Shown here: positions 1 through 64,000 of the stretch, piece by piece
How positions within the stretch are numbered: the stretch's first letter is position 1
How the letters are laid out: each line of letters starts with the position of its first letter
Source: Alistipes sp.
GTDB taxonomy: Bacteria > Bacteroidota > Bacteroidia > Bacteroidales > Rikenellaceae
DNA length: 64,000 nucleotides
Direction of reading: 5' to 3'
Assembly: GCA_017465575.1 (NCBI GenBank)
Contig: JAFTVX010000004.1
Coordinates: 33,986 to 97,985 of the forward strand
Translations under genes and position numbers: made by a program
The notes under the pieces: generated by a model
Told to the model about the DNA's origin: nothing
Seen by the model: the letters and a program-made list of their open reading frames with translations, nothing else
Database searches by the model: none

Positions 1-2221
1 AAGTGTTGTACATAACAACATCGGGAGCAGCCCAACCGTTCAAGTCACCAACTACGCCCCACTCCGAAGCAGTCTCAACGAAGGGAACGAGCTCTACGAA
101 CAAAGCGTTCTTGCCCTGAGGAGCACCGTTGTATGATGTACGAATGGTCTGTACGGTGATGGTGTCGCCAAGCTTTGCACCAGACTCAGCCCAGTACTTC
201 TGTACGCCCTCGGGGCTGCAAAGACCATAGATATATACGGTACCTGTCTCGTCGGTAAGGTCGAAGTTGCCATAAGAGGTGTTTGCTACATTGGTGATAA
301 CACCAGTAAGCTCATACATTGTAGAGTTGTCCTCAGCAGCTGCCAAGAACTCAGCAACGGTTACCTTCTGAGCCTCAATAACGGGCTCCTCGCCGTCAAC
401 ATGGCTAACATATACGCCATTACCAACCTGAGCTGTGCCGTTGTAATCGCCGCGAGTACCTGTGATGGTGATAGTGTCGCCTACATTGAGGTTCTCGCCA
501 CCTGTCCAGTCGATACCCGACTCGCCAAGGTCAAGACCGTAAACCAAGATTTCACCACTATCGTCCTTGAGGTAGAAGTTGCCATACTGAGTGTTGGTGA
601 TAGATGTGATAACGCCAGTAAGCTGATAGGTCTCGCCATCGTCAACCGATGCCTCCAAGAACTCAGCAACGGTAACGGCCTTAGGACCAACAACCTCAGC
701 CTCGGTAGTAGCTGTAACCGAAGCAGCCTCAGAAGCAGCGTAGATGCTCTCGTCAGCGGGGATAGCTACAACAGCGAAGGTGTACTCGGTCTCATACTCG
801 CCAGTGAAGGTGTAGGTAAGCTCCTCGGTGATTACGGGCATCTCGGTGCCTACGGTTATGCTATATGCAGTAGCATTCTCAACAGCCTCCCAAGCAAGGG
901 TAACAACATTGCCCTCTACCTTGGCTGTAACAGCGGGAGTAGCAAGCTGAATCAAGCCCTCCTGTGCAATGGTGTACTTAACAAACAAAGCGGGGTTGTT
1001 CTTTGCCTCAAGCATAACCTCAGCCTCACGCTTTACGCCCTCGTTAGCCTCGATAGTAAGAGTCAAGCTCTTCTTCTCGATTACGGTACGGGTAGCCTCT
1101 GCATAGCTAATCCATGCTGCCTCCTCGGGGATAACAACATTAACCTCCTCGTTAGAGATAAATGCCAACTCTACCTCGCCACCAGCAGCAGGAGCCTCGA
1201 TAGCGGTGTTTGCCTCGAACGAGATAGCATCAGCAGTGATAACGATGCTACGCATGATTACGCGAGTCTCGTCGCCAACAAATACAAGAACCTTGCTCTC
1301 GCCCTCCATCTCGCCTACGGTGATGTTGATAACACCAGTGTTACCCTCACCCTTAACAACCTCGACATCAGCAACATTCTTTGCTGCGATAGCCTCAACC
1401 TCAACTCTCTCGGCGGTTGTATCAACAGTGTAGCTTACCTCGAAGATGCCACCTGCGTTCAATGCCGAGAACTCAATCTCAAGGGGAGTAACCTTAGCTA
1501 TGGTGATAACCTGGTCGTCAGAGAGCTTGAAGTATACATTCTTCTCGTCCTCAGTAACCTCGATAGGATTAGCAACTACAACATCGCCCTCAGCAACTAT
1601 GCCAAGCTCTACCCATGTAGTGCCATTGTCGTACGATACATACCATGTGTTGTTCTCAATCTTGAGCTTAGGAGTAACGCCATCTTTACCGTCAGCACCT
1701 GCTGCACCATCGTTGCCGTCAGCACCTGCTGCACCACCGTTGCCGTCAGCGCCATTCTCGCCATCCTTACCATCGGTACCTACAGCCTTAATCTTGTTGC
1801 CATTCTCATCGAGTAGCCACTCGCCATTCACGGTCCAGTAGTATACGCCACCCTCTTCGGCAACACCGATAACGGGAGTCTGGCCATCCTTACCATCAGC
1901 ACCATTCTCGCCATCAGCACCATCGTTGCCGTTAGCGCCGTCCTTACCATTCTTGATGGTGATAGAGTCGCCCTTAGCGAAATTGATGGTGTAGCCATCC
2001 TCGGTCTCAACTACCTCGGTGATGTAGTCGTGCTTCTCCAACGCTTCGACGATGCCCTGCAACGCCTCAATGTTGGTGTTCATGTTTGTGCACAACTCCT
2101 CGAGAGCCTTGATGCGGTTCTCGTGGTCGTTGAGCTTGTCCCAAATAGGGGTATCGTCATACGAGCAAGACGATACTACCAATGCAACCACAAAGGCTGC
2201 AAAAGCAAAAAGTTTTCTCAT
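1..2221 (-). CDS. Multidomain surface lipoprotein (collagen-like, BACON, Fn3, tandem OB-fold), 3' end outside window
   Basis: The reading frame is open from ATG at 2221 to the window edge (at least 740 residues, C-terminus missing). Residues 1-19 form a lipoprotein signal with lipobox VVSSC (Cys19). A coiled-coil-like stretch follows (about 24-60). Gly-Asn/Ala/Lys-Asp-Gly collagen-like triplets come in two blocks (about 87-114 and 144-177), typical of Bacteroidales lipoproteins with a DUF4988/PL29-like N-terminus. A BACON-like domain (about 330-424), an Fn3-like domain (about 427-507) and two homologous OB-fold-like repeats follow; both repeats begin V-T-V-A-E-F-L and contain Y-G-N-F. The last visible residues (GVVGDLNGW) look like the start of a SusE/SusF-type starch-binding module. 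It is probably an outer-surface glycan-binding protein or adhesin; the ligand is unknown. Confidence 0.85.
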   Translation of the reverse strand, partial: MRKLFAFAAFVVALVVSSCSYDDTPIWDKLNDHENRIKALEELCTNMNTNIEALQGIVEALEKHDYITEVVETEDGYTINFAKGDSITIKNGKDGANGNDGADGENGADGKDGQTPVIGVAEEGGVYYWTVNGEWLLDENGNKIKAVGTDGKDGENGADGNGGAAGADGNDGAAGADGKDGVTPKLKIENNTWYVSYDNGTTWVELGIVAEGDVVVANPIEVTEDEKNVYFKLSDDQVITIAKVTPLEIEFSALNAGGIFEVSYTVDTTAERVEVEAIAAKNVADVEVVKGEGNTGVINITVGEMEGESKVLVFVGDETRVIMRSIVITADAISFEANTAIEAPAAGGEVELAFISNEEVNVVIPEEAAWISYAEATRTVIEKKSLTLTIEANEGVKREAEVMLEAKNNPALFVKYTIAQEGLIQLATPAVTAKVEGNVVTLAWEAVENATAYSITVGTEMPVITEELTYTFTGEYETEYTFAVVAIPADESIYAASEAASVTATTEAEVVGPKAVTVAEFLEASVDDGETYQLTGVITSITNTQYGNFYLKDDSGEILVYGLDLGESGIDWTGGENLNVGDTITITGTRGDYNGTAQVGNGVYVSHVDGEEPVIEAQKVTVAEFLAAAEDNSTMYELTGVITNVANTSYGNFDLTDETGTVYIYGLCSPEGVQKYWAESGAKLGDTITVQTIRTSYNGAPQGKNALFVELVPFVETASEWGVVGDLNGWAAPDVVMYNT

Positions 2222-2272
2222 AATTGATATGTTTTTAAAGTGTTGTTGTGTATCGCTTTTTTACGAAACACG

Positions 2273-2304
2273 CAAAATTAAGTAATATTTATGAATTGGT
2301 CAAG
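2273..2304 (-). promoter_or_regulatory. Bacteroidetes promoter of the multidomain lipoprotein
   Basis: On the minus strand the -7 box TAATTTTG (2273-2280) is preceded by CTTG (2301-2304) at 20 nt, close to TTTG-N19/20-TAnnTTTG. The start codon lies about 50 nt downstream. Confidence 0.55.
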
Positions 2305-2334
2305 TGTTCGCCCATACTTTAAGCCGATATGGGT

Positions 2335-2370
2335 AGAAATAAAAAACGGACATCTGGTGTGATGTCCGTT
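2335..2370 (-). terminator. Rho-independent terminator of the M16 peptidase operon
   Basis: A perfect 10-bp stem, AACGGACATC/GATGTCCGTT (2345-2354 and 2361-2370), has a 6-nt loop. On the minus strand it is followed by TTTTTTATTT. It lies 28 nt past the stop codon of the peptidase. Confidence 0.85.
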
Positions 2371-2397
2371 GAAATTGGTTGGCTCTCGCCACAACCT

Positions 2398-5304
2398 TTA
2401 GTAGCAGAATACCTTCTCCTTTGCTACAATCTCGACTGTGCCGAGTGTCGAGAGGTAGTTGAGGTCGATATCGTTGGGGTCACCCAAGATAAGATAGGTG
2501 TAGGGACGATTCTTGATCCACTCCTGCTGGAATGCAACAACATCGTCGAGCGTAAGCGTCTTAGCCTTTTCGTAGGCAGCCTTTGCTCGGTCGTCGGTCA
2601 AGCCCATAAGCTCGTTGCGGAGGAATGTGCTGATAACACCACGACCATCCAAACGGCGAGCCTCAACCGATTTGAGGTAGCTCTCCTTGGCAAGTGCAAA
2701 GGCGTTATCCGATACGGGCATATTGTCCACGATGTCGGCAAAAGCCTCGATAGCCTGCTGCACCTTGTCGTTCTGTGTAGCGATATAGGTGGTGAAGTAG
2801 TAGGGCATACCTGCCTCGTAACCCTCGTACAAGCCTGCCGATGCCGAGTATGCCAAGCCACGAGCCTCGCGCATCTCCTGGAAGACGATAGAGTTCATAC
2901 CGCCCGAGAAGTAGCTGTTGTAGAGCTCGATGATTGCATCGTTCTTAACATCGAACACCTCGCCACGGTTCGAAATCTGACGATAGTAAACCTGCTTTGC
3001 GGGGTAGGGCAAGATAATTACACGATTCTCCGAGGTAGGCAAAATCTCGCGCTTAACCTTCATAGCCTCGGTCGAGATGGGCGCCTCTGCCACAGCGTGG
3101 TGCTCGGCGATAAGCTCCGAGATAGCATCGAGCGACGAAGGACCATAGTAGGTTACACGGTGCTCCAAATCGAAGAGACGAGCGATATGCTCCAAAAGTT
3201 CCTCGCTTGTCAACGCCTCGACCTCGGCATCCGACAATGTTACACGGTCGATAAACTCACTACCATAGAGCGCATACTGCGTGAGTGCCGAGAAGTTGGT
3301 CTGCTGGTTGAAGAGGCGGTTGTGGCGCGATTTGAGGAAGCTATCCTTGTAGTTCTGAAGGATTGCATCATCGCCAACGAGGTTGCGCAAGTAGCCCTCA
3401 ACAAGAGCCATCGTAGCCTCTAAGTTCTCCTGCAAACCGCTGATATTGATGGTTGTCTGCTTGTTGTTCACAGAGACATACATCGACGAAGCGAGCTTGT
3501 ACATCTGCGCCTTGAACTCCTCCAATGACATATCCTTAGAGCCGAGCAACGCAGCATAGCCACGAGCAATGCTCATCGCTGGGTCGTAGTCGTTACCGAG
3601 GTTGAAGGTGTACGAAAGCTCGAAGAGGTCGTTAAGCTCATTCTTAGCATAGAGCAGCTCAACGCCCTCGGCCAACGCTTTGCGTGACATATCCTCGTCG
3701 AAGTTGATAAACTCAGCCTTCAAGGGCTCAACAACGCTCGTCTGCACCTCCTCCAAGAATGCCGAGCGGGCATCACGGTTGGTTGAGATAGGGGTAATCT
3801 GAGGCTTCTCAATCTTCTTCTGTGTGGTATCCTCGCCCTGACGCTTATAGATAATTGCGTAGTTGTCTGTACGAAGATTCTCCTTTGCCCAAGCCACGAT
3901 ATCCTCCTTTGTGATATTCTCGAGGCGCTTAAGCTCGTTAACTACGCTCTCCCACGACTGGTTGGCGATAAAGGCATCGACAAACATCTCGGCGCGCGAA
4001 CGGTTGTTCTCCAAACTATTCATCTCCCAGAGTTTGTTGTTGGCAATAGATGCATCGATAAGCGACTCATCCCACTCGCCACGGCAGAGCTTATCAATCT
4101 CGGCGAGGAGCAAATCGCGTACCTCCTCGAGTGTCTGACCCTCCTTGGGTGAGCCCGAGAGAGCCACCTGACCATAGTCTACGCCAGGATATGCACCACC
4201 ACGAGCCGAAAGAGTTAACTGCTTCTGGTTGATATCCACATCGATAAGACCGCACATGCCGTTCGATAGTATGCTGCTTACCAAGGGCAAGATATCAGCA
4301 TCGGCGCTATTTTTGCCACCTGCCTGCCAAGCAATCTGCACGCTCTCCGACTCCTGACCCCATACGGTCTTTTCGCGAATCTTAGTGATAGGCTCGTCGC
4401 CAGCGTACTCAAACTTTGGAAGCTCGGCGTTAGGCTCCATATCGCCAAAGTACTTCTCGATGATGGCAATCATCTCGTCGGGATCGAAATCACCCGAAAG
4501 GCAGATAGCCATATTGTTGGGTACATAGTAGGTCTTGTAGAAGTTCTTGATATTGGTAATCGAGGGGTTCTTCAAGTGCTCCTGCTTGCCAAGCACGGTG
4601 TGCTGACCCGAGGGGTGGTTGGGGTAGAGAAGCTCCAACATACCATAGTATACCTTATTACCATCGCGCGTAAGCGACATATTGTACTCCTCGTATACAG
4701 TCTCCAACTCGGTGTGGAAGCCACGGATTACATTGTGCTTGAAGCGGTCGGCCTGCACCTTCGCCCAATTCTCAATTTGGTTTGAGGGGATATTCTCGAC
4801 ATAGACGGTCTCGTCCATCGAGGTCCAAGCATTTGTGCCCTCGGCACCGATTGCCGACATCAACTTGTCGTACTCGTTGGGGATAGAGAGCTTCGATGCC
4901 TCGTTCGAAATGCGGTCAATCTCGGCATAGATAGCCTTGCGCTCCGCCTCATCCTCGGTTACGCGATATACTTCGAACAATCGCTCAATCTCGTCCAAGA
5001 GTGGCTTCTCGGCAGCGTAGTCCGATGTGCCAAACTGCTCCGAGCCCTTGAACATAAGATGCTCGAAGTAGTGAGCAAGACCAGTTGTCTCGGCAGGGTC
5101 GTTCTTGGCACCTGCACGCACGGCGATAAAGGTCTGAATGCGAGGCTCCTTGTCCAAAACCGACATATAGACCTTGAGTCCGTTATCGAGGGTGTAGATG
5201 CGAGCATTCATCGGGTCGCCATCGACACTCTCATAGCCCTTGTTGCAACCTACGGCAAGTGCCATAAGCAGAACAAGCGAAAGAAAATAAAACAGCTTTT
5301 TCAT
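2398..5304 (-). CDS. M16 family zinc metallopeptidase lipoprotein (pitrilysin/insulinase type)
   Basis: 968 residues with a lipoprotein signal (VGC, Cys20). The inverted zinc motif HxxEH is present as HYFEH (78-82), and the distal glutamate lies in ETVYEEYN (about residue 206), so the N-terminal M16 module looks catalytic. The length fits a fused enzyme with two M16A/M16C pairs, the second half being the usual non-catalytic clamp. It is expected to degrade peptides at the cell envelope; the substrate is unknown. It is the last gene of a three-gene run with the alcohol dehydrogenase (33-nt gap) and the symporter and ends at a clear terminator. Confidence 0.93.
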   Translation of the reverse strand: MKKLFYFLSLVLLMALAVGCNKGYESVDGDPMNARIYTLDNGLKVYMSVLDKEPRIQTFIAVRAGAKNDPAETTGLAHYFEHLMFKGSEQFGTSDYAAEKPLLDEIERLFEVYRVTEDEAERKAIYAEIDRISNEASKLSIPNEYDKLMSAIGAEGTNAWTSMDETVYVENIPSNQIENWAKVQADRFKHNVIRGFHTELETVYEEYNMSLTRDGNKVYYGMLELLYPNHPSGQHTVLGKQEHLKNPSITNIKNFYKTYYVPNNMAICLSGDFDPDEMIAIIEKYFGDMEPNAELPKFEYAGDEPITKIREKTVWGQESESVQIAWQAGGKNSADADILPLVSSILSNGMCGLIDVDINQKQLTLSARGGAYPGVDYGQVALSGSPKEGQTLEEVRDLLLAEIDKLCRGEWDESLIDASIANNKLWEMNSLENNRSRAEMFVDAFIANQSWESVVNELKRLENITKEDIVAWAKENLRTDNYAIIYKRQGEDTTQKKIEKPQITPISTNRDARSAFLEEVQTSVVEPLKAEFINFDEDMSRKALAEGVELLYAKNELNDLFELSYTFNLGNDYDPAMSIARGYAALLGSKDMSLEEFKAQMYKLASSMYVSVNNKQTTINISGLQENLEATMALVEGYLRNLVGDDAILQNYKDSFLKSRHNRLFNQQTNFSALTQYALYGSEFIDRVTLSDAEVEALTSEELLEHIARLFDLEHRVTYYGPSSLDAISELIAEHHAVAEAPISTEAMKVKREILPTSENRVIILPYPAKQVYYRQISNRGEVFDVKNDAIIELYNSYFSGGMNSIVFQEMREARGLAYSASAGLYEGYEAGMPYYFTTYIATQNDKVQQAIEAFADIVDNMPVSDNAFALAKESYLKSVEARRLDGRGVISTFLRNELMGLTDDRAKAAYEKAKTLTLDDVVAFQQEWIKNRPYTYLILGDPNDIDLNYLSTLGTVEIVAKEKVFCY

Positions 5305-5337
5305 ATTTTTAGAGTTTTAGGTTTTTATGTTCGTCTC

Positions 5338-6507
5338 TTAAATACACATCTCGAAGATGCGCTCTACATCCTCGGGCTCCAAGGTCTTGAAACCACGGAT
5401 TGCTCCATAGCGACACGCCTTGCGTGCCATCACGGCAAAGTCCTCACGCTTTATACCCACCTTGGTAAAGCTATCGGGAAGGTTGAGCGTTACGGACATA
5501 AACTCGCGCATACGCTCGATGCACTCCTTGGCAATCGCCATAGGCTCACCCTTGGGGTCGATGCCAAAGACATTTACGCCAAGCGAGACATAGCGGTAGG
5601 CGTTGCTCTCCTCCAAGCAGTACTCCATCCAGCGGGGTGTGAGGATTGCCAAGCCGTGGCCGTGTGCGATGTCGTAGATTGCCGAGAGCTCGTGCTCCAT
5701 AGGGTGGCAGCTCCACGCCTTGCGGCGACCGCCGTTGATAAAGCCGTTGATAGCCCACGATGAGCACCACATAAGGTTGGCGCGTGCCTCGTAGTTCTCG
5801 GGCTCGGCAATGGCGATGGGCGCATACTTAACGATAGTTTTGAGCATCGCCTCCATCATCGAGTCGAGCATAAAGAGGTCGTCGTTGAGGTTGAAATATA
5901 CCTCCAAGATGTGCGACATCATATCGGCAGCACCGCAAGCGGTCTGATAGGGGCTAACGGTATAGGTGAGTGTGGGGTCGAGGAACGACACCTTGGGCAA
6001 CATAGGCGCTGCCATACGACCTAACTTGTCTTGTGTCTCGAGGTTGGTGATTACGCCACCTGCATCCATCTCCGAGCCTGTGGCAGAGAGGGTTAGGATT
6101 GTTACGATGGGCAATGCACGCTCGATAGGCTTGGCATTTGCACCGAAAAACTCCCACGCATCGTGCTCAACACAAGCACCTGCCGCCATAAACTTCGTAG
6201 CATCGATGGTTGAGCCACCGCCCACAGCGAGCAATACATCGATATTATGCTCCTTGCACATCTCGACGCCCTTGCGCACGGATGTGATGCGGGGGTTAGG
6301 CTCGATGCCCGAGAGCTCGAAAACGGTGCAGTCAGCAGCCTTGAGCTCTGCCATCACACGGTCGTAGAGTCCCGAACGCTTGATTGAGCCACCGCCATAG
6401 GTGAGCAACACTCGCTTGCCGAATTTAAGTATTTCGGGTGCAAGGTTGCCCAACTGGTTCTCTCCAAAATATACCTTTACGGGTATGTCGTATACAAAAT
6501 TATTCAT
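5338..6507 (-). CDS. Iron-containing alcohol dehydrogenase (YqhD/butanol dehydrogenase type)
   Basis: 389 residues, the usual length for group III metal-dependent alcohol dehydrogenases. The nucleotide-binding GGGS motifs are at residues 38-41 and 96-99 (AVGGGSTID). The four metal ligands match the family spacing: Asp195, His199, His268 and His282 (DMMSH, SCHPM, AHGHG). The HPMEHELSAIYD block is typical of the YqhD/BdhA subgroup, which reduces aldehydes with NADPH in the cytosol. It lies 11 nt downstream of the symporter gene, so the two are probably co-transcribed. The physiological substrate cannot be read from sequence. Confidence 0.93.
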   Translation of the reverse strand: MNNFVYDIPVKVYFGENQLGNLAPEILKFGKRVLLTYGGGSIKRSGLYDRVMAELKAADCTVFELSGIEPNPRITSVRKGVEMCKEHNIDVLLAVGGGSTIDATKFMAAGACVEHDAWEFFGANAKPIERALPIVTILTLSATGSEMDAGGVITNLETQDKLGRMAAPMLPKVSFLDPTLTYTVSPYQTACGAADMMSHILEVYFNLNDDLFMLDSMMEAMLKTIVKYAPIAIAEPENYEARANLMWCSSWAINGFINGGRRKAWSCHPMEHELSAIYDIAHGHGLAILTPRWMEYCLEESNAYRYVSLGVNVFGIDPKGEPMAIAKECIERMREFMSVTLNLPDSFTKVGIKREDFAVMARKACRYGAIRGFKTLEPEDVERIFEMCI

Positions 6508-6518
6508 AAGGCTTTAAG

Positions 6519-7739
6519 TTAATCTCTTTTCACGAAACGGTCGACAACGGCGGCACAAGCGGCATCGCCAGTGATGTTGAGCGTTGTACGAATCATATCG
6601 AAGATACGGTCGAGGGCGTAGAAGAGAGGTAGACCCTCCAATGGTATGCCCGCAGCAACTAACACCGCAGCAGCCAAGAGGGTAGGGCCAGGAACACCTG
6701 CCTGACCGATAGCACCGAGGGTGCAGACAATGGTGATAGAGGTGTAATCTGCCATCGTAAGGTCGATGCCGTAGAACTGCGCAAAGAAGATTGCGAGCAT
6801 AGCGTAGTAGATAGCGTTACCCGACATATTGATTGTTGCGCCCAACGGAAGAACAAAGCCCGATGTCTGCTTCGAGATGCCCATCTCGTCGCACGCCTCC
6901 ATATTTACGGGGAGCGTAGCGAGTGACGATGCGGTAGAGAACGACACCACCTGTGGCTTAATCATAGCACGGAAGTAGTCCTTGAGCTTAACGCGCGAGA
7001 AGAGGAAGATGGTCAAGGGGTAGAGACCCAAGCCGATGATAAGCACGGCGATAAGGTCGAGCCACAAGACATTTGCCACCTGCAACAGCACATCGAAACC
7101 GAAGGTGCCCGTAGCATCGGCGATAAGACCAAAGACACCAAGGGGTGCTACGAGCATCACCTTGCCGATGCACCAGATAAGCGCCTCGAGAATGGTGTTG
7201 AGACCATTAACAACCTTCTGACGGCGCTCCGAAGCGAGTGTCGAGATGCCGAAGCCGAGAAAGAGACCGAAGATGATAATCTGCAAAATATCGCCCGTGG
7301 CAAGTGCCTCGATGGGGTTCTCGGGAATCATACCGATGACCGTCTGCCAGAAGCCTGCGCTCTCGGGGGCTGCCGACGAGGCAACACCCTGACCCGCCTC
7401 GTTGATAGCGGCGATGCCCGCAGCATCGACATTTGAGCCGGGCTCAAAGACTACAGCTAAGACGAGGGCTACGATGATTGCAATAAGCGTGGTAATCATC
7501 ATATAGGCGATGCTGATACCGCCCACCAAGCCTGCAGAGCGTGTCTCGCCGAGGGCTGCTGCACCGCTGATAATCGAGACGGCAACCAAGGGCACAACGA
7601 GCATCTTGATAAGCTGAATAAAGAGGTCGCCCAAGGGCTTAAACATCGAGGCCTCGGGACCCATAATTGCGCCCACAACGATACCGATAGCCATCGCTAT
7701 GATAATCCAGACGCCTACATTCTTAAGTAACTTTTTCAT
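6519..7739 (-). CDS. Dicarboxylate/amino acid:cation symporter (DAACS, GltP-like)
   Basis: 406 residues with about eight membrane segments. It has the hallmark serine-rich hairpin STASSLATLPV and the substrate/sodium region GATINMSGNAIYY. Near the C-terminus a second hairpin (GQAGVPGPT) and DRIFDMIRTTLNITGDA complete the signature of the glutamate/aspartate/C4-dicarboxylate symporters. It is an inner-membrane importer driven by Na+ or H+. It is the first gene of the operon with the alcohol dehydrogenase and the M16 peptidase, and a full-consensus promoter precedes it. Confidence 0.95.
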   Translation of the reverse strand: MKKLLKNVGVWIIIAMAIGIVVGAIMGPEASMFKPLGDLFIQLIKMLVVPLVAVSIISGAAALGETRSAGLVGGISIAYMMITTLIAIIVALVLAVVFEPGSNVDAAGIAAINEAGQGVASSAAPESAGFWQTVIGMIPENPIEALATGDILQIIIFGLFLGFGISTLASERRQKVVNGLNTILEALIWCIGKVMLVAPLGVFGLIADATGTFGFDVLLQVANVLWLDLIAVLIIGLGLYPLTIFLFSRVKLKDYFRAMIKPQVVSFSTASSLATLPVNMEACDEMGISKQTSGFVLPLGATINMSGNAIYYAMLAIFFAQFYGIDLTMADYTSITIVCTLGAIGQAGVPGPTLLAAAVLVAAGIPLEGLPLFYALDRIFDMIRTTLNITGDAACAAVVDRFVKRD

Positions 7740-7783
7740 TATATCGAAGAATTTTTGATTAAAATCATCTCCCTTTCAACCTA

Positions 7784-7814
7784 CAAAGTTAGCATTTTGC
7801 ACCATATATGCAAA
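7784..7814 (-). promoter_or_regulatory. Promoter of the symporter operon
   Basis: Minus strand TTTG (7811-7814), 19-nt spacer, TAACTTTG (7784-7791): an exact match to the Bacteroidetes sigma consensus, about 45 nt before the symporter start. Confidence 0.8.
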
Positions 7815-7842
7815 GCATAGAGCAAAAATTGTTCTTATGGTC

Positions 7843-7874
7843 GCTGCGATTATCCTTATTTTTTTGTACATTTG
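7843..7874 (+). promoter_or_regulatory. Promoter of the sirtuin/L,D-transpeptidase pair
   Basis: The -7 box TACATTTG (7867-7874) is perfect. The -33 position holds only GCTG (7843-7846, 20-nt spacer). The implied leader before the ATG at 7893 is only about a dozen nt. Confidence 0.5.
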
Positions 7875-7892
7875 TGAAAAATATGGAATAGG

Positions 7893-8606
7893 ATGGAACA
7901 GAAGAAAAAGAAGATAGTTGTCTTTACGGGTGCTGGTGTGAGTGCCGATAGCGGTATCGCCACCTTCCGTGATTCAGATGGTCTTTGGGCTAACTACCGC
8001 ATCGAGGATGTATGCACCCCCGAGGCGTTGGTGCATAATCGTGCGCAGGTCGTCGAGTTCTACAATCTTCGTCGTCGTGAGTCGCTTACCAAAAAGCCCA
8101 ACGAGGGTCACCTTGCCATCGCCTCGATGGAGGAGTGGGCTGATGTTGAAGTCGTTACGCAGAATGTCGATAACCTCCACGAACAGGCTGGCTCATCGCG
8201 TGTTACGCACCTCCACGGCGAGTTGATGAAGCTACGCTCGGAGCGCAACCCCGACCTTATCTACGATATTAACGGCTGGGAGCAGAAGTTGGATGCCTGC
8301 GCAGAGGATGGCACACTGCTTCGACCTCATATCGTCTTCTTTGGTGAGTCGGTGCCTATGTTCGATACGGCGTGCAAGATTGTTGCTTCGGCAGATGTTC
8401 TTGTTGTCGTTGGCACCTCGTTGGCTGTATATCCCGCAGCCTCGCTGGTCTACTATGTGCGCGACCGCCAAGTGCCTATCTATCTTGTCGACCCAGGCAA
8501 CCCCGATACCGCAATGATTCGTAATCCACTCTACCATATCAAGGAGCGTGGCGCAGTGGGTGTTCCACAACTTGTAGCGCAACTAAAGGATGAGCTTACG
8601 AAGTAG
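7893..8606 (+). CDS. cobB: Sir2-family NAD-dependent protein deacylase (class III, SIRT5/CobB-like)
   Basis: 237 residues. The NAD motif GAGVSADSGIATFRD is at 13-27, TQNVDNLHEQAG at 89-100 and the catalytic His108 in HLHG. FYNLR gives Tyr57 and Arg60 at the YxxR position that in class III sirtuins favours succinyl/malonyl-lysine removal, so desuccinylase activity is likely (inference). The usual two CxxC zinc pairs are absent from the small domain; only one Cys lies near there. The 3' end overlaps the next gene by 17 bp, so the two are translationally linked. It acts on cytosolic acyl-lysines. Confidence 0.93.
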   Translation: MEQKKKKIVVFTGAGVSADSGIATFRDSDGLWANYRIEDVCTPEALVHNRAQVVEFYNLRRRESLTKKPNEGHLAIASMEEWADVEVVTQNVDNLHEQAGSSRVTHLHGELMKLRSERNPDLIYDINGWEQKLDACAEDGTLLRPHIVFFGESVPMFDTACKIVASADVLVVVGTSLAVYPAASLVYYVRDRQVPIYLVDPGNPDTAMIRNPLYHIKERGAVGVPQLVAQLKDELTK

Positions 8607-9108
8607 GGTGGCCGAGCGCGCCAAGGAGCTGTTGGCATTTTGCGCCAAGGAGGGCTATAATACCGAGATAGCCCTCTTTGTCGATTTGTCGCGCCACTCG
8701 GGTCGTAGGCGCTTTGTTGCTTGGAGTTTCAAGGAGCAAAAGGCGATATTCTGCTGCCCCGTAAGCCACGGCAGTGGCTCGCCAAAGTCGCACCAACGCT
8801 CCGCCTATGCTCGCCTCTCGAACCTCGACGGCTCGCACCTCTCGTCTATTGGTCGTGCCCTTGTTGCCGAACGCTACGAGGGTCGCTACGGCATCGCCTA
8901 CCGCCTTGATGGACTGGACGAAACAAATAGCAATCTCCGAAGCCGTTGCGTTGTTCTCCACGGCTGGGAACACACAACCTCTTTTCCCATCTTTCCTATT
9001 GCCACGGTTGGCAGTTTCGGCTGCCCTGTCCTCTCTCGAAAGATGATGTGTCGTTTGGATAAAATACTAAATCAGCACAATGGGGTAGTTATTGATATAT
9101 TTAAGTGA
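8590..9108 (+). CDS. L,D-transpeptidase-like catalytic domain protein (YkuD_2 type)
   Basis: 172 residues. The core VVLHGW (His124) followed by SFGCPVLS (Cys145) is the catalytic His/Cys signature of the 'murein L,D-transpeptidase catalytic domain' family. Such enzymes cross-link or edit peptidoglycan stem peptides in the periplasm. At the chosen start no signal peptide is visible, which is odd for an envelope enzyme: the true start could lie further upstream inside the sirtuin gene, or export is atypical. It overlaps the sirtuin by 17 bp. The family call is good; the exact reaction is not determined. Confidence 0.8.
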   Translation: MSLRSRVAERAKELLAFCAKEGYNTEIALFVDLSRHSGRRRFVAWSFKEQKAIFCCPVSHGSGSPKSHQRSAYARLSNLDGSHLSSIGRALVAERYEGRYGIAYRLDGLDETNSNLRSRCVVLHGWEHTTSFPIFPIATVGSFGCPVLSRKMMCRLDKILNQHNGVVIDIFK

Positions 9109-9111
9109 TTA

Positions 9112-9143
9112 ATTGGTTATTTGCGAATAATTCCTTACATTTG
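9112..9143 (+). promoter_or_regulatory. Promoter of structured RNA copy 1
   Basis: ATTG (9112-9115), 20-nt spacer, TACATTTG (9136-9143). It starts just after the transpeptidase stop codon. Transcription would begin near 9150. Confidence 0.65.
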
Positions 9144-9149
9144 CATAAA

Positions 9150-9388
9150 TTAAAATTTAATTGTTTTGCCTATGAAGCATAGCGTATAGTTGATACGCAC
9201 AATTTAGACATATTTGGAAAAGCGTTTTAGCTTTTATTCTGCTGCTCAGAAAGTTTGGCGACTAAAAAGACAGAAGGAATAATTGTTGAGATGCTCACGC
9301 TATGCGTGGGCTCTTCGTTGTATTATTCTGTCGGGTTACGCCAAACACCTCTGAGCGGGAGTACAACTTAGTCCCGCGCTTTTTTTTG
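9150..9388 (+). ncRNA. Structured non-coding RNA, copy 1 of 2 (6S-like / Bacteroidales-1 candidate)
   Basis: A promoter-to-terminator unit of about 240 nt without a credible ORF. Elements in order: hairpin GCGTAT/ATACGC (9182-9198); unpaired AGACATATTT (9206-9215); hairpin AAAAGC/GCTTTT (9218-9235); long rod of GCTCAGA/TCTGAGC (9244-9250 with 9350-9356), internal loop AAG/CACC, TTTGGCG/CGCCAAA (9254-9260 with 9339-9345), bubble ACTAAAAA/GGGTTA, then GACAGAA/TTCTGTC (9269-9275 with 9326-9332); apical hairpin CACGC/GCGTG (9296-9308). Copy 2 near 22.36 kb keeps the same order with changed but still paired stems. The rod with bubble is reminiscent of 6S RNA; this assignment is an inference and is untested. 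Confidence 0.7.
9355..9388 (+). terminator. Terminator of RNA copy 1
   Basis: GCGGGA/TCCCGC stem (9355-9360 and 9372-9377) followed by an uninterrupted T run (about 9380-9387). Confidence 0.85.
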
Positions 9389-9446
9389 TGCGTATATCAA
9401 TCAGTTGGGGCATATCTGAATGTAGAATATAAATCAAATGTTAAAT

Positions 9447-9812
9447 ATGAAAAAGCTATTAATGCCCTTCGTGGTAGCCATTATCGCAATCGTTTCATCA
9501 AGCTGTTCCGTATCATCTTATATGACGCAGAATACAAATGTAAATCAGACTAATGTGGTTTTGAGTGAGGCTAATTTCCATATAGTCAAAACAGTAAGTG
9601 CCGATGTTTCGCAGACCTATGTATTTGGTATCGGAGGTATCAGCAAGCGAGCACTGAAAAATAATGCAGTATCTGAATTGACAAAGAAAGCAGAACTTAC
9701 AGGTTCTCAGGCATTGGTGAATATCACTCTTCACGAGGATTTCAAAACAATATTATTCGTCAATAAGAGGACTATCCGTGCTCACGGCACAGTAGTCGAG
9801 TTTGAGAAATAG
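9447..9812 (+). CDS. Small lipoprotein, DUF6567-like
   Basis: 121 residues from the ATG at 9447 (MKKLL...); an in-frame ATG at 9438 would add three residues. It has a lipoprotein signal with VSSSC (Cys20 from 9447). The body NVNQTNVVLSEANFHIV, YVFGIGGISKRAL and LTGSQALVNITLHED resembles a family of small Bacteroidales lipoproteins (DUF6567-like, from memory). Function unknown; an envelope location is expected. It has no partner gene; the ncRNA terminator precedes it by about 60 nt and a long hairpin follows. Confidence 0.75.
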   Translation: MKKLLMPFVVAIIAIVSSSCSVSSYMTQNTNVNQTNVVLSEANFHIVKTVSADVSQTYVFGIGGISKRALKNNAVSELTKKAELTGSQALVNITLHEDFKTILFVNKRTIRAHGTVVEFEK

Positions 9813-9840
9813 GCGATATAAGCTAAACAGAGTGAGAGCA

Positions 9841-9881
9841 AGGTGGTTTTGGATATTTTTGTATAGTCCAAAACCACCTTG
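9841..9881. repeat. Perfect 14-bp hairpin downstream of the small lipoprotein
   Basis: AAGGTGGTTTTGGA (9841-9854) and its exact complement (9868-9881) with a 13-nt loop. There is no T run on either side, so this is not a canonical terminator; it may stabilise a 3' end. Confidence 0.7.
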
Positions 9882-9899
9882 CCAATTACGAAAGAGCTT

Positions 9900-10200
9900 T
9901 AATGGTTGTTGGTTTTTAAGACCTTAGGACTTTGAGACTTTAGGACCATAGGATTTTTTCTTATCTTCCTATCGTCTTACTTGTCTTATCGTTTTAAGAG
10001 TTCTCCTTGCTCTCGATGCTCTTATCATCGCAAGATTATTATCAGTTGTTACAATGAGTTAATATGAGTTACAATGGGTTAATATGATTTTAGATTGGTA
10101 TATGTTTTATATAAAGCCTCTATAAAACATTTTAACTCATTTTAACACATCGTAACCCATTTTAACCCACTGCTTTTTTAGCAACGCTTATACAGAAAAA
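9900..10200. repeat. AT-rich intergenic region with short direct and inverted repeats
   Basis: No gene is visible between 9813 and 10266. From 9919 to 9956 there are near-repeats of ACTTTAGGAC type. From 10037 a 20-bp unit GTTACAATGRGTTAATATGA occurs twice in tandem. The stretch 10130-10170 carries the inverse (TTTTAACYCA, CGTAACCCATTTTAACCCA), so the whole can fold into an imperfect stem around 10080-10125. Confidence 0.6.
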
Positions 10201-10228
10201 TAAAGGGGACTGCCGAAGCAATCCCCTT
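10195..10228 (-). terminator. Terminator of the 11.7-10.3 kb secreted-protein pair
   Basis: AAGGGGA/TCCCCTT (10203-10209 and 10222-10228) with an inner TGC/GCA pairing. On the minus strand it is followed by TATTTTT. Confidence 0.75.
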
Positions 10229-10266
10229 TGTGTTAGTGTTTTAGACAAAACTATATAAAGTTGTTT

Positions 10267-11136
10267 TTATAGGCTATTTAGCTCTATCATTGTGTCGCTA
10301 TCTAATGAGATATCGTTGCTCGATGACTCGCCAAAATCATCGAAATAGCTCTCCTCTTCGATGGCGGTGGAAATCCTCTTTCCGACTGTCGTTACTTGCT
10401 CCTTAACCTCGCTGCTTATCTGCTCGATTTCCTCGACAAAGGTGGCACTCTCCGCCTCGAGTTCTGCCTCAAACTCCTCGACAAAACTCTCAACTTGGCT
10501 CTCGGTCTCTGCCGACCACGACTCAATCTCTTGCTCCCAGTTGCCGACTACCTCTTCGTAGTCGATACTCTGAAACTCCTCGATAAGTGTCTCGACTGCA
10601 GATCCGATATTTTGACGAATTTCCTCTACTTCGGTAACTCTCTCGATAAGCGATACTACACGCTGATAGGAGTATCTATCCTCGGCATTGAGCGAGAATG
10701 TTGCTTGGCTCTCGCTAATGATATTGTCCGCAAAGATTAGCACCTCGGCAATGTCGGGTGTTCCAATTCGGTTATTTGCACGATAGCGGTGGTGAACACG
10801 CCAACCGATAAACTCACCCTCGTTGAGGCTGTCGGCACGCTCTGCGATAAATTTTGCACGCTCACTTATCTTGTCGGCGCTCTTGAACATCGAGATAATA
10901 CCGCCGTTCTCCTCAATCTCGATAATCTCTGCCGCAGCCGAGAGTATTTGAGGGTCGGTATATTTCGATAGAAATGCGCTATCGATGGTGGTTTCTATTG
11001 CCTCGTAACTATCTGGCACATAGAGCATCTGCTTAACCTCTTTCGCTGCCAATCGCTCGGCACGAGGCAATAGCAACGCCTCGCTTGTGCAAGATGTGGC
11101 AACGAGTAGTAGGGTGGCGAAAAGTAGTCGTTTCAT
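10267..11136 (-). CDS. Hypothetical lipoprotein with acidic coiled-coil C-terminus
   Basis: 289 residues, no family recognised. Lipoprotein signal with lipobox ATSC (Cys16). The middle part contains GEFIGWRVHHRYRANN and a beta-type segment (about 110-150). The C-terminal 100 residues are strongly acidic and heptad-like (EQEIESWSAETESQVESFVEEF), suggesting an extended helix. It follows another secreted unknown by 11 nt (11148-11714), so the two are probably made together. Residues 100-150 resemble a small two-gene secreted module seen in gut Bacteroidales, but no function is proposed. Confidence 0.7.
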   Translation of the reverse strand: MKRLLFATLLLVATSCTSEALLLPRAERLAAKEVKQMLYVPDSYEAIETTIDSAFLSKYTDPQILSAAAEIIEIEENGGIISMFKSADKISERAKFIAERADSLNEGEFIGWRVHHRYRANNRIGTPDIAEVLIFADNIISESQATFSLNAEDRYSYQRVVSLIERVTEVEEIRQNIGSAVETLIEEFQSIDYEEVVGNWEQEIESWSAETESQVESFVEEFEAELEAESATFVEEIEQISSEVKEQVTTVGKRISTAIEEESYFDDFGESSSNDISLDSDTMIELNSL

Positions 11137-11147
11137 AGTCGGTAGCT

Positions 11148-11714
11148 TTAGATCTCCTCAAGGTCAGATTTGCGAACACTCTCCTTATTGGCATTATCGG
11201 TGTAGACGATACGAATAGCACCATTCAAATACTTCTCGGTCTTTACGATTCTTACCTCGATAGAGCCTTGTGGTAATTTCCATACAGCAAAGTAGTTGCA
11301 CTCGCCATCGTTAATAGCGTTCATTTTAAACCAAGGATCATCTCCGATATATGTCGAAAACTCCTTCTTAATAGTTGTGGGTCTGCCATACTTCTCGCTA
11401 TATAGGTCTATATAGCCGTTGAACGATGACTCCAGTACGCTCCAAGTATCGGTTGCAGGGAAGATGGCTGCAACGCGCCAAATCATATTGTCATCATCGC
11501 CAACAAGCGCAATAAGACATTCGTTGCGTAGGAACTTGCCACGATAGGCATTTGTGCCTACCTTCGTAAATCCCTCTGCTACAAGCTGATTACCAAATGC
11601 CGAGAGGCTACCATCAATGGGTATGCCCTTGAAGGTGAAGTGGTCGGCTTGCTGTGCCGAGATAGTGCCAACGGCAAAAATCGATGCGATAAATAGTGTA
11701 AGTAGTCTCTTCAT
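11148..11714 (-). CDS. Hypothetical secreted protein
   Basis: 188 residues with a clean signal peptide ending TISAQQ (cleavage near 21). The sequence FKGIPIDGSLSAFGNQLVAEGF and YLNGAIRIVYTDNANKES recurs, as I recall, in Bacteroidales proteins of unknown role with a periplasmic alpha/beta fold. No catalytic motif is visible. It is the upstream gene of the pair with the 289-residue lipoprotein. Confidence 0.7.
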   Translation of the reverse strand: MKRLLTLFIASIFAVGTISAQQADHFTFKGIPIDGSLSAFGNQLVAEGFTKVGTNAYRGKFLRNECLIALVGDDDNMIWRVAAIFPATDTWSVLESSFNGYIDLYSEKYGRPTTIKKEFSTYIGDDPWFKMNAINDGECNYFAVWKLPQGSIEVRIVKTEKYLNGAIRIVYTDNANKESVRKSDLEEI

Positions 11715-11786
11715 AGCGGTTGCGTTTTAAGGGTAAATATAATAAAGGCTACTACGCCCAATAGGTGCATAGTAGCCCAGTATGTT

Positions 11787-12893
11787 TTACTTAAAGTAGA
11801 TATCGAGCAACTCTTTGGCGGCGATAAACGATGAAAGTTTAGCCTCCAAAACACGCTGTTCAACCTCCGCCATCTTTGCCTCGATTTCGGGGTTATTGTA
11901 GAAGCTCGACTTCAAAGTCTCGTTGATGGTCTCATACATCCAATACTTATTCTGGCGGTTGCGGTTGGCGGTGAAGTAGCCGTTGAGCTCGATATGCTCG
12001 AGGTACTTCTCGACACCCTGCCATACCTCCTCAAGACCAGTTCCGAGCAGTGATGAGCAGGTGTATACTTGGGGTCTCCAGCCCGAGTCAGCAAGGGGGA
12101 AGAGGTGCAAAGCACCCTGATACTGCGCCTTGGCAAGCTCAGCCTTGGTGATATTCTCGCCATCCGCCTTGGTGATAACCATCATATCTGCCATCTCCAT
12201 AATACCGCGCTTGATACCCTGAAGTTCATCGCCCGCACCCGAGATTTGCAACATCATAAACATATCGACCATAGAGTGTACGGCGGTCTCCGACTGACCC
12301 ACGCCCACGGTCTCGATAAAGATGACATCGAAGCCCGCAGCTTCGCACAATACGATAGTCTCACGGGTCTTGCGTGCCACGCCACCCAACGAGCCAGCCG
12401 AGGGTGAGGGGCGCACAAAGATGTCGGGGTTGTGGCAGATGCTCTCCATACGGGTCTTATCACCAAGGATTGAGCCACCGCTACGCTCCGACGAAGGGTC
12501 GATAGCCAACACCGCAAGCTTATGCTTAAGCGAGGTAATCATATTGCCCACAGCCTCGATAAAGCTCGACTTACCCGCACCCGGAACGCCCGTGATGCCG
12601 ATACGCACCGACTTGCCCGAATAGGGTAGACAACGCTCGATAATCTCCTGAGCCTGAGCATAGTGTGCGGGGTTGTTGCTCTCAACAAGCGTGATAGCCT
12701 GAGCTAAGATGGTGATGTTGCCAGCAAGGATACCCTCGACATACTCGTCGGTGGTGAAGGTACGACGCTTACGGCGCACAAAGTATGGGTTTACAACGGG
12801 CTGGTCTGCAACACCCTCGGCAACATTTAGTGCGCTGTCGTGGTGCTGGTCGAGATACTCCTTCTCGTAGTGTTCAATTTTGGTATATGACAT
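11787..12893 (-). CDS. meaB: MeaB/ArgK-type GTPase, methylmalonyl-CoA mutase chaperone
   Basis: 368 residues. The P-loop GVPGAGKSS is at 102-110, followed by DPSSERSGGSILGDKTRM, FIETVGVGQSE (Walker B/switch) and TKADGEN for guanine recognition. This G3E-family GTPase loads and protects the adenosylcobalamin cofactor of methylmalonyl-CoA mutase. The mutase genes are not in the window, but the epimerase and decarboxylase that use its product start 760 bp away on the other strand. The gene upstream of meaB (thioredoxin-like) is 12 nt away. Confidence 0.95.
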   Translation of the reverse strand: MSYTKIEHYEKEYLDQHHDSALNVAEGVADQPVVNPYFVRRKRRTFTTDEYVEGILAGNITILAQAITLVESNNPAHYAQAQEIIERCLPYSGKSVRIGITGVPGAGKSSFIEAVGNMITSLKHKLAVLAIDPSSERSGGSILGDKTRMESICHNPDIFVRPSPSAGSLGGVARKTRETIVLCEAAGFDVIFIETVGVGQSETAVHSMVDMFMMLQISGAGDELQGIKRGIMEMADMMVITKADGENITKAELAKAQYQGALHLFPLADSGWRPQVYTCSSLLGTGLEEVWQGVEKYLEHIELNGYFTANRNRQNKYWMYETINETLKSSFYNNPEIEAKMAEVEQRVLEAKLSSFIAAKELLDIYFK

Positions 12894-12905
12894 AGGGGAT
12901 ATGTT

Positions 12906-13397
12906 TTATTTCAGTATGTTATTGATAACTTTTCTGTCTAAGTGTTGCAACGAGCCAAACCACTCGATGCGCTGCTTCTTCTTGTCGAAGATTACGCCAA
13001 ACGGCACATAGCTAATGCCGAATGAGTGGAATGTATGGTGGTGGTTGTCAAATGCTACGGAGCAGTTGTGGCTCACGAACGAGTTAAGCAGAGCGTTATC
13101 CTCGGTTTGCTCCTCGGCGGTAAGCAGTACGATAGCCATATCGTCGTCTGCCGAGATAACCTCGTCACATAGCCTATCCGCAGCATCGACAGCGGGCGCA
13201 CTCTCGGAGTGGATAAAGACCATACAGATATATTTCTGCGAGATATTATCCATCGGCGTGCCGAGTGTCGCCCCCACCGAGATATCGGGTGTGCGGTCGC
13301 CAAGGCGTAGGCGTTGAGCCTCTGCCGACGAGCAAAAAACAAGCATCGCTGCCAATATCGAAAGTAGATACTTCATTGCGTTAAGTATAGTTTTCAT
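12906..13397 (-). CDS. Secreted thioredoxin-fold protein lacking the CxxC motif
   Basis: 163 residues; an in-frame ATG at 13376 gives the more typical signal MKYLLSILAAMLVFCSSAEA. The mature part reads as a thioredoxin/AhpC-like fold: GDRTPDISVG, then CMVFIHSESAPAV at the strand-helix junction, and ISYVPFGVIFD before the cis-Pro-like turn. The redox CxxC position is occupied by ESAP, so it is unlikely to be an oxidoreductase and may be a binding or structural homologue. It is co-directional with meaB (12-nt gap), but a functional link is not evident. Confidence 0.7.
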   Translation of the reverse strand: MKTILNAMKYLLSILAAMLVFCSSAEAQRLRLGDRTPDISVGATLGTPMDNISQKYICMVFIHSESAPAVDAADRLCDEVISADDDMAIVLLTAEEQTEDNALLNSFVSHNCSVAFDNHHHTFHSFGISYVPFGVIFDKKKQRIEWFGSLQHLDRKVINNILK

Positions 13398-13542
13398 TGC
13401 GAAGTTACTAAATTTTCTACAAATATCAATCCCTCGGTCGAAGAAAAATTGTGTGATAGGAAAAATATTTTAGCAAAAAGTGCTCTTAATCAGCGACCCT
13501 CTATATAAATATAGAAATTCACGAAAAAAAGAGTCGAAAATA

Positions 13543-13574
13543 TTTCGCCATTTCAAAAAGTTGGCGTAACTTTG
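13543..13574 (+). promoter_or_regulatory. Promoter of the methylmalonyl-CoA decarboxylase operon
   Basis: TTTC (13543-13546), 20-nt spacer, TAACTTTG (13567-13574), about 70 nt before the epimerase start. The region 13398-13540 is AT-rich and otherwise featureless. Confidence 0.65.
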
Positions 13575-13650
13575 AGTGATTTTTGGGACACTTGAAACGA
13601 AACACAAATACAAATAAATATTAAGTTAAACTTTATAAAAATTAAACACT

Positions 13651-14061
13651 ATGAAAGTATCACACATTGAGCATCTCGGCATCGCCGTTAACAGCTTGGA
13701 GGAGGCAATTCCCTACTGGGAGAATGTATTGGGTTTGAAGTGTTATGCTATCGAGGAGGTAGCTGACCAGAAGGTTAAGACCGCATTCTTTATGCTTGGT
13801 CAGACCAAGATTGAGCTTTTGGAGCCCACCTCACCCGAGTCAACTATCGCGAAGTACATCGAGAACAAGGGTATCGGTATCCACCACATGGCTCTTGCTT
13901 GCGAGAATATCGAGGAGCAGCTTGCTGACGCTGAGGCTCACGGTATCCGTCTTATCGACAAGACTCCCCGCAAGGGTGCAGAGGGTTTGACTATCGCATT
14001 CCTTCACCCCAAGTCAACACAGGGTATTCTTACCGAGCTTTGCGAGAACAAGAATAAGTAA
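13651..14061 (+). CDS. mce: Methylmalonyl-CoA epimerase
   Basis: 136 residues, standard length. Vicinal-oxygen-chelate (glyoxalase) fold with metal ligands in HIEHLGIAV (N-terminus), IELLEP, GIHHMAL and the C-terminal TELCEN glutamate. It interconverts (R)- and (S)-methylmalonyl-CoA, linking the B12-dependent mutase to the decarboxylase encoded next. First gene of the operon 13.65-18.08 kb. Confidence 0.96.
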   Translation: MKVSHIEHLGIAVNSLEEAIPYWENVLGLKCYAIEEVADQKVKTAFFMLGQTKIELLEPTSPESTIAKYIENKGIGIHHMALACENIEEQLADAEAHGIRLIDKTPRKGAEGLTIAFLHPKSTQGILTELCENKNK

Positions 14062-14065
14062 TCTA

Positions 14066-14110
14066 ATTTGGTTGTTTCGGCGTTGCGCCTAAAACCAACC
14101 GAAATTATAC
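14066..14110 (+). repeat. Imperfect hairpin between mce and mmdA
   Basis: AATTTGGTTG...CCAACCGAAATT with an inner GGCG/CGCC-type pairing. It has no T run, so it probably attenuates or protects rather than terminates within the operon. Confidence 0.45.
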
Positions 14111-14213
14111 CGCTTATTAACAACCCTGAATGTTTGGACAAGACTTTAAAAAGGGTTTGCCCGAAGATTTTAGAAACAAAAACTAAATAAATTATAAAAA
14201 AAAGTATTTCACT

Positions 14214-15776
14214 ATGAGCGAAATTCAGAAAGCGATTGAGAAGTTGATGGACAACCGTCAGACAGCTCGTATGGGTGGTGGCCAGAAGGCTATCGACAAG
14301 CAGCACGAGAAGGGTAAGTATACCGCTCGTGAGCGTATCGCTATGTTGTTGGATGAGGGTAGCTTCGAGGAGTTCGATATGTTCGTAACTCACCGTTGCT
14401 ACGACTTCGGTATGGATGCAAAGCACACCTTCGGTGATGGCGTTGTTACTGGTTACGGTACCATCGCTGGTCGCCTGGTTTATGTATTTGCACAGGACTT
14501 CACCGTTACTGCTGGTTCGTTGTCAATCTCTTTGGCTGACAAGATTTGCAAGGTGATGGATATGGCAGTTCGCAATGGTGCTCCCTGCATCGGTCTTAAC
14601 GACTCGGGTGGTGCTCGTATCCAGGAGGGCGTTAACGCCTTGGCTGGTTACGCTAACATCTTCCAGCGTAATGTGATGGCTTCGGGTGTTATCCCCCAGA
14701 TTTCAGCTATCTTTGGTCCCTGCGCAGGTGGTGCCGTTTACTCACCCGCTTTGACCGACTTTATCATTATGCGTCGTGAGACTTCTAACATGTTCCTTAC
14801 TGGTCCTAAGGTTGTTAAGACCGTTACTGGCGAGGATGTAACTCAGGAGCAGCTCGGTGGTGCTAATATGCACACTACAAAGTCGGGTGTTGCACAGTTT
14901 GCAGTAGACTCTGAGGAGGAGGGCTTGAAGCTTATCCGCGACCTTCTCTCATATATGCCTCAGAACTACACCGCTTTGGTTCCCGACCAGCCCTGCACCG
15001 ACGATATCGCTCGTAAGGAGGATATCCTCAACGAGATTATCCCCGATAACCCCAACAAGCCTTACGATATGATGGAGGTTATCAAGGCTATCGTCGACAA
15101 TGGCGAGTTCTTGGAGTCAGCAGCTCCCTATGCTAAGAACATCATCACCGGTTTTGCTCGCTTCAACGGTCAGAGCGTAGGTATCATCGCTAACCAGCCC
15201 AAGTTTATGGCAGGTGTATTGGATATCAACGCATCGCGCAAGGCAGCTCGTTTCGTTCGTTTCTGCGACGCCTTCAACATTCCTTTGGTAACATTGGTAG
15301 ATGTTCCTGGTTTCTTGCCCGGTACAGCTCAGGAGTACGGTGGCGTTATCACCCACGGTGCAAAGCTTCTCTTCGCTTACTGCGAGGCTACTGTTCCCAA
15401 GGTTACCGTTACTTTGCGTAAGGCATACGGTGGTGCTTACATCGTGATGTCATCGAAGCACATCCGTGGCGATGTTAACTACGCTTGGCCTACTGCCGAG
15501 ATCGCCGTTATGGGTGCAAGTGGTGCCGTTGAGGTATTGCACGCTAAGGCTTTGGCAGCGTTCGAGAACAAGGAGGATAAGGCTAAGTTTGTTGCCGAGA
15601 AGGAGCAGGAGTACCGCGACAAGTTCTCTAACCCCTACAACGCAGCTCGCTACGGCTACATCGACGATGTTATCGAGCCTCGCAACACTCGTTTCCGCGT
15701 GATCCGTGCTTTGGAGTCATTGCGCAACAAGCGTTTGGAGAACCCCGCAAAGCGTCATAACAACATTCCTTTGTAA
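14214..15776 (+). CDS. mmdA: Methylmalonyl-CoA/propionyl-CoA decarboxylase carboxyltransferase alpha subunit
   Basis: 520 residues, the usual size of acyl-CoA carboxyltransferases. It has both crotonase-like halves: acyl-CoA-binding N-terminal [19 protein letters not shown] and [16 protein letters not shown], and the C-terminal carboxybiotin half with [15 protein letters not shown] and [14 protein letters not shown]. In the complex it moves the carboxyl of (S)-methylmalonyl-CoA to biotin on the carrier subunit. The context with gamma-like, biotin carrier and membrane beta subunits identifies it as the Na+-pumping decarboxylase rather than a carboxylase. Coding is rich in GGT/CGT/AAC codons, suggesting high expression. 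Confidence 0.95.
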
Positions 15777-15797
15777 TCGATTTAATCAGAGTGAGTT

Positions 15798-16115
15798 ATG
15801 ATGATACTTGCAACCAATTGGGCTAATGCAGCACTTATGGCACTCGTCAGCATCATGCTGGTATTCGTAATGCTTGTGCTTCTTATCTTCGTGTTGAAGC
15901 TCTTCGGAGTTATCTTCCGCGAGAAGCAGAGTGCTGTGGTGTCTACTGCTTCTGCAGGTGCATCTGATGGTATTACTGACGAGGAGGTGGCAGCCATCGC
16001 TATGGCTGTCAACCTCTTCTTCAATCGTCACGATGAGGAGAGCGATGTGCTCACATTCCGTCAGAACCACGATGTATCGGCTTGGCAGGTACGCAACATT
16101 TCTAAGTCCCTGTAA
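15798..16115 (+). CDS. OadG/MmdD-like small membrane subunit
   Basis: 105 residues. One N-terminal membrane helix (about 9-37, LMALVSIMLVFVMLVLLIFVLKLFGVIF), a linker, then the short conserved segment DEEVAAIAMAVNLFF. This matches the gamma/delta subunit of Na+-translocating decarboxylases, which ties the soluble carboxyltransferase to the membrane subunit. It lies 21 nt after mmdA. Confidence 0.88.
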   Translation: MMILATNWANAALMALVSIMLVFVMLVLLIFVLKLFGVIFREKQSAVVSTASAGASDGITDEEVAAIAMAVNLFFNRHDEESDVLTFRQNHDVSAWQVRNISKSL

Positions 16116-16193
16116 TTAGAGGCTGTTTTTAAGCCAATTATTAACCAAATTTAAAGAAAAGCTATACAGCTTCTTAAACATTACAAATTAGAT

Positions 16194-16622
16194 ATGCAGA
16201 AATTTAAATTCAATATCAACGGCAAGAGCTATGAGGCTATCGTAGAGGAGACCGAGCGCAATACCGCTCGTGTTGAGCTCAATGGTAAGAGCTACACTGT
16301 TCAGGTAGAGAAGGAGGAGGCTATCGTATCTCCCAAGATTGCTGCCGTTAAGCCCTCATCTACTGGCGCTGATTTCGTAGATGCTCCCGCACAGCCTATC
16401 ACAGGCAATGCTGGCTCTATCAAGTCGCCTCTGCCGGGCAATGTTTCTAAGGTTAAGGTTAAGGAGGGTCAGACCGTTAAGGCTGGCGAGGTTCTTATGA
16501 CCTTGGAGGCAATGAAGATGGAGAACGAGATTATGGCTCCCGCTGCCGGTGCCGTGAAGAAAATCTATGTATCGGAGGGCAAGGCCGTACAGCAGGGCGA
16601 GGCTCTTATCGACCTCGAGTAA
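16194..16622 (+). CDS. mmdC: Biotin carboxyl carrier subunit of the decarboxylase
   Basis: 142 residues. N-terminal beta-rich domain (1-45), a Ser/Pro/Ala linker (about 46-74) and a C-terminal biotinyl domain with EAMKMEN, Lys108 being the biotinylated residue. It shuttles carboxybiotin from the carboxyltransferase to the membrane subunit. Position between the gamma-like and beta genes is the usual order in Bacteroidales. Confidence 0.95.
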
Positions 16623-16648
16623 TACTAACTCTTTATACCTTATATAAT

Positions 16649-18076
16649 ATGAAGAGTATGAAACTTTATTTTTCGTTGCTCCTTGCAGCTGTGATGTTCG
16701 TGATGCCCTTGCAGGCACAGGATAATCAGCCCGCCGAGCCTGTTGAGGGCGAGGTGATTGAGACTCCTGCTACCGAGGCAAATCAGGGTATTATGCTCAT
16801 CGACGAGGCTGCCGAGGAGATTGCTATCGAGGCTGAGGCTGAGGTGGCAGCTGTTGGTGGCTCACAGGGTCGCGACAACTCGGCTATCGACAACGAGTTC
16901 AGCGTTGGCAAGGCTATCAAGGATTTCGTTAATCAGGCAGGCTTCAAGGGTTTTGCTGACGACTGGCGCTATGCTGTGATGATCCTTGTATCGTTCGTAT
17001 TGCTCTACTTGGCTATCGTCAAGAAGTTCGAGCCACTTCTCCTTATGCCTATCGCATTCGGTATGTTGCTCACCAACCTTCCCGGTGCAGGTATGTATCA
17101 CGCCGAGTTCTTCGCAGGTGGCCATGTTCATTGGGGCGACTTCGCTCTTGGTTCAGCAGGTCTTCTCGACTACCTCTACCTCGGTGTTAAGCTCGGTATC
17201 TATCCTTGCTTGATTTTCGTGGGCGTAGGTGCTATGACCGACTTCGGTCCGCTAATTGCCAACCCCAAGAGCTTGCTGTTGGGTGCTGCTGCACAGATTG
17301 GTATCTTCGCAACATTCCTTGGCGCTTTGGTTCTCGGCTTCAATTACTGGGAGGCAGGCTCTATCGGTATTATCGGTGGTGCTGATGGTCCTACGGCTAT
17401 CTACCTGACCTCGAAGTTGGCTCCCCACCTCCTTGGTCCCATCGCCGTTGCTGCTTACTCGTATATGGCTCTTGTTCCCGTGATTCAGCCTCCTATTATG
17501 AAGCTGCTCACTACCGAAAAGGAACGCAAGATCGAGATGAAGCAGTTGCGTACCGTATCGCAGCGCGAGAAGATTATCTTCCCCATCGTTATCACCGTTA
17601 TTATCGCCCTCTTGTTGCCCTCGGCAGCACCTCTTATCGGTTGCTTGATGTTGGGTAACTTGATGAAGGAGTGTGGCGTTACCGAGCGTTTGTCAAAGAC
17701 CGTGCAGAACGAGTTGATGAACATCGTAACCATCTTCCTCGGTATCTCGGTAGGTGCTACCGCTACGGCTGATGCATTCCTCAACTGGCAGACTTTGGGT
17801 ATCCTTACCCTTGGTATCATCGCATTCTCTTGCGGTTCTGCATCGGGTGTGCTTCTTGCAAAGGTGATGAACCTCTTCACCAAGGAGAAGATCAATCCTC
17901 TTATCGGTTCTGCAGGTGTATCGGCTGTGCCTATGGCAGCTCGTGTATCGCAGACCGTGGGTCAGCAGTACAACCCCGGCAACTTCCTCTTGATGCACGC
18001 TATGGGTCCCAATGTGGCAGGTGTCATCGGTTCGGCAGTGGCAGCGGGTATTTTGTTGGCATTCCTTCCCCTGTAA
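16649..18076 (+). CDS. mmdB: Sodium-pumping decarboxylase beta subunit with N-terminal secretory extension
   Basis: 475 residues. The core (about 90-475) is the OadB/MmdB membrane protein: [33 protein letters not shown] and the C-terminal [19 protein letters not shown] are its hallmarks. It decarboxylates carboxybiotin and exports Na+. Unusual is the first ~85 residues: a signal-peptide-like [20 protein letters not shown] followed by an acidic Ala/Glu-rich linker before the first core helix. An internal start is not obvious, so the extension seems real. It ends directly in a nested palindrome. Confidence 0.95.
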
Positions 18077-18203
18077 TTTGTTGTGAAAAGGGGTCATTCT
18101 CGACCCATCCCAAAAGTAATACCCCCTGGGCTGTACTTTTAGTACTATCCCAGGGGGTATTCTTTTGCGATGAGCCAAGCCTAACCCCTTTTGACAACAA
18201 ATT
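18075..18203. repeat. 129-bp nested palindrome after mmdB
   Basis: Outer arms of 20 bp with one mismatch (18075-18094 and 18184-18203, AATTTGTTGT...ACAACAAATT) overlap the mmdB stop codon. The inner hairpin is AATACCCCCTGGG/CCCAGGGGGTATT (18118-18130 and 18149-18161) capped by GTACT/AGTAC. A comparable 126-bp unit with AATTTGTCGT arms follows gpmI at 62458. Confidence 0.8.
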
Positions 18204-18239
18204 AGGCTGAGTGCTGGTTGGGAGGTGGTGTTTTGGTAG

Positions 18240-18481
18240 TCTTCAGAGAGTTTTCAGAGAGGATTCAGGGAGTTTTCAGGGAGGATTCAGGGAGGATTCA
18301 GGGAGGACTCAGGGAGTTTTCAGGGAGGATTCAGGGAGTTTTCAGAGAGGATTCAGGGAGGATTCAGGGAGGATTCAGGGAGGACTCAGGGAGTTTTCAG
18401 GGAGGATTCAGAGAGTATTCAGAGAGGATTCAGGGAGGATTCAGGGAGGGCTCAGAGAGTTTTCAGAGAGGATTCAGGGAG
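18240..18481. repeat. Array of 22 tandem 11-bp purine-rich repeats
   Basis: Units are GATTCAGGGAG, with variants TTTTCAGRGAG and GACTCAGGGAG, running without interruption for 242 bp. The 11-bp period makes every frame open, producing spurious ORFs. It lies between the mmd operon and a convergent gene. Confidence 0.9.
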
Positions 18482-18497
18482 AGCTGACTGCGGTATC

Positions 18498-18647
18498 TGA
18501 CCTCTCTCTGACCTCTCTGACCTCTCTGATCTCTCTCTGATCTCTCTCTGTCTTCTCTCTGACTTCTCTCTGTCTTCTCTCTGACTTCTCTCTGACTTCT
18601 CGCTGTCTTCTCTCTGTCTTCTCCCTGACCTCTCTCTGACCTCTCCC
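18498..18647. repeat. Array of about 14 tandem 11-bp pyrimidine-rich repeats, inverted to the first
   Basis: Units TGACYTCTCTC/TGTCTTCTCTC, mostly 11 bp (two are 9 bp). The complement, GAGAGAGGTCA, aligns with the first array's GGGAGGATTCA at 7 of 11 positions, so the two arrays face each other as an imperfect long inverted repeat separated by 16 bp. Confidence 0.9.
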
Positions 18648-18676
18648 TCTCAACTGCCCCCCCCCTAAACCAAAAC

Positions 18677-18708
18677 ACTCCCAATAACCGCAGTTATCGG
18701 GAGTGTCT
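18677..18708 (-). terminator. Terminator of the one-TM unknown gene
   Basis: ACACTCCC/GGGAGTGT with inner TAAC/GTTA and a 4-nt loop. On the minus strand it is followed by TTTTGG. It lies just past the 18731 stop codon. Confidence 0.7.
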
Positions 18709-18730
18709 TATATTGTCTAACCCTTTACGC

Positions 18731-19438
18731 CTATTCGTAGAGCAGATTGTCGCACATCGATTGGCAGATGGTGGCGATAGCCTTTGCCGTGTTGTCGATG
18801 GTGGCGTTGTCTACCGTGATGTTGTGCTCGACAGCATAGCGTGTGATATCCTCGCCGATGCGCGCCTCAAGGTCGGTGGCGAAGGTGTTGTTGCACTCAA
18901 TGATATGGGCGTGGTAGTTGCTCATATTCTGCTCGTCGTAGTATTGGCGAACATCGTTGCAATGCTCGGTGGTGATAGCTGCCCAGGTGCTGAGCACGGC
19001 ATTAAACCTATCGTCTACTGCACGATACATCGCCTGAGCCTCGGTCATCTTCTCCTCGCGAGGGAGCAACAAAACAACAAGCATCACGATTAGAGCAATC
19101 GCTGCAACTGCAAAGCCAATGATAACACGCCAACGGCGCACCACGGGAATCTTCTCCTGGTCCTCCGCAGGCTGAATATCGCGGGCGGTGCAGAAGTCGC
19201 TCCACGAGGCGTAGCCTACATACTTTGCCAATGCTGAGAGGGTAGTGGGTCGGGGCGATATGGCATAGGATGTGTGGGTGTAGAGGTGCTTGATAGAGGG
19301 TATATCGAGGCGGATGCCTACCTCCTCAAAGATAGCATCCGACAACGCACCATAGTCCTCGGTCGTCACAACCGAGCGACCAAACTTGGTAGCGGTCATC
19401 TCCTTCAAGCGCTCTATATATTGCTCCTGTGTTGTCAT
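18731..19438 (-). CDS. Hypothetical single-pass membrane protein
   Basis: 235 residues from the ATG at 19438 (MTTQEQYIERL). A longer start at 19447 overlaps a -7 promoter box and is less likely. The N-terminal ~95 residues are soluble and helix-rich: EVGIRLDIPSIKHLYTH and TLSALAKYVGYASWSDF resemble a cytoplasmic DNA-binding-like or adaptor domain seen before a TM helix in Bacteroidetes proteins (weak impression). One membrane helix (about 105-128, VIIGFAVAAIALIVMLVVLLL) and an extracytoplasmic domain of ~105 residues with no recognised motif follow. Confidence 0.7.
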   Translation of the reverse strand: MTTQEQYIERLKEMTATKFGRSVVTTEDYGALSDAIFEEVGIRLDIPSIKHLYTHTSYAISPRPTTLSALAKYVGYASWSDFCTARDIQPAEDQEKIPVVRRWRVIIGFAVAAIALIVMLVVLLLPREEKMTEAQAMYRAVDDRFNAVLSTWAAITTEHCNDVRQYYDEQNMSNYHAHIIECNNTFATDLEARIGEDITRYAVEHNITVDNATIDNTAKAIATICQSMCDNLLYE

Positions 19439-19444
19439 TTCGGG

Positions 19445-19477
19445 CAAAGGTAAGCAAAAAGATTGATAAACTACAAT
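19445..19477 (-). promoter_or_regulatory. Promoter-like element at the start of the one-TM gene
   Basis: Minus strand ATTG (19474-19477), 21-nt spacer, TACCTTTG (19445-19452). The predicted transcription start falls at about 19438, so the mRNA would be leaderless or start at a further downstream ATG. Confidence 0.5.
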
Positions 19478-19506
19478 TTAGCAGATAATAAATTTTTGTT
19501 TCGCGC

Positions 19507-22209
19507 TTAGATACCAGCCAACTTCTTAATCTCGTTGAGCTTGTTGAGTGCTTCAAGAGGCGTAAGACTGTTGATGTCTAAGCCCTTTATCTCGTCACGG
19601 ATGCTCTTTAATACGGGGTCGTCGAGTTGGAACATCGAGAGCTGGATGTTATCCTTCGTCTCGACTGCCGACTCTGCCACCGCACGGCGCTTGGTGCGCT
19701 GTTTGAGGCTTGTGCTCGGCACAATCTCGCCCGAGCCGTAGACCTTTTCGAGGTTGGCCAATATTGCCTCGGCATGCGATACCACCGATTGTGGCATACC
19801 TGCCATGCGCGCCACATGGATACCGAACGAGTGCTCGGTGCCACCACGAACAAGTTTGCGCAAAAAGACAATATTTCTATCTATCTCCTTGACCGTAACA
19901 TTGTAGTTCTTGACACGGGGCAGCATATTCTCCAACTCGTTGAGCTCGTGGTAGTGCGTAGCAAAGAGGGTCTTGGCTGCCCCCAAGCCGTTGTTGTGGA
20001 GATACTCGACCATCGCCCACGCGATAGAGATACCGTCGTAGGTGCTTGTGCCACGACCAATCTCGTCGAGAAGCACAAGGCTACGGGGCGATATGTTGTT
20101 AAGGATGCTTGCCGACTCCAACATCTCGACCATAAAGGTAGACTCGCCCTCGGATAGGTTGTCCGATGCACCCACGCGCGTAAATATCTTATCTACAATG
20201 CCGATATGTGCCGACTTGGCGGGAACAAACGAGCCCATCTGTGCCATCAGCACGATGAGTGCAGTCTGTCGCAACAACGCCGACTTACCCGACATATTGG
20301 GACCCGTAATAACGATAATCTGCTGGTCGCTGTCGTTGAGCAACACATCGTTGGGTATATACTCCTCGCCAATGGGCATAAGGGTTTCGATAACTGGGTG
20401 GCGACCATCGCGGATGTCGATAGTGGTAGAGTCATCTACCGTGGGGCGCATATAGCGACGCTCAACGGCAATCTTGGCAAACGACTGCAAGCAATCGACC
20501 ATCGCCACCACGCGAGCATCACGCTGCAATGCAACGAGGTGTTGCGCAACGAAGGCGATAATCTCGGCATATAGCTGTGCCTCAATCTGCAAGATGCGCT
20601 CCTCGGCACCCAATATCTTCTGCTCATACTCCTTTAACTCCTCGGTGATATATCGCTCGGCTCCGGTAAGTGTCTGCTTACGAATCCAACTCTCGGGCAC
20701 CTTATCTTTGTGGGTGTTGCGCACCTCGATATAGTAGCCGAAGACATTGTTGTAGCCCACCTTCAACGATGGGATGCCCGTCGCCTCACTCTCGCGCTCC
20801 TGTAACGAATGAAGGAAGTCCTTGCCGTGGAGGGCAATACGGCGTAAATCATCAAGCTCGGCACTTACGCCCGAGGCGATGATGCCGCCCTTCTGTATCT
20901 GGTTGGTCTCGGGGTCGGGGAATATCTCTCGCTCCAATCGCTCACGCACTGCGGTGAGGGGGTCGATTGTTGCGGCAATCTTGTGCAACGGCTCATAGTC
21001 GGTCGACTCCATCAGCGCACGGATAATCTCCACAGCGCCAAGCGAGTTCTTTAGCTGCACCATCTCACGAGGTGTAACACGCTGTGTGGCAATGCGTGAT
21101 GCGATGCGCTCAAGGTCGCCAACCGTGGCAATCTGCTCGCGCATAGCCTCGGCAAGGTCGAAATCCGTCGTGAACTTCTCGACAATATCCTGACGAAGCC
21201 TAATCTTCTGAATATCCATCAACGGCATCGCAATCCAGCGTTTTAGCTGACGACCACCCATCGCCGTGAGTGTGCGGTCGATAACATCCGCAAACGAGCA
21301 CTTGGCATTTGCGCCATTCGACGAGAAGAGCTCAAGGTTACGAATTGTGAAGCGGTCAATCCATACCGAGTCGCCACGCTCGATGCGCGAGATAGATGAG
21401 ATATGCGCTGTCTGGTGATGCTCGGTAAACTCAAGGTAGTAGAGTATAGCTCCCGCCGCCGAGATACCCGCCGTAAAGTGGTCGATACCAAAGCCTTTGA
21501 GCGACTGCACACCAAGTTGCTTGAGTAGCTTATCGCGGTTTACCGACTCCGAGAATACCCACTCGTCGAGACGATAGGTGTAGTGCTTCGAACCAAATGC
21601 CTCCGAGAAACGCTCCTCCATACCTCGCTGAAAGACAATCTCTTTGGGCTGGAGGTTAGAGATAAGCTTGTCGATATAGATATCGTCGCCCTCGGCAATA
21701 TAGAACTCGCCAGTCGATAGGTCGAGGAATGCAATACCCGTGGTCTGCTTGCCGAAATATACCGCAGCGAGGAAGGTGTTCTCCTTGCCCGCAATAAGGT
21801 TTTCGCCCATCACGATGCCTGGCGTAACCATCTCGACCACGCCACGCTTAACCAAACCCTTGACCATCTTGGGGTCCTCCAACTGCTCGCAGATTGCTAC
21901 ACGCTCACCAGCCCTCACCAACTTGGGCATATAGGTGTCGAGAGCGTGATAAGGGAATCCTGCCAACTCAACATACGATGCAGCACCATTGGCACGGCGT
22001 GTAAGTGTGATGCCCAAAATGCCACTCGCCTTGATTGCATCCTCGCCAAAGGTCTCATAGAAGTCGCCCACACGGAAGAGCAAAATAGCATCGGGATGCA
22101 CCGCCTTGATTTGGTAGTATTGCTTCATCAAGGGTGTCTCGACATACTTATTTGTCTTCGGCGCCTCTGCCTTTGGTGTGTCTATATCTTGTTTTCGTCT
22201 GGGACTCAT
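19507..22209 (-). CDS. mutS: DNA mismatch repair protein MutS
   Basis: 900 residues, full length. N-terminal mismatch-recognition domain with DAILLFRVGDFYETFGEDA (Phe-x-Glu mismatch wedge, here FYE). Connector and lever/clamp domains follow. The ATPase has Walker A TGPNMSGKSALLRQ (about 637), Walker B LVLLDEIGRGTSTYDG and the ATHYHEL motif. It ends in the helix-turn-helix dimerisation tail. It binds base mismatches and recruits MutL. A single-gene transcript is likely, given its own promoter. Confidence 0.98.
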   Translation of the reverse strand: MSPRRKQDIDTPKAEAPKTNKYVETPLMKQYYQIKAVHPDAILLFRVGDFYETFGEDAIKASGILGITLTRRANGAASYVELAGFPYHALDTYMPKLVRAGERVAICEQLEDPKMVKGLVKRGVVEMVTPGIVMGENLIAGKENTFLAAVYFGKQTTGIAFLDLSTGEFYIAEGDDIYIDKLISNLQPKEIVFQRGMEERFSEAFGSKHYTYRLDEWVFSESVNRDKLLKQLGVQSLKGFGIDHFTAGISAAGAILYYLEFTEHHQTAHISSISRIERGDSVWIDRFTIRNLELFSSNGANAKCSFADVIDRTLTAMGGRQLKRWIAMPLMDIQKIRLRQDIVEKFTTDFDLAEAMREQIATVGDLERIASRIATQRVTPREMVQLKNSLGAVEIIRALMESTDYEPLHKIAATIDPLTAVRERLEREIFPDPETNQIQKGGIIASGVSAELDDLRRIALHGKDFLHSLQERESEATGIPSLKVGYNNVFGYYIEVRNTHKDKVPESWIRKQTLTGAERYITEELKEYEQKILGAEERILQIEAQLYAEIIAFVAQHLVALQRDARVVAMVDCLQSFAKIAVERRYMRPTVDDSTTIDIRDGRHPVIETLMPIGEEYIPNDVLLNDSDQQIIVITGPNMSGKSALLRQTALIVLMAQMGSFVPAKSAHIGIVDKIFTRVGASDNLSEGESTFMVEMLESASILNNISPRSLVLLDEIGRGTSTYDGISIAWAMVEYLHNNGLGAAKTLFATHYHELNELENMLPRVKNYNVTVKEIDRNIVFLRKLVRGGTEHSFGIHVARMAGMPQSVVSHAEAILANLEKVYGSGEIVPSTSLKQRTKRRAVAESAVETKDNIQLSMFQLDDPVLKSIRDEIKGLDINSLTPLEALNKLNEIKKLAGI

Positions 22210-22230
22210 ACTGCATTTCGTTATATCTTA

Positions 22231-22261
22231 CAAAGGTAGGATAAATCTTTGAAAAAACAAA
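22231..22261 (-). promoter_or_regulatory. mutS promoter
   Basis: Minus strand TTTG (22258-22261), 19-nt spacer, TACCTTTG (22231-22238); exact consensus, about 22 nt before the mutS ATG. Confidence 0.8.
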
Positions 22262-22324
22262 ACTCTACAAAGTAGATGCTTATTTAATATTTAGATTTTT
22301 AGAGCTATATTTTGCCCTTGATAT

Positions 22325-22355
22325 TTTGTTAATTGAGAAAGTTTTTGTATATTTG
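22325..22355 (+). promoter_or_regulatory. Promoter of structured RNA copy 2
   Basis: TTTG (22325-22328), 19-nt spacer, TATATTTG (22348-22355); exact consensus. Transcription would start near 22361. Confidence 0.8.
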
Positions 22356-22360
22356 TATTG

Positions 22361-22607
22361 TCGGAGTGTATGCTCTCGGCAGACATATTTATTAGTGAAA
22401 GTGTTTCGCTAATCCTTGACAATAAAATTTGGCGATTTTAAGAACACAAGGGTTGCAGATCACTCACTTCTTGTATCGGTATGTATATGTCGGCACATTC
22501 TGTGTCCGCACCCCATACTGTACAAGTGTGGGGTTTTGTGTTTATTTGTGTTCGGGTTACGCCAAATACCTATTGTCAGATAAACGAGCATCTCCACACT
22601 TTCTTTT
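22361..22607 (+). ncRNA. Structured non-coding RNA, copy 2 of 2 (paralogue of 9150-9388)
   Basis: About 247 nt with the same order of parts as copy 1: AGACATATTT (22381-22390); hairpin TTAGTGAAA/TTTCGCTAA (22392-22412); rod of GACAATA/TATTGTC (22418-22424 with 22571-22577), loop AAA/TACC, TTTGGCG/CGCCAAA (22428-22434 with 22560-22566), bubble ATTTTAA/GGGTTA, GAACACAA/TTGTGTTC (22442-22449 with 22546-22553). The apical part is longer: CTTGTA/TACAAG, GTATG/CATAC and a CGGCACA hairpin. TCGGGTTACGCCAAAYACCT is identical in both copies while the flanking stems differ but stay paired. The end is at a T-rich tract near 22600. Confidence 0.7.
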
Positions 22608-22668
22608 TATAATCTATGCCGTTATAGGAGATGTGGCGGGAGGTAGTCGAGACTATCCCTGAAACAGT

Positions 22669-23898
22669 ATGAATCGCAAAGTGTTATCGTTATTCTCTGG
22701 TTGTGGAGGAATGGATATTGGCTTTGAAGGAGATTTCTTTTGTTTGAAGAAATCTATAAATACATCAATACACCCCGATTGGATAAAAGAGGATTGTGGT
22801 AATTGGGTGTTGTTATCTCCAACTGGATTTCAAACGGTTTTTGCTAACGATATTCGGGTAGATGCTAAAACCGCTTGGACAAAGTATTTCTCAAAAAGGA
22901 AGACGAATACAAATAGTATCTATCATTTAGGTAGTATTGTCGATTTGGTTAAAGCATCTAAACAAGGTGAAGATATCTTTCCTACTGATATAGATATTGT
23001 TACGGGTGGTTTCCCTTGTCAAGACTTCTCTATCGCAGGCAAAAGACAGGGTTTTGCATCGCAAAAAAGTCATACGGGTGGCAAGTTGGATATAGGCGCT
23101 CCCTCTATTGAAAGTAGAGGTCAGCTGTATATGTGGATGCGAGATGTGATATCTATTACAAAACCCAAACTATTTATTGCAGAAAATGTTAAAGGGTTGG
23201 CAGATTTGGCTGATGTTAAGGAGATTATAGAGAGAGATTTTGCCAATACTTGCAATTCGGGATATGTGGTAATTCCTGCACAAGTGTTATATGCAGCAGA
23301 CTATGGAGTACCGCAGTCTCGCAGTCGTGTGATATTCTTTGGATTTAAGAAAAGTGCTTTGAGAAAACAAGCATTGGAAGCATTGACAAGTGAGGTGATT
23401 CCAGTAAAGTATAATCCCTATCCAGTTAAAACTCACGGAATTGGCAATGTGCCGTATGTAACTTGTAGTGATGCCTTTATCAATTTAGATGAACCCAACA
23501 CCACTCTCGACCCATCGCAGAAGATATACTCGAAAGCAAAGTTTATGGGTTCGCATTGCCAAGGACAAACAGAGGTTAAATTGGATTCGGTTGGTCCAAC
23601 TATTAGAGCGGAACATCACGGAAATATTGAGTATAGAAGACTTTCGGCAGAGCACGGCGGTAAACATTCTGATGAGCTTGCTAAAGGTCTAATTGAAAGG
23701 AGATTAACCGTTAGAGAGTGCGCACGAATACAAACATTTCCAGATGACTATGAGTTTATTATTCCCAAAAGCGAAAGTCAACCATCGTTAAGCTCAAGTG
23801 ATGCGTATAAGATTATAGGTAATGCTGTCCCTTGTGTATTGGCATATAATATTGCTAAAAATATTGCAGATAAGTGGAATCTATACTTTAAGCTATGA
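22669..23898 (+). CDS. DNA (cytosine-5)-methyltransferase, type II modification enzyme
   Basis: 409 residues with all core C5-methyltransferase motifs: SAM-binding LSLFSGCGGMDIGF (7-19), catalytic GGFPCQDFS with Cys117, AENVKGL (171-177), GVPQSRSRV (213-221), RRLTVRECARIQTFPDDY and the final KIIGNAVPCVLAYNIA. The target-recognition region lies at about 245-345. It overlaps the following endonuclease gene by 4 bp (ATGA). The pair is clearly AT-richer in its third positions than mutS and recD next door, which suggests lateral acquisition. The recognition sequence cannot be read. Confidence 0.96.
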   Translation: MNRKVLSLFSGCGGMDIGFEGDFFCLKKSINTSIHPDWIKEDCGNWVLLSPTGFQTVFANDIRVDAKTAWTKYFSKRKTNTNSIYHLGSIVDLVKASKQGEDIFPTDIDIVTGGFPCQDFSIAGKRQGFASQKSHTGGKLDIGAPSIESRGQLYMWMRDVISITKPKLFIAENVKGLADLADVKEIIERDFANTCNSGYVVIPAQVLYAADYGVPQSRSRVIFFGFKKSALRKQALEALTSEVIPVKYNPYPVKTHGIGNVPYVTCSDAFINLDEPNTTLDPSQKIYSKAKFMGSHCQGQTEVKLDSVGPTIRAEHHGNIEYRRLSAEHGGKHSDELAKGLIERRLTVRECARIQTFPDDYEFIIPKSESQPSLSSSDAYKIIGNAVPCVLAYNIAKNIADKWNLYFKL

Positions 23899-24959
23899 TA
23901 GTTTTAGATAATCCCAAGCCTACGGTAAATGAGTTTAGAGAGTTGATGAGCAATGTTGACAAATCATTAAATCATAGCGCCAACAGAAATTCATCATATT
24001 TTCTTAAACGCAGTGGAACTGATTTAGAAAAGGATGTCCGAGATGCAGCCATTGAGTGTGCCAAGCATACTAAATTTGAGGGTAGTATTCAATTAGTTTC
24101 GGGAATCTCTTTCCCTGATATTGTTGCGTCTAAATATTTTGGAATAGAGGTAAAGAGTTCTCTATCGAATAATTGGAAAACAATCGGAAACTCAATTTTG
24201 GAAACGACAAGAGTCGATGAAATTGAAAGGGTATTCTTAACTTTTGGCAAATTAGGTCAACCTGTTGAGTTTCTTTCGCGACCGTATGAGGAGTGTTTGT
24301 CGGGTGTCGCTGTTACTCACTACCCAAGATATCAAATAGATATGTCGCTTAAAGAGGGCGAGTCGATATTTGATAAGATGGGTATTGAATATGATGAGTT
24401 TCGCAGTATGTCTAATCCAGTAACATCTGTTGCTGAATACTATAAATCACAACTAAAGCAAGGCGAGAGTTTGTGGTGGGCAGGAGGAAAAAACGAATCA
24501 ATACCTATAACTGCGAGATTGTGGCGAACTTTGAAAGCCTCCGAAAAGGATGAATTAGAAGCCACTATATATGTCTATTTTCCCGAAACAATTATGTCAA
24601 GGAATCAATTTAAGTATGACCGAGCAACATTATGGTTGGCAACACAGAAAGGTATAATCAATGCAAATGTCCGAGATTCCTTCTCTTCTGGTGGTAGGGA
24701 GATAATGAAAACAATAGATGGTCGCTATGTGGAGATGCCAGCAGTTTTTAGGAAAATTGCTGAGCACATAGACTATATTGGTGAGATATTGGCGTTTACG
24801 CCGTCTTCGGTATTTGTTGATAATTGGGGTGGAAAAATTCAATCAAATAGGGTAAAACAATGGATAAACCTTGTCATAAGCGAAACTAATGATTTATCTA
24901 TGCGGAGAAATGCAAAAGGAGTATTGGAAAAAATATTTAATGATGCAGATTTGTTATAA
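23895..24959 (+). CDS. Type II restriction endonuclease (PD-(D/E)xK)
   Basis: 354 residues. The nuclease core is FPDIVASKYFGIEVKSS: Asp75, then Glu85-Val-Lys87, the classical PD-D/E-x-K arrangement, preceded by an acidic helix (GTDLEKDVRDAA). Start by ATGA overlap with the methyltransferase stop. The rest (about 150-354) shows no family I can name and probably holds the target-recognition and dimerisation parts. It should cut unmethylated DNA at the site protected by the partner. Confidence 0.85.
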   Translation: MIVLDNPKPTVNEFRELMSNVDKSLNHSANRNSSYFLKRSGTDLEKDVRDAAIECAKHTKFEGSIQLVSGISFPDIVASKYFGIEVKSSLSNNWKTIGNSILETTRVDEIERVFLTFGKLGQPVEFLSRPYEECLSGVAVTHYPRYQIDMSLKEGESIFDKMGIEYDEFRSMSNPVTSVAEYYKSQLKQGESLWWAGGKNESIPITARLWRTLKASEKDELEATIYVYFPETIMSRNQFKYDRATLWLATQKGIINANVRDSFSSGGREIMKTIDGRYVEMPAVFRKIAEHIDYIGEILAFTPSSVFVDNWGGKIQSNRVKQWINLVISETNDLSMRRNAKGVLEKIFNDADLL

Positions 24960-25006
24960 TGTTTGTTGTTATTTGTTGCATTTGAGCAATAGATAATCAT
25001 TTGAAG

Positions 25007-25040
25007 AAAAAGGTTTTAGCGTGTGTGCTAAAACCTTTTT
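25007..25040. terminator. Bidirectional terminator between the R-M pair and the recD-like gene
   Basis: GGTTTTAGC/GCTAAAACC (25012-25020 and 25027-25035) flanked by an A run and a T run, so it can serve both converging genes. Confidence 0.85.
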
Positions 25041-25043
25041 CGT

Positions 25044-26459
25044 TTACTCAAAGAAGCGGTCGTCGAAGTTGACCAAGTAGACTCGTTCGGTGGCGCGTGT
25101 TATGGCGGTGTAGAGCCAGCGCAACATATCCTTCGACATAGGCTCGTCGCCAAAGATGCAACGGTCGATAAATACAGCCTTCCACTGACCGCCCTGCGCC
25201 TTATGGCAGGTTACGGCATAGGCAAACTTTACCTGCATTGCGTTAAAGTGGGCATTCTCGCGTATCGCTCTGTAACGCTTGCCCTTAGCCTTGATATCTT
25301 CGTAGTCCTTCTCTACCTCGTAGAAGAGTTTTAGGCTCTGCTCGCGCGTTAGCGATGGCGACTCCGACGATAGGGTGTCGAGCAAGACCTTGACCTCCAT
25401 TTCGTAGTCGTCGTAGTCGGGGAACTGCAACACCGCATCGATAAAGCGGAAGCCGTAGAAATCCTCATATCGGCGGATACGCTTAAGGCGTGCCACATCG
25501 CCATTGGCCACAAACGACATCGGCGACTTCTCATCCCTTTCGGCATAGTGGTAGTTGTTCTTCACGATCATCAGCATATCGCCACTCTCAATCTCCTCCT
25601 CTGCCGAGAGGTTATAGCGACGAATACCCTCGTTGTAGCGGTTAGCACGCTTATTCGAGCGGGTAACAACGATTGTTTCATCACGACCATACCTATGGTA
25701 GCAATCTTGCAGCGTCTCAAGAAGTTCGCTACCATCAACTCGTTGAAAATCGGGGTGTGTTAGGTCGAATTTCGGAATCTCATAAATGCGGTTTTCGAGC
25801 ATACAGCGCAACATCGTGGCATTGAACAGGATGCCTGAGTCCTGCGACTGGCGCACCACCTCGTCCATCGTGCCGTACTCGACATCGCCATAGGGTAGTA
25901 GCTCACTGGGGTCGAGGGCAGGACTATAATCATCGCCCACGGGAGGTAGCTGTGCATCGTCGCCCACGAGCATCAATCGGCACTTCTTGCCCGTGCGTAC
26001 ATATTGCACAAGGTCGTCGAGCAGATTGCCTGTGCCGAACACCGCACCCTCGGCAGCGTGTGCCGAGAGCATCGATGCCTCGTCGACGATAAATATCGCC
26101 TCCTTCTCGCGATTGTAGTCCAACGAGAACTTTGAGTCGATATCGGCTATCGAGCGCTCACGATAAATCTTTTTGTGTATGGTGTATGCCGTCTCACCCG
26201 AGTAGCGGGTGAGCACTTTTGCGGCACGCCCCGTAGGGGCGAGGAGTATAGGTTTGATTCCCAACTCTTTAAGTGCGGCAACAAAGGCGGCGATTATCGT
26301 CGTCTTGCCCGTACCGGCATAGCCATTGAGCAAAAATATTCGTTCGTAGTCCTCCGACGAAAGCCACTCCGACAACTTTTCTATGATTTTTTTTTGATTA
26401 AAAGTTGCTTCGAACGATAATTTTGCGTAAATTTGATGCGAAATATGTGTGCTAAGCAT
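25044..26459 (-). CDS. RecD/Dda-like SF1B DNA helicase
   Basis: 471 residues. Walker A NGYAGTGKTTIIAA (45-58), IFVIDEASMLSA (motif II), LMLVGDDAQLPPVG (motif III), a long insert and CHKAQGGQWKAVFID (motif V) with TAITRATERVYLVNF (motif VI). It is shorter than RecD of RecBCD and has no RecBC partner here, but an AddAB pair is encoded at 48.9-54.9 kb. It is probably a stand-alone 5'-3' helicase acting in repair or replication restart. Confidence 0.9.
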   Translation of the reverse strand: MLSTHISHQIYAKLSFEATFNQKKIIEKLSEWLSSEDYERIFLLNGYAGTGKTTIIAAFVAALKELGIKPILLAPTGRAAKVLTRYSGETAYTIHKKIYRERSIADIDSKFSLDYNREKEAIFIVDEASMLSAHAAEGAVFGTGNLLDDLVQYVRTGKKCRLMLVGDDAQLPPVGDDYSPALDPSELLPYGDVEYGTMDEVVRQSQDSGILFNATMLRCMLENRIYEIPKFDLTHPDFQRVDGSELLETLQDCYHRYGRDETIVVTRSNKRANRYNEGIRRYNLSAEEEIESGDMLMIVKNNYHYAERDEKSPMSFVANGDVARLKRIRRYEDFYGFRFIDAVLQFPDYDDYEMEVKVLLDTLSSESPSLTREQSLKLFYEVEKDYEDIKAKGKRYRAIRENAHFNAMQVKFAYAVTCHKAQGGQWKAVFIDRCIFGDEPMSKDMLRWLYTAITRATERVYLVNFDDRFFE

Positions 26460-26475
26460 AGCGCTCCGTATTTTT

Positions 26476-26483
26476 TAACTTTG
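26476..26483 (+). promoter_or_regulatory. -7 box upstream of the 26.5 kb gene
   Basis: TAACTTTG, about 38 nt before the ATG at 26522; no good -33 element is seen. Confidence 0.4.
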
Positions 26484-26521
26484 TAAAACTGGATACAAAC
26501 TTAAAAATAAATAATCAAAAA

Positions 26522-27310
26522 ATGAAAAAAGTATTACAGATTTTGTTGCTGGTAGCCATTGTTGGCTTAGTCTATTGGATCTATGGTATGATCGAGACTC
26601 CCGTGAAGTTCGAGCAGCACTTCCACCAGCGTGAGGCAGCCGTTATCGAGGCAGAGGAGCATATCGTGCCCCTTGTTCAGGCTTACCGTGATGCTAACCC
26701 CAAGAAGCAGTTTACAACTAACTGGGACGAGCTTATCGATTTCGCGTTGAACGGCACTATCGAGTACCGTAGCCAGATCTACGATGAGAACAACTTGGAG
26801 AATGCTGCTATCCTCGCAGAGCTCCGCAAGGACAAGAACTGGAAGAACGAGCGCGTTGTAGCTGTTGCTGCTCGCGATACTCTCTTCGACGATGCTCTTG
26901 GCAACTGCCGCCTTTCTGAGGAGCAGATCAAGAACCTCCGCTACATTCCCTTCACCGACCATGTAGAGTTTGAGCTCGACACCGCAACTTACGAGTTGGG
27001 TACATATAAGACTCACCTTATCCGTTGCCACGCTCCCTATGTTAAGTTTATCGACAAGGATACTTACTCTCAGGAGCTTTGGAACAAGCTCGATGAGAAG
27101 TTCAACCTCTTCATCAACCACTCAGAGGCTTCTGAGGACTTCAAGAAGATGAAGGCTGACGGTGTTTACAAGACCTTCAACAAGGAGGAGAAGTACAAGA
27201 TTGGCTCGGCTCACCCCATCGAGATGGATTTGGAGTTCTTCGGTGTTACTTTCGGTAGCCTTGAGGAGCCTACCAACGAGGCTGGTAACTGGAGCGCTAA
27301 GGGCAACTAA
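26522..27310 (+). CDS. Conserved hypothetical protein with N-terminal anchor
   Basis: 262 residues. An N-terminal helix (5-24, LQILLLVAIVGLVYWIYGMI) works as a membrane anchor or uncleaved signal; no lipobox. The remainder is soluble and charged with no recognised motif. The codons are of the highly expressed type. It overlaps the DUF3822-like gene by one base (TAATG), which puts it in an operon with that gene and rsmD, an arrangement I associate with Bacteroidales but whose function is unknown. Confidence 0.8.
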   Translation: MKKVLQILLLVAIVGLVYWIYGMIETPVKFEQHFHQREAAVIEAEEHIVPLVQAYRDANPKKQFTTNWDELIDFALNGTIEYRSQIYDENNLENAAILAELRKDKNWKNERVVAVAARDTLFDDALGNCRLSEEQIKNLRYIPFTDHVEFELDTATYELGTYKTHLIRCHAPYVKFIDKDTYSQELWNKLDEKFNLFINHSEASEDFKKMKADGVYKTFNKEEKYKIGSAHPIEMDLEFFGVTFGSLEEPTNEAGNWSAKGN

Positions 27311-27882
27311 TGACAACCATTAATAATCAAAATAAAGTGTCCATCCGCCTTGAGTCGGGTGGACACTCTTTTTCCGAGGAGCAGCTGACGAAGGCTGTCG
27401 CATCAGGAGAGAGGGTCGAGATGGAAATCATTACACCTCGCACTACGCTTATGCCCGCCGATGCCCATCTTTCGCCCGACGAGGTATTGCGTATGGCAGG
27501 CCTTGCACCCCTCGCTACGGAGTGTGCCGTAAAGTCGGAGGCTGTCGATGGTAGGGTAGCGGTTATGGCGGTCGATAGCGCATTGTGCGCTCGCCTAAAG
27601 GAGTGCTCGGCGGTATTCTCGTCGCCATTAAGCTCGGTCGATTGCTCGCGTGAGGGTGCGATGCTCAACCTTATTGGCTCGGTGTTGTACCTCCATATCG
27701 TCGAGGGTGGCGTGTTGCGTGTTGCCGAGGCGTTGCCCGTGGCCAACGATGCCGACATCCTCTACTACCTTGAGCGCTTCAACGAGGTATACCTTATATA
27801 TAATAAGGCAGCATATATCAAGGGTGGTAGCCGTATTGAGACCATTGCCAAAAAGTTTTTTAAGAGTGTAATATGCGAATAA
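27310..27882 (+). CDS. DUF3822-like protein
   Basis: 190 residues. SIRLESGGHSFSEEQL and the ALPVANDADILYYLERFNEVY segment resemble the DUF3822 proteins often found just before rsmD in Bacteroidetes; this one is shorter than usual, as if the central part is reduced. These proteins have an actin-like (ASKHA) fold by family description. It overlaps rsmD by 10 bp. Function unknown. Confidence 0.7.
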   Translation: MTTINNQNKVSIRLESGGHSFSEEQLTKAVASGERVEMEIITPRTTLMPADAHLSPDEVLRMAGLAPLATECAVKSEAVDGRVAVMAVDSALCARLKECSAVFSSPLSSVDCSREGAMLNLIGSVLYLHIVEGGVLRVAEALPVANDADILYYLERFNEVYLIYNKAAYIKGGSRIETIAKKFFKSVICE

Positions 27883-28409
27883 TAAGCGGAAAATATCGTG
27901 GTCGTACCATTGTGCCACCACGCAACCTGCGTGCTCGTCCCACGACCGACTTTGCCAAGGAGAACCTGTTTAATGTCCTTGTCAACCTCGTCGACTTCGA
28001 GGAGCTCGATGTTCTCGACCTCTTCTCGGGCACAGGCTCTATTAGCTATGAGTTCGCCTCGCGTGATGCGCGTAGCGTAACCTCTGTCGAAGTGAATAGC
28101 GTTCACCATAACTTTATACGCCAGACTGCGCGAGACCTGAAATTCGAGAATTTCTTTGCTGTCAAGGCAAATGTTTTCCTCTATTTGAAGAGTTGTACCA
28201 AGCAGTTCGACCTGATTTTCTCGGATGCGCCCTACGATTTGGAGGGTAGCGAGGAGGTCATCAAACTCGTTTTTGAGCGAAACTTATTGCGTGAGGGCGG
28301 AATGCTTATCTTTGAGCACTCAAAAGATAAAGATTTCTCGGAATACGAAAACTTTTGGCAGTTAAGAAGTTACGGTAGCGTGCAGTTTTCGTTCTTCAAA
28401 AAAGAGTAA
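27873..28409 (+). CDS. rsmD: 16S rRNA (guanine(966)-N(2))-methyltransferase RsmD
   Basis: 178 residues. The start MRIISGKYRGRTIVPP and RPTTDFAKENLFNVL is diagnostic. The SAM-binding motif is LDLFSGTGSISYEFASR. The catalytic tetrapeptide is SDAPYD, where most homologues have DPPY/DPPF; Ala replaces the first Pro. It methylates G966 in the 30S subunit. Confidence 0.93.
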   Translation: MRIISGKYRGRTIVPPRNLRARPTTDFAKENLFNVLVNLVDFEELDVLDLFSGTGSISYEFASRDARSVTSVEVNSVHHNFIRQTARDLKFENFFAVKANVFLYLKSCTKQFDLIFSDAPYDLEGSEEVIKLVFERNLLREGGMLIFEHSKDKDFSEYENFWQLRSYGSVQFSFFKKE

Positions 28410-28436
28410 ATTTTTTGAAAAAAAGTTGCAAAAATA

Positions 28437-28467
28437 TTTGCAGGTTACAAAATTTGTAGTACCTTTG
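28437..28467 (+). promoter_or_regulatory. tRNA-Asp promoter
   Basis: TTTG (28437-28440), 19-nt spacer, TACCTTTG (28460-28467): exact consensus, 49 nt before the tRNA. Confidence 0.85.
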
Positions 28468-28516
28468 CAATCGCAATCGAGAAACAAAAGCTCGGTAGCA
28501 AGGTTCTAAAAATCTT

Positions 28517-28593
28517 GGTGCGTTAGTTCAGCTGGTTAGAATACGTGCCTGTCACGCACGGGGTCAGGGGTTCGAGTCCCCTACGCACCGCCA
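28517..28593 (+). tRNA. tRNA-Asp (GTC)
   Basis: Acceptor GGTGCGT/ACGCACC, D-arm TTCAGCTGGTTAGAA, anticodon loop CTGTCAC with GTC, T-loop TTCGAGT. CCA is encoded. Its last ~22 nt are repeated at 28878. Confidence 0.96.
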
Positions 28594-28719
28594 AGGAAGA
28601 TGATCGAAAGGTCATCTTTTTTTTTGTTTATGCGCGAGAGGTGTGGAGCTGCGCTCTATCACGACAGATGCTTGATGGTCGAAGTGTGCAAGCCCACCGA
28701 CCACCAAGCATCTGTCGTA
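28572..28719 (+). repeat. Direct repeat A: tRNA-Asp 3' end plus 125 bp downstream
   Basis: Matches 28878-29023 over about 146 bp with a handful of differences. Contents in order: T-arm and acceptor 3' strand of the tRNA, terminator hairpin, left outer arm of a nested palindrome, and the inner palindrome. Confidence 0.9.
28597..28630 (+). terminator. tRNA-Asp terminator
   Basis: AAGATGA/TCATCTT stem (28597-28603 and 28612-28618) followed by a run of T. Confidence 0.85.
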
Positions 28720-28746
28720 TTTGCCTACGGCAATACCACCTCTCGC
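28634..28746 (+). repeat. Nested palindrome with GCAAGCCC loop, complete copy
   Basis: Outer arms GCGAGAGGTG/CACCTCTCGC (28634-28643, 28737-28746). Inner 21-nt arms with one mismatch (28661-28681, 28698-28718). The loop carries TGTGCAAGCCCAC (28685-28697), also found in the loops at 28989 and, inverted, 35866. Confidence 0.85.
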
Positions 28747-28791
28747 GACTATCCTACTCACGCAGTGCGTAGGGCACTGCTCACGATTTAC

Positions 28792-28866
28792 GGGGTTGAG
28801 CCGATATTATAGTGATTTATTGCTCGGCTTTCAGCCTGCGCTTTTTTTATAAGGTATCGGCTCTAC
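28792..28866 (+). repeat. 75-bp GAGCCGATA element, copy 1
   Basis: Ends in inverted arms GAGCCGATA (28798-28806) and TATCGGCTC (28855-28863). The interior TAGTGATTTATTGCTCGG is shared with the reverse-oriented 75-bp copy at 35721-35795. Confidence 0.85.
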
Positions 28867-28877
28867 GGCTTCGCCGG

Positions 28878-29023
28878 TCGAGTCCCCTACGCACCGCCAA
28901 GAAAGATGATCGAAAGGTCATCTTTTTTTGTTTATACGCGAGAGGTGTAGAGCTGCGCTCTATTGCGACAGATGCTTGATGGTCGAAGTGTGCAAGCCCA
29001 CCTACCACCAAGCATCTGTCGTA
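28878..29023 (+). repeat. Direct repeat B: second copy of tRNA-Asp 3' end and palindrome
   Basis: Begins with the same T-arm and acceptor 3' strand, CGCACCGCCA included, but there is no 5' half of a tRNA. The nested palindrome is cut: it has the left outer arm GCGAGAGGTG but no right partner. Confidence 0.88.
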
Positions 29024-29054
29024 AATTTAAGTGGAGAACAAAAATACTATACAC

Positions 29055-29255
29055 TCCGTCATTGCGAGGAATTGCATTTTGTAGCGGTAGTGATACCTTG
29101 TAGAGTCTATGCAATTCCGTGGCAATCTACCATTGTCAACGACCTTGCTGATACCGCAACCTACCGCCCATAAACAGCGGTAGATCCCCACGGTCGGGCA
29201 TAGATGCAAATCGCACCCCGACCCTCACGGTTGCCCTCCCTCGGGATGACGAGTT
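29055..29255. repeat. REP-like palindromic repeats (CGTCATTGCGAGG ... GGGATGACG types)
   Basis: CGTCATTGCGAGG starts at 29058. GAATTGCAT/ATGCAATTC arms lie at 29069-29077 and 29109-29117, followed by GTGGCAATCT. The CCCTCGGGATGACGAG end is at about 29240. Such motifs are scattered repeats in many bacterial genomes. No gene is visible from 29024 to 29378. Confidence 0.6.
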
Positions 29256-29378
29256 GATTATTATTTCTGTGATTTTTTTATCCCCACTGTAATTTGCAAG
29301 TGATCCGATTTTTTTTGACACTTATTGTCATTGGTTTGCGAAATTATTACTACCTTTACATATCTAAATCGAAGATAT

Positions 29379-30275
29379 ATGGATCAGCCGAAGTTGGAGC
29401 GTATGTTGCGCCTGATGAAACTAATGACGGGTAATGTGAATTACTCCGTTAACGACCTTGCCGAGCGATTGGATACATCGTATCGCTCGATATATCGCTA
29501 TATCGAGACCTTCAAGGATGCAGGTTTTGTGGTGCATAAGCTCGATGGCGGCATCTACAAGCTTGGCAAGGAGAGCCGATATTTTCAAGATATCTCGCAG
29601 TTGGTGCATTTTACGGATGAGGAGGCGCATATTGTAAATCAACTTATTGCTGGTCTGGATGATAGCAATATGTTGAAGCAGAATCTTCGCCGTAAGCTTA
29701 GTTCGGTATACAACTGCACCTCGATGGCAAATAGCATCGTTAAGGGCAAGAATGCAACGAATGTCAACTACCTTATCGAGGCTATAGAGAATCATCGTCA
29801 GGTGGTGTTGCACGACTACGCCTCGGCGAATACTGGCTGTCGTGACCGTCTTGTCGAACCCTTTGGCTTTACGACCAACTATGTGCAGTTGTGGTGCTTT
29901 GAGCCCGAAAGCGGAATGAACAAACTCTTTAATACGGCGCGAATCGGCGATGTGGAGATATTAAATACGGAGTGGTCGTATGAGGCGGAGCATCGTGAGG
30001 GACATATCGACATCTTCCGCACTACTGGCTTTGAGCAACATCGTGTATCTCTTGAGCTTGGCATCCTCTCGCATAACCTCTTAACCGAGGAGTATCCACT
30101 CTCGGAGCGCGATATTCGGCAGATTGCCCCAAATCGCTGGCTGTTAGAAACTTTCGTCTGCAACTATCTTGGTGTTGGTCGCTTTGTGATGGGTCTTATT
30201 GATGATATCCGCATTGTCGACTCGCCAGAATTTGAAAAGTATATCCGTGAAAAGTTAAATAGTAATAAAATATAG
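29379..30275 (+). CDS. WYL-domain transcriptional regulator (DeoR-like HTH)
   Basis: 298 residues from the ATG at 29379; the longer in-frame start at 29325 would lie in the promoter region. N-terminal winged helix (about 1-60, NYSVNDLAERLDTSYRSIYRYIETFKDAGF), a linker, then a WYL-type sensor region with RLVEPFGFTTNYVQLWCFEPE (about 155-180) and a C-terminal WCX-like domain. WYL proteins sense small ligands or nucleic acids. The SusD-like gene begins 4 nt downstream, so the regulator probably shares its transcript. Confidence 0.85.
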   Translation: MDQPKLERMLRLMKLMTGNVNYSVNDLAERLDTSYRSIYRYIETFKDAGFVVHKLDGGIYKLGKESRYFQDISQLVHFTDEEAHIVNQLIAGLDDSNMLKQNLRRKLSSVYNCTSMANSIVKGKNATNVNYLIEAIENHRQVVLHDYASANTGCRDRLVEPFGFTTNYVQLWCFEPESGMNKLFNTARIGDVEILNTEWSYEAEHREGHIDIFRTTGFEQHRVSLELGILSHNLLTEEYPLSERDIRQIAPNRWLLETFVCNYLGVGRFVMGLIDDIRIVDSPEFEKYIREKLNSNKI

Positions 30276-30279
30276 CATT

Positions 30280-31560
30280 ATGAAGAGATTGCTTTTAAGC
30301 CTTATAGTTGCTTTGTTTTCAATTGGTTGTGAGCAGTTGCCCGTGCCGCCTGAGCCTCAGCCAAATGACCCTGAGCAGCCTAACTCCGAACTCAATATCG
30401 AGGGATATTGGTATATGGTTATGGAGGATCATATCTACACATTGGATGTTCGCACTGGTCAGGCAATCCTTGTTGATTATAGCTACGAAGACTCGGAATG
30501 GAATAAAGATGAGATGACCCTAATCTACACGATTAACGAATCGGAGATTGTTGTGCAGATTATAGGTCAAGAGATATGGCGTGCCGATGTCGCTGTTACA
30601 GGCGATGTCTTGTCTATATCGAATGATGAGATAATCTATCTATTTGCGAGATATGATGGTTTGGAGAGTTCGTTGGAGGAGGTGAAGCGAGAAATCGAGG
30701 AGAATATTATCGAGGAGACTCCAAGCGACAATATTACAACCGATGAAATATTTAATTCGGAAAGCAATATAGTTGCTGCTTTGGGTGCGGTCTATCTATC
30801 AATGATTGATGCTGTCGCCGAGCAACTAAACCTTGAAAATATTCGTATCAACAAAGTGGATTTGTTTGGTGTGCCAAAGAGCATTACGCCCGATTCTCAG
30901 GAGGTTTTATCTGCTTGGGAAAAGTGGTATAAAGTGGCTAATGAAATAAAAGTCCTTGTGGATAATATTGATGCAGAACTCTATCCTAACTATTATAGCG
31001 AGGCGGTGGCATTAAAGGCTTTCGTATATTACAACCTTGCTATGTTGTATGGTGTTGTGGTGGAGTATGAGTCCATGGAAAATTGTACGATTTATAATGC
31101 CACCGAGACTCTTGATATGGTTGAAGATATGCTCTCGTCGTTGGGCGAGGTTTCGAACGCAGAGTATAGATTGTCGAATGATGATATTTCGACTCTTCGT
31201 GCAGAGATTGCATTGTATCGTGGTGCAAAGGAGCAAGCCGCATCGTTGCTTGCGGATGATGCAGATTTTGCGCTTTCGATTGATTCTGCAAGATTCCCTC
31301 AATATTATACTCTGTTTGGTGATGCTATTACAATCTACTCAGAGTCTAAAACTGAACTTCTAAGAAAAGAGATTGGTGGCGAAAATACAAACGCCGATTG
31401 GTTATCGCTTCAAGAGGAACGATATGGCTATTGGGCGATGTTAAAGAGAACGAATACCGCTTGCGAGGTTGTTGGCTGTGAGGAGTATGAACTGTTGATG
31501 CCAATTCCACAGTTTGAGATAGTGAGAAATCCGCAACTTGTCCAGAACGACGGATATTAA
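30280..31560 (+). CDS. Orphan SusD/RagB-like lipoprotein with unusual N-terminal domain
   Basis: 426 residues, lipobox SIGC (Cys17). After a Pro-rich linker comes a lipocalin-like beta domain (about 40-125: IEGYWYMVMEDHIYTL, VAVTGDVLSISNDEIIYLF). The rest resembles a shortened SusD: EAVALKAFVYYNLAMLYG (TPR helix), TETLDMVEDMLSSLG and the C-terminal signature LLMPIPQFEI..NPQLVQNDGY. Canonical SusD proteins are over 500 residues and sit behind a SusC gene; none is here. A scaffold or sensor role next to the WYL regulator is possible (inference). A strong terminator follows. Confidence 0.75.
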   Translation: MKRLLLSLIVALFSIGCEQLPVPPEPQPNDPEQPNSELNIEGYWYMVMEDHIYTLDVRTGQAILVDYSYEDSEWNKDEMTLIYTINESEIVVQIIGQEIWRADVAVTGDVLSISNDEIIYLFARYDGLESSLEEVKREIEENIIEETPSDNITTDEIFNSESNIVAALGAVYLSMIDAVAEQLNLENIRINKVDLFGVPKSITPDSQEVLSAWEKWYKVANEIKVLVDNIDAELYPNYYSEAVALKAFVYYNLAMLYGVVVEYESMENCTIYNATETLDMVEDMLSSLGEVSNAEYRLSNDDISTLRAEIALYRGAKEQAASLLADDADFALSIDSARFPQYYTLFGDAITIYSESKTELLRKEIGGENTNADWLSLQEERYGYWAMLKRTNTACEVVGCEEYELLMPIPQFEIVRNPQLVQNDGY

Positions 31561-31580
31561 TTTGTAATAAATTTTTAGAG

Positions 31581-31625
31581 AGAGTGGAGGTTTGACGCAA
31601 GTTGTCAAACCTCCACTCTATTTTT
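31581..31625 (+). terminator. Terminator of the WYL/SusD-like pair
   Basis: Perfect 16-bp stem (31581-31596 and 31604-31619) with a 7-nt loop, followed by ATTTTTG. Confidence 0.9.
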
Positions 31626-31663
31626 GTGGCAAATATTCTACAATACTCTAAAATATTACGATT

Positions 31664-31870
31664 ATGGGAGTTGTTTATTCTATGCAGTGTGATCGCTGCA
31701 ATACATCGTTTACCCATCAGGCGGGTATCGGTTTTGTCTGTAATTGTCACGATTGTGGCGAGTTTGGTGATGAGTCGGCACCTTTCTTCTGCCCTGTGTG
31801 CAACAAGCGTTTCGACCCCGAGAACGAGGAGTTTGAGAAGAGTGTTAAAGAGGTGGCTCACTGGGATTAG
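31664..31870 (+). CDS. Small zinc-ribbon protein
   Basis: 68 residues. Three cysteine clusters (CDRC at 9-12, CNCHDC at 26-31, CPVC at 43-46) plus His residues suggest two rubredoxin-like or treble-clef zinc sites. The acidic tail ENEEFEKSVKEV is helical. It overlaps the end of the converging kinase-like gene by 26 bp. No family name is assigned; such proteins may bind nucleic acid or act as a redox/zinc adaptor. Confidence 0.65.
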   Translation: MGVVYSMQCDRCNTSFTHQAGIGFVCNCHDCGEFGDESAPFFCPVCNKRFDPENEEFEKSVKEVAHWD

Positions 31871-32909
31871 CCTCATCTTCTGCTTCGGTGCTCTCCTCGG
31901 CCTCGACTACATCAATCTCAAACTCGCTGTCGCCAAGCGTTAGTCGGCAGATGCCGTTCTTCGGCTCATCGACCCAGTCGTAGAGAGGTGGCACAACCCA
32001 CTCATCGCCAACGCGCAAGCCGTATAGATGCCACTCTTTGGCGAGTGTGGCATTGCTCGGCACAGCCGTTGGGCGGGGCTGGATGGCGCACGCTATATAG
32101 TCGGGTAGGCTGATATTCGATGTGAAGATGCTCTCCAAGACCTTCGCTATGCGGTAGTGCGCGGCATCGCCTGTTTGCTCGAATAGCTCGAGTGCGTGAT
32201 GCACTGCGGGGTCTTTGCCGTAGATTGCATTCTCGGGGTTGATAAGGTAGTTTTCGGCATTGCGATACTTTAGCATCTCCTCGCTATCGATGGCGAGGGC
32301 GGCAAGCATTGTGCTTATCAGCGCAATAGGGTAGTCGTCGATATGCTTGTTGAAGTTGGTGTCGTCACGCATAGGGTGGCGATACGAGAAGGTGCCAATC
32401 TCCTCGGTATCGTAGCTCGACATACCCGGTCGCCACGCAGCATCCCAGTCGATAAGTTCCATCTCGCCATCGGGCTTTACGATGATGTTCTCGGGCTTGA
32501 TATCGCCGTGAGCGCCATCGCTCATCAGTGTGCGGTGCGCCAAGCGGTCGAATGCCTCGCTAAATGCCTTGTAGTCTGCATCTTTGCGCCAGAGGAGTGT
32601 TTCGAGAGGTGTGCCCTCCACCCAGTCGAGAAGCGCAATATCGGCATACTCCATACGCCCGCGAAAGCCCGCAACGCCAAACTCCTGTGGGTAAAACCTA
32701 TCGCCATAGATGGCTCGTGCATTGCGGCGACGGCGGAAGTAGCACTTCAAAAGAAAAGTGCCCTCCATACCCATCACACGACAGCGCGCGGTGGCAGAGT
32801 TGCTGCCCCACGATATGGTGTCGCGCTCGATAAGTATATGTTCGAGCGTGCGCAGAAACTGCACATCGGAGCGCAAAGCACCGAGTACACGCACAATATC
32901 TAATGCCAT
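31845..32909 (-). CDS. Protein-kinase-fold protein (atypical Ser/Thr kinase)
   Basis: 354 residues from the ATG at 32909 (MALDIVRVLG); the open frame extends upstream but carries no better start. The beta-3 lysine lies in FLLKCYFRR (Lys55), the catalytic loop is HGDIKPENIIV (135-145; HGD in place of HRD) and the metal motif is LIDWDAAW (152-159; DWD in place of DFG), as in small-molecule and Rio-like kinases. The C-terminus has a WG-repeat-like segment (LYGLRVGDEWVVPPLYDWVDEPKNG) and an acidic tail. The substrate is unknown. Confidence 0.75.
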   Translation of the reverse strand: MALDIVRVLGALRSDVQFLRTLEHILIERDTISWGSNSATARCRVMGMEGTFLLKCYFRRRRNARAIYGDRFYPQEFGVAGFRGRMEYADIALLDWVEGTPLETLLWRKDADYKAFSEAFDRLAHRTLMSDGAHGDIKPENIIVKPDGEMELIDWDAAWRPGMSSYDTEEIGTFSYRHPMRDDTNFNKHIDDYPIALISTMLAALAIDSEEMLKYRNAENYLINPENAIYGKDPAVHHALELFEQTGDAAHYRIAKVLESIFTSNISLPDYIACAIQPRPTAVPSNATLAKEWHLYGLRVGDEWVVPPLYDWVDEPKNGICRLTLGDSEFEIDVVEAEESTEAEDEANPSEPPL

Positions 32910-32936
32910 CGTCTTTTTGGGTTTGGGTTTGCATAA

Positions 32937-32968
32937 CAAAGTAACACTTTTTTCGTTATATATGCAAA
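32937..32968 (-). promoter_or_regulatory. Probable promoter of the kinase-fold gene
   Basis: Minus strand TTTG (32965-32968), 20-nt spacer, TTACTTTG (32937-32944; one mismatch in the -7 box). It supports the start at 32909. Confidence 0.5.
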
Positions 32969-33018
32969 CGCAAACGGAAAAATCGGTGCAGATGCGCCAC
33001 CAAAACGGAAAAAATGCG

Positions 33019-33026
33019 TAACTTTG
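33019..33026 (+). promoter_or_regulatory. -7 box upstream of the DUF1232 gene
   Basis: TAACTTTG; no convincing -33 element. Confidence 0.4.
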
Positions 33027-33051
33027 TAAAGCAAACAAAACACACGAAACT

Positions 33052-33492
33052 ATGTCAACGATTCTCTGTATTACGATTCTTGCCTATCTGATTATGGGCA
33101 AGGATATCAAGAACCTCTTGGAGGAGGCAAAGTCTATCGACTGGCGACAGAAGACCTCATCGCTTATCGACTCTATCCGCCCCTACGCCTTGAAGGCTGG
33201 TAGGGTGGTTGCTCGCCCTCTGTTGCAGTTCTACTATGCGTTGGAGGACGACAAGACCTCGACCCTCGACCGTGCGCTAATCTATGCGGCTATCATCTAT
33301 ACCATTTCGCCCGTCAGCATCTTGCCCAGTGCAATCTATAAGCTTATCGGCGTTTTGGATGAGGGTGCTGCGGTGATGTATGTCTACAAGAAGGTTAAAG
33401 ATAAGATTACCCCCACCATCAATGCCAAGGTTGACCACACGCTGAATGATTGGTTTGGCGTAGAGTACGAAATGATAAAAGAAGAGAAGTAG
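33052..33492 (+). CDS. DUF1232 (YkvA-like) membrane-associated protein
   Basis: 146 residues; an internal ATG at 33094 (MGKDIKNLL) is an alternative start. The DUF1232 core is DRALIYAAIIYTISPVSILPSAIYKLIGVLDEGAAVMYVYKKV (about 84-126), which forms a hydrophobic hairpin with the typical SP-x-x-x-x-P and DE signature. Function unknown. Terminator directly after. Confidence 0.82.
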   Translation: MSTILCITILAYLIMGKDIKNLLEEAKSIDWRQKTSSLIDSIRPYALKAGRVVARPLLQFYYALEDDKTSTLDRALIYAAIIYTISPVSILPSAIYKLIGVLDEGAAVMYVYKKVKDKITPTINAKVDHTLNDWFGVEYEMIKEEK

Positions 33493-33509
33493 AAATGCCA
33501 ATATAGATG

Positions 33510-33546
33510 ATGGGCTGACTAGATGATTGGTCAGCCCATTTTTTAC
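33510..33546. terminator. Terminator between the DUF1232 gene and msrA
   Basis: ATGGGCTGAC/GTCAGCCCAT (33510-33519 and 33530-33539) followed by TTTTTT. Confidence 0.85.
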
Positions 33547-34046
33547 CTATTTGCTTTTCGGGCGAACTCCATCAGGGTGTGGGGTAGGTGGCAGTAGCCC
33601 GATGGGTTTTTGTCCAAGTAGTCTTGGTGGTAATCCTCGGCAGGGTAGAAGTTGCGTAGGGGCTCAAGCTCGACAACGATAGGTGAGCCAACCTTCGCCT
33701 CTGTGGTGTGATAGATACGCTCGATGGTGGCTCGGTCGCCCTCGTCGGTATAGTAGATGCCCGTGCGATAGCGGGTGCCACAGTCGTTGCCTTGGCGGTT
33801 GAGCGAGAGTGGGTTGATAGAGCAGAAGTATAGCTCGGCGAGCCTATCGAGCGATAAAATTGCGGGGTCGTAGACCACCTTTACGCACTCGGCAAAGCCC
33901 GTAAGGTCGGTGTATACCTCCTCGTAGGTTGGGTTTTCGCCATCGCCATTGGCATATCCCACCTCGGTTGAGATAACACCGTGTATCTGCTTAATATAGT
34001 GTTCGGTACCCCAGAAGCAACCGCCCGCAAAATATATCTCTTTCAT
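33543..34046 (-). CDS. msrA: Peptide-methionine (S)-S-oxide reductase
   Basis: 167 residues. The catalytic motif GGCFWGTEHY is at 8-17 (Cys10), followed by GYANGD and the HYQDYLDKNPSGYC tail (DYHQDYL), with a C-terminal Cys for thiol recycling. It repairs oxidised methionine. It lies 2 nt downstream of the CAT-like gene. Confidence 0.97.
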   Translation of the reverse strand: MKEIYFAGGCFWGTEHYIKQIHGVISTEVGYANGDGENPTYEEVYTDLTGFAECVKVVYDPAILSLDRLAELYFCSINPLSLNRQGNDCGTRYRTGIYYTDEGDRATIERIYHTTEAKVGSPIVVELEPLRNFYPAEDYHQDYLDKNPSGYCHLPHTLMEFARKANR

Positions 34047-34048
34047 TG

Positions 34049-34672
34049 TTATAACTCTATCTCGTTAAACACCTCTTGCAAGCGATTGAGGAAGCCCGTA
34101 GATATCGGACCATCCATCTGCGTATGGTGGAACTGGAACGATATAGGCAGGGTAGTGCGCCATAGCCCCTTGCGGTACTTGCCCCACACAACAAAGGGGT
34201 TGTTGTAGAAGCCCGCATAGAGGTTTACGACCGAGTCCAACTCACACTTTGTAAGTGCCGAGGTGCCGATAACCATATAGTCGTCGCCAAGGTTTAGCTC
34301 CTCATCGCTCTTTGCTGCCTCGGCGGTAAGGCGCAAATAGTCTGCCGCAAACTGATGGATATCACGCGAGAAGGGTATATCGCAAGTGTTGATGCCACCC
34401 TTTTCGGTGCGAACAATGGTATTCACCGCCAAGTGGTCGAACTGCATAAGCTTGTCGCCCACGGGCAACATATAGAACTCCGCAAAGTCGCTCGCTGCAC
34501 GACCGATGGCGTAGCACATAAGCATATTGAGCTTTGCACCGCTACGGCGAGCAACACGCCTAAGGTGCGTGATATCGTAGGTCTTGGTCATCGTGACCAT
34601 AGGCATCGGCGAGCGCATCCAAAGGTCGAAAGCCTTGGCACGGTTGGTGGTCTTGGGGTCTACCTCTCTCAT
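34049..34672 (-). CDS. Chloramphenicol-acetyltransferase-like protein
   Basis: 207 residues from the ATG at 34672 (MREVDPKTTNRAKAF); a longer frame runs to 34741 but would cross the divergent promoter. The fold signature of CatA-type acyltransferases is visible: FQFHHTQMDGP near the C-terminus supplies the catalytic His and structural Asp, and FEL-like MVTMTKTYDITHL starts the core. Most CatA-like proteins in gut Bacteroidales are not resistance enzymes, and this one lacks context for one; the substrate is unknown. Co-transcribed with msrA. Confidence 0.8.
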   Translation of the reverse strand: MREVDPKTTNRAKAFDLWMRSPMPMVTMTKTYDITHLRRVARRSGAKLNMLMCYAIGRAASDFAEFYMLPVGDKLMQFDHLAVNTIVRTEKGGINTCDIPFSRDIHQFAADYLRLTAEAAKSDEELNLGDDYMVIGTSALTKCELDSVVNLYAGFYNNPFVVWGKYRKGLWRTTLPISFQFHHTQMDGPISTGFLNRLQEVFNEIEL

Positions 34673-34741
34673 TGTTTCGTTTTTATAGCGTAAAGGTAGT
34701 GATTTTTCGGCAAAGTGAGGATAATAAATCAATAATTTCAC

Positions 34742-34749
34742 TATCTTTG
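34742..34749 (+). promoter_or_regulatory. -7 box upstream of the DUF1295 gene
   Basis: TATCTTTG, 43 nt before the ATG at 34792; it supports the shorter start. Confidence 0.45.
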
Positions 34750-34791
34750 TTATGTGTTACACGAAATGTTAAACCTATAAATAAATATTGT

Positions 34792-35595
34792 ATGAGCTAT
34801 CTTTATGCGCTTCTTGCCCTATCGTTTGCTGTTTCGGCAGTGGGCTGGATATACTTTATCTACTTCTTTAGCATCGGCTACGGCTTTGCTATCTCGGCAC
34901 TCTCGGTGGCTACTGCGGTGCTATTCTACGATGTGATGACACTCCCAGCGGCTATCCTGCTCGGCGTGCTCTTTGTCTATGGTATTCGCCTTGCGCTATA
35001 TCTGCTTATTCGCGAGCGTAAGTCGGCATCCTATAAGAAGATACTCTATCAACCCGACAATACCAAGCGCAAACCAATCTTTGCGATGTTTATGATTTGG
35101 ATATCGTGCGCTCTGCTCTATATTGGTCAGATCAGCCCCGTAACATTCTACCTCTACAACCTCGAGTTGGGTGCTTCGGTGAACCATATTTGGGCGTGGG
35201 TAGGTGCTGTGGTTGCTGCTGCGGGCGTTATCATCGAGATGGTGGCAGATGCCCAAAAGAGCGCTGCCAAGAAGGTAAATGCCAACCGCTTTGTTAGCCA
35301 CGGTCTCTATCGCATCGTGCGTTGCCCCAACTACTTTGGCGAGGTGCTGATGTGGACAGGTAGCTTTGTTATCTGCTTTGGCGCTTGCTGCACCGTGGGT
35401 CAGTGGGTTATCGCATCGCTCGGCTATATCGGCATTGTCTATGTGATGTTTAGTGGCGCCCGCCGCCTTGAACTTCGCCAGAACGAAACCTATGGCAACG
35501 ACCCCGAATTCCAGGCCTACATCAAGCGCACACCGCTGATTCTGCCTCTTGTGCCTATCTACAGCGTGGCAAAGCATAGCTGGCTGAAAGGATAA
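34792..35595 (+). CDS. DUF1295 / isoprenylcysteine methyltransferase-like membrane protein
   Basis: 267 residues from the ATG at 34792. Six to seven membrane helices. The conserved cytosolic block NRFVSHGLYRIVRCPNYFGEVLMWTG (about 165-190) and the C-terminal RRLELRQNETYGNDPEFQAYIKRTP are the SAM- and substrate-binding signature of ICMT/steroid-5-alpha-reductase-like DUF1295 proteins. The substrate in bacteria is unknown. A clean terminator follows at 35623. Confidence 0.85.
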   Translation: MSYLYALLALSFAVSAVGWIYFIYFFSIGYGFAISALSVATAVLFYDVMTLPAAILLGVLFVYGIRLALYLLIRERKSASYKKILYQPDNTKRKPIFAMFMIWISCALLYIGQISPVTFYLYNLELGASVNHIWAWVGAVVAAAGVIIEMVADAQKSAAKKVNANRFVSHGLYRIVRCPNYFGEVLMWTGSFVICFGACCTVGQWVIASLGYIGIVYVMFSGARRLELRQNETYGNDPEFQAYIKRTPLILPLVPIYSVAKHSWLKG

Positions 35596-35622
35596 TTTCT
35601 CGTGATATTGGTAATGATAGTG

Positions 35623-35655
35623 CCTCGGAAAATCGTTCCGAGGTACTTTTTGTTT
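35623..35655 (+). terminator. Terminator of the DUF1295 gene
   Basis: CCTCGGAA/TTCCGAGG (35623-35630 and 35636-35643), 5-nt loop, then TACTTTTTG. Confidence 0.8.
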
Positions 35656-35720
35656 TGTGGAAAATGGGATTGGCTACGAATTAAGGGATTCGAACTTTGG
35701 CAATGGCTTGCCATTGCAAA

Positions 35721-35795
35721 GTAGAGCCGATACCGCTGAAAAGAGAGCGCAGGGCGTAGCCCGAGCAATAAATCACTATCATATCGGCTCAACCC
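35721..35795 (-). repeat. 75-bp GAGCCGATA element, copy 2 (inverted)
   Basis: Arms GAGCCGATA (35724-35732) and TATCGGCTC (35782-35790). Read on the minus strand it parallels 28792-28866 in arms, length and the TAGTGATTTATTGCTCGG core. A separate hairpin ACTTTG-CAATGG/CCATTG-CAAAGT sits at 35694-35722. Confidence 0.85.
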
Positions 35796-35823
35796 GCACA
35801 AAATAGCCCATCTTTCGCCCATT

Positions 35824-35932
35824 GCAGAGCACCCGCCTTGGCGGTTTTGTTTTTATGGTGTTAGGGTGGGCTTGCACAATACTATACACCATAAAAACAA
35901 AACAGATGACTTTTTCAAGTCATCTGCTCTGC
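35824..35932 (-). repeat. Nested palindrome with GCAAGCCC loop after tRNA-His
   Basis: Outer arms GCAGAGC/GCTCTGC (35824-35830, 35926-35932). Inner 17-bp perfect arms (35845-35861, 35886-35902). The loop contains GTGGGCTTGCACA (35866-35878), the exact reverse complement of the loop motif in the tRNA-Asp palindromes, although the stems are unrelated. Confidence 0.85.
35903..35926 (-). terminator. tRNA-His terminator
   Basis: CAGATGACTT/AAGTCATCTG with a 4-nt loop, followed on the minus strand by TTTTGTTTTT. Confidence 0.85.
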
Positions 35933-35940
35933 AATAAATG

Positions 35941-36014
35941 GGTGGAAGATGGGATTCGAACCCACGACCTTAGGAACCACAATCCTCTACTCTAACCAGC
36001 TGAGCTACATCCAC
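35941..36014 (-). tRNA. tRNA-His (GTG)
   Basis: Read on the minus strand: acceptor GTGGATG/CTTCCAC (one mismatch), D-arm TAGCTCAGCTGGTTAGA, anticodon loop TTGTGGT with GTG, T-loop TTCGAAT, discriminator C and a G at -1 as expected for tRNA-His. CCA is not fully encoded. Confidence 0.95.
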
Positions 36015-36042
36015 CGTGTAGATTTGTTTCCAAATCGGTGTG

Positions 36043-36073
36043 CAAATATACACACTTTTTTCTATTCTCCAAA
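36043..36073 (-). promoter_or_regulatory. tRNA-His promoter
   Basis: Minus strand TTTG (36070-36073), 19-nt spacer, TATATTTG (36043-36050): exact consensus. Confidence 0.85.
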
Positions 36074-36171
36074 ATTTTGTGCGATAAATTATCGGTTTTA
36101 TCGCACAAAATTCGTTGTTTTGTTTTGGCTAACGACTTAGCGTCAAGCCTAACAATCTCGCAATCTTTGCG

Positions 36172-36942
36172 TTAGTAGATCTCGTCGAGCAAAGCGGCCA
36201 AACGAAGACCACCCTTGAGGAACTGACGCTCGATAACGGGAGCATACTCGGCTACATAGTCGTACGAGAGGTTTTTACCCGTTGTAGACTTCTCGTAGAT
36301 GTCGGCAGCCAGCACCACGGTCTCCTCAATCCAGTCGTTGGGTGTGCCACGCTTCAATGCCTTGCGCTCACGGCACTTTACTCTATCGACCTGCTCGGCC
36401 CACTCCGAGTAACCCCAGCGGTGTGCCGACTCGACAACCTCGCTATCCCATACCGAGTGCAACTTCTTCTGCTTGCCGAAGTACTTAACCTGCGTGCCAT
36501 TGCCACCACGGTCGGCCTTATGTCCAGCGTGCATAGGGCAGTGCATATCGCCAACCATATGGATAAGCATCATAAGCTCCACCTTCTCCTCCTCGGCCGT
36601 AAGTTCGCCACTCTTAAGGCGCTCAACGGCATTGTTGATAGCAACGACAACATCACCCTTTGCCTCCTTCTTAGAGTTGGCATATGTGCCCTCATTTGCA
36701 TCGACATTCACATAGTGCCAAGTCGAGGTGTGGGCATATTCATCGGTGTGGCTGGCGTTGTCCATCCAGTTGGCAACATATACCAACGAGTGGCCATCAA
36801 GCACCTTCTGCACCTTCTTGAGTGCTCGGCGTGAGAGATTCTGCTCGGCAATATATGCCACGGTATCGTGACCCTTGGGGCCCCAAGCCATAGCGCTAAG
36901 GCTGATGCAGAGGGCGAGTGTTAGTGTTAAGATATTCTTCAT
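36172..36942 (-). CDS. Secreted S1/P1-type zinc nuclease
   Basis: 256 residues. Signal peptide to AMA (19), so the mature protein begins with Trp20, whose N-terminus is a zinc ligand in this family. Further ligands are visible in order: GPKGHDTVAYIA (His25), NWMDNASHTDEY, TSTWHYVN, IHMVGDMHCPMHAGHKADRGGN and LHSVWDSEVVE. It hydrolyses single-stranded DNA/RNA and 3'-nucleotides in the periplasm or outside. It follows rho by 14 nt on the same strand. Confidence 0.93.
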   Translation of the reverse strand: MKNILTLTLALCISLSAMAWGPKGHDTVAYIAEQNLSRRALKKVQKVLDGHSLVYVANWMDNASHTDEYAHTSTWHYVNVDANEGTYANSKKEAKGDVVVAINNAVERLKSGELTAEEEKVELMMLIHMVGDMHCPMHAGHKADRGGNGTQVKYFGKQKKLHSVWDSEVVESAHRWGYSEWAEQVDRVKCRERKALKRGTPNDWIEETVVLAADIYEKSTTGKNLSYDYVAEYAPVIERQFLKGGLRLAALLDEIY

Positions 36943-36956
36943 ATAACTGCGTTATT

Positions 36957-38618
36957 TTACTGATTCATAGTTGCCAAGAACTCCTCGTTGCTCTTGGTTA
37001 GGTTAAACTGCTTCTGCAAGAACTCCATAGCCTCGACAGTGGTCATATCCGAGAGGTGCTTGCGCAAAATCCAGGTGCGCTGCATAACATTCTGGGGCAA
37101 AAGCAAGTCCTCGCGACGAGTACCCGAAGCGATAACATCGACAGCAGGGTAGATACGCTTATTCGAGAGGCGGCGGTCGAGCTGAAGCTCCATATTACCC
37201 GTACCCTTGAACTCCTCGAAGATAACCTCGTCCATCTTAGAGCCTGTGTCGATAAGGGCCGTTGCGATAATCGTAAGCGAGCCCTTCTCCTCGGTATTGC
37301 GCGCTGCACCGAAGAAACGCTTGGGCTTATGCAATGCGTTGGCATCAACACCACCCGACAAAACCTTGCCCGAAGCGGGCTGCACAGAGTTGTAGGCACG
37401 AGCCAAACGGGTAATAGAGTCGAGGAAGATAATGACATCGTGACCGCACTCCACCATACGCTTTGCCTTCTCCAAAACCATCTCGGCAACCTTGACATGG
37501 CGTGCTGCCTGCTCATCGAAGGTCGAAGCAACAACCTCTGCCTTGACATTGCGGGCCATCTCGGTAACCTCCTCGGGTCGCTCGTCGATAAGCAAAACAA
37601 TCATATATACCTCGGGGTGGTTGTCGGCAATGGCATTGGCAATAGACTGCAAAAGCATTGTCTTACCTGTCTTGGGCTGTGCCACGATAAGCGCACGCTG
37701 CCCCTTGCCGATAGGCGCAAAAAGGTCGATAATGCGGTTCGACATCGTGTTGTGGCCATTGCCCGTAAGACTGAACTTCTCGTTGGGGAATAGCGGTGTG
37801 AGATACTCAAACTGCTGACGGTCGCGCACATAGTCAGGTTCGAGACCGTTGATTAGGTTGACATGTACCAATGGGAAATACTTCTCGCCCTCCTTGGGTG
37901 GACGGACTACGCCACTCACCGTGTCGCCAGCCTTAAGACCAAAGAGCTTGATTTGCGAGGGCGACACATATACATCGTCGGGTGAGTTGAGATAGTTGTA
38001 GTCTGCCGAGCGCAAGAAACCAAAGCCGTCGGGCATAATCTCCAATACGCCCTCGCCCTCGATCTCGGCCGCAAAGTCATCTTTCGTGATCTCCGACTCC
38101 TCGCCGTCATCTTCGCCATCGTACTCCTCGTCGTCGAAATACATCTCGTCGTCCTCGTCGTCGAGAACATTGGCCATCTCTACCGAGGGGATTTCCGAAG
38201 TGTTGAAGTCGATATCTTCGTCGATAGCATCATACACCTCTTCCTCCTGCTTGTTGAACTCCTCGGCCTGCTCTTGCTCGGCAATTCTATTCTGCTCCTC
38301 TTGCTCCTTGAGCCACTTTGGCTTGCGGCCTCGACGCTTGGGCTGGGTAGCCTCAATGGGTGCTGCGGTGGCCTCGCTTTCGCCTGAAGGCTCGGCTGCG
38401 GGCTCGCTACTCTCTATTCTCTGTGTATTCATGCGGGGACGACGACCACGCTTTGCTGGCGTGGGCTGTGATTCGCTATCTTCGTCAGAGGTCGCTACGG
38501 TAATAATCTTCTCGAGCAACTCCTGCTTTTTCATTGTTGATGGTGTGATACCAAGAGCCTTTGCAATCTCGCGTAATTCGACAATTGTTTTGCCCTCCAA
38601 GGCTGAAAAATCTTGCAT
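36957..38618 (-). CDS. rho: Transcription termination factor Rho with extended acidic N-terminus
   Basis: 553 residues; E. coli Rho has 419. N-terminal Rho-N/SAP-like helices (1-45, [17 protein letters not shown]) are followed by a ~140-residue insertion rich in Glu/Asp and basic [13 protein letters not shown] patches, as common in Bacteroidetes. RNA-binding OB domain [23 protein letters not shown] (about 195-265), Walker [13 protein letters not shown] (about 312), Walker B and the Q/R-loops [14 protein letters not shown] and SGGVDANAL. The hexameric helicase ends unstructured transcripts. It carries its own upstream promoter. Confidence 0.98.
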
Positions 38619-38704
38619 ATATTCTTTTGATTTTGCTCTCGCACTCTTGACTCAGAGGCGGGAAATAGTACGGAGTAGACATACAAAAACCGTGTAAGTC
38701 TGTG

Positions 38705-38734
38705 CAAATATACGAATAATTTGTTTATAGCAAA
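38705..38734 (-). promoter_or_regulatory. rho promoter
   Basis: Minus strand TTTG (38731-38734), 18-nt spacer, TATATTTG (38705-38712). The leader is about 80 nt, long enough for autoregulation, but no structure was evident. Confidence 0.6.
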
Positions 38735-38771
38735 TAAACTTTGTAATTTTTTTACACTCTTTTTTATGCTT

Positions 38772-38805
38772 TTTGCGGGAGTGTTGGATAATTTTTGTAA
38801 ATTTG
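38772..38805 (+). promoter_or_regulatory. Promoter of the pRiA4b ORF3-like gene and miaA
   Basis: TAAATTTG (38798-38805) with TTTG at 38772-38775 (22-nt spacer). It implies a start codon after about 38812 and thus the ATG at 38821 or 38830. Confidence 0.5.
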
Positions 38806-38820
38806 TATCACGACAAAACA

Positions 38821-39336
38821 ATGCAAACTATGAATATTATATTTAAGTATCGAATGTTGAGCGACGAGAGCGATAATTTCGTTCGCGATTTCGAGGTTTA
38901 CCCCGATATGACTCTTCGTGAGTTCTCCGATTTCTTGCTCCGTGCATTGCGCTACGATGAGTGTATGGTATCTATCTTTAAGTCGGATGCCGAGTGGCGC
39001 CCTGTCGAGGAGTTCTCCGAAATAGATATGGGCGATGATATGCCTGGCGTACCTCGCTGTATGGATAATGTGCGCCTAATGGAGGTTAACAACGACTTCC
39101 ACGACCGCCTTATCTACACCTTCGATATGCTCAACAATCGCTCGTTCTATCTTGAGTTGCTCGATATGCAGCGACCACAGGCTGACTTGACCTATCCCCG
39201 TGTTGCCTTTGAGCACGCCCCAGTGCCCGACCAGTACGACCCCGATGCTACGGAGGATAGCGGCTCAATCTTCGAGGAGATGATGAGCGACTACAACGAG
39301 TTTGATGGCGACGACAATTACGACGATGAGTATTAG
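38821..39336 (+). CDS. Plasmid pRiA4b ORF3-like protein
   Basis: 171 residues from the ATG at 38821 (MQTMNIIFKYRML); 38830 is equally possible. The fold signature of the pRiA4b ORF3 family (beta-grasp-like) is seen in FKYRMLSDESDNFVRDFEVYPDMTLREFSDFLLRALRYD..MVSIFKSDAEWRP. The C-terminus is very acidic (EEMMSDYNEFDGDDNYDDEY). Function unknown. Its end overlaps miaA by 11 bp. Confidence 0.8.
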   Translation: MQTMNIIFKYRMLSDESDNFVRDFEVYPDMTLREFSDFLLRALRYDECMVSIFKSDAEWRPVEEFSEIDMGDDMPGVPRCMDNVRLMEVNNDFHDRLIYTFDMLNNRSFYLELLDMQRPQADLTYPRVAFEHAPVPDQYDPDATEDSGSIFEEMMSDYNEFDGDDNYDDEY

Positions 39337-40243
39337 TCGCCCTACGCTTATCGTTGTTGTGGGCCCTACGGGCTCGGGCAAGAGCGCTCTTGCCGTTGAG
39401 CTTGCCAAGCACTATGGCGCTCCCATTATATCTACCGACTCTCGGCAGGTATATCGAGGCCTTGCCATAGGTACGGCACAGCCTACGGCCGAGGAGTTGG
39501 CAGCTGCCAAGCACTACTTTATTGCCGACCGTGAGGTGGAGGATAACTTCAACTGTGGCCGCTACGAAACCGAGGCGTTGGCTCTGCTCGAGGAGTTGTT
39601 CAAGGATAATCGCTATGTCGTTGCCGTAGGTGGCTCGGGACTATATGTCAAGGCTTTGTGCGAGGGTATGGACTCGTTGCCCGAGGCTGATGAGGCTTTG
39701 CGCGAGAGGCTTAAATCGCGCCTCGAAAATGAGGGTATCGGCTCGTTGGTCGAGGAGTTACGAAGACTCGACCCGAAGTATGCCGAGGAGGTAGACCTTT
39801 GTAATCCCGCGCGTGTTATGCGCGCGCTGGAGGTGTGCCTAACAACGGGCAAGCCCTACTCCGAGCAGCGTAGTGGCACGGTCGCCGAGCGTTGGTTCAA
39901 TATCGTGAAGATTGGCACGGATATGCCCCGCGATGTGCTCTATGAGCGTATAGACCGCAGAGTAGATATGATGGTCGAGGAGGGTCTGGTCGAGGAGGCT
40001 CGCACGATGTATCCAAAGCGTGCGCTTAACTCCCTGCAGACGGTGGGCTATCGTGAAATGTTTGACTATTTCGATGGCACAATCTCGCTTGCGGAGGCAA
40101 TCGAATTGGTCAAGCGCAACTCCCGCCGCTATGCCAAACGCCAACTCACTTGGTTCCGCCGTGACGAGGAGATAGGGTGGTTTGCACCAACGGAGTTGGA
40201 ACATATAATTGAGTTTATTGATAGTAAGATTTTGCAGAATTAA
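39326..40243 (+). CDS. miaA: tRNA dimethylallyltransferase
   Basis: 305 residues from the ATG at 39326 (MSISRPTLIVVVG). The P-loop GPTGSGKSAL is near the N-terminus, followed by STDSRQVYRGLAIGTAQPT, VGGSGLYVKAL and the C-terminal RRYAKRQLTWFRRD. It adds dimethylallyl to A37 of UNN-reading tRNAs. It is immediately followed by tRNA-Leu(TAA), one of its likely substrates, though adjacency may be coincidental. Confidence 0.96.
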   Translation: MSISRPTLIVVVGPTGSGKSALAVELAKHYGAPIISTDSRQVYRGLAIGTAQPTAEELAAAKHYFIADREVEDNFNCGRYETEALALLEELFKDNRYVVAVGGSGLYVKALCEGMDSLPEADEALRERLKSRLENEGIGSLVEELRRLDPKYAEEVDLCNPARVMRALEVCLTTGKPYSEQRSGTVAERWFNIVKIGTDMPRDVLYERIDRRVDMMVEEGLVEEARTMYPKRALNSLQTVGYREMFDYFDGTISLAEAIELVKRNSRRYAKRQLTWFRRDEEIGWFAPTELEHIIEFIDSKILQN

Positions 40244-40261
40244 ATAAAAGTGCTACATTTG
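40231..40261 (+). promoter_or_regulatory. tRNA-Leu promoter (overlaps the end of miaA)
   Basis: TTTG (40231-40234), 19-nt spacer, TACATTTG (40254-40261): exact consensus inside the last codons of miaA. Confidence 0.85.
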
Positions 40262-40285
40262 CATCGTCTTTACGAAAGATCGGTT

Positions 40286-40371
40286 GCTCGGATGGTGGAA
40301 TAGGTAGACACGCCGGACTTAAAATCCTGTGGGCAGTAATGCCCGTACCGGTTCGACCCCGGTTCCGAGTA
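40286..40371 (+). tRNA. tRNA-Leu (TAA)
   Basis: Class II tRNA with a long variable arm (TGTGGGCAGTAATGCCCGTA). Acceptor GCTCGGA/TCCGAGT, anticodon loop CTTAAAA with TAA, T-loop TTCGACC. CCA not encoded (ACGA follows). Confidence 0.95.
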
Positions 40372-40373
40372 CG

Positions 40374-40410
40374 AAGAAAGAGAAGTCATAATAGCTTCTC
40401 TTTCTTGTTT
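40374..40410. terminator. tRNA-Leu terminator
   Basis: AAGAAAGAGAAG/CTTCTCTTTCTT (40374-40385 and 40395-40406) then GTTTTTATTTG. It also lies at the end of the converging HD-domain gene. Confidence 0.85.
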
Positions 40411-41208
40411 TTATTTGCTTAATAGTTCTTTATATGCTCGATGATACTTTTGTAAACGCTTGAAGTCTTTTTCTGTTAGTTCATTAAGGCGGCGTATATC
40501 CATATTGTCGGCAAGATCTTTTATCTTAACTGCCACAGCCAATGGATTTGTCTTGACACGCTCAATAAATGCATCATAAGGCTCATCTTCCGATAGTTTG
40601 GTAACACATTTCAACGCCTCAATAATTTCGGTTGTAAAACCCTCTGCTTCTAACCTCTCAAAAGTCCAGTCGGTATCTTCGATCACATCGTGCAGTACTC
40701 CGACAATCTTCTCACTGACACTATGGACAGCAATCATCACTCGAAGAGGATGGTCTATATATTCGTTACCAGCCTTATCGACTTGTCCTTTATGCGCTTC
40801 TTTTGCTATATCAATCGCTCTACGCAGAAGCTCGCTCGTTCTCCATTCATAGTATTCAGGCTCATTCTGTAGCACAACATCTCTTGGAATCTTCCAAAGG
40901 TCAATATAGTTCAATCCCGCTAATCGTTCATATTCGTATGCTAAATCAAACTCACCTCGATGTAGGTACAACCGGAATAAATCTTCATACCTTTCTATTT
41001 GACTTGTTGTTTGGTTATACTCTTCCTCCGTTATAGGAGCCTTCTCCCATTGCCGTATCAATATCCATTTTTCATCTTCCGTCAAGGCTTTTAGATTTGA
41101 TGCGTAAAAAGCTCTCTTTCGATAATCAAAAACCTTACGCTGATCGATTGACATAAGTTCATCTACCGTGAGGTCATCTATCTCAAATATTGATTTATAT
41201 GGAATCAT
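40411..41208 (-). CDS. HD-domain protein, small alarmone hydrolase-like (RelA/SpoT HD without synthetase)
   Basis: 265 residues. The first ~125 residues are helical and unassigned (ERYEDLFRLYLHRGEFDLAYEYERL is repeat-like). The HD part follows the RelA/SpoT/MESH1 pattern: AHKGQVDKAGNEYIDHPLRV (His139, His153), VGVLHDVIEDTDWT (His173-Asp174, Glu177-Asp178), and IKDLADNMDIRRL with Asp235 in the place of the KLADRLHN motif. It probably hydrolyses (p)ppGpp or a related nucleotide. It follows the DUF3883 gene with a 2-nt gap. Base use is AT-richer than the neighbours. Confidence 0.75.
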   Translation of the reverse strand: MIPYKSIFEIDDLTVDELMSIDQRKVFDYRKRAFYASNLKALTEDEKWILIRQWEKAPITEEEYNQTTSQIERYEDLFRLYLHRGEFDLAYEYERLAGLNYIDLWKIPRDVVLQNEPEYYEWRTSELLRRAIDIAKEAHKGQVDKAGNEYIDHPLRVMIAVHSVSEKIVGVLHDVIEDTDWTFERLEAEGFTTEIIEALKCVTKLSEDEPYDAFIERVKTNPLAVAVKIKDLADNMDIRRLNELTEKDFKRLQKYHRAYKELLSK

Positions 41209-41210
41209 GG

Positions 41211-42422
41211 TTATTTTTCGTTAAGTGCTATTCTATATTGAATAGGATAATTAGCATATTCTTCCATACTTCCCTTTATAATAGCAATTTTTCCTGTCTT
41301 GTTTTCTAAACTATAATCATATACTCTGTAAAGGTAGTAGTTATCCTTATGTTGTTTACTAAATTCTAATTCTCTAGCTGACAAGTAAAAAGGTGTATTA
41401 AAGTCTCCTTTTGTTGTTTTAACTTCTATATATCGTTCAGTTCCATCATCATTATAAGATAGAATATCATAGCCATATCCATCTCCTCCTCTTTCGATAG
41501 ACTTATGAATACATTTCTCCTCAAGTACTTTCAGCCTTTCATTTTCGACACGAATCACAAAATGTTCACCCCATCTTCCTAATGACTGTTGTTTTGATGC
41601 CTCCTTAATATAGTCAATATTGTTTCTTGAGGGTTTAAATATTATTTGGGGAAAAGTTAGAAGCTCTAAAGACTCTCTACCTACCATTTTGACGCTATTG
41701 CATTCACCTGTTTTTTCATTTTCATCAAGATGAGTGCATATAGAATATATAAATGTTTGCGTAAGTAGATTTCCTTCTGAAAAATCGGTTAGCTCCTTTT
41801 TATAGATAAATTCTTTATACAATTTCAATAAGTCCAAATCTTGCAAGATAACTGACTTGACCTCATTACAAAACCTTGTATAACTAATTATATTGGTTAT
41901 GTCTCCTGTTCGATGGCGACGATAGGAATTCTCTGACTTTAGTATAGTTGCGGCTTTTTCAAAAATATTACTTATGTATAAGTAGTACTTTGATGGATAT
42001 CTTAACGCAAGAAGGAGTGCTATGGTTCTATCATCTTGTTTGTAGCTTTTTATCTTCCCATTGAAATTGCCTGCTTGATTATTGCGTAGAGTAATTTCTC
42101 GGAATCTATCGCGATAAATTTTTACCCTATCCTCCAAGTCAAGGTCTTCATTAAATAATATTCCTAGTATTTCTCTGATATCATTTGCTGAATATTTGGC
42201 ATTTGATCTTAGACTATCAATAGGGGCAAAATATTTAAGATTATCTGTTTTCTTAAAAGCATCTGTTAAGACTTTATATAAGTCCTCCTCCTCATCAAAT
42301 ATTCTTCTATAGTTATCTTGGAATGTTTTAACAGCATCCCACTTGTAAGCCTCAAGTTTGCAGATATCTTCTTCCCATCTTTTCTTGAATATAGGAAGAT
42401 AAATTTCTATACCATTCTTCAT
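41211..42422 (-). CDS. DUF3883-domain protein, putative nuclease
   Basis: 403 residues. The N-terminal ~270 residues are helical with a LRYPSKYYLYISNIFEKAATIL segment that resembles the DNA-recognition-type modules in front of McrB/DUF-type restriction proteins (weak). The C-terminal part is DUF3883: LGRWGEHFVIRVENERLKVL, then GGDGYGYDILSYNDDGTERYIEVKTT, an Asp...Glu-x-Lys arrangement of PD-(D/E)xK nucleases (about residues 320-340), then SARELEFSKQHKDNYYLYRVYDY. Operonic with the HD gene. Strikingly AT-rich, so probably acquired. Plausibly a defence component; the target is unknown. Confidence 0.75.
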   Translation of the reverse strand: MKNGIEIYLPIFKKRWEEDICKLEAYKWDAVKTFQDNYRRIFDEEEDLYKVLTDAFKKTDNLKYFAPIDSLRSNAKYSANDIREILGILFNEDLDLEDRVKIYRDRFREITLRNNQAGNFNGKIKSYKQDDRTIALLLALRYPSKYYLYISNIFEKAATILKSENSYRRHRTGDITNIISYTRFCNEVKSVILQDLDLLKLYKEFIYKKELTDFSEGNLLTQTFIYSICTHLDENEKTGECNSVKMVGRESLELLTFPQIIFKPSRNNIDYIKEASKQQSLGRWGEHFVIRVENERLKVLEEKCIHKSIERGGDGYGYDILSYNDDGTERYIEVKTTKGDFNTPFYLSARELEFSKQHKDNYYLYRVYDYSLENKTGKIAIIKGSMEEYANYPIQYRIALNEK

Positions 42423-42514
42423 ATTACTAATATTAATAAACTCTATATTGTTATACCATTGCCATCCGACATAGTATGGTATTTCTACAAAGTTACAACT
42501 ATTTTGGATAAGTG

Positions 42515-42730
42515 CTAATTCTTTGATAGCTTTTTAAGCTTCTCAATAAGTCGACAATTCTCTGCTTCTAATTGTTTCACCCTCTTTTCCTTGCGTTTTA
42601 GCGCACCTTTTAATCGCTGAAAGTCCTCGTGTGCTGGATTTGGAGCAAAAAAGTTAATTAAGGTTTCCATCTTTTGGTCGCGCTCCCACTCTGGAAGTGC
42701 AGCCATCCATTTTACAAATTCTTCAAACAT
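42515..42730 (-). CDS. Small helical protein, unknown
   Basis: 71 residues from the ATG at 42730 (MFEEFVKWMAALPEWERDQ); an upstream TTG would add three. The C-terminal half is a lysine/glutamate-rich coiled coil (RLKGALKRKEKRVKQLEAENCRLIEKL). No family recognised. It could be an orphan or belong with the DUF3883/HD pair, although the 92-nt gap to that pair argues for separate expression. Confidence 0.55.
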   Translation of the reverse strand: MFEEFVKWMAALPEWERDQKMETLINFFAPNPAHEDFQRLKGALKRKEKRVKQLEAENCRLIEKLKKLSKN

Positions 42731-42740
42731 AACAAACAAA

Positions 42741-42770
42741 TTTAGGGTTACTCCGCAAAGTAACCCTAAA
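42741..42770 (-). terminator. Hairpin after ispF
   Basis: Perfect TTTAGGGTTAC/GTAACCCTAAA stem (42741-42751 and 42760-42770). On the minus strand it is followed by TTTGTTTGTT. Probable terminator of the ABC-to-ispF operon. Confidence 0.65.
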
Positions 42771-42808
42771 ATTTTGACAACTTATGTCAAGAGATTTTTT
42801 TGTAATTT

Positions 42809-43288
42809 TTATGCCTTGATAAGTATCGTTACGGCGGTAGCGGATACACCCTCTTCACGGCCTTCGAAGCCGAGGCGTTCGGTCGTGGTTGCCTTTACCG
42901 AGATGCGGTCGGCTGGGATGCCGATAACCTCCGAAAGTCGCTCACGCATAAGGTCAATATGGGGGCGGAGCTTGGGTCGCTGCATAGCGATAGTGCAATC
43001 TATATTGCTGATTGAGTAGCCTTTATCCGTAACTATATCAACGACCTCTTTAAGCAATCGGCGGGAGTCGATGCCCTTATATTTAGCATCGGTATCGGGG
43101 AATAGTTTGCCGATATCGCCAAGTGCCAAGGCGCCAAGCAGAGCATCGCAAATTGCGTGTATCGCTACATCGCCATCTGAGTGCGCTACACAACCCTTGG
43201 TGTGTTCAATCTCAACTCCGCAGAGCACCAAACGCAAGCCCTCGGCAAGGGCGTGCACATCAAAACCGTGTCCAATTCTAATATCCAT
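42809..43288 (-). CDS. ispF: 2-C-methyl-D-erythritol 2,4-cyclodiphosphate synthase
   Basis: 159 residues. Metal site GHGFDVHA (Asp10, His12) and VAHSDGDVAIHAICDALLGA with further ligands, KLFPDTDAKYKG, and the C-terminal RISVKATTTERLGFEGREEGVSATAV. It makes MEcPP in the non-mevalonate isoprenoid pathway as a trimer. It is the last gene of the cluster with the S26 peptidase (5-nt gap). Confidence 0.97.
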   Translation of the reverse strand: MDIRIGHGFDVHALAEGLRLVLCGVEIEHTKGCVAHSDGDVAIHAICDALLGALALGDIGKLFPDTDAKYKGIDSRRLLKEVVDIVTDKGYSISNIDCTIAMQRPKLRPHIDLMRERLSEVIGIPADRISVKATTTERLGFEGREEGVSATAVTILIKA

Positions 43289-43293
43289 ACCTA

Positions 43294-43740
43294 TTATTTA
43301 CGCTTAAAGTTTAACCAACGGCGCATAATGCCAAGAGCATATCGCCTGATAATCAGAGGTTGTGCGAGCCAAATTCGTTCGCGGATATGCCACCAACGAG
43401 TGGTGCAACTAACCTCCTTGCCACTCTCTCGAATGACGGCATCGACAACGCCGATAACATCCTTGCGACTGCACTCCTCGGTCTGTGCGAGGTTACCATC
43501 GCCGTGGAAGGTGATCTTGTCGCCATCTACGGCAATAACACGATGCACGATGATTCGGCGATTTGGGGTGCGGAACATAGCGATACGACCAAGGATAGGC
43601 TCCTCGATATCGGTACGGCGCACGATGATATGGTCGTGGCCATAGCCGAGCAAGGGGAGCATACTATAACCGGTAACAATCATACGAAAGTTGCCGCCCT
43701 CCTCTACAATATTCTCTATGTTATCGAGTACCTTCTGCAT
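43294..43740 (-). CDS. S24/S26 signal-peptidase-like protein
   Basis: 148 residues. VTGYSMLPLL places the nucleophile at Ser26. RRIIVHRVIAVDGD puts a His at 66 where bacterial leader peptidases have Lys, so it belongs to the Ser-His (archaeal/SipW or S24-like) type. Then FHGDGNLAQTEECSRKDVIGVV, the classical C-terminal substrate strand. No N-terminal membrane helix is visible. In Bacteroidetes such proteins often sit with HprK-like kinases and ABC exporters in peptide-maturation loci. Its start overlaps the end of the kinase gene by 20 bp. Confidence 0.8.
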   Translation of the reverse strand: MQKVLDNIENIVEEGGNFRMIVTGYSMLPLLGYGHDHIIVRRTDIEEPILGRIAMFRTPNRRIIVHRVIAVDGDKITFHGDGNLAQTEECSRKDVIGVVDAVIRESGKEVSCTTRWWHIRERIWLAQPLIIRRYALGIMRRWLNFKRK

Positions 43741-44620
43741 TGCCTATTATGGTGTTAAACGATAACTCTGCAGCTGCCTTATCGGGCAGACACTCAAGAT
43801 GATAAGCCCCCACTTGCTTAAGCAACGCTCCAAGTGTTGTGCAGATGCCATCTTGTAGATAGTCGTCGTGAGCAAAGGCGGGTGGGCACGATGGAAGTAG
43901 TGCGCCAATAGCAGCCAGTGGGTGCAGACGGCGGATAAGGTTGTGAGGTGCTTGGCTTAGGCGACAGAAGCCCGCAATGGGGAAGCATAGGTTCTTGTAG
44001 CAAGGGGTCTTGCCACTCCAGGGTGAGCCGAAAACAACTGCCTTGCCATCGACAACACGCACAATTGGCGAGTCGTCGTTAAGGAGTTTCGCTCCCTCGA
44101 TATTCTCGCGCCAGAGTCGGGTGTGGGTACTCTTGCCTGTGCCTGATTCGCCAAGGAATAACACCGCGCGGTCGTGAGAAACGATAACCGATGAGTGGAT
44201 GGCAATCGCATTGTTCTCGCTCAATACCACGCCAAACATCATCCATAGACCAAAGCGCAAGAGCGAAATATCTAAATTGCTCTGGCAGACGATATTGCTA
44301 ACGATATTATGCGTTGCACGGTCGATATGGAAGAGTGTGGCGGGCTTATTATCCAAGCGGCTATGTGTCGAGTAGAGATAACCCGTAGTGGTGCGCGAGA
44401 AGCGACCCTCGGCATTTGCCTCCGTAACATCGAATTCCGAGAGTAGTTGTTCGATGGTGATGCTATCTTCGCTAAAGGTGGTGTCGATATGGAAATGACA
44501 GCTTGGCGAAACGCTCTTGTCTGCCTCTACCTCAAAGGGTTGGAAGCCACGAATGCCCGTTGCTACAAGGTCAATATCGGAGCGAAGGCGAAGCCCCGCA
44601 ATTACATAGTCGTAAATCAT
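43721..44620 (-). CDS. HprK-like P-loop kinase (peptide-maturation type)
   Basis: About 299 residues from the ATG at 44620, which overlaps the ABC stop codon by ATGA. N-terminal ~140 residues with no known catalytic motif. The kinase P-loop GESGTGKSTHTRLW lies near 157-170, followed by LLNDDSPIVR (catalytic Asp pair) and FGSPWSGKTPCYKN. This HPr-kinase-like family is known from lasso-peptide and other RiPP loci; no HPr gene is nearby. It may phosphorylate a small protein or peptide. No obvious precursor peptide is visible in the flanks. Confidence 0.82.
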   Translation of the reverse strand: MIYDYVIAGLRLRSDIDLVATGIRGFQPFEVEADKSVSPSCHFHIDTTFSEDSITIEQLLSEFDVTEANAEGRFSRTTTGYLYSTHSRLDNKPATLFHIDRATHNIVSNIVCQSNLDISLLRFGLWMMFGVVLSENNAIAIHSSVIVSHDRAVLFLGESGTGKSTHTRLWRENIEGAKLLNDDSPIVRVVDGKAVVFGSPWSGKTPCYKNLCFPIAGFCRLSQAPHNLIRRLHPLAAIGALLPSCPPAFAHDDYLQDGICTTLGALLKQVGAYHLECLPDKAAAELSFNTIIGNAEGTR

Positions 44621-46305
44621 AGGTCTATAATTCTGTCGCAATACTCCAACGAGCTATCGCGGTGAGCAATTACTACAATTGTGAGTGCGCGGTTGTCCGC
44701 CGAGAGACGACGAATAGCGCTATTGATATTCTCCTCGGTATGGCTGTCAAGCGATGATGTAGCCTCGTCGAAGAATAGGATATCGCAATTTTTATACAGG
44801 GCACGAGCGATGCCTATTCGCTGGCGCTGACCTCCCGAAAGGCGACTACCTTGCTCGCCTATGCGTGAGTTGATACCATCGGGAAGTGTTGCTACAAACT
44901 CCTTTAGGTCAGCCATCTCAAGTGCCTTAGCGACACGCTCATAGTCTATCTTCTCTGAAGATGTTCCAAGGGCTACATTTTCGGCTAACGACATATCGGC
45001 AATAAAGACACTCTGCGACACATAGCCAATACTATTTTGCCACTTGCGGATATTCTCCGTGCCAAGGCGCTCGCCATCAACGAGGATATCGCCAGAGGTG
45101 GGTCGATAGAGTCCGAGCATAAGGTTGAATAGGGTAGTCTTGCCCACGCCCGAAGCACCCTTGATGCCCACTCTTTCGCCCTTTGCAATCTTTAACGAAA
45201 GGTTGCTGATAGTCTCGGTCTCGGCATCGTCGAACTTAAACGAGAGGTTGCGAAGCTCTATCTCACGAGCGAAATGGAAGCGGTCGTCGGTGCGGTTGAT
45301 ATTGATGCTCTCGTAGTTAGCCTCGGCTACAACATCTATGGTATAACGGTTGTAGCGTAGGGCGCTCCAGCTCGACATAATATTGCGAATCGACGGAATT
45401 AGACGCATAACTGCCACGGCAAAGATGCCGAACAGCAGACCGATATCTGTCTTGCTGACAACGACGCTCAATATCACCAATCCCGCCATACCAAGCGCCA
45501 TACCAGTCTCGGTGAACATCTGCGGTAACATACCTATCGTCGCATTTCGTTTGCGGAGCGCTACAACCTCGTCCATAGCCCTCTCGAAGCGGTCGTACAT
45601 CTCGGGGAATGCTCCGCCAATCTCGATATCGGAGTAGCCACGGAAGGTCTCGGCAACGATACGGCTCTTGGTGCGCTGTGCCTCGTTCTCACGAATACCG
45701 ATGTCGTTTAGCTTACGGCGCACAACAAAGTAGAAGAGTAGGATAACAGGGATAATCACTGCCACAGCAAGCAATGCTGCTACGGGCGAGTAACACATCA
45801 TTGCAACAAAGAGCAGCAAAAAGAGCATAATCTCGCCAACAATCGTTGCAATGGGCTTGATAACACCCACAACAAACATTAGGCTAACAACATTTACATT
45901 GCGCGTAAGCAGTGCCGAATTGCTATGCTTGATAAAGCCGAGACCACGATTGTGGTAACCGATATAGAGTCTTTCAGATAGGTGCTTATATAGCCCGTAG
46001 GTAAAGTTGCGCTCGGAGCGATAGAGAAGAAGCGAGATAATATTTTTAAGAATGATAACCGCCACAACGCCAAGCGATATGGTTACAGCAAATGAGGTGT
46101 AACTACTAAAACCAAGGCCATCATAAATGACGCTAAAATAACCCTCCTTCGTAATACTCTCTCTATCGAGGATAACGACCAATACGGGTACAAAGAGTGC
46201 GATACCCACAAAGTTGAGCAAGGCACGCAAGAAGATAGTCCCCGCAACACCTACTGCACGGCGACGATAGCTCTTGGGTATAATACTCGTAAAGAGTCGT
46301 TTCAT
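44617..46305 (-). CDS. ABC exporter, fused membrane and ATPase domains
   Basis: 562 residues from the ATG at 46305 (MKRLFTSIIPKSYRRR). Six-helix ABC-type membrane domain (about 1-330). The ATPase has Walker A GASGVGKTTLFNLM, Q-loop GYVSQSVFIADM, signature LSGGQRQRIGIARAL and Walker B ILFFDEATSSLDS. No N-terminal C39 peptidase domain, so any peptide cargo is processed elsewhere, perhaps by the downstream S26 protein. First gene of the operon ABC-kinase-peptidase-ispF. Confidence 0.93.
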   Translation of the reverse strand: MKRLFTSIIPKSYRRRAVGVAGTIFLRALLNFVGIALFVPVLVVILDRESITKEGYFSVIYDGLGFSSYTSFAVTISLGVVAVIILKNIISLLLYRSERNFTYGLYKHLSERLYIGYHNRGLGFIKHSNSALLTRNVNVVSLMFVVGVIKPIATIVGEIMLFLLLFVAMMCYSPVAALLAVAVIIPVILLFYFVVRRKLNDIGIRENEAQRTKSRIVAETFRGYSDIEIGGAFPEMYDRFERAMDEVVALRKRNATIGMLPQMFTETGMALGMAGLVILSVVVSKTDIGLLFGIFAVAVMRLIPSIRNIMSSWSALRYNRYTIDVVAEANYESININRTDDRFHFAREIELRNLSFKFDDAETETISNLSLKIAKGERVGIKGASGVGKTTLFNLMLGLYRPTSGDILVDGERLGTENIRKWQNSIGYVSQSVFIADMSLAENVALGTSSEKIDYERVAKALEMADLKEFVATLPDGINSRIGEQGSRLSGGQRQRIGIARALYKNCDILFFDEATSSLDSHTEENINSAIRRLSADNRALTIVVIAHRDSSLEYCDRIIDL

Positions 46306-46309
46306 ATTG

Positions 46310-46341
46310 CAAAGATATGTAATATCTTTCAAAATCACAAG
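46310..46341 (-). promoter_or_regulatory. Promoter-like element at the ABC exporter start
   Basis: Minus strand CTTG (46338-46341), 20-nt spacer, TATCTTTG (46310-46317). The predicted transcription start falls at the ATG (46305), hinting at a leaderless mRNA. Confidence 0.5.
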
Positions 46342-46386
46342 AAAGAGGAGTTGTCTTCGCTCTATTGGCTTGACAACTCCTCTTTT
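46342..46386. terminator. Terminator of the GH2 gene
   Basis: AAAGAGGAGTTGTC/GACAACTCCTCTTT (46342-46355 and 46372-46385). T-rich on both sides. Confidence 0.75.
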
Positions 46387-46407
46387 AGAGAGTTAGTTAT
46401 ACCTGTT

Positions 46408-48858
46408 TTACTTAACCTTTACGATAAGTTCGGCGCTCTCAACGCCCTCGGCTTTTGCCGTAAAGCGAATCTCGCCACTCTCTTTGCCACTCTCAATAAT
46501 TGCCATTAGCTCGCCAGAGAAGGCGTGCATCTGGGGTAGGTGGAATAGGTCGAGCGATGTAGGGTCGCCATTGGCAGCAGCGCGATAACGACCAGCGCCC
46601 TCAACCTCGAACTCAACCAAGCGACCATCGTTGGGGCAGAGGTTGCCATCTTTGTCGAAGATGCTTACACGGATATATGCCAAGTCCTTGCCGTTAGCTT
46701 CAATCTCCTCACGGTCAACGCTTAGGTGGATTGCTGCGGGTTCGCCAGCTGTGCGAACGATACGCTCCATAGCGGCATTGCCATCTTCGTCGTATGCCAC
46801 AACCTTAACCTCGCCAGGCTCGTATACGACATCGTTCCACATTAGGCGATAGCGCTCCACTACATTCTCAGCATCTGCCGAAGCCTTAGTGCGAACACCT
46901 TGCGATACACCGTTTACGAAGAGCTCGGCCGAGGGGTATGAGGTGTAGACAAATATGGGTGTAATCTCGCCCTCGCGACCCTCCCAATTCCAGTGGGGAA
47001 GGATGTGCAATGTGGGCGACTCGGTATTCCAAATCGAGCGATATAGCCAGAAGCGGTCCTTGGGAATAGTTGCAAGGTCGATAATGCCGAACATAGAGCT
47101 GTGGTTGGGCCACATGCCATCGTAGGGGGTAGGCTCGCCAAGGTAGTCGAAACCAGTCCATACGAACTGACCGATAACCCACTCTTTGTCGTCGGACATT
47201 GCGAAATCCTCATCGGGGATATTCGACCACCAGCAGTGCTCCAAGTCGTAAGACGAACATTGCTGATCGTCGTAAGTCTTGTTGCTTGTGCGCTCAACGG
47301 GGAACTTGTAGACGCCGCGCGAGCTGATAGTTGATGATGTCTCGCTGCCGAGTACAAAACCCTGAGGCAGACGCTCATAGGCGTACTCATATAAATGAAC
47401 ACGATAGTTGAAACCAGGGATATCGATAATAGCGCCAAAGCCGTTGTCAGCAATACATCTTACCTGGTCCATACCACAGGTTACAAGGCGTGTGGGATCT
47501 TCGCGGTGGCAGATATCCTGCAAGAATATTGCCTCCTCCCAACCTGCATCAGCACACTGGTTGGGTACCTCGTTACCGATACTCCACATAACGACCGAGG
47601 GGGCGTTGCGGTAGTTGTGCAACATATTTACCATATCGCGCTCTGCCCACTCGTCGAAGAAGCGGTGGTAGCCATTCTTGCACTTTGCGATATTCCACTC
47701 GTCGAAGGGCTCAATCATCATCATAAAGCCCATCTCGTCGCACAACTGCACTAACTCGGGCGCTGGCATATTGTGGGCAGTGCGGATAGCATCGCAACCC
47801 ATATCTTTGAGCATCGAGAGTTGACGGCGGAGTGCCGAAACATTGACAGCAGCACCCAAAGCACCGAGGTCGTGGTGGTTACAAACACCCTTAATCTTGC
47901 GCGATACGCCATTAAGCGCAAAGCCCTTCTCGGGGTTAATCTCGATGGTGCGAACACCAAAGCGTGTGCGGTAGCAATCTACTGCCTTGCCATCGACTTT
48001 GAGTGTAGTCTCGGCATAGTAGAGTGCTGGACTCTCGGGCGACCAAAGAGAGGGATTGGCGATTGTAAGTTGCTGATAGTATTTATTATCGGCAATTTCA
48101 AACTCCTTGCTTCGTGCTACCTCTTTGCCCTCGCTATCAACGATGCGTGTCTCGACTGCGAGATTTGGGTTTACCTCCGAGGTCTTAATCTCGATATTCA
48201 CCGTTGCCTTGTCGGTGCTTACCTCAGGAGTTGTGATATAGGTGCCCCAAATGGGAATATGCACGCGGTTGGTGGTGATAAGGTGAACATTGCGATAGAG
48301 ACCTGCACCAGGATACCAGCGCGATGACTCAGGGCGATTCTCCAAGCGAACAGCCAAGGTGTTGTTCTTGCCGTCTTTGTTGACGAGGTCGGTAATGTCG
48401 CAGTGGAACGAGTTGTAGCCGAATGCCCAGAAAGCGGCCTCCTTGCCATTGACCCATACGCGAGCCTCGCTCATTGCACCGTCGAAAAGCAGTGAAACCG
48501 CCTTCTCGTCGCTGAAGCCCTCGACATCAAACGATGTGCGATACCAGCCTACACCAACATAGGGCAGACCTCCCGTACGACCAGTCTTTACCGTAGCCTC
48601 GGTCTCGAAGTTCTGCGTTATGGCCACCTTCTGGCGGTCGTTGTCGCTGCTGAAAGGGCCATAGATTGCCCAGTCGTGGGGAACAACAACCTCTTCCCAA
48701 GCGCTGTCGTCGAAGTCGACATTCTCGGCAAAGGCGATATCGCCCTTCGTAAAGCGCCACCCCTCCTCGAGTAGTACATCGCTACGCAACTCCGTTGTAG
48801 CACAGCCAGTTGCGATAGCTGCCACAAGAAGCATGATTAATAGTTTTGCGTTTTTCAT
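46408..48858 (-). CDS. Glycoside hydrolase family 2 lipoprotein (beta-galactosidase-like)
   Basis: 816 residues with a lipoprotein signal (ATGC, Cys19). N-terminal sugar-binding jelly roll (WRFTKGD, GVGWYRTSFDV, VWVNGKEAAFWAFGYNSF), immunoglobulin-like domain, TIM barrel with the acid/base in MWSIGNEVPNQC and the nucleophile Glu in LGSETSSTIS, then C-terminal beta domains (DUF4982-type). It cleaves a beta-galactoside or related linkage of host or dietary glycans at the cell surface or periplasm. No polysaccharide-utilisation SusCD pair is adjacent. Confidence 0.94.
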   Translation of the reverse strand: MKNAKLLIMLLVAAIATGCATTELRSDVLLEEGWRFTKGDIAFAENVDFDDSAWEEVVVPHDWAIYGPFSSDNDRQKVAITQNFETEATVKTGRTGGLPYVGVGWYRTSFDVEGFSDEKAVSLLFDGAMSEARVWVNGKEAAFWAFGYNSFHCDITDLVNKDGKNNTLAVRLENRPESSRWYPGAGLYRNVHLITTNRVHIPIWGTYITTPEVSTDKATVNIEIKTSEVNPNLAVETRIVDSEGKEVARSKEFEIADNKYYQQLTIANPSLWSPESPALYYAETTLKVDGKAVDCYRTRFGVRTIEINPEKGFALNGVSRKIKGVCNHHDLGALGAAVNVSALRRQLSMLKDMGCDAIRTAHNMPAPELVQLCDEMGFMMMIEPFDEWNIAKCKNGYHRFFDEWAERDMVNMLHNYRNAPSVVMWSIGNEVPNQCADAGWEEAIFLQDICHREDPTRLVTCGMDQVRCIADNGFGAIIDIPGFNYRVHLYEYAYERLPQGFVLGSETSSTISSRGVYKFPVERTSNKTYDDQQCSSYDLEHCWWSNIPDEDFAMSDDKEWVIGQFVWTGFDYLGEPTPYDGMWPNHSSMFGIIDLATIPKDRFWLYRSIWNTESPTLHILPHWNWEGREGEITPIFVYTSYPSAELFVNGVSQGVRTKASADAENVVERYRLMWNDVVYEPGEVKVVAYDEDGNAAMERIVRTAGEPAAIHLSVDREEIEANGKDLAYIRVSIFDKDGNLCPNDGRLVEFEVEGAGRYRAAANGDPTSLDLFHLPQMHAFSGELMAIIESGKESGEIRFTAKAEGVESAELIVKVK

Positions 48859-48895
48859 TTTGTTTGGTTTTTTGATATTTGTTTCTAAGTTGGTT

Positions 48896-51800
48896 TTATG
48901 CCTTTACAACCTTGCCGAGTGCTATATACCACACATATCCCTCGATTGTGTCGTAGCGCTCCATGGTGTTGAGCAAGTCGAGGTATTCACTCATCTGCTT
49001 TAAGTAGCTACGCTCCTCGTTTTGGCCAAATTTGTAGTCCACAACAACGGCTCTGCGCCCCTTAATCATCACACGGTCGGGACGGCGCATATTTTGAGGT
49101 GTAATGATGCCTGCCTCGCACTTTATATCCTCCCATTCGGTTGTAAACCACTCTTTTACTGTGGGGTCGGTCATAGCTTTTGCAATGCTCTCGCCAAGGC
49201 GCATAGCTTCGTTGCTATCAATCAAGCAATCTCGCTCCAAGCGCTTGATGGCACGCTGTATATCTTCGACTGTGCGCGACTGCTCGAAGATGCGGTGCAG
49301 ACGAATACCATTGATGCGTGACGATGTGCCAACGCTGAGACCCTCCTCGGTGTAACGACGGCCAGGAAGATGAATACTTACCGATGGGCGGTGAGATGTG
49401 TAATCCTCTAAAAGTTGGTCGTTTGCATCGCCCTTCTTTTGTGTTGTGGCGTGTGATGTCACCTTGCGCCCAAACGAGTAGGTTATCTGCTTTATGCCCT
49501 CCTCGTCGCTAAGCGTAGCGCCCTCGCCACAGACCTTAGATGCTGCATCAACAACAAGGGGAACTACGGTAGTAATATCTCCTGATAAACTCTTGGCATT
49601 GAGGCGTTGAGGCGTAAATACATAAAGCTCTTCTGAAGCTCTAGTGAGGGCCACATAGAGTAGATTTACAGCATCGATATGGCTCATTGTAAGCTCCTTG
49701 TAGTAATCCTCGGTAAATGCCGATTGTTGCATCGTCTTACGATAGATTACGGGGAACTCGCCGACAGTAGAGATGTCGCTCTTGTTGTCTGCCTGCGCCC
49801 ATATCACCTGGTTGAGGTTGCCACGAGGTGCTGTATCCCACTTGCAATTTGGAATAATCACAACGGGGCGCTCCAAACCCTTGGCCTTGTGGATTGTCAT
49901 AATCTCGATAGTGTCGTCGCTCATCTCCACGCGCAGAGTCTCACTCTTGCCTCGCTCATCCCACCAGTCGAGATAGTGGCGAATGTCGGCAATGCGCGAG
50001 GTTGAGAAGGCAACGACCTGCTCATGGATAGCTTGCAGATAGGCGATGCGCTCTCGTTTTTCGTTAAGGCGGAAAGTAGATATTATGCTCTCTAATGCCT
50101 CCATTGGCGAGAGGTGGGCGATATGTCTTAGATAGGCAACCTCCTCGTCGCTAAAGCGGTGGCCAAGGTCGTAACCTAAATACCTATTATATACACCTCG
50201 CTCGATATCGTCACCCGCATCAATCGAGAGGCGCATCACGGCGATAATAAACTCTATAATATCGCACGAGTCGATGGTGAGTGCATCTTGTGTGAGAATA
50301 TTGAAGCCCATCTCGCCACGCGAAGTAAACTTCTCCTCTTTATAAGCAAATAGCTCCTCGGCAACCTTTCGGCCATCGTTTGCGCCACGCACCAAAATCA
50401 AAATATCGCGGTAGCGGTAGCCACGGCTGATAACATCCTCGATAGTCTGAATAAATGGCGAGAAGCCTCGCTCGCTGTCGTATACCGTAACCTCGGCATA
50501 GCCATCTTCCGAGTTTCTACTGCCACTCTTTTGGTTATGGTCGGCGTATGCCGAACGCATAATGTCGTAAAGCGATGAGTGTAGCGAAGATGTCATCTCT
50601 TTGTTATTGAGTGCATTGTCGAGCATTGTGTTTAGGTATGTGCCATCTTTCTCGACGACGCTCTCAATCATCTTGTTGTTGAACTCAACGACACTTCTGA
50701 AACTACGATAGTTGTGCGTAAGAGGCTCAATAATGGTGTTTTTGTCGCCCAGAGCCTGCACAGCCTCGCTCTTTAATAGTCGCCAGTCGCCACCACGCCA
50801 ACGATAGATAGACTGCTTGACATCGCCCACGATAAGCACCGAGACATCTTCGGATTGCGACATAGCATTCTGCAAAAGAGGAAGTAGATTTTTCCACTCT
50901 CGCACCGAGGTGTCCTGAAACTCATCAATCATATATCGCTCGTAGCGGTTGCCAACCTTTTCGTAGATAAACGGAGCATTGCTGTCGTTGATAAATGTCG
51001 AGAGTATGTTTTTTGTCTCGCCAAGAATCATAATATTCTCCTCCTCGCACATCTGCGTTACCTTGTCGTAGAGGTCGGCAAGCAGAGCAAAACTGCGGTA
51101 GTTCTCCTTGACGATGCTTGCGGTGTTGATTACTGGGAGCGAGTTGCGATAGAGGTCGCACATCTCTTGAAGGATTGGCATTAGCTCCGTAGCGGCATCC
51201 TTCACTCGGGCATCTGCCGTCTTGCCATACCAAGCATCAATATCCTCGGCAGCCTTGTACATCGTAGCCGAAGGCTCACGGAACTCGCCAGCGGCATACC
51301 TTGCGAAGTTAAAGACAAAACTGCGTGATGAACCCTTAAACTCGGCGGGTGATACACCACGCTGCTCCATAAGCTGAATGGCGCTTTCGGCGAGTGATTT
51401 CATGCGGTTTTTGCTCTTCTCTGCACTGCCAACAAGGCGGTTTACTATCTCGGAAAGCTCCTCTTTTGAGCGCTTCATCTCCATGCGCTCTCGAGTCTTC
51501 TCCTTGAATAGCTCACGGCCTAAGGCGCTCAGGTCACCACGCATATCCCAACGGTTGCCATCATTGATGCGCTCCTCGGCAAACTCCAAGAGCCAGCGAC
51601 GAAGCTCCTTATCTTCGGCAATGCTCTCTACTAAGCCGTCGGCACTGCGTTTAAGCAGAGTGTTGGGGTCAAGTTCAATATTGTAGTTGAGGTCGATACC
51701 CAACTCCTTGATAAAGGCGCGGATAATACGCTGAAAAAAGCGGTCGATGGTGAGCACCGAGAAACGCGAATAGTCGTGGAGGATAAGCGTGCGAGCCTTC

Positions 51801-52066
51801 AAAGCTCGCTCACGCACCTGGCTCTCGCCAAGTTGCAATTCGGCACGAAGCTCGGCCATATAGTTGCTCTTGGCACCCGATGCAAGGATATGTATCTCGC
51901 GCAAAATACGCGACTTCATCTCCTCGGTAGCCTTGTTCGTAAAGGTTACGGCAAGGATAGCACGATATAGTTCGGGATGCTCGATAACATCGCGAACATA
52001 TTTGTATGCCAACTGATAGGTCTTGCCTGAGCCGGCACTTGCACTTAGTATCTTGGCTCGTTTCAT
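48896..52066 (-). CDS. addA: AddA-like helicase-nuclease (RecB-type)
   Basis: 1056 residues from the ATG at 52066, which overlaps the addB stop by ATGA. SF1A helicase: SASAGSGKTYQLAYKY (Walker A), AVTFTNKATEEMK (Ia), MIDEFQDTS (II), VGDVKQSIYRWRGGD (III), MTIHKAKGLERPVVIIPN (V), VALTRASEELYVF (VI). C-terminal RecB nuclease domain with VVVDYKFGQNEERSYLKQMSEYL. Together with AddB it resects double-strand breaks to load recombinase and degrades linear DNA including phage DNA. It lies between addB and the GH2 gene. Confidence 0.95.
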   Translation of the reverse strand: MKRAKILSASAGSGKTYQLAYKYVRDVIEHPELYRAILAVTFTNKATEEMKSRILREIHILASGAKSNYMAELRAELQLGESQVRERALKARTLILHDYSRFSVLTIDRFFQRIIRAFIKELGIDLNYNIELDPNTLLKRSADGLVESIAEDKELRRWLLEFAEERINDGNRWDMRGDLSALGRELFKEKTRERMEMKRSKEELSEIVNRLVGSAEKSKNRMKSLAESAIQLMEQRGVSPAEFKGSSRSFVFNFARYAAGEFREPSATMYKAAEDIDAWYGKTADARVKDAATELMPILQEMCDLYRNSLPVINTASIVKENYRSFALLADLYDKVTQMCEEENIMILGETKNILSTFINDSNAPFIYEKVGNRYERYMIDEFQDTSVREWKNLLPLLQNAMSQSEDVSVLIVGDVKQSIYRWRGGDWRLLKSEAVQALGDKNTIIEPLTHNYRSFRSVVEFNNKMIESVVEKDGTYLNTMLDNALNNKEMTSSLHSSLYDIMRSAYADHNQKSGSRNSEDGYAEVTVYDSERGFSPFIQTIEDVISRGYRYRDILILVRGANDGRKVAEELFAYKEEKFTSRGEMGFNILTQDALTIDSCDIIEFIIAVMRLSIDAGDDIERGVYNRYLGYDLGHRFSDEEVAYLRHIAHLSPMEALESIISTFRLNEKRERIAYLQAIHEQVVAFSTSRIADIRHYLDWWDERGKSETLRVEMSDDTIEIMTIHKAKGLERPVVIIPNCKWDTAPRGNLNQVIWAQADNKSDISTVGEFPVIYRKTMQQSAFTEDYYKELTMSHIDAVNLLYVALTRASEELYVFTPQRLNAKSLSGDITTVVPLVVDAASKVCGEGATLSDEEGIKQITYSFGRKVTSHATTQKKGDANDQLLEDYTSHRPSVSIHLPGRRYTEEGLSVGTSSRINGIRLHRIFEQSRTVEDIQRAIKRLERDCLIDSNEAMRLGESIAKAMTDPTVKEWFTTEWEDIKCEAGIITPQNMRRPDRVMIKGRRAVVVDYKFGQNEERSYLKQMSEYLDLLNTMERYDTIEGYVWYIALGKVVKA

Positions 52067-54903
52067 CGTCGGCAAATCTTTTTGAAATCACAATATTTGC
52101 ACATATCCTCATCCTCGGTTTGACGGAAGGGTGTGCTATAATCGAATAGTTCCTCTAAGGTGGTGTTTAGTTCACTCTCAAACTCCTCGCTAATGTCGCT
52201 ATATCGCTCAACATAGGCGCCTGTGGTGCGGTCGAGGATAAGGGGCGAATAGTCGTCGTTGAGCATCTTCGAGGCGAAGTAGAGCGAAGGGCACGACTCA
52301 AGATTAAACTTGCGGTGCAAAATCATCGAGTAGAGCATCGTTTGGAAGATATTTGACACTCGCTCCTGGGCCTCGCCACGGAAGAGCGACTCCATGCCGT
52401 TGTATTCAAGGTGTGGCGTGTTACCACTCTTGTAGTCAATGATTTGTAGCGAGCCATCTGCCCGACGGTCGATTCTATCAGCACGGCCTGAGAGATTGAC
52501 CATGCGGCCACTTGAAATAGGACATTGCCAATCAACATCCTTCTCCAAACCCGCTATGGTGTAGCCCTCGTTGGCGATGTCGTATCGCATAATACCTCGC
52601 TGGATATACTTGATGATGATATCCCTAACAAGAAGCATATCACCCGAGAACTCCTCGCTACTTAGCTTGCGCGAGTTCATCAGCAGTCGGCACATGGTGT
52701 TATCGACAGCCTTGGCAATAGTGTCGCGGTTGGCTAACTTCTTAATCTCGGCGTTGGGGTTGGCAATCTTCAAGATTGGCGTATATAGCTCCTCCATCGA
52801 CTCATGGAGGATGTTTCCAAAGGTTAGAGCATCAATCGTATCGCTAAGCTCGTCGTTGGTGCGAAGCTTGGCAATAGATGCTAAATAGAATTTTAGCGGG
52901 CACTCCACATAGCGGAAGAGCGCCGTGGGGGATAGACTATGCTCACCCGATGGGTCGAGGTAACGGTTTAATATCTCTTGTTCGTGCTTGCCCTTCGCAA
53001 CCTCGATAGGTGGGTTGTCGTCTAACGATAGGTCGACACCAACAGCCCTCTTTTCAATCTTGTGAGGCGATTCATACTCGAGCTGATAGATGTAGCGGCT
53101 CTGCTCACCTGTAGAACGCTCATCGGCACGCGAACAGTAGAGCATCGTAACACTCTCGGCACGCTGAACGAGGCGGTAGAAATAGTAGGCATACATCGCC
53201 TCGTGCTCCTCGGGTGTAGGCATCGAGTAGGTGGCACGAAGGTTGTAGGGGATAAACGATGACTGCCCTGTCTTGTCGCCAGGGAAGTTATCGTCGGTCA
53301 TCGAGAGTATGATAACATTCTTAAAGTCGAGGTTTCGGGTCTCGAGGATACCCATAATCTGCACACCCTCCAAAGGCTCGCCCTCGTAGGGTATCGACAC
53401 CGTTTGAAGATGACGGCGCAGAAGCGAACAAAAGACATCGATCGAGGGTGTAATGCCGCAGTTCGTGATAGAGAGACGGCACTTCTTGAGTTCGTCGGTA
53501 GCCAATGTTAGATACTCGCCTTGTAGCTCGTCAATAGCGCTAATGGTGGGGGCGAGAAGTGTCAAAATGTTGTCGATGTAGCTGGCCAACGACTCCCAAT
53601 CGCTTGTGCGTTGAAAAATTGCTGATAGTAGCTCATTACCCTGCAATATAGCACTCTCCACCGAGATAAGGTGGTTTGCTACAATGTAGTCGAGGGTACT
53701 CTTTGCCTCGCTTTTTGAATAGTCGGTGATGTAGGGGTGGGTAAGTAGACCGCTCACATCATTGTGGTAAAACATGGTCTCACCATCGCGCTCTCGAGAA
53801 TGGGCTTGTAGCTCGATAAGTCGGTCGATAAAGGTGTAGACCAAAGTGTTCTTGAGCGGATAGCCCATGGTGATATTTACCGTGGGAACGCTCTCGGGTA
53901 GCGAATGCAACAGCGGAACAAGCATATTCTCGTCTGTTAAGACTATCGCTGTGCGCTTATCTCGCTCCTCGGTGGGTAGCTCCTCAAGGAGTTTTGCTAC
54001 ATATTTGCACTGCACGACATTCGACACGCAGGCGATAGAGCGAAACTTCTTAGTTCTCGACTTAAAGCAATCGTGCGAAATGGGCTCGGTGGCGGGGTAG
54101 CGCGATAAATTCTCGCGGAGGAACATGCCCGCCTCGTGGTCGTTATTGGCCACATAGTAGGAGTCGTAATCCCAATAGTATTCAGCACCCTTAGCGCTAC
54201 TCTGCAAGTGGTCAAAGAGCACCTTCTCGCTATCGGATAGCGCATTAAAGCCTGCAACAATATAACGCCTATCGCCCTTTAGCTCCGCATCGCCACTCTT
54301 TAAGCGCACGGCAGCCATGCGATAAATCATACCTGTATAGCCAATGCCCTTGCCGAGAAGTGTTGTGCGGTACTCGTTGTAAATAGCTGGCAGACTACGC
54401 CACACCTTTAAGAAGCGTTGCTTCTGCTCCGTTAGCGAGTCATTGTCGCCAATACTCTTCCAAAACGAGATGATGCGCAACTGTTCGGGGGTGAGGTACG
54501 ACACATCGGCCTCCAACTCCTTAATCTCCTCGATGTTGCGTAGAAGTTGTGAGGCATCGACCATATATTTGTCGATTAGGTCGAAGTCCGAGATAAGCAT
54601 ATCACCCCAAAAATAGAACTTGTCGAACGACTCGCCAGGGTGGTGCTTGACATAGACTTGGTAGAGCTCGGCAATTAGTCGTATGCGCTCGCCGCGCGAT
54701 ATGCCTGCCACCTGCTCCATAATCTCGTCAATCGTGGTCCACGAGGGTTGCCACACGGGCTTAGATGTCGTCTCGGCAATGGCATCTACGAAGAATGTAC
54801 GCGCTCTGAGCGACGGAAACATTATGTCGAGCGACGACAAATCACCCGAATATCTATCAACAAGTATTCGGGCAAGCTCCTTTAAGAATGTGCTGTTAGT
54901 CAT
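52063..54903 (-). CDS. addB: AddB-like nuclease subunit with iron-sulfur staple
   Basis: 946 residues. Helicase-like N-terminal region without a good Walker A (MTNSTFLKELARILVDRYS). C-terminal PD-(D/E)xK nuclease with LQIIDYKSGNTPHL. Cysteines in YVECPLKFYL and the C-terminal CKYCDFKKIC form the family's 4Fe-4S staple. Partner of AddA. Start overlaps the GIN-domain gene stop by 4 bp, so all three belong to one transcript. Confidence 0.94.
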   Translation of the reverse strand: MTNSTFLKELARILVDRYSGDLSSLDIMFPSLRARTFFVDAIAETTSKPVWQPSWTTIDEIMEQVAGISRGERIRLIAELYQVYVKHHPGESFDKFYFWGDMLISDFDLIDKYMVDASQLLRNIEEIKELEADVSYLTPEQLRIISFWKSIGDNDSLTEQKQRFLKVWRSLPAIYNEYRTTLLGKGIGYTGMIYRMAAVRLKSGDAELKGDRRYIVAGFNALSDSEKVLFDHLQSSAKGAEYYWDYDSYYVANNDHEAGMFLRENLSRYPATEPISHDCFKSRTKKFRSIACVSNVVQCKYVAKLLEELPTEERDKRTAIVLTDENMLVPLLHSLPESVPTVNITMGYPLKNTLVYTFIDRLIELQAHSRERDGETMFYHNDVSGLLTHPYITDYSKSEAKSTLDYIVANHLISVESAILQGNELLSAIFQRTSDWESLASYIDNILTLLAPTISAIDELQGEYLTLATDELKKCRLSITNCGITPSIDVFCSLLRRHLQTVSIPYEGEPLEGVQIMGILETRNLDFKNVIILSMTDDNFPGDKTGQSSFIPYNLRATYSMPTPEEHEAMYAYYFYRLVQRAESVTMLYCSRADERSTGEQSRYIYQLEYESPHKIEKRAVGVDLSLDDNPPIEVAKGKHEQEILNRYLDPSGEHSLSPTALFRYVECPLKFYLASIAKLRTNDELSDTIDALTFGNILHESMEELYTPILKIANPNAEIKKLANRDTIAKAVDNTMCRLLMNSRKLSSEEFSGDMLLVRDIIIKYIQRGIMRYDIANEGYTIAGLEKDVDWQCPISSGRMVNLSGRADRIDRRADGSLQIIDYKSGNTPHLEYNGMESLFRGEAQERVSNIFQTMLYSMILHRKFNLESCPSLYFASKMLNDDYSPLILDRTTGAYVERYSDISEEFESELNTTLEELFDYSTPFRQTEDEDMCKYCDFKKICRR

Positions 54904-55622
54904 CGCATAAGAGATATTTCGCCTCCGAATACGGGGATTTCACGACGGAGAATTTCGGGTAGCGACTTATAGTAGACCTTGCCACCAGTGGCGGTCTTGG
55001 CTTGTAGGCGCTGTGTGGCATCAACCTTCGTTACGGCGTTGTGCGACGAAGATACCATTGTAGACATAGTCTCAAGGGCTGATGCGTTGTATTCGGCTGT
55101 CGAAATATCGGCGCTCTGGTAGAGTGCCTTGCCCGAGAGGGTTACATAGCTCTTGCCAGTGACTGAGACCATAAGGTCGAGAACATCAATCTCGGCAGAG
55201 AATGTGGTGCCATTCGATAGTGTGATGTCGAGAAGTGGTGAGGTAAGCACACCCTCGACAATAACGCCAGCCTTGGCGACAGTTATCTCACTAAGGGTGT
55301 TGAAGTATACCTCAACCTCGGTTACGCTCTCGCGTTTAAGGTCGGTGCGTTCACGAATTTTAAGCACGCTATTTTCGACCTCAGCTTCGAACTTCGATGT
55401 ATAAAATCCCTTGGTGTCGTAGACGATGTAGGGTGCTGCGCTCTCGTCAATCTTAATGAGTTTAAGGCGCACAGGTGCGTCAACATCAATAGCAGTAAAG
55501 CTCGCAGTCCACTGCTTGACAGGGTTGCTCGAAGGTGTGGTAACTGTTGTTGTTGCGCCCTCCTGAGCTGTGGCGATAACCATTGTGAGGAGGAGCGATA
55601 TAGTCAATAAAAGCCTTTTCAT
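54900..55622 (-). CDS. GIN-domain (DUF2807) secreted protein
   Basis: 240 residues. Signal peptide ending ATAQ (20). The DUF2807 'head GIN' beta-helix pattern appears as FTAIDVDAPVRLKLI, EVEVYFNTLSEITVAKAGVIV and repeated short strands. These proteins are abundant in Bacteroidetes, the function being unknown (autotransporter-adhesin-like in annotation). Overlaps addB by 4 bp, an unusual operon partner for a repair enzyme. Confidence 0.85.
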   Translation of the reverse strand: MKRLLLTISLLLTMVIATAQEGATTTVTTPSSNPVKQWTASFTAIDVDAPVRLKLIKIDESAAPYIVYDTKGFYTSKFEAEVENSVLKIRERTDLKRESVTEVEVYFNTLSEITVAKAGVIVEGVLTSPLLDITLSNGTTFSAEIDVLDLMVSVTGKSYVTLSGKALYQSADISTAEYNASALETMSTMVSSSHNAVTKVDATQRLQAKTATGGKVYYKSLPEILRREIPVFGGEISLMR

Positions 55623-55729
55623 AACTCGTGCAATTATAGTTTCAAAGCACTAAATTATGAAAAATAAATGGAATCGACAAACTTTCGATGAATTTTATAA
55701 ATAAAATTTAGAATTTGAGCTGTTAAGGA

Positions 55730-56293
55730 CTAATCCATCTTGATAATTGAGTATGTAGCGCCACTGCGACGAGCAGCCTCGATACCTACTGCCGAGTCCT
55801 CGAAAATGATAGTTTCGGAAGGCGATACACCCTCCGACTCCATGGCTTTTAAGAAGCAGTCGGGATAGGGTTTGGGGTGCTCAACATCGTCGCCACAGAT
55901 TATGCCATCAATGCCACTCTCCAACTTCAAGTATTGCATTACATTGGCAATATTGTCACGATGTCCAGTTGATACAATCCATACTTTAACTCCTGTCGTT
56001 CGTTGCATCTGACACCACGCCCAAAGTGGCTCATTAAGTTTGACTGTTGAGAAATAGTTGGGGTAGAGTTCGACTTTGCGTTGGCGTAGGTGCTTGATTC
56101 TCTCGGGGGCGCTAACGCCCACCATGCGCATAAACTCGGGGCAACGAACACCGAAATAACGCGATAGATACTCCTCCTTGGTGATGTGAATATTCGCCTC
56201 TTTGAGGGTAGCAATATAGGCCAACGCATTGGCCTCTCGAGTGTCGACCAATGTGCCGTCAAAGTCAAGTAGAATTAACTTTAATTGAGCCAT
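55730..56293 (-). CDS. HAD-superfamily hydrolase (beta-phosphoglucomutase-like)
   Basis: 187 residues from the ATG at 56293 (MAQLKLILLDFDG), one base past the M23 stop. Motif I LLDFDGTLVDT, motif II IVSTGH, motif III KPYPDCFLKAM and motif IV FEDSAVGIEAARRSG. Subclass I cap. Acts on a phosphorylated metabolite; substrate not deduced. Confidence 0.92.
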   Translation of the reverse strand: MAQLKLILLDFDGTLVDTREANALAYIATLKEANIHITKEEYLSRYFGVRCPEFMRMVGVSAPERIKHLRQRKVELYPNYFSTVKLNEPLWAWCQMQRTTGVKVWIVSTGHRDNIANVMQYLKLESGIDGIICGDDVEHPKPYPDCFLKAMESEGVSPSETIIFEDSAVGIEAARRSGATYSIIKMD

Positions 56294-56294
56294 A

Positions 56295-57239
56295 CTAATC
56301 GAATGATTGCATGCTTGATAGCGCAATGCGAATGATGCGCTGATACTCCTCGGGCGAGAGCTCCATAAAGAAGTAGTGTACAGGGTCTACGCGGGTATCT
56401 CGATAAATCACCTCGTAGTGCAAATGGGGAACAAACGAGAGACCCGAGTTGCCCGACGAAGCGATGATGTCGCCACGCTTAACTTGCGCGCCCTTCTTTA
56501 CGCGGATATCTAAGAGGTGGCTATATGATGTCTCGTAGCCGTTGCCGTGGTCGATGGTGATTGCTTTGCCGTGGGTGGAGTTCTTTTCCGAGAGCGACTT
56601 TACAACGCCGTCTGCCGTGGCAAAAACTGCCGTTCCCTCGGGGACCAAATAGTCTACGCCATGATGCTCACGCATAGTGCGGTGGAAGGGGTTGATAAGG
56701 GGCTTTTTGCCTGCTGCAAGGAGCGTTAGTTGCTTATTGTTGACAGGTTGTATTGAGGGTATGCAATCGTCTGATAGTGCGGTTGTTGTGATAGCATAGC
56801 TCAAATCGTCGTATGAGGCAAGAAGTTTGTCGCGTTTGTGGTCTGCCGACGATAGATAACCATCTAACATATCAAGCAGCTCATCGTCGCTCATATCAAT
56901 AAGTTCACGGTGAAGCTCGTGGCGCTCGTTGCTATAACCTGTATTAAGGTCGTAGGGGTTGGATTCGAACAACTTACGGAATACATTCTCATCGCGTGCC
57001 GAAACATTTTCCAATACCATCGCTAATGAGTCGTAGCGCTCGACAAGGTTGTTGTAGGCATCACGCTTTAAGTCGTTGGTTTTGCGCAACGATGCCTCCT
57101 TGGGCATATTCACAACGAACGATATTATTACCGACCAGATGAGCACCATTCCTACCCATGTGAGCACACGGATAGCAACTGGAGTTATACGATTCCAGAA
57201 ACTTGACTCTTTGGTTGATATATCTTTTCTAATCTTCAT
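56295..57239 (-). CDS. M23 peptidase with N-terminal TM helix and coiled coil
   Basis: 314 residues. One TM helix (about 20-45, VLTWVGMVLIWSVIISFVVNM), a coiled-coil stretch (50-150), then a LytM domain: HHGVDYLVP (zinc His and Asp), ITIDHGNGYETSYSHL and VPHLHYEVIY (HxH). It is expected to hydrolyse peptidoglycan cross-links or to act at the divisome. It is a paralogue of the upstream gene; the pair is 8 nt apart. Confidence 0.93.
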   Translation of the reverse strand: MKIRKDISTKESSFWNRITPVAIRVLTWVGMVLIWSVIISFVVNMPKEASLRKTNDLKRDAYNNLVERYDSLAMVLENVSARDENVFRKLFESNPYDLNTGYSNERHELHRELIDMSDDELLDMLDGYLSSADHKRDKLLASYDDLSYAITTTALSDDCIPSIQPVNNKQLTLLAAGKKPLINPFHRTMREHHGVDYLVPEGTAVFATADGVVKSLSEKNSTHGKAITIDHGNGYETSYSHLLDIRVKKGAQVKRGDIIASSGNSGLSFVPHLHYEVIYRDTRVDPVHYFFMELSPEEYQRIIRIALSSMQSFD

Positions 57240-57247
57240 TTCATTAG

Positions 57248-58222
57248 TTATTTACCCTCGCTTAACTGCTCCATAAGGTCGATGTATGCCTCGGGGGTCA
57301 TATCCTTGTTGAAATAGTGGATAGGGTTAACCGTATTGTTGCGGTAGCGCACCTCGTAGTGAAGGTGTGCGCCCGATGAAACGCCAGTATTGCCGACCTC
57401 GCCAATAACCTGACCACGGGTTACGCTATCGCCCTCGATAACAAACATCTTCGATAGGTGTCCATAGCGTGTCTTGTAGCCAAAGCCGTGGTTAATCTCG
57501 ATAAGCTGACCGTAGCCAGGTCGCCACTTTGCCTCCGATATTACGCCATTACCCGTGGCATAGACGGGTGTGCCCTTGGGCGCCGAGAGGTCGACACCTT
57601 CGTGCATTCGCCATGTGCCATATCGAGGGTGCATACGCATTCCGTAGAGGCTGCTCACATACTTCAGCTTTGTGCGGTCGATAGGCCAGATAGCGGGAAT
57701 AACGGTCGAGAACTCCTCCTTGTGTTCGGCCAACTCCTGCGTATCGTCGAGAGATAGCGAAGCGTAGTAGATATTTCGCATCAGGCGATCCATCTTACGA
57801 TAGGTCTCCTTGACGATGTTTTGGCTAAGCTCTGCGTATTTGGCATCGGGGTAGTCGCTATATACCTGTGGGATATTTAGCGTATCGACGCCGAGCAAGG
57901 GACGATAGACAAAGTGGTCGCGGTGGCGAATCTCGCCAAGAAGGTTCTCGGCAATCGAAATTTTCTCTTGGAGAATTTCGTATTGGCGGTCGATGCGTAG
58001 GCCATCACGGATGATAAATGCCGACTTTGGAGTGTCGAGAAACATCGAGATAAGGAAGTTGCATGCGAGGGCAATAAGCAGTGTTGCAACAATCTGAATG
58101 GCTATACGACGCCCCTTCGACTTGTGCTTTCGCACCTTTCGAACAGATTCGGGTGTTGTATGTTCTCTCTCGTTCTGCATTAGTCGAACAAAATTATCAA
58201 AATTTTCTCTATAACGATGCAA
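57248..58222 (-). CDS. M23 peptidase, paralogue of the neighbour
   Basis: 324 residues from the ATG at 58222; an ATG at 58180 (MQNEREH) is possible and would respect the promoter at 58220-58251. One TM helix (about 43-65), coiled coil (80-150), LytM domain with HEGVDLSAP, IEINHGFGYKTRYGHL and GAHLHYEVRY. Cell-wall hydrolase or regulator, upstream of the second M23 gene and the HAD gene. Confidence 0.93.
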   Translation of the reverse strand: MHRYRENFDNFVRLMQNEREHTTPESVRKVRKHKSKGRRIAIQIVATLLIALACNFLISMFLDTPKSAFIIRDGLRIDRQYEILQEKISIAENLLGEIRHRDHFVYRPLLGVDTLNIPQVYSDYPDAKYAELSQNIVKETYRKMDRLMRNIYYASLSLDDTQELAEHKEEFSTVIPAIWPIDRTKLKYVSSLYGMRMHPRYGTWRMHEGVDLSAPKGTPVYATGNGVISEAKWRPGYGQLIEINHGFGYKTRYGHLSKMFVIEGDSVTRGQVIGEVGNTGVSSGAHLHYEVRYRNNTVNPIHYFNKDMTPEAYIDLMEQLSEGK

Positions 58223-58251
58223 AATTAAAGTAAATTGTGTAATTTTGCAAC
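58216..58251. promoter_or_regulatory. Overlapping divergent promoters for alaS and the M23 operon
   Basis: CAAAATTA (58220-58227) is a minus-strand -7 box TAATTTTG with GTTG at 58248-58251 (20-nt spacer). TAATTTTG (58240-58247) is a plus-strand -7 box with GATG at 58216-58219 (20-nt spacer). Each -7 box lies next to the other's -33 position. Confidence 0.55.
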
Positions 58252-58291
58252 CGCGTAATAAATATAGGTAATAATTAAATAAAAAATAGAT

Positions 58292-60907
58292 ATGAATTCA
58301 AACGAAACAAGACAAGCCTTTTTGGACTTTTTCCGTACGAAGCAGCACGAGATTGTAGCTTCGGCACCGATGGTCGTGAAGAATGACCCCACGCTGATGT
58401 TTACCAATGCTGGTATGAACCAGTTCAAGGATATCTTCCTTGGTAATGCACCCCGCAAGTGGCCTCGCGTAGCCGATACTCAGAAGTGTTTGCGTGTGTC
58501 GGGTAAGCACAACGACTTGGAGGAGGTAGGCCACGACACCTACCACCACACCATGTTCGAGATGCTCGGCAACTGGTCGTATGGCGACTACTTCAAGAAG
58601 GAGGCTATCGAGTGGGCGTGGGAGTTGCTCACCGAGGTATACAAGCTCGACAAGAGCCGTATGTATGCTACCGTATTTGAGGGTAGCGAGGAGGATGGCG
58701 TTGCCTTCGATCAGGAGGCTTTCGACTACTGGAAGCAGTTCTTGCCCGAGGACCACATCATCCGTGGTAACAAGAAGGATAACTTCTGGGAGATGGGCGA
58801 GACTGGTCCTTGCGGTCCTTGTAGCGAGATTCACTACGACCTTCGCGACGAGGAGGAGGTAGCAAAGATTCCTGGCCGTGAGATGGTAAATATGAGCCAC
58901 CCTCAGGTTATCGAGATTTGGAACCTTGTATTTATGCAGTTCAACCGCAAGGCTAATGGCTCGTTGGAGCCCCTGCCTGCAAAGAATGTAGATACCGGTA
59001 TGGGCTTCGAGCGCTTGTGTATGATTCTTCAGGGCAAGAAGTCGAACTACGATACCGATGTGTTCCAGCCTACGATTGCTCGCATCGCAGCACTCTCGGG
59101 TAAGGAGTATGGCAAGGATGAGAAGGCGGATGTTGCTATGCGTGTTATCGCCGACCACTTGCGTGCTATCTCGTTCTCGATTGCCGATGGTCAGCTCCCC
59201 GCAAACGCTAAGGCTGGTTATGTTATCCGCCGTATCTTGCGCCGTGCAGTGCGTTATGGCTACACATACCTTGGCTTCACCGAACCCTTTATCTGCAAGC
59301 TCGTTGATGGCCTCGTTAAGCAGATGGGGCACCAGTTCCCCGAGTTGGTTGCTCAGCAGACACTCATCGAGCGTGTTATCGAGGAGGAGGAGGCATCATT
59401 CCTCCGTACCCTCGCTACGGGTATCAACCTCTTGGAAGGCGTAATCAAGAAGTCGGCAGGTGGCAAGATTTCGGGTAAGGATGCCTTTGTTTTGTATGAT
59501 ACCTACGGCTTCCCCATCGACCTTACGGAGCTTATCGCCAAGGAGCAGGGCGTTGAGGTCGATATCGAGGAGTTTGAGAAGGAGTTGCAGGTGCAGAAGG
59601 AGCGTTCGCGTAATGCTGCACAGCAGGATATCGACGACTGGCAGGAGATTATCTCTATCAAGGAGAGCGAGTTTATCGGCTACGACAACCTTGAGGCAGA
59701 TGTCCGCATCGCTCGCTATCGTCGTGTAAAGAGCAAGAACAACACCTCGTATCAGCTTGTATTCGACCACACCCCATTCTATGGTAACTCGGGTGGTCAG
59801 ATTGGTGATATCGGCTATATCGCAAATGCTAACGAGAAGATTGAGATTGTCGCTACCGAGAAGGAGAACGGTCTTATTATCCATATCGCTAAGCAGTTGC
59901 CCGAGAACCCCGCTGCGGAGTTCCACGCAGTGGTAGATGCTGATGCTCGTCAGAAGGCTGCTAACAACCACACGGCAACCCACCTTGTAGACTACGCTTT
60001 GCGCACTGTGCTTGGCTCACATGTTGAGCAGAAGGGCTCGATGGTTACGCCTCAGGGCTTGCGCTTCGACTTCTCGCACTTCCAGAAGGTGACTGCCGAG
60101 GAGCTTCGTGAGGTGGAGCGCTTGGTGAACAAGCTTATCCGCCAGAACTATCCCTTGGTTGAGAACCGTGAGGCTACTATGGCAGAGGCAGAGGCTGCAG
60201 GTGCTATCATGCTCTTTGGTGAGAAGTATGGCGACAAGGTGCGTATCGTGAACTTCGGTCCTTCGACCGAGCTTTGCGGTGGTACTCACACCTCGGCAAC
60301 AGGTACTATCGGCCTCTTCAAGATTGTGTCGGAGAGCGCTATCTCGGCTGGTGTACGCCGTATCGAGGCTGTTACAAGCGAGGCTGCAGAGGCTTTGGTA
60401 TATGCTGCACAGGATGTGATTCTCTCGCTTGAGCAGCTTGTTCACAACCCCAAGGTTGTTCAGGCTGTCGAGAAGATGATTGAGTCGAACGATGCTCTTG
60501 GTCGTGAGGTTACGGAGATGCGTAAGGAGAAGGTGGCACAGCTCGCCGAGACCCTTGCAACAGCTACCCCTAAGACCGATGGTTTCACGCTTATCGCACG
60601 CACTGCTGCCCACACTCCCGAGTTGATGAAGGATTTGGCATTTGGCTTGCGTCAGCGTGTTTCAGAGCGCCTCGTTATGGTTGTCGGTAACCTCCACGAG
60701 GGTAAGCCTACGCTTAATGTAATGCTCTCTGACGATGTTGTCGCTATGGGTGCAGATGCAGGTGCTACGGTTCGTGAGGCTGCGAAGTTGATGAACGGCG
60801 GTGGCGGTGGTCAGAAGCACTATGCTATGGCCGGTGGTAAGAATGCCGAGGGCTTGCAGGCAGCGGTAGACAAGGCCGTAGAGATTATTATGTCGAAGAT
60901 TAAGTAA
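58292..60907 (+). CDS. alaS: Alanyl-tRNA synthetase
   Basis: 871 residues. Class II core with [69 protein letters not shown] and GMGFERL. Editing domain with [11 protein letters not shown] and [14 protein letters not shown] (zinc ligands). C-terminal tail ([14 protein letters not shown]). Charges tRNA-Ala. Twenty-five nt before gpmI. Confidence 0.98.
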
Positions 60908-60932
60908 AATTTAAGTTGAGAACTATAAGATT

Positions 60933-62459
60933 ATGAGCAATAAGGTTTTATTGATGATTTTAGATGGTTGGGGTAATGGCGACCACTCAAAGTCGGATGT
61001 TATCTACTCGACCAATCCCGAATATATCAACGCAATGACTGCGGCATATCCTCACGCCGAGTTGAAGACCGACGGTGAGAATGTAGGTTTGCCCGAGGGT
61101 CAGATGGGTAACTCGGAGGTAGGTCACCTCAATATCGGTGCTGGCCGTGTTGTTTACCAGGACTTGGTGAAGATTAATCGTGCTTGCCGCGACAACTCTA
61201 TCTTGGAGAACAAGGAGATTGTAGGCGCCTTTGAGTATGCAAAGCAGAATGGTGTGAATGTTCACTTTATGGGTCTTGTGTCGGATGGTGGCGTTCACTC
61301 ATCGCTCGACCACCTCTTCAAGCTCTGCGATATCTCGAAGCACTACGGCATCGAGAATACCTTCGTTCACTGCTTTATGGATGGTCGTGATACCGACCCC
61401 CGTAGCGGTAAGGGCTTTATCGCCGCTTTGGAGGAGCATATGGCAAAGTCGACCGGTAAGATTGCATCTATCATTGGTCGCTACTATGCTATGGACCGCG
61501 ATAAGCGTTGGGAGCGTGTTAAGATTGCTTACGACCAGCTCGTAGAGGGCGTTGGCGAGAAGTCGACAAATATGGTCGAGGCTATGCAGAAGTCTTACGA
61601 CGAGGGTGTTACCGATGAGTTTGTTAAGCCTATCGTGAATGTTGACTCGGAGGGTAACGCTATCGGCACCATCAAGCCTAACGATGTTGTTATCTTCTTC
61701 AACTATCGTAACGACCGTGCTAAGGAGCTTACCATCGTGCTCACTCAGCAGGATATGCCCGAGGAGGGTATGCACACTATGCCTTTGTACTACTGCTGTA
61801 TGACCCCCTACGATGCAAAGTTCGAGGGCTTGCACATCCTCTTCGATAAGGACAATGTGCCCAACACCATTGGTGAGTACATCGCAAACCAGGGCTTGAA
61901 GCAGTTGCGTATTGCCGAGACAGAGAAGTATGCCCATGTGACATTCTTCCTTAACGGTGGCCGTGAGGATAAGTTCGCCGAGGAGGATCGTATCCTCGTT
62001 GCTTCGCCCAAGGTTGCCACCTACGACCTTCAGCCTGAGATGTCGGCATACGAGGTTAAGGATAAGTTGGTAGAGGCTCTCGGCGAGCAGAAGTACGACT
62101 TTATCTGCCTTAACTTCGCAAATGGCGATATGGTTGGCCACACTGGCGTATATGAGGCTATCGAGAAGGCTGTAAAGGCTGTTGATGAGTGCGTTAAGGA
62201 TGTTGTTGAGGCTGCCAAGGCTAACGGCTACGAGGTTGTGCAGATTGCTGACCACGGTAATGCCGATAACGCTGTTAATCCTGATGGCACACCCAATACT
62301 GCACACTCACTCAACCCCGTGCCTATCGTGGTTGTATCGGATAGGGTAGCGAAGGTTAAAGATGGTATCTTGGCAGATGTTGCGCCTACCGTTCTCGACC
62401 TTATGGGCTTGCCCAAGCCTGCAGAAATGTCGGGTGAGTCGCTTGTTGAGTACAAGTAA
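60933..62459 (+). CDS. gpmI: 2,3-bisphosphoglycerate-independent phosphoglycerate mutase
   Basis: 508 residues. Metal and nucleophile motif [13 protein letters not shown] with Ser61, [11 protein letters not shown] at the N-terminus, [36 protein letters not shown] and the C-terminal [21 protein letters not shown]. Interconverts 3- and 2-phosphoglycerate in glycolysis/gluconeogenesis using Mn2+. Its stop codon is inside a nested palindrome. Confidence 0.97.
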
Positions 62460-62583
62460 TTTGTCGTGATAGCGGCGCTACTGCGACGCTTCAGTCAAAA
62501 TGGCGAATGGGAAATACGCTTGGTATGTCCCATCCGCCATTTTTCGTGTCAGCGCCACATTAGCACCACTCTGACGACAAATT
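62458..62583. repeat. 126-bp nested palindrome after gpmI
   Basis: Outer arms AATTTGTCGT/ACGACAAATT (62458-62467 and 62574-62583). A middle GGCGCT/AGCGCC pairing. The inner 15-bp stem has one mismatch (AAAATGGCG... with ...CGCCATTTT). Same position relative to the stop codon, near-identical outer arms and the same size as the element after mmdB; inner sequences differ. Confidence 0.8.
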
Positions 62584-62652
62584 TTGGTTGTACAGGCCTT
62601 ACGGGTATAACTTCCGCTAATACGCCTATAAGAAAGTATGATTGGTTTTATG

Positions 62653-62682
62653 ATTGTATATTAGAAAATCTTATTACCTTTG
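62653..62682 (+). promoter_or_regulatory. Promoter of rubredoxin
   Basis: ATTG (62653-62656), 18-nt spacer, TACCTTTG (62675-62682), 48 nt before the ATG. Confidence 0.6.
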
Positions 62683-62730
62683 CACCAGAAACAAGAACTA
62701 AAAAGATTTTTAATAACGACTAAAACTAAT

Positions 62731-62901
62731 ATGACTATGGATAAGACTAAGTATACTTGTATGCCTTGTGGTTGGACTTATGACCCCGAGAAGGGCGACC
62801 CCGAGAATGGTATCGCACCTGGCACATCGTTTGATGAGTTGCCCGATGATTGGACTTGCCCTGTATGTGGCGTAGGCAAGCAACTATTTGATAAGGAGTA
62901 A
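62731..62901 (+). CDS. Rubredoxin
   Basis: 56 residues from the ATG at 62731 ([10 protein letters not shown]); 62737 is an alternative. Two Cys-x-x-Cys knuckles, [23 protein letters not shown] and [12 protein letters not shown], bind one Fe. The small electron carrier probably serves peroxide/oxygen detoxification in this anaerobe. Followed by the mini winged-helix gene in the same transcript. Confidence 0.96.
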
Positions 62902-62924
62902 ATTAACTTTAAAATATTACAACT

Positions 62925-63104
62925 ATGGAGATTAAGAATAAGGTATTGGCAACAATGAAGGAGGCAGGCGAGCCCCTTAACGCAGGTAAGATTGCAGAGC
63001 TCTCGGGCATCGACCGCAAGGAGGTAGACAAGGCGATGAAGCAGCTCAAGGATGAGGGCGCAATCGTATCACCCGTACGCTGCAAGTGGGAGCCCGCAAA
63101 GTAG
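62925..63104 (+). CDS. Mini winged-helix DNA-binding protein
   Basis: 59 residues, from the ATG at 62925 to [53 protein letters not shown] is a bare HTH/winged-helix domain of the type annotated 'transcriptional regulator' in Bacteroidetes, with a short basic tail (VRCKWEPAK). Co-transcribed with rubredoxin (23-nt gap). Coding character and the terminator right after support a real gene. Confidence 0.8.
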
Positions 63105-63124
63105 GTGTACTCTAATACAGACAA

Positions 63125-63160
63125 AAAACGGCAAGTTCTCAATTGAGGCTTGCCGTTTTG
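63125..63160 (+). terminator. Terminator of the rubredoxin operon
   Basis: AAAACGGCAAG/CTTGCCGTTTT (63125-63135 and 63149-63159) with a T-rich end. Confidence 0.85.
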
Positions 63161-63177
63161 CTTTAAACTTGCCTTTA

Positions 63178-63420
63178 TCGGCAACCCCGCCCAAAATCAC
63201 CGCCACCGAAGCGGATTATAGCGGGGCAAAGGCTTTAAGAGCCTTGGCTCTGTGGGGTGAGTGGATTGGGGCGAGGGGGCTTGCTCACTCGAAACATATC
63301 CACTCGCCACACACAACAACCGCAGGATGTGAAGCCTTAGTCTATAGACACAACACACAGCGGTCTGCCTATAAATCCATATCAACCCTTAATCAAAATA
63401 AAAACCTAGGGGGTCGAACG
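63178..63420. repeat. Direct repeat unit 1 (about 240 bp) with hairpin
   Basis: Starts GGCAACCCCGCCCAAAA and ends GGGGGTCGAACGA. Carries arms GTGGGGTGAGTGGAT/ATCCACTCGCCACAC (63252-63266 and 63298-63312) around GGGCTTGC (63277-63284, the same core as in the tRNA-linked palindromes). Followed by a short hairpin around GATGCATATTCGAAAATATGCATC. No gene is visible from 63105 to 63886. Confidence 0.8.
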
Positions 63421-63483
63421 ATGCATATTCGAAAATATGCATCGTCGCCGTATAAAATTGTTTAGGTTTAGAGAACAATTTTA

Positions 63484-63730
63484 TCGGCAACCCCGCCCAA
63501 AACCAACCGCCACCGAAGCTGGGTATAACGGGTCAGAGGTTTAAGAGCCTTGGCTCTGTGGGGTGAGTGGATTGGGGGCGAGGGGGCTTGCTCACTCGAA
63601 ACATATCCACTCGCCACACACAACAACCGCAGGATGTGAGCCTTAGCCCATAAACCACACAAACATCGGTCAGCCTATAAAACTCATTTATACCCTTAAT
63701 CAAAATAAAAATATAGGGGGTCGAACGAGG
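63484..63730. repeat. Direct repeat unit 2 (about 240 bp)
   Basis: Same order of blocks as unit 1, including GGGCTTGC (63584-63591) inside the GTGGGGTGAGTGGAT/ATCCACTC stem. The ends have diverged. It ends GGGGGTCGAACGA and is followed by a GGCCGAC/GTCGGCC hairpin (about 63729-63758). Confidence 0.8.
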
Positions 63731-63886
63731 CCGACTAAAAAGTGATTTTTGGTCGGCCTTGTTGTTTATGTTTGCGATAGTCGAAAAAAAGAGTTGCAAG
63801 ATAAATAACTAGAAAATATTAGTATCTTTTTTACAGATGCCGCTTATAGGCGTTCATACATTGCTAAAATGCCATTTATAGACTCC

Positions 63887-64000
63887 CTACGCAGGTTGTT
63901 TATTAGTATTTCGTATTGCTAGAGTTCTGATATATTTTCGGATATTATGTGCCGTGGCGATTGTTGCAAACTCCGCCTTTACCATCGTGTGTCCACGATA
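63887..64000 (-). mobile_element. 3' end of an IS transposase (IS5/IS1182-type DDE)
   Basis: Last 37 codons of a minus-strand ORF that runs out of the window and stops with TAG at 63887-63889. The peptide YRGHTMVKAEFATIATAHNIRK matches the C-terminal helix of DDE transposases of the IS1182/IS5 group (VxxEFxxxATAHNxRK). Between 63760 and 63886 lies the presumptive IS end; a terminal inverted repeat cannot be paired because the other end is outside. Confidence 0.7.

Follow-up and report, generated by a model that had tools for sequence, protein, structure and literature searches.

The DNA analysed here, a window of 64,000 nucleotides from an Alistipes genome (the genus in the GTDB sense), contains two structured RNAs 13 kb apart, and it raises the question of whether these are free-standing RNAs of the 6S kind or belong to the genes that follow them. 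Our main reading, to which we give a probability of about 0.6, is that both copies are members of one multicopy family of portable, cis-acting leaders that conditionally attenuate the downstream gene. These leaders are long and strongly folded, and the family to which both RNAs belong has apparently not yet been catalogued.

Reading of the sequence confirmed the rod shared by the two copies, with the coordinates and pairings claimed in the original prediction (Table 1), and the outer and inner stems do differ between the copies by changes that are compensated on the opposite strand. The statement that the unit holds no ORF overlooked, for copy 1, a five-codon ORF (ATG AAG CAT AGC GTA TAG) at 9172-9189. 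The promoter-to-terminator unit is better described as a promoter with a 5′ leader in which the U-run is a possible attenuator. The element does not end at the U-run, as class A has conserved partners for pairing on its far side. Copy 1 (9150-9388) folds at -77.8 kcal/mol (z -4.6) and copy 2 (22361-22612) at -84.0 kcal/mol (z -6.4), and for neither copy did any of 200 shuffles reach so low an energy. Within the window, a two-strand pattern (TTTGGCG..GGGTTACGCCAAA with a gap of 60-90 nt) matches copy 1 alone, with 0 matches expected; copy 2 is missed because its gap is longer. A 13-base core is exact in both RNA copies, but is not rare once two mismatches are allowed (3 matches in the window versus 1.2 expected, with 9 of 100 shuffles reaching 3).

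Table 1. Features of the two copies and their surroundings, in window coordinates.
Feature	Position	Strand	Basis
Copy 1 promoter-like boxes: TTGG 9113-9116; TACATTTG (-7, TAnnTTTG) 9136-9143	9113..9143	+	sequence
Copy 1 uORF, MKHSV*	9172..9189	+	start and stop kept in relatives
Copy 1 5′ hairpin GCGTAT/ATACGC (9182-9187/9193-9198)	9182..9200	+	
Copy 1 TACGCAC, with alternative partner GTGCGTA 9388-9394	9194-9200	+	long-range helix, class A alignment
Copy 1 GACATATT and AAAAGC/GCTTTT hairpin	9207..9235	+	conserved blocks in two alignments (A2, A6)
Copy 1 rod (three stems, outer to inner; internal loops AAG/CACC and CTAAAAA/GGGTTA)	9244..9356	+	
Copy 1 outer stem (GCTCAGA/TCTGAGC)	9244-9250/9350-9356	+	sequence
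Copy 1 middle stem TTTGGCG/CGCCAAA	9254-9260/9339-9345	+	sequence
Copy 1 inner stem	9269-9275/9326-9332	+	sequence
Copy 1 apical hairpin GCTCACGC/GCGTGGGC	9293..9311	+	helix 4 of class A alignment
Copy 1 GGGTTA bubble strand	9333-9338	+	sequence
Copy 1 tail GTCCC-GCGC and U-run (9380-9387), candidate attenuator	9371..9387	+	sequence
Copy 1 beyond the U-run: GTGCGTA 9388-9394, GGGGC 9407-9411	9388..9411	+	family-wide helix
Copy 1 downstream gene, DUF6567 lipoprotein-like protein	9438..9812 (start may be 9447)	+	Pfam PF20205, E 6.2e-33
Copy 2 unit without counterpart in relatives: promoter, leader, methyltransferase, second ORF	22266..25040 (limits approximate)	+	
Copy 2 -7-like box TATATTTG	22348..22355	+	sequence
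Copy 2 leader, comprising GACATATT, a hairpin and a rod whose apical arm is long	22382..22591	+	
Copy 2 outer stem (GACAATA/TATTGTC)	22418-22424/22571-22577	+	sequence
Copy 2 middle stem	22428-22434/22560-22566	+	sequence
Copy 2 inner stem	22442-22449/22546-22553	+	sequence
Copy 2 GGGTTA strand	22554-22559	+	sequence
Copy 2 tail CTCCACAC (22592-22599) and U-rich run	22589..22633	+	sequence
Copy 2 downstream gene, C5-cytosine DNA methyltransferase	22669..23898	+	Pfam PF00145, E 1.4e-50
Second ORF of copy 2 operon	23895..24959	+	no Pfam family; restriction partner by position only

The core pattern was used to find ten sequences, both window copies included, from which a covariance model (R1) was built, and its matches gave a second model (R2); E-values are rough for both. 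Sequences left out as unrelated-looking were L003-L006 (own genome, one mismatch) and L007, L008, L015, L016 and L019 (relatives). R2 matches copy 1 at 9207-9370 (154.4 bits) and copy 2 at 22386-22591 (88.5 bits). With R1, the own genome has 10 matches at E 0.015 or better, the next three (E above 2) looking unrelated, and 172 of 180 same-genus genomes have a match at E up to 0.01; the largest count in a genus genome, 15, equals the number of candidates scored. In the wider phylum, 30 of 392 sampled Bacteroidota genomes match R2. Copy numbers are lower bounds, because filters were strict and 15 (genus) or 7 (phylum sample) candidates were scored per genome, and antisense shadows may sit among the family counts. 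A longer core pattern occurs in at least 120 stretches of named genomes, mostly Bacteroidales, with one match in Chryseobacterium candidae among the matches listed, and R1 matches 98 of 100 sources of this pattern (the exceptions are L096 and L187). Carriage by phages was considered and rejected, as a pattern search of viral_contigs gave nothing for the exact core pattern.

Rows removed before the analyses of position and neighbourhood were 3 + 4 antisense shadows with low scores, L071 (from the L010 record) and L170 (off the contig end), and 180 rows remained; leaving out 10 rows whose downstream sequence is shorter than 450 nt, as well as 6 duplicates, gave 164 copies. Two copies from one genome resemble each other no more (median identity 0.38) than two from different genomes (0.39). 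Two loci, L208 (1201-1401 and 1552-1750, minus strand) and L223 (1201-1386 and 1883-2062, minus strand), each hold two same-strand leader copies a few hundred bases apart.

That the rod is a functional, covarying RNA fold, as had been predicted, is strongly supported by the class A and genus alignments. In the genus alignment (86 distinct rows) the five helices keep 94.1% of cells paired, and covariation among homologues was found, with a score of 0.666 compared with 0.210 in shuffles (0 of 500 reach it) and at most 0.145 when partners are slid; each of the 21 pairs in the three stems of the rod varies on both sides. This alignment (A3) was fitted to the structure of the model, which favours that structure, and includes three antisense shadows (alignment A4 keeps four); its further pair types number 81 versus 77.5, with 53 of 500 shuffles reaching the 81. 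With fixed offsets and no model, the outer stem is paired at 0.954 in class A (69 sequences) versus 0.610 with partners re-dealt, and at 0.902 in class B (51 sequences) versus 0.518. The covariation score in 35 full-length class A sequences is 0.354 versus 0.155; the middle stem is invariant in alignment A6 because the sequences were picked by it. In the 35 class A sequences the apical hairpin (helix 4) is 97.5% paired, with 5 of 8 pairs changed on both sides and U-G the commonest pair at one position (31 of 35), and the long-range TACGCAC/GTGCGTA helix, the second partner of which lies past the U-run, has 98.0% of cells paired and one pair changed on both sides. The constant parts of the rod are an A-rich loop opposite RCC and a bubble with GGG or near on its 3′ strand, while the letters of the stems vary freely.

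Genes on the same strand follow nearly all copies. In 152 of the 164 non-duplicate copies (12 are without one), a same-strand ORF of at least 60 aa begins no more than 300 nt after the model match ends, at a median distance of 98 nt and within 150 nt in 132, and ORFs of at least 100 aa lie behind 139 of 164 copies on the same strand versus 10 in convergent orientation; a divergent one lies upstream in 51 of 153. In the own genome 10 of 10 copies have a same-strand ORF of at least 60 aa, and in the phylum sample 22 of 29 do, the figures for at least 100 aa and for convergent ORFs being 18 of 29 and 1 of 29. As judged from sequence, action of the RNA in cis on the following gene is well supported, and the RNA does not look free-standing.

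The genes themselves are diverse and share no common pathway. From 158 downstream ORFs, 145 proteins were scanned (most of the other 13 being duplicates or dubious as ORFs), and these fall into 70 Pfam families, none found in more than 4. Many look, by the start of their sequence, like small secreted proteins or lipoproteins, and a minority are methyltransferases, other parts of restriction-modification systems, HTH proteins or DprA-like proteins, although the names given by PADLOC and NCBIfam come in several cases from broad matches to methyltransferases or repeats and do not denote functions. CRISPR, retron and transposon guide RNA, considered in passing, did not stand out among the best 25 families in each tally of downstream proteins (out of 70 Pfam, 85 NCBIfam and 273 PADLOC families). 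Three related DprA-like genes of the own genome (L065, L066 and L067, on contigs C27, C30 and C24) each lie behind their own leader, with the ATG at the very end of the U-run; that of L065 scores 27.1 bits against PF02481, just under the cut-off of 29.6. In L261, L262, L269, L271, L275 and L277, all from one genus in the same class, a protein whose start presumably resembles SusC/TonB-type transporters is encoded about 215-260 nt behind the leader.

At the 5′ end, the 90 nt upstream of the RNA contain the motif TAnnTTTG in 55 of 66 copies of class A, where 5.0 would be expected, and 33 of 50 class B copies have one as well (2.2 expected). We take this motif to be the -7 box of the sigma-ABfr type, which the boxes at 9136-9143 and 22348-22355 fit. 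A GCCTATG context is readable in 69 of 70 class A copies (L145 is cut off), and a stop follows 1-5 codons after the ATG in 68 of 69, the encoded peptides being mostly MKH* (20), MKHSV* (19) and MKHCV* (9); these counts are for class A, whereas copy 2 belongs to class B. Conservation of the uORF is partly tied to a hairpin that overlaps it; L126, L164 and L166, however, keep the stop although their hairpin seems by eye to be disrupted, and the class A uORF is probably real. An extra conserved stretch, GCGGAATACGCAGTGTTTTAGATGGCATTTAGG or near, precedes the class A leader in L009, L011, L036, L038 and L192, and is similar to the sequence with which the L063 copy has its 5′ portion.

At the 3′ end, the class A sequences carry GTNCC before the U-run, pairing with GGNAC past it, and the middle position takes all four standard pairs. 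In copy 1 the corresponding partners are GTCCC (9371-9375) and GGGGC (9407-9411), a weak match there. In copy 2 the tail can pair with GTGTGGGG (22526-22533), and CATCTCC (22589-22595) can alternatively pair with GGAGATG (22627-22633); downstream partners like this one were read by eye in L010, L060, L148 and L175. The helix between the tail and the apical arm averages 5.49 of 8 Watson-Crick pairs in class A versus 5.28 with tails re-dealt (largest of 200: 5.44), and 5.93 in class B versus 5.67 (largest 5.93). This adds little beyond conserved letters, and as a covarying helix the terminator-like helix is weak; of the two mutually exclusive helices that an attenuator would use, the tail-downstream helix covaries and the tail-apical helix hardly does.

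Between the U-run and the ORF, class A leaders can carry a 3′ element, GGAGTAACC-GAAAAGCC-GAGTAGG, that matches the Rfam family DUF805b. In 20 loci, chosen partly for showing this element, there were 12 matches at E <= 0.5, of which 9 were below 0.001 and one, L038 with 38.8 bits, exceeded the gathering score of 35.6; eight further loci of this set scored 28.6-35.0 bits. In L160 the match has 29.2 bits (E 2.1e-6). Another scan of 15 loci gave no DUF805b match over the gathering score, and by the Rfam model both window copies are without the element. A loose letter pattern finds it in 42 of 69 class A copies.

These features suggest how a leader of this kind might work. The order of parts, shown by comparison, is promoter-like box, class A uORF, three-stem rod with two conserved internal loops, apical hairpin, tail, U-run, the class A partners of the 5′ end and of the tail, and start codon. 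The tail and the 3′ arm of the apical hairpin would close a terminator-like helix just before the U-run, or the tail would alternatively pair with a partner across it. If the uORF is translated, this could melt the 5′ hairpin, so that TACGCAC becomes available to its long-range partner, and a ligand or protein at the two conserved internal loops, which we infer to be the natural site for one, would set the balance. Conditional attenuation is inferred from a U-run with a competing tail, and the switch mechanism and its signal are likewise conjectural. Against an attenuating leader stand the points that the tail-apical helix hardly covaries, that the genes have no common pathway, that 12 of 164 copies are not followed by a same-strand ORF, that orthologous genes are often without the leader and that the DUF805b-like element is missing from both window copies.

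The leader could instead be a cis-acting 5′ UTR that is not a switch, a portable device for reliable translation, mRNA stability or insulation of accessory genes. The accessory nature and many kinds of the downstream genes (70 Pfam families among 145 proteins), the uORF near the 5′ end and the placement of the module just downstream of different promoters all agree with such a role, but the competing helices and U-run look like a regulatory platform and the Rfam cis-regulatory DUF805b-like element follows many class A copies, and we consider this alternative unlikely.

A stand-alone, trans-acting sRNA ending at the U-run (6S-like or another protein-binding RNA), with the genes as mere neighbours, appears improbable. 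It would account for the own promoter-like box (55 of 66 class A copies), the U-run, the very stable rod and a bubble reminiscent of 6S, and also for the genus of the same class in which the next long ORF is often about 215-260 nt away. It does not sit well with same-strand ORFs behind nearly all copies and convergent ones behind almost none, with conserved pairing that crosses the U-run, with the lack of a match to 6S models or with ten diverged copies in one genome. 6S RNA is free-standing and has one or a few copies per genome; it binds RNA polymerase and serves as the template for pRNA. The copy number and position here are unlike that, with 10 good matches in the own genome and a same-strand ORF behind 152 of 164 family copies.

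The identity with 6S or Bacteroidales-1 that had been suggested is accordingly rejected on the Rfam models, the copy number and the position before genes. Neither copy reaches any Rfam gathering score, the only window matches above gathering being three tRNAs; a search extended to E 10 yielded 6 and 5 weak matches in the two regions, all far below the cut-off and none of the 6S kind, with no match to 6S or Bacteroidales-1. In the own genome and 36 other genus genomes, RF01693, RF00013 and RF01685 gave no match at E <= 0.001 in a search with strict filters and limited candidates, in which a diverged 6S could be missed; RF01693 matched 5 of 24 other Bacteroidales genomes in the same search, which therefore worked. 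The 6S RNA of the genus is thus unaccounted for by these three models in the 37 genomes, and may be diverged. Weak 6S-Flavo matches were seen in two other Bacteroidales (L025, 42.9 bits, and L026, 35.8 bits; cut-off 85), which by eye share AAACTCAAC motifs with Bacteroidales-1 loci.

Another multicopy RNA of the order, FopS, was rejected on architecture, both copies being long rods, and no FopS match appeared in the Rfam scans of the two copies (up to E 10). FopS is described as a family of multicopy paralogous sRNAs of Bacteroides, deposited in Rfam, made up of a single-stranded 5′ stretch and a terminator hairpin and acting in trans on other mRNAs (PMC11697453). Literature searches on Bacteroidales 6S RNAs, FopS/RbpB, Bacteroidetes leaders and DUF805/DUF805b gave no recognised description of the present RNA (PMC2864571, PMC7366714, PMC11697453, PMC8040213), a fragment of which may already stand in supplementary lists of candidates.

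Comparison with relatives bears on the portability of the leader. Six relatives (L292, L295, L296, L297, L298 and L300) hold the same pair of genes as the copy 1 locus but lack the RNA there; L292 shows a 16-bit match at E 0.63, L298 carries another leader of about 250 nt, and the promoter of L297 resembles by eye that of copy 1. Among 30 loci of lipoprotein homologues, R1 matches upstream (E < 0.01) in 9 and in none of the other 21. Presence and absence at this site may reflect either gain or loss. At the copy 2 locus, where the RNA heads an inserted DNA-methyltransferase operon, mutS adjoins a helicase-like gene in relatives. The site was read as empty in L235, L237, L238, L249 and L251, where BLAST ends lie 46-63 nt apart (the true gap is smaller in L249 and L251, in which the mutS match begins at residue 21), and L233 has a 420-nt gap of other sequence between the two genes. 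Of six methyltransferase loci, two carry the RNA (the own one and that of G092) and four have no match at E < 0.01.

Near-identical modules were also found in different contexts. L009, L029, L031 and L032, from four genomes, are 91-95% alike over 227-244 bp, essentially the RNA, and diverge on both sides of it; L036, L038 and L192, from three genomes, have a core 99% alike and share 329-383 bp including the promoter region; L195 and L197, from one genome, share 338 bp at 89%. The downstream proteins compared within each set gave no BLASTP match at E <= 0.01, the best value among compared proteins being 0.087, for L009 with L038 of different sets. Near-identical modules before unrelated proteins indicate that the RNA moves partly independently of the gene, and the leader would then be portable, a module able to take up a position between a promoter and an unrelated gene. 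A bolder version, which we regard as rather unlikely, is a mobile, non-autonomous 5′-UTR element of about 230 nt, from uORF to U-run, copied between the promoters and start codons of unrelated Bacteroidota genes, possibly by reverse transcription of its own terminated transcript, and placing accessory genes (surface lipoproteins, DNA-methyltransferase operons) under one RNA switch. A mobile DNA element without any RNA role, the fold of which acts as single-stranded DNA in transposition or recombination, would explain the sharp module limits in L029, L032, L031 and L009, the presence and absence at a syntenic site and the long-range inverted repeat TACGCAC/GTGCGTA, but is very unlikely given the near-constant orientation towards the gene, the predominance of U-G at one apical position (31 of 35) as expected of RNA, the lack of a demonstrated target duplication and the age of most within-genome copies (median identity 0.38).

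If the portable, attenuating leader is the correct reading, a large family whose rod matches no Rfam entry, and which occurs in 172 of the 180 genomes of a single gut genus with a scattered distribution elsewhere in Bacteroidota, would bring surface proteins and DNA-modification systems under one RNA-level control. The conserved uORF of 1-5 codons would be an added feature of this family, and the known 35-nt DUF805b motif would be, in many copies, the last piece of a much larger leader. The near-identical RNAs before unrelated genes make the spread of regulatory leaders testable.

Leader-ORF attenuators and transcription-terminating riboswitches have a 5′ leader, alternative pairings and a U-run ahead of the gene. 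The present family resembles such systems in these points, its alternative pairings being putative, and in a short uORF, but its uORF has 1-5 codons, its downstream genes have no common pathway and the leader recurs before unrelated genes. With 6S, 6S-Flavo and Bacteroidales-1 (RF00013, RF01685, RF01693) it has in common a long rod, an internal bubble, a promoter and a U-run, and it differs from them in its many copies per genome, its place before genes, its pairing beyond the U-run and the absence of a model match. It is like FopS in that Bacteroidales genomes hold roughly a dozen or more paralogues each, whereas FopS is a 5′ seed with a terminator hairpin and the RNA described here is a long rod within a leader. 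The 3′ ends of many class A copies match the full 35 positions of DUF805b (RF02914, clan CL00115, Cis-reg); DUF805b consists of those 35 positions only, and to them the leader adds, upstream, a uORF, a rod, a U-run and long-range helices.
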